DNA of 12,515 bases from an uncultured Bacilli bacterium (GTDB lineage: Bacteria > Bacillota_I > Bacilli_A > RF39 > UBA660). Numbering within the stretch: position 1 is the first letter of the stretch; the number at the start of each line of letters is the position of its first letter. The stretch covers positions 1-12,515 of the forward strand of contig CANRKW010000022.1 of the NCBI GenBank assembly GCA_947631345.1. Direction: 5' to 3'. The notes under the pieces were generated by a model. It worked only from the letters and a program-made list of their open reading frames with translations, was not told the origin of the DNA and searched no databases. Below, in pieces: positions 1 through 12,515 of the stretch. A program made the translations under genes and the position numbers.

Positions 1-43
1 CCCCGGGTATCAAAAATTGTACACCGAAAAGAGTTAATTTCAT
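1..43 (-). CDS. Start of an unidentified gene running off the left edge
   Basis: An ATG at 43-41 opens 14 codons without a stop up to the window edge. They read MKLTLFGVQFLIPG, a hydrophobic start that could be a membrane segment. An AAGGAG Shine-Dalgarno lies at 55-60, 11 bases upstream. A closer ATG at 51-49 is followed after three codons by TGA and can be discounted. A promoter and a dyad lie just upstream. The product cannot be identified from so few residues. The call rests on position, ribosome site and promoter, not on homology. Confidence 0.5.
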   Translation of the reverse strand, partial: MKLTLFGVQFLIPG

Positions 44-60
44 ACTTTCATATTCTCCTT

Positions 61-101
61 ATATGTAGATTTTTTTAATTTTTTTCTTTTACTCTACATA
101 T
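61..101. promoter_or_regulatory. 9-bp dyad between promoter and ribosome site (possible operator)
   Basis: ATATGTAGA at 61-69 and its exact reverse complement at 93-101 flank a 23-base AT-only-like spacer. The dyad sits between the predicted -10 (104-109) and the AAGGAG ribosome site (55-60) of the left-edge gene. The expected transcription start falls inside the right arm, so only about five base pairs of this arm would be transcribed. That favours a DNA operator over an RNA hairpin, but this is inference. Confidence 0.4.
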
Positions 102-103
102 CT

Positions 104-132
104 ATATTACAATAATTTTTTATCTTTTTCAA
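104..132 (-). promoter_or_regulatory. Putative sigma-A promoter of the left-edge gene
   Basis: On the minus strand, TTGAAA (127-132) is followed after 17 bases by TAATAT (104-109). The -35 matches TTGACA at five of six positions and the -10 matches TATAAT at four of six. A transcript would start near 97 and lead into the gene at 43. It also implies that the gene at 43 can be expressed independently of the operon ending at 161. Confidence 0.5.
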
Positions 133-160
133 GTCATTTTAAGTCAGATTTTTTACTTTA

Positions 161-2059
161 TTAATTCTCATATATAAATTCATTATTCTTAAAGTAATCA
201 CTATAATATATTTTATCTATATATTTTAGTTTTTCCATATATATTAATGCTCTTTTTTCATAATCTTTAAAATCTTCTTTATTAAAGTCTTTACTTTTAT
301 ATTTTATGCTATTAAGTGAATAACCTACAAATTGAGGACTTATATATATTCCATAATTTCTACTAAATACTATACTTTCACTTTTAGTAAATACACTACT
401 ACCAAAATACAAATTTTTGTAGCTAGGTAAATCAAATATATCTAATATTGTTGGTGTTATATCACTAGTTGTTGTAAATTTATCTACTATATTTGTATTA
501 TTATTTTCTACATATTTATTAGTTAGTTTTTTATCATATATAATCATAGGTATATGATATAATTCACTATTATATTTTTCTTTAATATCTTTAGCATAAT
601 AACTTAAGTTATTGTAATATGTGTTATGATCACTAAATAATACTATAGTTGTGTTATCTAACTCTTCTATACTTTCTAAATAATCTAACATTGTTCCAAC
701 AGCTTTATCAAAATCCATTAAAGCCGCTAAATATGTTTTTAAATGTTCTTCATCTTCATTTTTAACATCTTTTAGTATATTATAACTATCTAATATTTCA
801 TAATAAGGTTCAAGTGTTTTTCTAGTTTTATAATATCCGTGCATTGAAAAAGATATAATAAATGAGAAAAATCTTTCATCTTTTAAGAACATTTCTTCTT
901 TCATTTTATCAAATGTAATACTATCTAAATTTCTTTCCCCTTTTTTATGCATCCAAGTGTCTTTAACCCCATATTCTTCCATTTCATTTATTGCTGTAAG
1001 ACTTTCAAATCCCCAAGATTTATGTAAGTCATATCTATTATAGAAGTCTCCATAATTCGCGTGATAACTTTTCACAACAGTGTCCTTATCATAATGTTTT
1101 ATTAAACTAGGAAGCGAAAAAGGATAGCTATTTTTATAAAAGTCATAGTTTACATATTTTCCAGTAGGATAGTTACCTAATACAGAAAGTGCTTCACTTA
1201 CATCAGTTTTTTCTTTTTGATAAAAGTTACTAAATATTAGTCCTTCATTCATTAATCTTGTTAAATTAGGAAAAAGACTACTACTTTCTTTATATTTAGT
1301 AAATGGATACCACTCAAAAGATTCTACTAATATTAAAACTAAATTATTATCTTTACTTATACCATTATATTCACTTATTTCAAGAGGTTCTTTATATATA
1401 AAATCACTCACATCACTAACATCTTTTACATTTACAACAGTTTTACCACTTATTATTTGATATATTCCATTTCCTATCATACCTATTGTTTGATAGTTAT
1501 TTGCTGTTTCACTATATAATCTTTCTTTATACATATCATCTTTTTTCTTATTAGTTTCTATTATAGGTTTTAATATTATAACAAGTAAACATATAGTAAT
1601 TAAAATAGAAGATATGACTATTTTCTTTTTACTATTTTTATTTTTTGTTTTTTCTTTTTTATATTTAATTATTAATATTATAGAAGGCACTAATATAAAT
1701 AAGAGACATATTATAATGAATCCATATTGTAAGTCAAAGCTTTCTAAAGTACCAAATGCATCAGTTCTTTGATTAAACATAGCCCATTCAAATACTGTTC
1801 CATTGGAATCGTATAAAAAGATAAATGCAGTATCTAGAATCATCTGTATAATTAAAAATACACTTGATATTATTTCTCTTAATATTTTACTTTTAATTAA
1901 AGAAAGTATAACTGTAAATAGAGTTAATATAAATAATGGATAAAAAGGTTTACTTAAATAAAAACCACAAGTAGTATATGTAATAGCAAATAATTCCATA
2001 AAAATGCTAATTATTATGAATTTTATTATAGTTATGTTTTCTTTTATAAACTTTATCAT
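161..2059 (-). CDS. LtaS-type lipoteichoic acid synthase (membrane sulfatase-fold phosphoglycerol transferase)
   Basis: This family polymerises glycerol-phosphate taken from phosphatidylglycerol on the outer face of the membrane. The 632-residue length and plan match: five hydrophobic segments (about 9-30, 39-56, 63-83, 113-131, 147-165), then an extracellular sulfatase-fold domain from about 235. Visible key residues are the metal-binding Glu246 in LVESFEW, the expected nucleophile Thr285 in EKTDVSEA, Arg342 in FYNR (FWNR in Staphylococcus aureus LtaS), His407 in SFSMHGYY, and Asp477-His478 in LFSDHN. A downstream DITPTILDIF segment is also typical. The ATG overlaps the TGA of the preceding gene (ATGA), with AGG eight bases upstream, so it is the last gene of the operon starting at 5952. 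It could be a paralogue with another acceptor, as in Bacillus, which carries several. No clear terminator follows its TAA. Confidence 0.9.
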   Translation of the reverse strand: MIKFIKENITIIKFIIISIFMELFAITYTTCGFYLSKPFYPLFILTLFTVILSLIKSKILREIISSVFLIIQMILDTAFIFLYDSNGTVFEWAMFNQRTDAFGTLESFDLQYGFIIICLLFILVPSIILIIKYKKEKTKNKNSKKKIVISSILITICLLVIILKPIIETNKKKDDMYKERLYSETANNYQTIGMIGNGIYQIISGKTVVNVKDVSDVSDFIYKEPLEISEYNGISKDNNLVLILVESFEWYPFTKYKESSSLFPNLTRLMNEGLIFSNFYQKEKTDVSEALSVLGNYPTGKYVNYDFYKNSYPFSLPSLIKHYDKDTVVKSYHANYGDFYNRYDLHKSWGFESLTAINEMEEYGVKDTWMHKKGERNLDSITFDKMKEEMFLKDERFFSFIISFSMHGYYKTRKTLEPYYEILDSYNILKDVKNEDEEHLKTYLAALMDFDKAVGTMLDYLESIEELDNTTIVLFSDHNTYYNNLSYYAKDIKEKYNSELYHIPMIIYDKKLTNKYVENNNTNIVDKFTTTSDITPTILDIFDLPSYKNLYFGSSVFTKSESIVFSRNYGIYISPQFVGYSLNSIKYKSKDFNKEDFKDYEKRALIYMEKLKYIDKIYYSDYFKNNEFIYEN

Positions 2060-2361
2060 AATAAACCTATTACTCTTAAATTTAATGGATTAGTATTAAT
2101 TAAATTAGCGAGTTCTTCTTTATTTTCATATTTGTCTATTTTATTTTTTATACTACTTATTGTATCACAAAACATAGATGGATTTGTGAGTAGAATACCA
2201 TATATATTAGTAACACCAATTGACTCAAAGATATCTAAAATATTCTCTATTTTATCACTATCATATATAAATATATCTAAATTTATATCATTATCTATAA
2301 TTTTTTCTTTAACTTTTTCTATTTGTTCATTATTTAAATTGTATTTTTCTAAATAATTCAT
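2056..2361 (-). CDS. Small helical protein with mTERF-like repeats, function unknown
   Basis: The 101-residue product is not recognised. It is predicted to be all helical and soluble, with no signal peptide or membrane segment. Residues 37-66 (KIENILDIFESIGVTNI, then a helix containing LLTNPSMF) and 71-101 (ending TNPLNLRVIGLL) look like two copies of a helix-turn-helix motif. The pattern of leucines, a gly-val turn and an Asn-Pro pair resembles mTERF repeats, which bind nucleic acid or form solenoids. The resemblance is by eye only. Its ATG overlaps the TGA of the gene upstream by four bases, and its own TGA overlaps the LtaS-type start by four bases. Its translation is therefore locked between the two, which suggests a fixed stoichiometry with them. 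Confidence 0.7.
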   Translation of the reverse strand: MNYLEKYNLNNEQIEKVKEKIIDNDINLDIFIYDSDKIENILDIFESIGVTNIYGILLTNPSMFCDTISSIKNKIDKYENKEELANLINTNPLNLRVIGLL

Positions 2362-4289
2362 AAATTATTATTCCTTCCCATTATTATACTTTCTATATTT
2401 TTATAATCTGCTTCTGTTATAAATGAATTTCTAATTATAGAAGTAAGTAACATTTCTTTTGTTAAGTTACCATATAAACCTTTTAATATTGATGCATAAT
2501 GTAATACTTTATATCTAGATATTATTCTATTATTAAATAGATATATATATTCACTTGCTTTATAGTTTTCTTCTAAATTTCTTATTAATTCATCATTTAA
2601 AATTTCTTCTATATAGTATTCTTCTTCGTGATCTTTTAAAGATGTTATATATTGTATTATCATTTTATCATATATAGCATAGTCTTCTATCTTTTCAATT
2701 CCACTTACAAAATTAGTTAAAAGGAACTCTTCCATTTCTTCACTATTAGATAAAAGGCGTCTATCTTTTTCGTCAAATATTTCACTACTTTGAGTTCCAG
2801 CTTTCTTTTTAGAGAAGAATATATTGTAAAATTCTTTATAACCATTAGTATATAATTTATGGCTTAACAAAGCGTGTTCACCTATACTTTTTAAATGTAA
2901 GTAACTTAAATTTCTCATAAAGTAGTTTCTTATAGATTCATTATATATACCTTTTTTACTCATATTATTTTGAAAATCTTGATTTTTTACTATATCAGAA
3001 TCCATACTTTCAAATATAGATGTGTTTAATGGATTTAAAAGACCTAGTTCAATTGCTAAATGTAGTTTGTCTTCAAAATCTCCTTTCATACAAGTTATAG
3101 GTACTTTATATACACTATTTAATTTAAATAATCTACAAAGTGCGATGTTTTTCTTAAGCATCCAAGTAGGTATAGTTTTAATACTCATATCACTTCCAGT
3201 ATCATCTAAATTAATTTCTTCATCAAATAAATCTCTATTTTGTTTTAATAATTCTATATTTTCTGTTAATTCTTCTAAACTAATAGTATATGATTCGTTA
3301 TGTAAACTCTTTTTAATAGAAGTACCTTCTCTTTTTTCTCTAACTCTAAATACAGGTGGTCTATAATTTCTATTATTTTTTATCCAAATACTTGCATAGG
3401 CATCTTCAAAATAAGCTTCATTTATTTCACCATTTTTATTTATTTTTTCGTATATTTTTTTTATATCGTCAATTTTACCATATAAAGTTACTTTTAAAAG
3501 GGCAGTTTTTCTAAATCTTTCTAATATATTTTCTTCTTTAAAGAATTGTAATATTTCCCTTGTATTTTCTATATCTATATTAGATGTTACTTCTCTTTCA
3601 TATTCTTGTAGCATTTTTAGAAAACTATTTATATAGTCTTTACTTAAGTATTCTTTATATAAGTCCATTACTTTATCTAAAGGAACATTATTTTTAGAAG
3701 AATAACCACTTAAATTTCTTGTATTATAAAAACTTTCTATTATAGTTAAAGCTTCTTCTAAATCTATTTCAAGAAGTGGAATTTCACTATAAAGGTCGTA
3801 AAACATTTCTTTAGTATAGTATTTTCTATTACCCTTATTTTCTAATATACTTTTAATAGCTTCAATGTTTTCTATTTTTCTTGATTTTTCTTCTGGTATT
3901 TTTATTTCTTTTATTTCTTCTAATAATCTTACTTCTAAACTTCTTAATTTTTCTAAAAACATATTATATGTATTTATTTGTCTTTCTGAAAAAGGAAGTT
4001 CACTACTAGAAAATTTTAAATCTTCTCTTGCTTTTATAACATTTTTCATATCAGTAATTATTGTAGAAAAATCACTTATACTATAGTTATATGCTTCTAA
4101 TAAATTTAAAAGAGTAGAAAAATCAAATTCATAAAATTCTTTATCATTTTCTAAAATTTGGTAACACTTTTTTATTGCTTCAATTTGCTTTAAAAGTTCT
4201 TGTTGTTTTACTATATTAATCATTTTTAATTCTTCTAATTCTTTTCTTAAAGCATCCAATTTTTCATTAATTATTGTAACAGAATCCAT
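2358..4289 (-). CDS. Large helical coiled-coil protein, function unknown
   Basis: The 643-residue protein is not recognised. Residues about 5-45 form a strong heptad coiled coil (KLDALRKELEELK). The rest is charged and helical with no signal peptide or membrane segment, so it is probably cytoplasmic. From about 340 to 420 there is a loosely repeated pattern (ENIELLKQN, KNIALCRLFKL, EDKLHLAIELGLL) resembling the helical repeats of the next gene. The C-terminus (about 590-640) is a compact helical segment containing ISRYKVLHYASIL. A TTG at 4301 would give four extra residues, but that extension reads through the GGGAGGA ribosome site, so the ATG at 4289 is the start. This ATG overlaps the upstream stop as TAATG. 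Its TGA overlaps the next ATG. It is the central gene of the operon. Confidence 0.8.
   Translation of the reverse strand: MDSVTIINEKLDALRKELEELKMINIVKQQELLKQIEAIKKCYQILENDKEFYEFDFSTLLNLLEAYNYSISDFSTIITDMKNVIKAREDLKFSSSELPFSERQINTYNMFLEKLRSLEVRLLEEIKEIKIPEEKSRKIENIEAIKSILENKGNRKYYTKEMFYDLYSEIPLLEIDLEEALTIIESFYNTRNLSGYSSKNNVPLDKVMDLYKEYLSKDYINSFLKMLQEYEREVTSNIDIENTREILQFFKEENILERFRKTALLKVTLYGKIDDIKKIYEKINKNGEINEAYFEDAYASIWIKNNRNYRPPVFRVREKREGTSIKKSLHNESYTISLEELTENIELLKQNRDLFDEEINLDDTGSDMSIKTIPTWMLKKNIALCRLFKLNSVYKVPITCMKGDFEDKLHLAIELGLLNPLNTSIFESMDSDIVKNQDFQNNMSKKGIYNESIRNYFMRNLSYLHLKSIGEHALLSHKLYTNGYKEFYNIFFSKKKAGTQSSEIFDEKDRRLLSNSEEMEEFLLTNFVSGIEKIEDYAIYDKMIIQYITSLKDHEEEYYIEEILNDELIRNLEENYKASEYIYLFNNRIISRYKVLHYASILKGLYGNLTKEMLLTSIIRNSFITEADYKNIESIIMGRNNNL
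3022..3366 (+). other. Plus-strand open frame judged not to be a gene
   Basis: This open frame lies wholly inside the well-supported minus-strand gene at 2358-4289, has no ribosome site of note, and its product is a Ser/Leu/Phe-rich string typical of an antisense shadow. It is entered only to say that the largest opposite-strand frame here was considered and set aside. Confidence 0.05.
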
Positions 4290-4492
4290 TATTCCTCCCA
4301 ATTTGTAACAAGTTCTAAAGTTTTTAAATAAAATGAAAAATCATCTATTCTATTAGTATAGTTACTAATTAACTTATCGGAATCTATTCCTAATTTAAAC
4401 GATAGAACATCTATATCTATATTTTTTTCTTTAATTAAATTTAAAGTTTTGTTTTTTATATCTAAAAATAAGTTATTTAATTTTTCTTCCAT
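4289..4492 (-). CDS. Small HTH-like protein (67 aa), function unknown
   Basis: This short protein carries a segment (about 20-55) with the spacing of a lambda-repressor or XRE-type helix-turn-helix. IKEKNIDIDVLSFKLGID is followed by DKLISNYTN, where one expects a leucine, small residue, LG turn and recognition helix. No other domain fits in 67 residues. It could be a DNA-binding autoregulator of the operon or only a small helical partner. The ATG lies 16 bases inside the end of the preceding gene, with an AAGGAAAG sequence about 12 bases upstream. Its TAA overlaps the next ATG as TAATG. Overlap on both sides supports it as a real gene despite its size. The HTH call is by eye. Confidence 0.65.
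   Translation of the reverse strand: MEEKLNNLFLDIKNKTLNLIKEKNIDIDVLSFKLGIDSDKLISNYTNRIDDFSFYLKTLELVTNWEE
4293..4299 (-). promoter_or_regulatory. Ribosome binding site that fixes the start at 4289
   Basis: On the minus strand GGGAGGA lies four bases before the ATG at 4289 and inside the end of the 67-aa gene. It rules out the in-frame TTG at 4301, whose extra codons would be this ribosome site. Confidence 0.8.
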
Positions 4493-5952
4493 TTATAATC
4501 ACTTTCCTTCATTAAAGATTTAATTATTTCACTTTGTGATAAAACTGTCATACTATCTTGATTTTCTAAAGCAGTTATTAATTTAAGTATAGCTTCTTCA
4601 TAAGATTTTATTATTCTTGATGTATTTTCATTTATTTTGTTGTTTTTAAATTCTTCTGCATATAATATTAATATACTATTATCTCTTAATTTAACAAAAG
4701 AAATTATTATTTTAGAATTAATAGTTGTAAAAATATCTTTACCACTTTTTTCTTTAAATTTTTTGCTTCCACTCATAATTCTAACACTAGTTTTTTTTCT
4801 TTGAATCATCTCATTTTCTGCTTTTTCTAATAAATTCATTAAATTATTTACTAAGTTATCTTCTTTTATTAAAGGTGAAATCATAGGTTCATTATTTTCA
4901 TCTGGTAAGAAATATGCTTTAGAAAATACAAATTCATTTTCTTCTTTTTTATTTTCTGTAATTTGTTTATCTAATTCTCTTAATTTATTACATAAAAGAG
5001 TATATTCTTCATCTATACATAATTCTAAAAAATCTATATCTTCTTTATCTTTATATCCATCACTAGATATTTTTACAATTTTTTCTTCTAATCCACTTTT
5101 ATAATCAAATAGTTTAAAAGCAACTACTTTAGCAAGTGCATCTTCATAACTTTGTCCATCAAATATAGCTTTTAATTCTTCTGTACTAAATTTATCTAAT
5201 GCTTTTGCATATCCGTGGTAGGAATTTTGTAATTCTTTAGACATTTCACTTAACATATTATAGTATTTATTTAGTAAATCGTTCATTTCTACATTTATTT
5301 TATTATATTTTTCTTTAACTACTAAAAATTCAGTTTTATAATTTATCTCTACTATTTCAATAGCTTCTTCTTTATCTTCTTTTATTTCTTCTTTTTCTTC
5401 AGTTTGCTTAACTTCTTTAGGTTTTCTTACTACATTAGATTTTGATCCTTTATACATAGGATATAATAAAATTTTTCTCATTTCTTCTCTATCTATATTA
5501 TATTTTTCACATATTCTAACAATTAAATGAAAATCTGCTAATACACCCATATACAAATCATATACATCACTATAATTTTTACTTTCTTTAATTAAATCAC
5601 TATTATATATTTCTAATTTTTCACTAAAAGTTTTTATTCTTTCTCTTATTACTTTAAAAGCTTCTTTACATAAATCATTTTCTTCATTATTTAAATTTAC
5701 AAAATACCCAGCTATTTTAAAATGTCGTTCTAAAGAACTATCTATTGATATTATAGGATTTTTATATTTTAGCAATAAACCATTATCATTATATTTTTCT
5801 ATTTTAATTACTGTTTCTATTTTTTTTATATCTGCTTCAATCTTTGATATTTCACCTTTTATAAATGACAATTCTTTATATAGATAACTTCTAAATAAAT
5901 CCCAAGATTTTTTTGATTCAAGAATATCTCTTTCTATTTCAATAAATTCCAT
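4477..5952 (-). CDS. Coiled-coil protein with acidic linker, first gene of operon, function unknown
   Basis: The 491-residue protein is not recognised. It has no signal peptide or membrane helix. Residues 8-52 and 100-125 are coiled-coil-like. A helical segment near 146-168 (ICEKYNIDREEMRKILLYP) has a turn between two helices. Residues 176-203 form a Lys/Glu-rich flexible linker. A second helical region follows (205-375). Near 385-450 the pattern changes to alternating strands and helices (SVRIMSG, KIIISFVKLRDNSILILYAEEF), a possible small folded domain. The start ATG has GAGGG five bases upstream. It is the first gene after the sigma-A promoter at 6066-6094, with a leader of about 105 bases. 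Its end overlaps the HTH-like gene by 16 bases. The two-arm layout suggests a scaffold or adaptor, but that is inference. Confidence 0.8.
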   Translation of the reverse strand: MEFIEIERDILESKKSWDLFRSYLYKELSFIKGEISKIEADIKKIETVIKIEKYNDNGLLLKYKNPIISIDSSLERHFKIAGYFVNLNNEENDLCKEAFKVIRERIKTFSEKLEIYNSDLIKESKNYSDVYDLYMGVLADFHLIVRICEKYNIDREEMRKILLYPMYKGSKSNVVRKPKEVKQTEEKEEIKEDKEEAIEIVEINYKTEFLVVKEKYNKINVEMNDLLNKYYNMLSEMSKELQNSYHGYAKALDKFSTEELKAIFDGQSYEDALAKVVAFKLFDYKSGLEEKIVKISSDGYKDKEDIDFLELCIDEEYTLLCNKLRELDKQITENKKEENEFVFSKAYFLPDENNEPMISPLIKEDNLVNNLMNLLEKAENEMIQRKKTSVRIMSGSKKFKEKSGKDIFTTINSKIIISFVKLRDNSILILYAEEFKNNKINENTSRIIKSYEEAILKLITALENQDSMTVLSQSEIIKSLMKESDYKWKKN

Positions 5953-6026
5953 TTTTCCCTCTTTTCATATTAAACATTGTACCATATATTTAACATAAAA
6001 TCTATAATAACATTATATATTACAAC

Positions 6027-6042
6027 ACTTAATATTTTAAGT
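6027..6042. repeat. Short inverted repeat in the operon leader
   Basis: ACTTAA (6027-6032) and TTAAGT (6037-6042) are exact inverted copies around TATT. In the minus-strand RNA this weak hairpin begins two bases after the orphan Shine-Dalgarno at 6045-6052. It is AT-only in the outer pairs except one G-C per arm, so its stability is low. Confidence 0.35.
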
Positions 6043-6044
6043 AT

Positions 6045-6052
6045 TCACCTCC
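6045..6052 (-). promoter_or_regulatory. Orphan Shine-Dalgarno near the 5' end of the operon mRNA (STAB-SD-like)
   Basis: GGAGGTGA is the strongest ribosome-binding match in the window, yet no ATG, GTG or TTG with an open frame follows at a usable distance. It lies about 7-14 bases from the predicted transcript 5' end and about 90 bases before the real start at 5952. In Bacillus, SD-like sequences near the 5' end, such as that of the cry3A mRNA, bind ribosomes and protect RNA from 5' exonuclease. The same role here is inference. Confidence 0.4.
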
Positions 6053-6065
6053 GATCGATATTTGT

Positions 6066-6094
6066 ATTATAATACAATTGTTTGCACAAGTCAA
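6066..6094 (-). promoter_or_regulatory. Sigma-A promoter of the five-gene operon
   Basis: On the minus strand TTGACT (6089-6094) is followed after exactly 17 bases by TATAAT (6066-6071). The -35 has one mismatch and the -10 is perfect. It lies just after the cotE terminator and points at the gene starting at 5952. Transcription would begin near 6059. It is the best promoter in the window and suggests vegetative expression. Confidence 0.85.
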
Positions 6095-6103
6095 TAAGTT
6101 TTT

Positions 6104-6131
6104 TTATAAAAAAAACTAGGAATTCCTAGTT
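6104..6131 (-). terminator. cotE: Intrinsic terminator of the miaB-cotE transcript
   Basis: The minus-strand sequence AACTAGG-AATT-CCTAGTT (6114-6131) forms a seven-pair stem followed by a run of eight T (6106-6113). The TAG stop of cotE (6126-6128) lies inside the 5' arm, so the terminator begins before the coding region ends. The strong sigma-A promoter of the next operon starts about 20 bases further on. Confidence 0.85.
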
Positions 6132-6644
6132 CAAGTAATTTTCATTTATATTATCTATTTGTTTTTTCATTTCTTCAGTATCTTCTATTATATCGTATTC
6201 ATCTGTATCTTCCATTATTTGTATTCTTACTTTAGCATCTCCTATTATTTCTATTCCTAAACATTTTTCTATTTCATAATATATTGTATTATCTTTACTA
6301 CTAACATCTATTACTGTTGGATTTTTTAGACTTGTTATCATTATTTCACTATTATCATCTAAAACTGCATTGCCTTTTAAGTTTATTCCTACAACTTCTT
6401 CATAACTAATTTGCCTTGCTTCCACATTAGTTTTAGTATTATTATCATAACTATACCAAATATTGACATCAAAACTTCCTACAATTTTAACTTTGCCATT
6501 ATAATTATAACCACTCATTGTATGATTAATTACCCAACAACCTAAAACTGTATCTATTTTATTTGTCCCTACTATTTCATATTTATCTTTAAAAGTCTTT
6601 TTTCCTTTTCCAATAACTGCTTTAGTAACAATTTCCTTATACAT
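6126..6644 (-). CDS. cotE: Outer spore coat morphogenetic protein CotE
   Basis: CotE assembles around the forespore and is needed for outer coat formation in Bacillus. The 172-residue product (181 in B. subtilis) matches from end to end by memory of the sequence: YKEIVTKAVIGKGKK near the N-terminus, VLGCWVINH at 33-41, FDVNIWYSYDNNTKT at 58-72, and an acidic tail ending in INENYL like the B. subtilis INPEFL. The ATG at 6644 has AGGTGA seven bases upstream. It sits 34 bases after a TPR-like gene, downstream of miaB. B. subtilis also has cotE downstream of miaB, with ricA between and mutS after. Here neither ricA nor mutS is seen. A sigma-K-like promoter match lies in the gap. The match is strong and specific to spore formers. 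Confidence 0.93.
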   Translation of the reverse strand: MYKEIVTKAVIGKGKKTFKDKYEIVGTNKIDTVLGCWVINHTMSGYNYNGKVKIVGSFDVNIWYSYDNNTKTNVEARQISYEEVVGINLKGNAVLDDNSEIMITSLKNPTVIDVSSKDNTIYYEIEKCLGIEIIGDAKVRIQIMEDTDEYDIIEDTEEMKKQIDNINENYLN

Positions 6645-6661
6645 ATATCATTCACCTATTT

Positions 6662-6688
6662 TAATATATGATATTTACCTAAATTTGT
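6662..6688 (-). promoter_or_regulatory. Possible sigma-K promoter upstream of cotE
   Basis: On the minus strand AC (6687-6688) is followed after 16 bases by CATATATTA (6662-6670), which fits the sigma-K pattern AC-16/17-CATAnnnTA. In B. subtilis cotE has a sigma-K promoter as well as a sigma-E one. The leader would be only about 12 bases and barely include the ribosome site. Such short patterns are common by chance in AT-rich DNA, so confidence is low. Confidence 0.25.
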
Positions 6689-7656
6689 TTCCTTTTTAAT
6701 GTGTCATTTTCTAAAAAACTTAAGTCTTCTGCATAATCTATTGGAAACATAGATATTATTTTTTTAGTTTTAAAAGCAGATATTACTTTAATAGTTTTTA
6801 TCTCTCTTCCTTTATATCTACTTACAATTTTATCTGTTGTTACTGGGTATACACTTACTATTTCATCTCTATAAGGAGTTATTGTTTCAATTTTTTCTTT
6901 TACTTCTTCTATTAATTTTTTTATATCAAGTTCATTTAAAAATGAAACTGCATTAGGTGTTATTTTTTCTTTATGTAAAGAAATATGATTAATTAAAATA
7001 TTTTGATCACTTCCAAATAGTATTTCTTTTAGATATACACAACTATCTAAATTGAAACTTCTATAGTCTTTTCCTAATTTAGTTAAAACAAAGAATCTAA
7101 GTTTAGAGTATTTATCATATAAGGCTACATTTTTCTTTAGTTTATTTTTATCAACTTTTTGTAAGTAAAAATACGCTTCTTCGTATTTATCTTCTAGTGC
7201 TAAAAGACAGGCTTTCCAAAAATGTGAGATATTACTAAGTTCTCGATCTTTTACTGCTTTTTGTACTAAATCATCACTTTCTCTTATATTACCTAAATTA
7301 TAATTAAAGAAAATTATATCTTCATTATTTAAGGCATTTATTAAACGAGTAGATTCCATATCTTTTAGAGTTAAAGCATATTCTAAAGCTTGTTCTAATT
7401 TAAAATGTCCTTTTAGTATTAAACTTTTTAAATATGTTCTTAAGTAATTATTTTCTCCTACTAATTCTGATAATTTAATACTTGCTTCATTATATTTTCC
7501 TTCTAGTAAGTCTATTCTAATAAGCATTAAATTAGCCATATAGCCAAGGGATGAGTCATATTTACATAACTCAAAAAACTCTCTTGCATTTACATAACTT
7601 TTTTTAGCAAAACAAAGACATCCTTTATCATACATATATTTTGATTCTATTATCAT
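6679..7656 (-). CDS. TPR-like helical repeat protein between miaB and cotE, function unknown
   Basis: The 325-residue protein has paired helices over residues 1-195 typical of tetratricopeptide-like solenoids, for example YDKGCLCFAKKSYVNAREFF, LLEGKYNEASIKLSEL and ALEDKYEEAYFYLQKV. Each pairs a small residue with aromatic or leucine positions. The last 70 residues (about 250-325) look like a separate small strand-rich part. There is no signal peptide or membrane segment. It starts eight bases after miaB, with its AGGTGA ribosome site overlapping the miaB TAG, and cotE follows 34 bases later. In Bacillus this slot holds RicA (YmcA), a much shorter helical protein; I see no match to it. A protein-binding role near MiaB or CotE is inference from position. 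Confidence 0.75.
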   Translation of the reverse strand: MIIESKYMYDKGCLCFAKKSYVNAREFFELCKYDSSLGYMANLMLIRIDLLEGKYNEASIKLSELVGENNYLRTYLKSLILKGHFKLEQALEYALTLKDMESTRLINALNNEDIIFFNYNLGNIRESDDLVQKAVKDRELSNISHFWKACLLALEDKYEEAYFYLQKVDKNKLKKNVALYDKYSKLRFFVLTKLGKDYRSFNLDSCVYLKEILFGSDQNILINHISLHKEKITPNAVSFLNELDIKKLIEEVKEKIETITPYRDEIVSVYPVTTDKIVSRYKGREIKTIKVISAFKTKKIISMFPIDYAEDLSFLENDTLKRKQI

Positions 7657-7664
7657 TTATTCAC

Positions 7665-9077
7665 CTATTTTATTAATGTACCATTTAAACTAAAACTTTT
7701 TGCTTCATCTATTTTTACATTAACAATCTTTCCTATAATATTTTCATCACTTATAATATTTACAAGTTTCATATTTTCAGTATAACCCATATATTTATTT
7801 CTATCTTTTTCACTATAATCAAGTACTAAACATTTTACTGTTTTTCCAATTTCTTTTTGATTAGATATATTACTATAAGTATTTACTAATTTGTTTAGTC
7901 TTTGTAATCTGTCATTTTTTTCTTCTAATGTTATGTTATCTTCAAATATTGAAGCTGGTGTTCCTTCTCTTGGACTGAATATAAATGTATATGCCCCGTC
8001 AAATTTACACTCATTTACTATATCTAGTGTTTCTTTAAAGTCTTCTTCAGTTTCTGAAGGGAAACCTACTATTATATCAGTAGTAATACTTACTCCTTTT
8101 ACTTTTTCTCTAATTTTTTTGTATAATTCTAAATATTCTTCTTTAGTATAACGCCTTCCCATCAATTTTAATATTCTGTTACTTCCAGATTGAATAGGTA
8201 AATGTACATAAGGCATCACATTATCGCACTCACTTATCGCGTCTATCATTTCATCTGTAAAATCCCACGGGTGACTTGTAACAAAACGTATTCTTGGTAT
8301 ACCAGTTTTACTAACATCTCTTAGTAAATCAGCAAGTGTATAGTCAGTATACAAATCTTTTCCATAAGCATTTACATTTTGTCCTAGTAATGTTACTTCA
8401 CTATAGCCTTTTTTTACTAAATCTTCTACTTCTTTTATTATATCAGTTTTATCTCTACTTATTTGTTTACCTCTTGTATAAGGAACAATACAATATGTGC
8501 AAAATTTATCACAACCAAATATAATATCAACCCAAGCGGTATATTTGCTATCCTTTTTTTCAGGTATTCCTTCACATATGTAATCATTAGAATTTAACAC
8601 TTCTATAACTTGTTTTCCAGTTTTTATTCTTTCATTAATTACATTAACTAAATTATCTAAATTATGTGTTCCAAATATAAAATCAATGTATTTATATTTT
8701 TCCATTATGTTTTTTACTACATTTTCTTCTTGAGCCATACATCCACATAAACCTAGAAGCAAATCTTTCTTTTCTTCTTTTATCTTCTTTATTAAACCCA
8801 TAAAACCAAATACTTTATCGTGGGCATTTTCTCTTATTGCACACGTATTTAATATAATTAAATCAGCTTCATTTATATCAGAAGTTTCTATCATTTTATT
8901 ATCAGTTAAAATTCCTTTTATTTTTTCTCCATCATGTTCATTCATTTGACATCCATAAGTTCTTACAAAGAATTTCTTATTAATTAGTTTCTCATTAAGT
9001 GAAATATTTTTATAATTTTTTGTTTCCTTTTTATCTTTATCCCTTTTCTTTTCTTCAATTCTATTAGGTATATTCAT
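7665..9077 (-). CDS. miaB: tRNA-2-methylthio-N6-isopentenyladenosine37 methylthiotransferase MiaB
   Basis: MiaB converts i6A37 to ms2i6A37 in tRNAs reading U-starting codons, using two iron-sulfur clusters and SAM. The 470-residue protein has the N-terminal cluster domain with Cys43 (YGCQMNEHD), Cys79 (NTCAIRENA) and Cys113 (CGCMAQEE). The radical-SAM core has Cys189, Cys193 and Cys196 (FGCDKFCTYCIVPYTRG). A C-terminal TRAM domain covers about 403-470. All six cluster cysteines are present, and the CAIRENA and VPYTRG signatures favour MiaB over MtaB or RimO. The first 30 residues are a Lys-rich extension, also seen in Bacillus homologues. AAGGAG lies seven bases before the ATG. It follows rluB by 11 bases and precedes the TPR gene by eight, within one transcript ending after cotE. 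Confidence 0.97.
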   Translation of the reverse strand: MNIPNRIEEKKRDKDKKETKNYKNISLNEKLINKKFFVRTYGCQMNEHDGEKIKGILTDNKMIETSDINEADLIILNTCAIRENAHDKVFGFMGLIKKIKEEKKDLLLGLCGCMAQEENVVKNIMEKYKYIDFIFGTHNLDNLVNVINERIKTGKQVIEVLNSNDYICEGIPEKKDSKYTAWVDIIFGCDKFCTYCIVPYTRGKQISRDKTDIIKEVEDLVKKGYSEVTLLGQNVNAYGKDLYTDYTLADLLRDVSKTGIPRIRFVTSHPWDFTDEMIDAISECDNVMPYVHLPIQSGSNRILKLMGRRYTKEEYLELYKKIREKVKGVSITTDIIVGFPSETEEDFKETLDIVNECKFDGAYTFIFSPREGTPASIFEDNITLEEKNDRLQRLNKLVNTYSNISNQKEIGKTVKCLVLDYSEKDRNKYMGYTENMKLVNIISDENIIGKIVNVKIDEAKSFSLNGTLIK

Positions 9078-9088
9078 ATCTTACTCCT

Positions 9089-9796
9089 TTATAAATTATA
9101 TAACTCTTTAACTTCTTTTTTAGTAAGGCGTCTATATTCTCCTCTGTTAAGCCCTTCTAAAGTAAGAAAGGCATATTTTTCTCTTTTAAGTTTTAATACA
9201 TCATAATTAAAAGCATTAAACATATTTTTTACTTGATGATTTTTTCCTTCAGTAATTGTAACACTTACATAACTAGAGTCTGTCTTTTTATTGTATTTTT
9301 TTAATTTAAAAATTGCTTTTTTAGTTTTTTGTCCATTTAATATTATTCCTTCATTAAGTTTTAAGGCATCTTCTTTTTTAAAGAAACCTTTTATTTTTGC
9401 TATGTAAGTTTTAGGTATGTCTTTTTTAGGATGCATTAGTTTATTAGATAATTCTCCATCATTAGTAAGTAGTATTATTCCAGTCGTGTCATAATCTAGT
9501 CTTCCAATTGGATATATTCTAGACTTACTTTTTACTAAATCTACAACACTTTTTCTACTCTTTTCATCTTTTGTGGTACTTACAACACCTCTAGGCTTAT
9601 ATAATAAGTAGTATTCTTTTTCTTCCAATTTTAAGATTTTGTTATCTACTTGTACTACATCAGTGTTATTTACACAAGTACCTAAAGTATTAACTATCTT
9701 GCCATTTACTAAAACACGATTATTTAAAATCAGTTCTTCTGCTTTTCTTCTACTACAAAGCCCACATTTACTAATATATTTTTGTAATCTTTCCAT
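9089..9796 (-). CDS. rluB: RluB/RsuA-family 23S rRNA pseudouridine synthase
   Basis: This enzyme isomerises a uridine in ribosomal RNA to pseudouridine, in the RluB group a 23S rRNA position near the peptidyl transferase centre. The 235-residue product starts with an S4 RNA-binding domain (MERLQKYISKCGLCSRRKAEELI, positions 1-23 continuing to about 60). The catalytic domain has GRLDYDTTGIILLTNDG, with catalytic Asp101. A TTG at 9805 adds three residues, but the family starts at MERLQ, so the ATG at 9796 is chosen; a weak GAGTTGAT precedes it. It follows the carboxypeptidase by 30 bases and miaB follows in 11. In Bacillus rluB lies after dacB-spmA-spmB, so this is the same neighbourhood without spmAB. 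RsuA or RluE-like specificity cannot be excluded, but the Bacillota context favours RluB. Confidence 0.92.
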   Translation of the reverse strand: MERLQKYISKCGLCSRRKAEELILNNRVLVNGKIVNTLGTCVNNTDVVQVDNKILKLEEKEYYLLYKPRGVVSTTKDEKSRKSVVDLVKSKSRIYPIGRLDYDTTGIILLTNDGELSNKLMHPKKDIPKTYIAKIKGFFKKEDALKLNEGIILNGQKTKKAIFKLKKYNKKTDSSYVSVTITEGKNHQVKNMFNAFNYDVLKLKREKYAFLTLEGLNRGEYRRLTKKEVKELYNL

Positions 9797-9826
9797 ATAT
9801 ATCAACTCATAAATAATTATAAATTA

Positions 9827-10897
9827 TTAAATTACATTTGACAATAGTCCTTTTAATTTTGGGTATTTTGGGTATTTTATTAAAGAATTTAATAAGTAAA
9901 TTGCTTCACTTTTAATGAATTTACCATTTACATATATTTTAGCATATCCCACTATCATATTATTTTTTATCTTTTTCTTTTTTATAAGTTCAATATTAAC
10001 AGTAACTTTATCTAATTCATTTTTGTTTAACATAATAAATACATCATTTTTTATATATAAATGATACTTTTTATAATAATCATCTTTTATAACAAAGGTG
10101 TATTTGTCTAATATTTTATAGCTATCATATGAATTAAAGTACTTTTCATATAATTTTTTATGTGTATTAAATCTATTCTTATCATTAAAGGTGACTATTA
10201 TTAATTCTTCACTTGCCCGTTTTGCACTTGAAACTAAGATGTAGCCACTTTTATCAGTGTAGCCTGTTTTTCCACCAGTAGTGTATTTGTATTTTGTCAG
10301 AAGTTCATTTTTGTTATACCAAATGTAATTTTCCATACTACTAGTTAATGTGTATTTTTTTATTTTATTAATTTCAGTAAACACTTTATTTTTATTTGCA
10401 TAAGCCATTAATATTGCTAAATCATATGGAGAACTGTAATTTTCAGTTTTGTTATCTAGTCCGTGAGGATTTCTAAATATAGTGTTTTTCATACCTATTC
10501 TTATTGCTGTTTCGTTCATTTTTTCAATAAAAGCATCATAACCTAATGTATTTTCTGCTATTACCATTGCTGAGTCATTTCCACTTCTTAATAAAAGGCC
10601 TACTAAAAGATCATATAAAGTCATACATTCGCCCTTTTTAATGTAAATCATAGATCCATATACTTCTTCTATTTCATCACCTGCACATAGTATTTTTGTG
10701 GTATCTTCATTTTCTAAAGCGACAATTGCAGTCATTATTTTAGTAGTACTTGCTATTAATAATTTTTTGTCTATGTTTTTTCCATCAAGTACTCTTAAAG
10801 ATTTACTATCCATTACAATAAATGAATCATAAGCATATATCTTACTTTTATAAATAAAACTTAAAATACAAATAAAAATTAACAATATTTTTTTCAT
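9827..10897 (-). CDS. D-alanyl-D-alanine carboxypeptidase (DacB/DacF-type PBP5 family)
   Basis: This secreted penicillin-binding protein removes the terminal D-Ala of peptidoglycan stem peptides. The 356-residue product has a signal peptide (about 1-22, IYA then YDS) and all three active-site motifs: Ser50-Thr-Thr-Lys53, Ser105-Gly-Asn107 and Lys210-Thr-Gly212. Residues from about 265 form the strand-rich C-terminal domain; a terminal amphipathic anchor helix is not evident. Family members are usually 380-440 residues, so it is short. A GTG at 10936 would add 13 residues, but it lies inside the upstream terminator; the ATG at 10897 gives a standard signal peptide. No Shine-Dalgarno is seen. 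Position before rluB resembles B. subtilis dacB, the sporulation PBP5* that lowers cortex cross-linking. A vegetative role is possible. Confidence 0.93.
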   Translation of the reverse strand: MKKILLIFICILSFIYKSKIYAYDSFIVMDSKSLRVLDGKNIDKKLLIASTTKIMTAIVALENEDTTKILCAGDEIEEVYGSMIYIKKGECMTLYDLLVGLLLRSGNDSAMVIAENTLGYDAFIEKMNETAIRIGMKNTIFRNPHGLDNKTENYSSPYDLAILMAYANKNKVFTEINKIKKYTLTSSMENYIWYNKNELLTKYKYTTGGKTGYTDKSGYILVSSAKRASEELIIVTFNDKNRFNTHKKLYEKYFNSYDSYKILDKYTFVIKDDYYKKYHLYIKNDVFIMLNKNELDKVTVNIELIKKKKIKNNMIVGYAKIYVNGKFIKSEAIYLLNSLIKYPKYPKLKGLLSNVI

Positions 10898-10905
10898 ATC
10901 AATAA

Positions 10906-10935
10906 ATATTATGAAGGTAACTAAAAAAAATACCA
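10906..10935 (-). promoter_or_regulatory. Possible sigma-E promoter before the carboxypeptidase
   Basis: On the minus strand TGGTATT (10929-10935) is followed after 15 bases by CATAATAT (10906-10913). This partly fits the mother-cell sigma-E pattern (KMATATT, about 14-15, CATACAHT): roughly five of seven and six of eight positions. A start six or seven bases on would fall two or three bases before the ATG and give an almost leaderless mRNA, in keeping with the missing ribosome site. The -35 overlaps the terminator stem. The match is weak. Confidence 0.25.
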
Positions 10936-10949
10936 CATAAAGTGATATT
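10923..10949 (-). terminator. Intrinsic terminator of the lipoprotein gene
   Basis: On the minus strand AATATCAC and GTGGTATT (10942-10949 and 10929-10936) form an eight-pair stem with one G-U and a five-base loop. It is followed by a run of T (10923-10930, overlapping the end of the stem). The 5' arm begins with the last two bases of the lipoprotein TAA. It separates the lipoprotein transcript from the carboxypeptidase-to-cotE genes, at least in part. Confidence 0.65.
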
Positions 10950-11487
10950 ATTCATAATTATATGTACCGTGTATTTTTTCTAAAGTAGTGTTATCAAAAT
11001 CTTCTACTTTCCATTTGTCATCTTCTTTTGTTAGGTTTACTGTTATAGTGTAGTCTACTCTTTCATCTACTTCTAACATTTTATCTAGTTTATAATTTAG
11101 GAATTTTTTTTCATTATATACGCCTTCATCCATAAATTCTTCTTTATTGTTATTTAGGTAATCATTTGCATTTTTTTGTACTTTATAAAAGTCATACACA
11201 GTGATGTTTACTTTTACTTCTGCTTCATCCCCTTCAACTTCTTCACTCACAATTTTGTATTTTAAATCGCTATATTGCATACGCATAGCTTTCATATATT
11301 TTTCTTTTTGTGAAGTTTCAGTAAATGTACTAGATTCACTAGTAAGCTCTAAGTCACTTAAAACTGCCTCATCTAAATTTTGATATTTTTTTAAGACTTC
11401 TTCTACTTTTTTACTAGGAGTATCTTCAATTAATGAACAACCTAATAATAAAAATAAACTAGATAAAATTATAAACAATTTTTTCAT
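10948..11487 (-). CDS. Small lipoprotein of unknown function
   Basis: The 179-residue product has a lipoprotein signal peptide: MKKLFIILSSLFLLLGCS, with the lipobox LLGC and the acylated Cys17. The mature part is acidic. It begins with a helix (TPSKKVEEVLKKYQNLDE), then shows alternating strands (YKIVSEEV, AEVKVNITVYDF, VDYTITVNL, WKVEDF). This order of helix followed by a curved sheet is common in NTF2-like or DUF4878-type lipoproteins, but I do not recognise a family. It would be anchored on the outer face of the membrane. GAGGAGG lies six bases before the ATG. It is 51 bases from the gene upstream and followed at once by an intrinsic terminator. Confidence 0.85.
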   Translation of the reverse strand: MKKLFIILSSLFLLLGCSLIEDTPSKKVEEVLKKYQNLDEAVLSDLELTSESSTFTETSQKEKYMKAMRMQYSDLKYKIVSEEVEGDEAEVKVNITVYDFYKVQKNANDYLNNNKEEFMDEGVYNEKKFLNYKLDKMLEVDERVDYTITVNLTKEDDKWKVEDFDNTTLEKIHGTYNYE

Positions 11488-11538
11488 TAGTTTCCTCCTC
11501 TAGTTTATATTTTAACCTTAATATTTTTATTTATACAT

Positions 11539-12168
11539 TTATTTTTTTATAGTAAGTAAATGTAATAATTCTAAAAATTCTAAATGTTTTTTAGTAAATT
11601 CTTTTTTTAAGTCTTTTATAAGAGTTTCATATTTGTTTACACCATTTGATGAATCAAACCACTCATAATATAAATAATCTATTTTTACTTGACTATCTTT
11701 AATACTTTCTAATTCATTTATTATGTTTTCTAAAATTATTCTATCACTTCTAATCATATTGTTATATTTTATTTTACTTAATACTTCATAATCTATATTA
11801 GTTATTTCATTTGAAACTGCAAGTTCAGATATTTCTCTTTCTTCATTAACTAGAAAATTGCTCATTTTAGTAGTAACACCATTATTATTAAACATAACAC
11901 AAATGGAATTTTTCTCATCACTTATAATAGCCATATAAGGAATTAAATCTATATTTTTTAAAGAAAACACTTGAGTTTTATCTTTAATTATATTTAAAAA
12001 TTCTTTGGAAACTTTAACTTTATTAAACATAAAATCACATAAATTATTATGATTAACTTTAAATAATGGAACTCTCCTTATATGAAGCAAGTTATCATTT
12101 TCTTCCCAATCATAAAAATCATATAATTCTTCATTTAGATTAACTAAAATATCATATACATATACCAT
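11539..12168 (-). CDS. Conserved-looking Bacilli protein of unknown function (possibly DUF3603-like)
   Basis: The 209-residue soluble protein opens with VYVYDILVNLNEELYDFYDW and HIRRVPLFKV, then has a strand-rich N-terminal half to about residue 105 (IPYMAIISDEKNSICVMFN) and a helical C-terminal half. The opening recalls a Bacilli family I remember as DUF3603, but this is from memory and not certain; no activity is known to me. There is no signal peptide. The ATG overlaps the TAA of the small membrane protein gene as TAATG, with AAAGGGG nine bases upstream, so the two are co-translated. The lipoprotein gene follows after 51 bases without a visible terminator. Confidence 0.75.
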   Translation of the reverse strand: MVYVYDILVNLNEELYDFYDWEENDNLLHIRRVPLFKVNHNNLCDFMFNKVKVSKEFLNIIKDKTQVFSLKNIDLIPYMAIISDEKNSICVMFNNNGVTTKMSNFLVNEEREISELAVSNEITNIDYEVLSKIKYNNMIRSDRIILENIINELESIKDSQVKIDYLYYEWFDSSNGVNKYETLIKDLKKEFTKKHLEFLELLHLLTIKK

Positions 12169-12371
12169 TATTTTTTCCCCTTTCTATAAATAGACAAAAA
12201 AACTAAAATACTTCCTATATATATGGAATTACATTCGAGCCTTCTAATAATAAAATTGACATAATCCAAAAAACTATACCCCATATTTAAAAGATTTAGA
12301 TAAATTATTATAAAAGAAAAACCAATACTAATTAAAACAATTCCTAATATAAAAAGAAGTATACGAGCCAT
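12168..12371 (-). CDS. Small two-helix membrane protein, function unknown
   Basis: The 67-residue product has two hydrophobic segments (about 3-25 and 45-59) joined by a short loop with MGYSFLDYVNFIIRRLEC, and ends with a basic tail (YRKGKK). I know this kind of protein only as hypothetical in low-GC Bacillota. A TTG at 12419 would extend it by 16 residues but has no ribosome site. The ATG at 12371 has GGGTGA at 12377-12382, five bases upstream, and gives a normal membrane-protein start. Its stop overlaps the next start as TAATG, so it probably works with that protein. It could be a membrane tether, but this is inference. Confidence 0.7.
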   Translation of the reverse strand: MARILLFILGIVLISIGFSFIIIYLNLLNMGYSFLDYVNFIIRRLECNSIYIGSILVFLSIYRKGKK

Positions 12372-12376
12372 TTTCT

Positions 12377-12382
12377 TCACCC
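12377..12382 (-). promoter_or_regulatory. Ribosome binding site deciding the start at 12371
   Basis: GGGTGA on the minus strand, five bases before the ATG at 12371, selects this start over the in-frame TTG at 12419, which has no such site. Confidence 0.7.
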
Positions 12383-12515
12383 ATTTAATATTATTAAATA
12401 TTCTATTATTTATGTACAATATTTATCACTTGAAAATCTTAAGATATTTTGATATTATGTATATAGAAGAGAAATCTTCATAAAATAAAAATGGAACGTT
12501 CAACCTGACCTGTTG

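Follow-up and report, generated by a model that had tools for sequence, protein, structure and literature searches.

A full-length CotE gene in a small-genome gut Bacilli lineage and recombinase-interrupted spore genes in its relatives

We are fairly confident of the following reading, taken as a whole: the window, by which we mean the entire stretch of 12,515 nucleotides analysed here, carries the gene for a genuine CotE in what is very probably a sporulating lineage, and in relatives of its host the genes for CotE, SpoIVA and a lipoprotein are interrupted by elements that would be excised to restore them. The CotE of the window itself belongs to a known family, and the novelty rests with the interrupted spore genes of the relatives.

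The cotE gene of the window and its surroundings

The initial annotation had proposed a full-length CotE at 6126-6644, and a Pfam profile search of this reverse-strand reading frame bore this out, with a match to PF10628 (CotE) at an E value of 1.8e-40 and a score of 138.8 bits, against a curated cut-off of 25, covering positions 2-175 of the 177 in the model. Trp37 and Trp63 of the protein, spaced by 26 residues, are invariant across a 12-row alignment, and the C-terminal tail is acidic (11 of the last 28 residues). Searches of NCBIfam and of the PDB by sequence returned no model and no solved structure, respectively, matching this protein. The reading frame encodes a genuine CotE, the builder of the outer spore coat, and its role on the spore is predicted accordingly from its family. 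The features of the region are collected in Table 1.

Table 1. Features of the window discussed in the text; all lie on the reverse strand.
Feature	Position	Strand	Basis or remark
Terminator-like inverted repeat, then T run; overlaps the cotE stop codon	6108..6132	(-)	Read off the sequence
cotE, intact, 172 aa	6126..6644	(-)	Pfam PF10628 match, Trp pair, acidic tail
CAT codon of His41 in cotE; empty counterpart of the integration site of relatives	6522..6524	(-)	Same codon as the split-cotE junction in relatives
Sigma-K-type promoter motif, AC-N16-CATATATTA	6662..6688	(-)	Pattern match upstream of cotE; putative
325-aa ORF between miaB and cotE, weakly TPR-like	6679..7656	(-)	Pfam, below cut-off
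miaB	7665..9077	(-)	TIGR01574 (NCBIfam), 526.5 bits, cut-off 355.3
D-Ala-D-Ala carboxypeptidase	9827..10936	(-)	PF00768, 2.4e-50; sign of a peptidoglycan wall

The promoter-like motif upstream of cotE follows what we take to be the sigma-K consensus. Of 74 regions upstream of cotE, 53 contain it, that of the window among them, compared with nine of 721 control ORFs, and shuffling the cotE upstream regions gave a mean of 0.4 occurrences over 100 shuffles. A two-box sigma-E-type promoter was present in none of the 74 regions, and the sigma-E -10 sequence alone, CATACANT, in nine of them (shuffle mean 0.9; six of 721 controls). The putative sigma-K-type promoter directly upstream probably drives the cotE gene of the window in the mother cell.

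In Bacillus, cotE lies near miaB. The initial annotation held that this linkage was kept, and miaB is indeed nearby in the window, but the two genes are not adjacent, the 325-aa reading frame intervening between them. The latter gave a sub-threshold match to TPR_2 (15.2 bits; cut-off 27), and tblastn found it at two of 80 cotE loci of relatives (L004 and, as a distant match, L003). Across the relatives, 57 loci offer over 5 kb of sequence upstream of cotE, and 28 of these have miaB there, on the same strand and at most 5 kb away; over all 80 loci, regardless of the length available, the figure is 34. The genes separating the two differ between relatives among the 31 loci listed. The window has a GC content of 22.7%; its composition had been likened to that of wall-less or uncultured gut Bacilli. 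A wall-less state is contradicted by the D-Ala-D-Ala carboxypeptidase gene, and the lineage, one of small-genome, uncultured gut Bacilli, is probably walled.

Sporulation genes across the order

As a reference we used the order (385 genomes) of G001, the genome of a locus, L001, whose CotE shares 72% identity with that of the window. In this order of small-genome gut Bacilli, CotE scored above its cut-off in 344 of the 385 genomes. With thresholds of E<=1e-3 for CotE and E<=1e-40 for Spo0A, 328 genomes had both proteins and 17 had neither, an association with a Fisher p of 4e-10; in a separate draw of 60 genomes, CotE was absent from all eight without Spo0A over its cut-off and present in 50 of the 52 with it. 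The exceptions among the 385 were 17 of the 345 CotE-bearing genomes, which had CotE only, and 23 genomes with Spo0A only; such mismatches may stem from the incompleteness of metagenome-assembled genomes. SpoIVA was found in all 12 near-relative genomes (as two pieces at contig ends in G012), Spo0A in nine and a SigK-like match above 275 bits in 11, the curated SigK cut-off of 298.65 being passed by G009 alone, with the B. subtilis control also falling under it.

CotE had been read as a sign of endospore formation, or of its recent loss, in a lineage not usually thought to form spores. Endospore formation is supported by way of the relatives, through the association with Spo0A and the presence of SpoIVA in all 12; recent loss finds no support for the cotE gene of the window; and the view of the lineage is outdated, since PMC10868615 predicts that RF39 and some of RFN20 form spores and that sporulation is limited in some of ML615J-28. 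Because spores in such lineages were already predicted there, the CotE of the window is a further member of a known family. The lineage very probably forms endospores, and for the host of the window this is extrapolated from its relatives.

Spore genes split by serine-recombinase elements

Eight of the 385 genomes have a cotE that is interrupted at a single codon, the equivalent of His41 in the window, within the conserved GCWVINH codons, by elements whose proteins include serine-recombinase domains. The recombinases form one subfamily paired with this target: all seven with 62-100% identity adjoin a cotE fragment, as does none of the next-best 23. Joining the flanks gave an in-frame, full-length CotE (176-179 aa) in seven of seven testable genomes, and in four cases the halves lie on a single contig and strand, flanking the recombinase-bearing element. 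Among the 120 relatives listed for one cotE 3' half, 14 clusters start either right at the junction or just ahead of it, with a short foreign leader. The dN/dS ratio of the C-half was 0.025-0.146 in seven split-intact pairs, compared with 0.047-0.193 in four intact pairs, and the split gene is under purifying selection; the dN/dS of 0.305 in the split-split pair G179-G093 speaks against this. Because the loci are related, the locus counts are not independent. Both Spo0A and SpoIVA are kept in all nine genomes examined (G027, G033, G093, G169, G179, G217, G266, G349 and G271). The cotE of the window corresponds to the empty form of the site and is a putative target in its own host.

The element in the cotE gene of G027 has conjugation genes aboard, and its excision may therefore serve transfer; two recombinases, those of G169 and G102, contain an in-frame TAG. 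No shared small partner ORF of at least 40 aa was conserved across the four complete cotE elements. A sporulation-type promoter motif, of the sigma-K kind, lay upstream of cotE-type or spoIVA-type recombinases at one of 24 loci (G349) and at none of 23 control recombinases; the lone match in G349 is the upstream region of cotE itself. A search of viral contigs for relatives of the cotE-type recombinase, using exact-word patterns, gave none, its 11 pattern matches all being unrelated. Other candidate interruptions of cotE were dropped: G380 for a frameshift, G331 for contig ends (the junction being intact on both contigs), G382 for two copies, one matching 2-150, G279 for a fragment under the cut-off and G271 for a whole cotE with a second 3' part.

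A second recombinase subfamily splits spoIVA, at 17 of 17 loci with a visible flank, compared with none of 41 other recombinase loci. The joined halves stay open in five of five joins, and they lie on a single contig and strand in four cases. A small ORF, a candidate recombination directionality factor, is present at 18 of the 20 spoIVA-element loci fetched, and at all 18 its start is preceded, at a distance of 27-33 nt, by CATANNNT, a mother-cell-type -10 sequence (60 of 721 controls). G012 and G217 were dropped as spoIVA interruptions, ending at contig ends. G010 has a spoIVA 3' half with a recombinase and a whole copy elsewhere; megablast between the two gave no match, so the copies are not near-identical.

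A third subfamily splits a spore-linked LolA/GerS-like lipoprotein gene, with in-frame joins in three of three and halves on a single contig and strand in three cases. Neither Pfam nor NCBIfam gave this target a name. Its structure model, which is modest in quality (mean pLDDT 69.1), pointed to the RseB/LolA fold, GerS (7rag) coming in at rank 20, and 'GerS-like' is therefore a fold-level label only. For cotE, spoIVA and the lipoprotein gene alike, there is one junction codon per gene, with shared attachment arms.

Proposed excision, alternatives and known systems

In the relatives, cotE is also an integration target, into which one subfamily of large serine recombinases inserts its elements. 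We propose that each element would be excised precisely as the cell sporulates, the mother cell being the most likely site, and that cotE would be restored there while the forespore kept the element. The logic would be that of the skin and SP-beta elements, by analogy, and the second and third subfamilies would act likewise on spoIVA and the lipoprotein gene. For the order, we lean towards a picture in which spore assembly in many species needs programmed mother-cell excision from coat and cortex genes, with the spore keeping the element, and in which separate recombinase lineages have colonised cotE, spoIVA and the GerS-like gene, sometimes two per genome, the cotE of the window being an empty target.

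It is unlikely, in our view, that the split genes are dead, the elements sitting in spore genes no longer needed and any excision serving the element alone. The conjugation genes in G027, the in-frame TAG codons, the failure to find a mother-cell promoter for the cotE-type recombinases and the failure to find an excised form would all suit such an account, but it fits poorly with halves that are open and in frame in every join of the three genes, with the low dN/dS of the cotE C-half, with the Spo0A and SpoIVA kept in the nine genomes examined and with the mother-cell-type -10 sequence at all 18 small ORFs. A broader doubt, that CotE is a relic, or put to another use, in a lineage no longer sporulating, could draw on the 17 genomes of the order with CotE and no Spo0A at E<=1e-40; it appears quite improbable against the association of CotE with Spo0A, the SpoIVA of all 12 near relatives, the sporulation-type promoter motif upstream of cotE and the purifying selection on the gene.

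The fetched genomes of the order are draft assemblies, and several seeming splits turned out to be contig ends (G331 for cotE; G012 and G217 for spoIVA) or a frameshift (G380), while the half gene of G010 coexists with a whole copy. That the splits as a class are artefacts of assembly or binning is nevertheless scarcely credible, given halves on a single contig and strand in four cotE, four spoIVA and three lipoprotein cases, the single junction codon per gene with common attachment arms, and the 14 clusters starting at or near the junction among the 120 listed relatives of the cotE 3' half. Excision that restores working spore genes remains our preferred reading. The findings as a whole lend weight to the view that gut Bacilli with reduced genomes, often placed near Mollicutes, retain a working spore programme. 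They also extend the short list of genes known to be interrupted by removable elements, by two that are central to building the coat and a third linked to spores. Should excision be programmed, these bacteria would rearrange DNA during spore development more widely than is known in Bacillus and Clostridium, and an annotation finding one half of cotE or of spoIVA could mislabel such species as non-sporulating.

CotE of B. cereus is an outer coat morphogenetic protein whose conserved Trp39 and Trp65 link trimers (PMC11980541). The CotE of the window resembles Bacillus CotE in matching the same Pfam family at full length, in its Trp spacing and in its acidic C-terminal tail; unlike Bacillus, its host belongs to a small-genome gut lineage of low GC content, its gene lies behind a different gene near miaB and its function is predicted. 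RF39, RFN20 and ML615J-28 are likewise small-genome gut Bacilli in which sporulation was predicted from gene content, including spo0A (PMC10868615); CotE and spoIVA are unnamed in the main text of that paper, and the portions at hand describe no interrupted spore genes. The third target would share with GerS of C. difficile (7rag; PMC8496864, in part) a LolA-like fold and the character of a spore-linked lipoprotein, a likeness drawn from a modest model for which RseB/MucB and LolA rank higher.

Known elements in sporulation genes, from the accessible parts of the sources, are skin in sigK, SP-beta in spsM, vfbin in spoVFB, gin in gerE and yin in yabG (PMC10747680; gin, PMC5595907; SP-beta, PMC4191935); our literature search found no published interruption of cotE or spoIVA by intervening elements. 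The elements described here share with the skin type a split sporulation gene, a large serine recombinase, a short common junction sequence and a whole protein on joining, and they resemble gin in being without phage genes, as far as the available text of PMC5595907 describes it. They differ from the skin type in their targets (cotE, spoIVA and a LolA/GerS-like gene), in their uncultured gut hosts and in that excision is here proposed; a separate recombinase subfamily is tied to each target, and the cargo varies among elements.

cotE of the window and its surroundings

The initial annotation had called a full-length CotE in the window, and this was borne out by a profile search, in which the ORF matched PF10628 with an E-value of 1.8e-40 and 138.8 bits (cut-off 25) over model positions 2–175 of 177. 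Judged from its sequence, the ORF is a CotE, a further member of a known family with 6210 relatives at E≤0.001 in the protein database, the best of the 120 listed being 99% identical and coming from a 1,064-base contig. Trp37 and Trp63 were invariant in a 12-row alignment and have the same spacing as Trp39 and Trp65 of Bacillus cereus CotE, which are described as conserved, Trp65 having been shown to link trimers; the C-terminal end, with 11 acidic residues among the last 28, likewise resembles the acidic tail of that protein (PMC11980541, accessible text).

Features of the window
Feature	Coordinates	Strand	Remarks
Sulfatase-fold membrane protein	161-2059	(-)	PF00884
Long ORF	2358-4301	(-)	647 aa
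Long ORF	4477-5952	(-)	491 aa
cotE	6126-6644	(-)	PF10628
Sigma-K-type motif	6662-6688		overlaps end of TPR-like ORF
Weakly TPR-like ORF	6679-7656		325 aa; upstream of cotE
miaB	7665-9077		upstream of cotE, beyond TPR-like ORF

The proposed linkage to miaB proved real but loose: of the 57 relative loci with enough upstream sequence, 28 have miaB no more than 5 kb upstream of cotE and in the same orientation (34/80 counting all relative loci), and the genes between the two differ, one ORF intervening in the window whereas in locus L002 they adjoin directly. The composition (22.7% GC) had been likened to that of wall-less or uncultured gut Bacilli; to judge by its sequence, a D-Ala-D-Ala carboxypeptidase gene in the window argues instead for a walled host. 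Relatives of the sulfatase-fold protein, which we take to be LtaS-like, lie downstream of cotE in three of the 80 loci (L001, L004 and L005), all among the five closest. The two long ORFs gave no Pfam match over cut-off, no NCBIfam match and no tblastn relative in the 80 loci.

The sigma-K consensus, AC-N16/17-CATANNNTA, was found no further than 150 nt ahead of cotE in 53 of the 74 upstream regions compared (73 loci plus the window, the remaining loci having no usable start). Over 100 shuffles the count averaged 0.4 and never exceeded 3, and 9/721 control ORFs from the same loci had the motif, and CATANNNTA alone in 71/74 compared with 70/721, although these counts are non-independent trials because the loci are related. 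This putative promoter is the window's own strongest sign of sporulation expression of cotE.

CotE and sporulation genes among relatives

A contig scan found 250 relatives, the best 80 of which were taken as loci; 77 are marked as MAG, the exceptions being L007, L016 and L054. For 12 loci, the source genomes, those of near relatives, measure 0.7–1.5 Mb and carry one CotE each. All 12 have SpoIVA (as two pieces at contig ends in G012), nine have Spo0A, and 11 have a SigK-like match above 275 bits, one of them over the curated cut-off, under which the B. subtilis control also falls.

We then considered 385 genomes, sampled evenly out of a larger group, from the order of G001, whose CotE (locus L001) is 72% identical to that of the window. 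CotE was over cut-off in 344 genomes (345 at E≤1e-3) and Spo0A in 345 (351 at E≤1e-40). At the latter thresholds, and with genomes absent from the match lists counted as misses, 328 had both, 17 neither, 17 CotE only and 23 Spo0A only (Fisher p 4e-10). In a draw of 60 genomes from the same order, CotE was absent from all eight without Spo0A over cut-off and present in 50 of the 52 with it (p 1.8e-8). Single absences of either could be explained by MAG incompleteness. Seven of the eight genomes without both also lacked SpoIVA and a SigK-like match (E≤1e-30); the eighth, G024, retained SpoIVA and sigma matches.

Endospore formation, or its recent loss, had been suggested for this lineage from the cotE gene. 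Since Field et al. predicted from gene content that RF39 and parts of RFN20 form spores, and that parts of ML615J-28 do so in a limited way, the idea of endospore formation was already in print at the level of lineages; CotE and spoIVA are not named in the main text of that paper (PMC10868615).

Sporulation genes split in relatives

The CotE profile search gave two partial matches per genome in some genomes, and cotE is split in 8/385. In G033 (8.3 kb apart), G093 (7.1 kb), G169 (6.4 kb) and G179 (15.4 kb) its halves share a contig and strand, and in G027, G217 and G349 they are on two contigs; the 3′ half alone was found in G266. A large serine recombinase with Resolvase, Recombinase and zinc-ribbon domains lies immediately ahead of the 3′ half, except in G349, where it comes right after the 5′ half; the G217 contig stops just before the 3′ half, yet carries the apparent last residues of a recombinase. 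The G027 recombinase had seven matches at 62–100% identity in the 385 genomes, the next reaching at most 42%, although others of its type may have been missed because at most three candidates were scored per genome. A cotE fragment adjoins all seven, compared with 0/23 next-best recombinase loci.

The break falls after the codons for GCWVINH; attL ends in CAT and attR carries the same triplet, replaced by CAC in G217, and arms like GTTATCACC...GGTGATAAC are seen at the majority of element ends. When joined, the flanks are in frame over 176–179 aa in all seven genomes with both halves, with 59–98% identity to the closest intact CotE of the locus set. The dN/dS of the C-half was 0.025–0.146 in seven split–intact pairs, 0.047–0.193 in four intact pairs and 0.305 in the single split–split pair. 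Among 19 sequences taken from 120 listed relatives of the G093 3′ half, 14 start directly at the junction or carry a short foreign stretch ahead of it; one of these 14, named CotE by NCBI, is on a 34,364-base contig, like that of G033.

Compared with L066 and L056, the cotE of L138 (G093) is almost unchanged at synonymous sites in its 5′ half (pS 0.04) but diverged in its 3′ half (pS 0.36–0.38); the halves may have had separate histories. Locus L145 (G271:C8:26000-40000) holds a whole cotE (2498-3010) and a second 3′ part (11437-11829), which follows an attR-like arm 8.4 kb further downstream; 417/420 bases are identical over the compared stretch, the three differences, all silent, clustering just past the junction. 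The ORFs listed between them include no serine recombinase, and this is perhaps a decayed element.

In G093, spoIVA is also split, inside two contigs, and a different serine recombinase precedes its 3′ half. The recombinase of this class in G010 had 19 matches at 65–98% identity in the 385 genomes (next ≤45%); the spoIVA 3′ half adjoins 17 of these, the G317 and G028 loci being cut by contig ends, and 0/41 other recombinase loci. A single contig carries both halves, in the same orientation, in G197 (13.8 kb), G364 (5.2 kb), G309 (3.3 kb) and G276 (11.1 kb). Joined flanks are open over 489–492 aa in 5/5, with 62–80% identity to intact SpoIVA (one of ten fetched loci, recognised as intact by script); the junction codon is TGG and the arms are of the type GGTATCAC...GTGATACC. 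G010 has, besides a 3′ half with recombinase (L153/L203, G010:C7), a whole spoIVA (L204, G010:C45); megablast between these copies gave no match, and the 3′ half may reflect contamination or a second copy.

Ahead of the spoIVA-class recombinase, 18 of 20 fetched loci have a small ORF (41–73 aa among the 15 listed) with no Pfam match, and CATANNNT stands 27–33 nt before its start in 18/18 (13 distinct upstream sequences), compared with 60/721 control ORFs. SprB, of 58 aa, times SP-beta excision, and in its mother-cell promoter the −10 is perfect and the −35 imperfect (PMC4191935, accessible text); by analogy, the small ORF, preceded by a mother-cell-type −10 sequence, is a candidate directionality factor.

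A third target is a LolA/GerS-like lipoprotein gene, the 3′ part of which follows the recombinase in 4/23 distant recombinase loci (L091, L096, L106 and L109). Relatives of the intact protein (P0243, 332 aa) occur in 37/40 genomes with Spo0A and CotE compared with 1/17 with neither (p 2.6e-10), the exception being G024. The match breaks near residue 98–101 in 6/37: both parts share a contig and strand in G022, G025 and G036, and some of the breaks in G019, G032 and G044 may be contig ends. Joining the parts in G364, G167 and G295 gave an open frame in all three. A fold search with the structure model (mean pLDDT 69.1) returned RseB/MucB, then LolA, with GerS, itself described as LolA-like (PMC8496864, accessible text), at rank 20 (7rag, E 6.6e-6). 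Two genomes carry two split genes, G093 (cotE and spoIVA) and G364 (spoIVA and the lipoprotein gene). At L092, L094, L095, L097, L098, L099, L101, L103 and L107, a serine recombinase lies beside an opposite-strand gene with a KVAEVTHSVFYAPQY-like stretch, perhaps encoding a transporter substrate-binding protein and a possible further integration site.

Proposed excision and known elements

The splits, the pairing of recombinase class with target, the reading frame and the selection are observations. Precise excision of the element by its recombinase would restore each split gene and, for the cotE, spoIVA and lipoprotein elements, we infer that this would take place during sporulation, most likely in the mother cell. 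Against programmed excision, the G027 element carries conjugation genes, the four complete cotE elements have no small ORF in common, and the only sporulation-type motif found upstream of a recombinase, that in G349, belongs to cotE itself; in addition, one in-frame TAG occurs in each of a cotE-element recombinase (G169:C68:17677-19344) and a spoIVA-element recombinase (G102:C5:58320-59870).

With skin and SP-beta, the accepted logic is that mother-cell-only genes make safe targets because the mother cell dies while the forespore keeps the element; by analogy, this would hold here. A paper of December 2023 lists sigK, spsM, spoVFB, gerE and yabG as interrupted spore genes (PMC10747680, accessible text), and searches of an open literature collection, which has a minority of the subscription papers and no bioRxiv preprints, listed no report of such an interruption for cotE, spoIVA or any gene of the LolA/GerS-like type. 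What is new is that relatives have cotE and spoIVA interrupted, in the same kind of way as the known interrupted spore genes.
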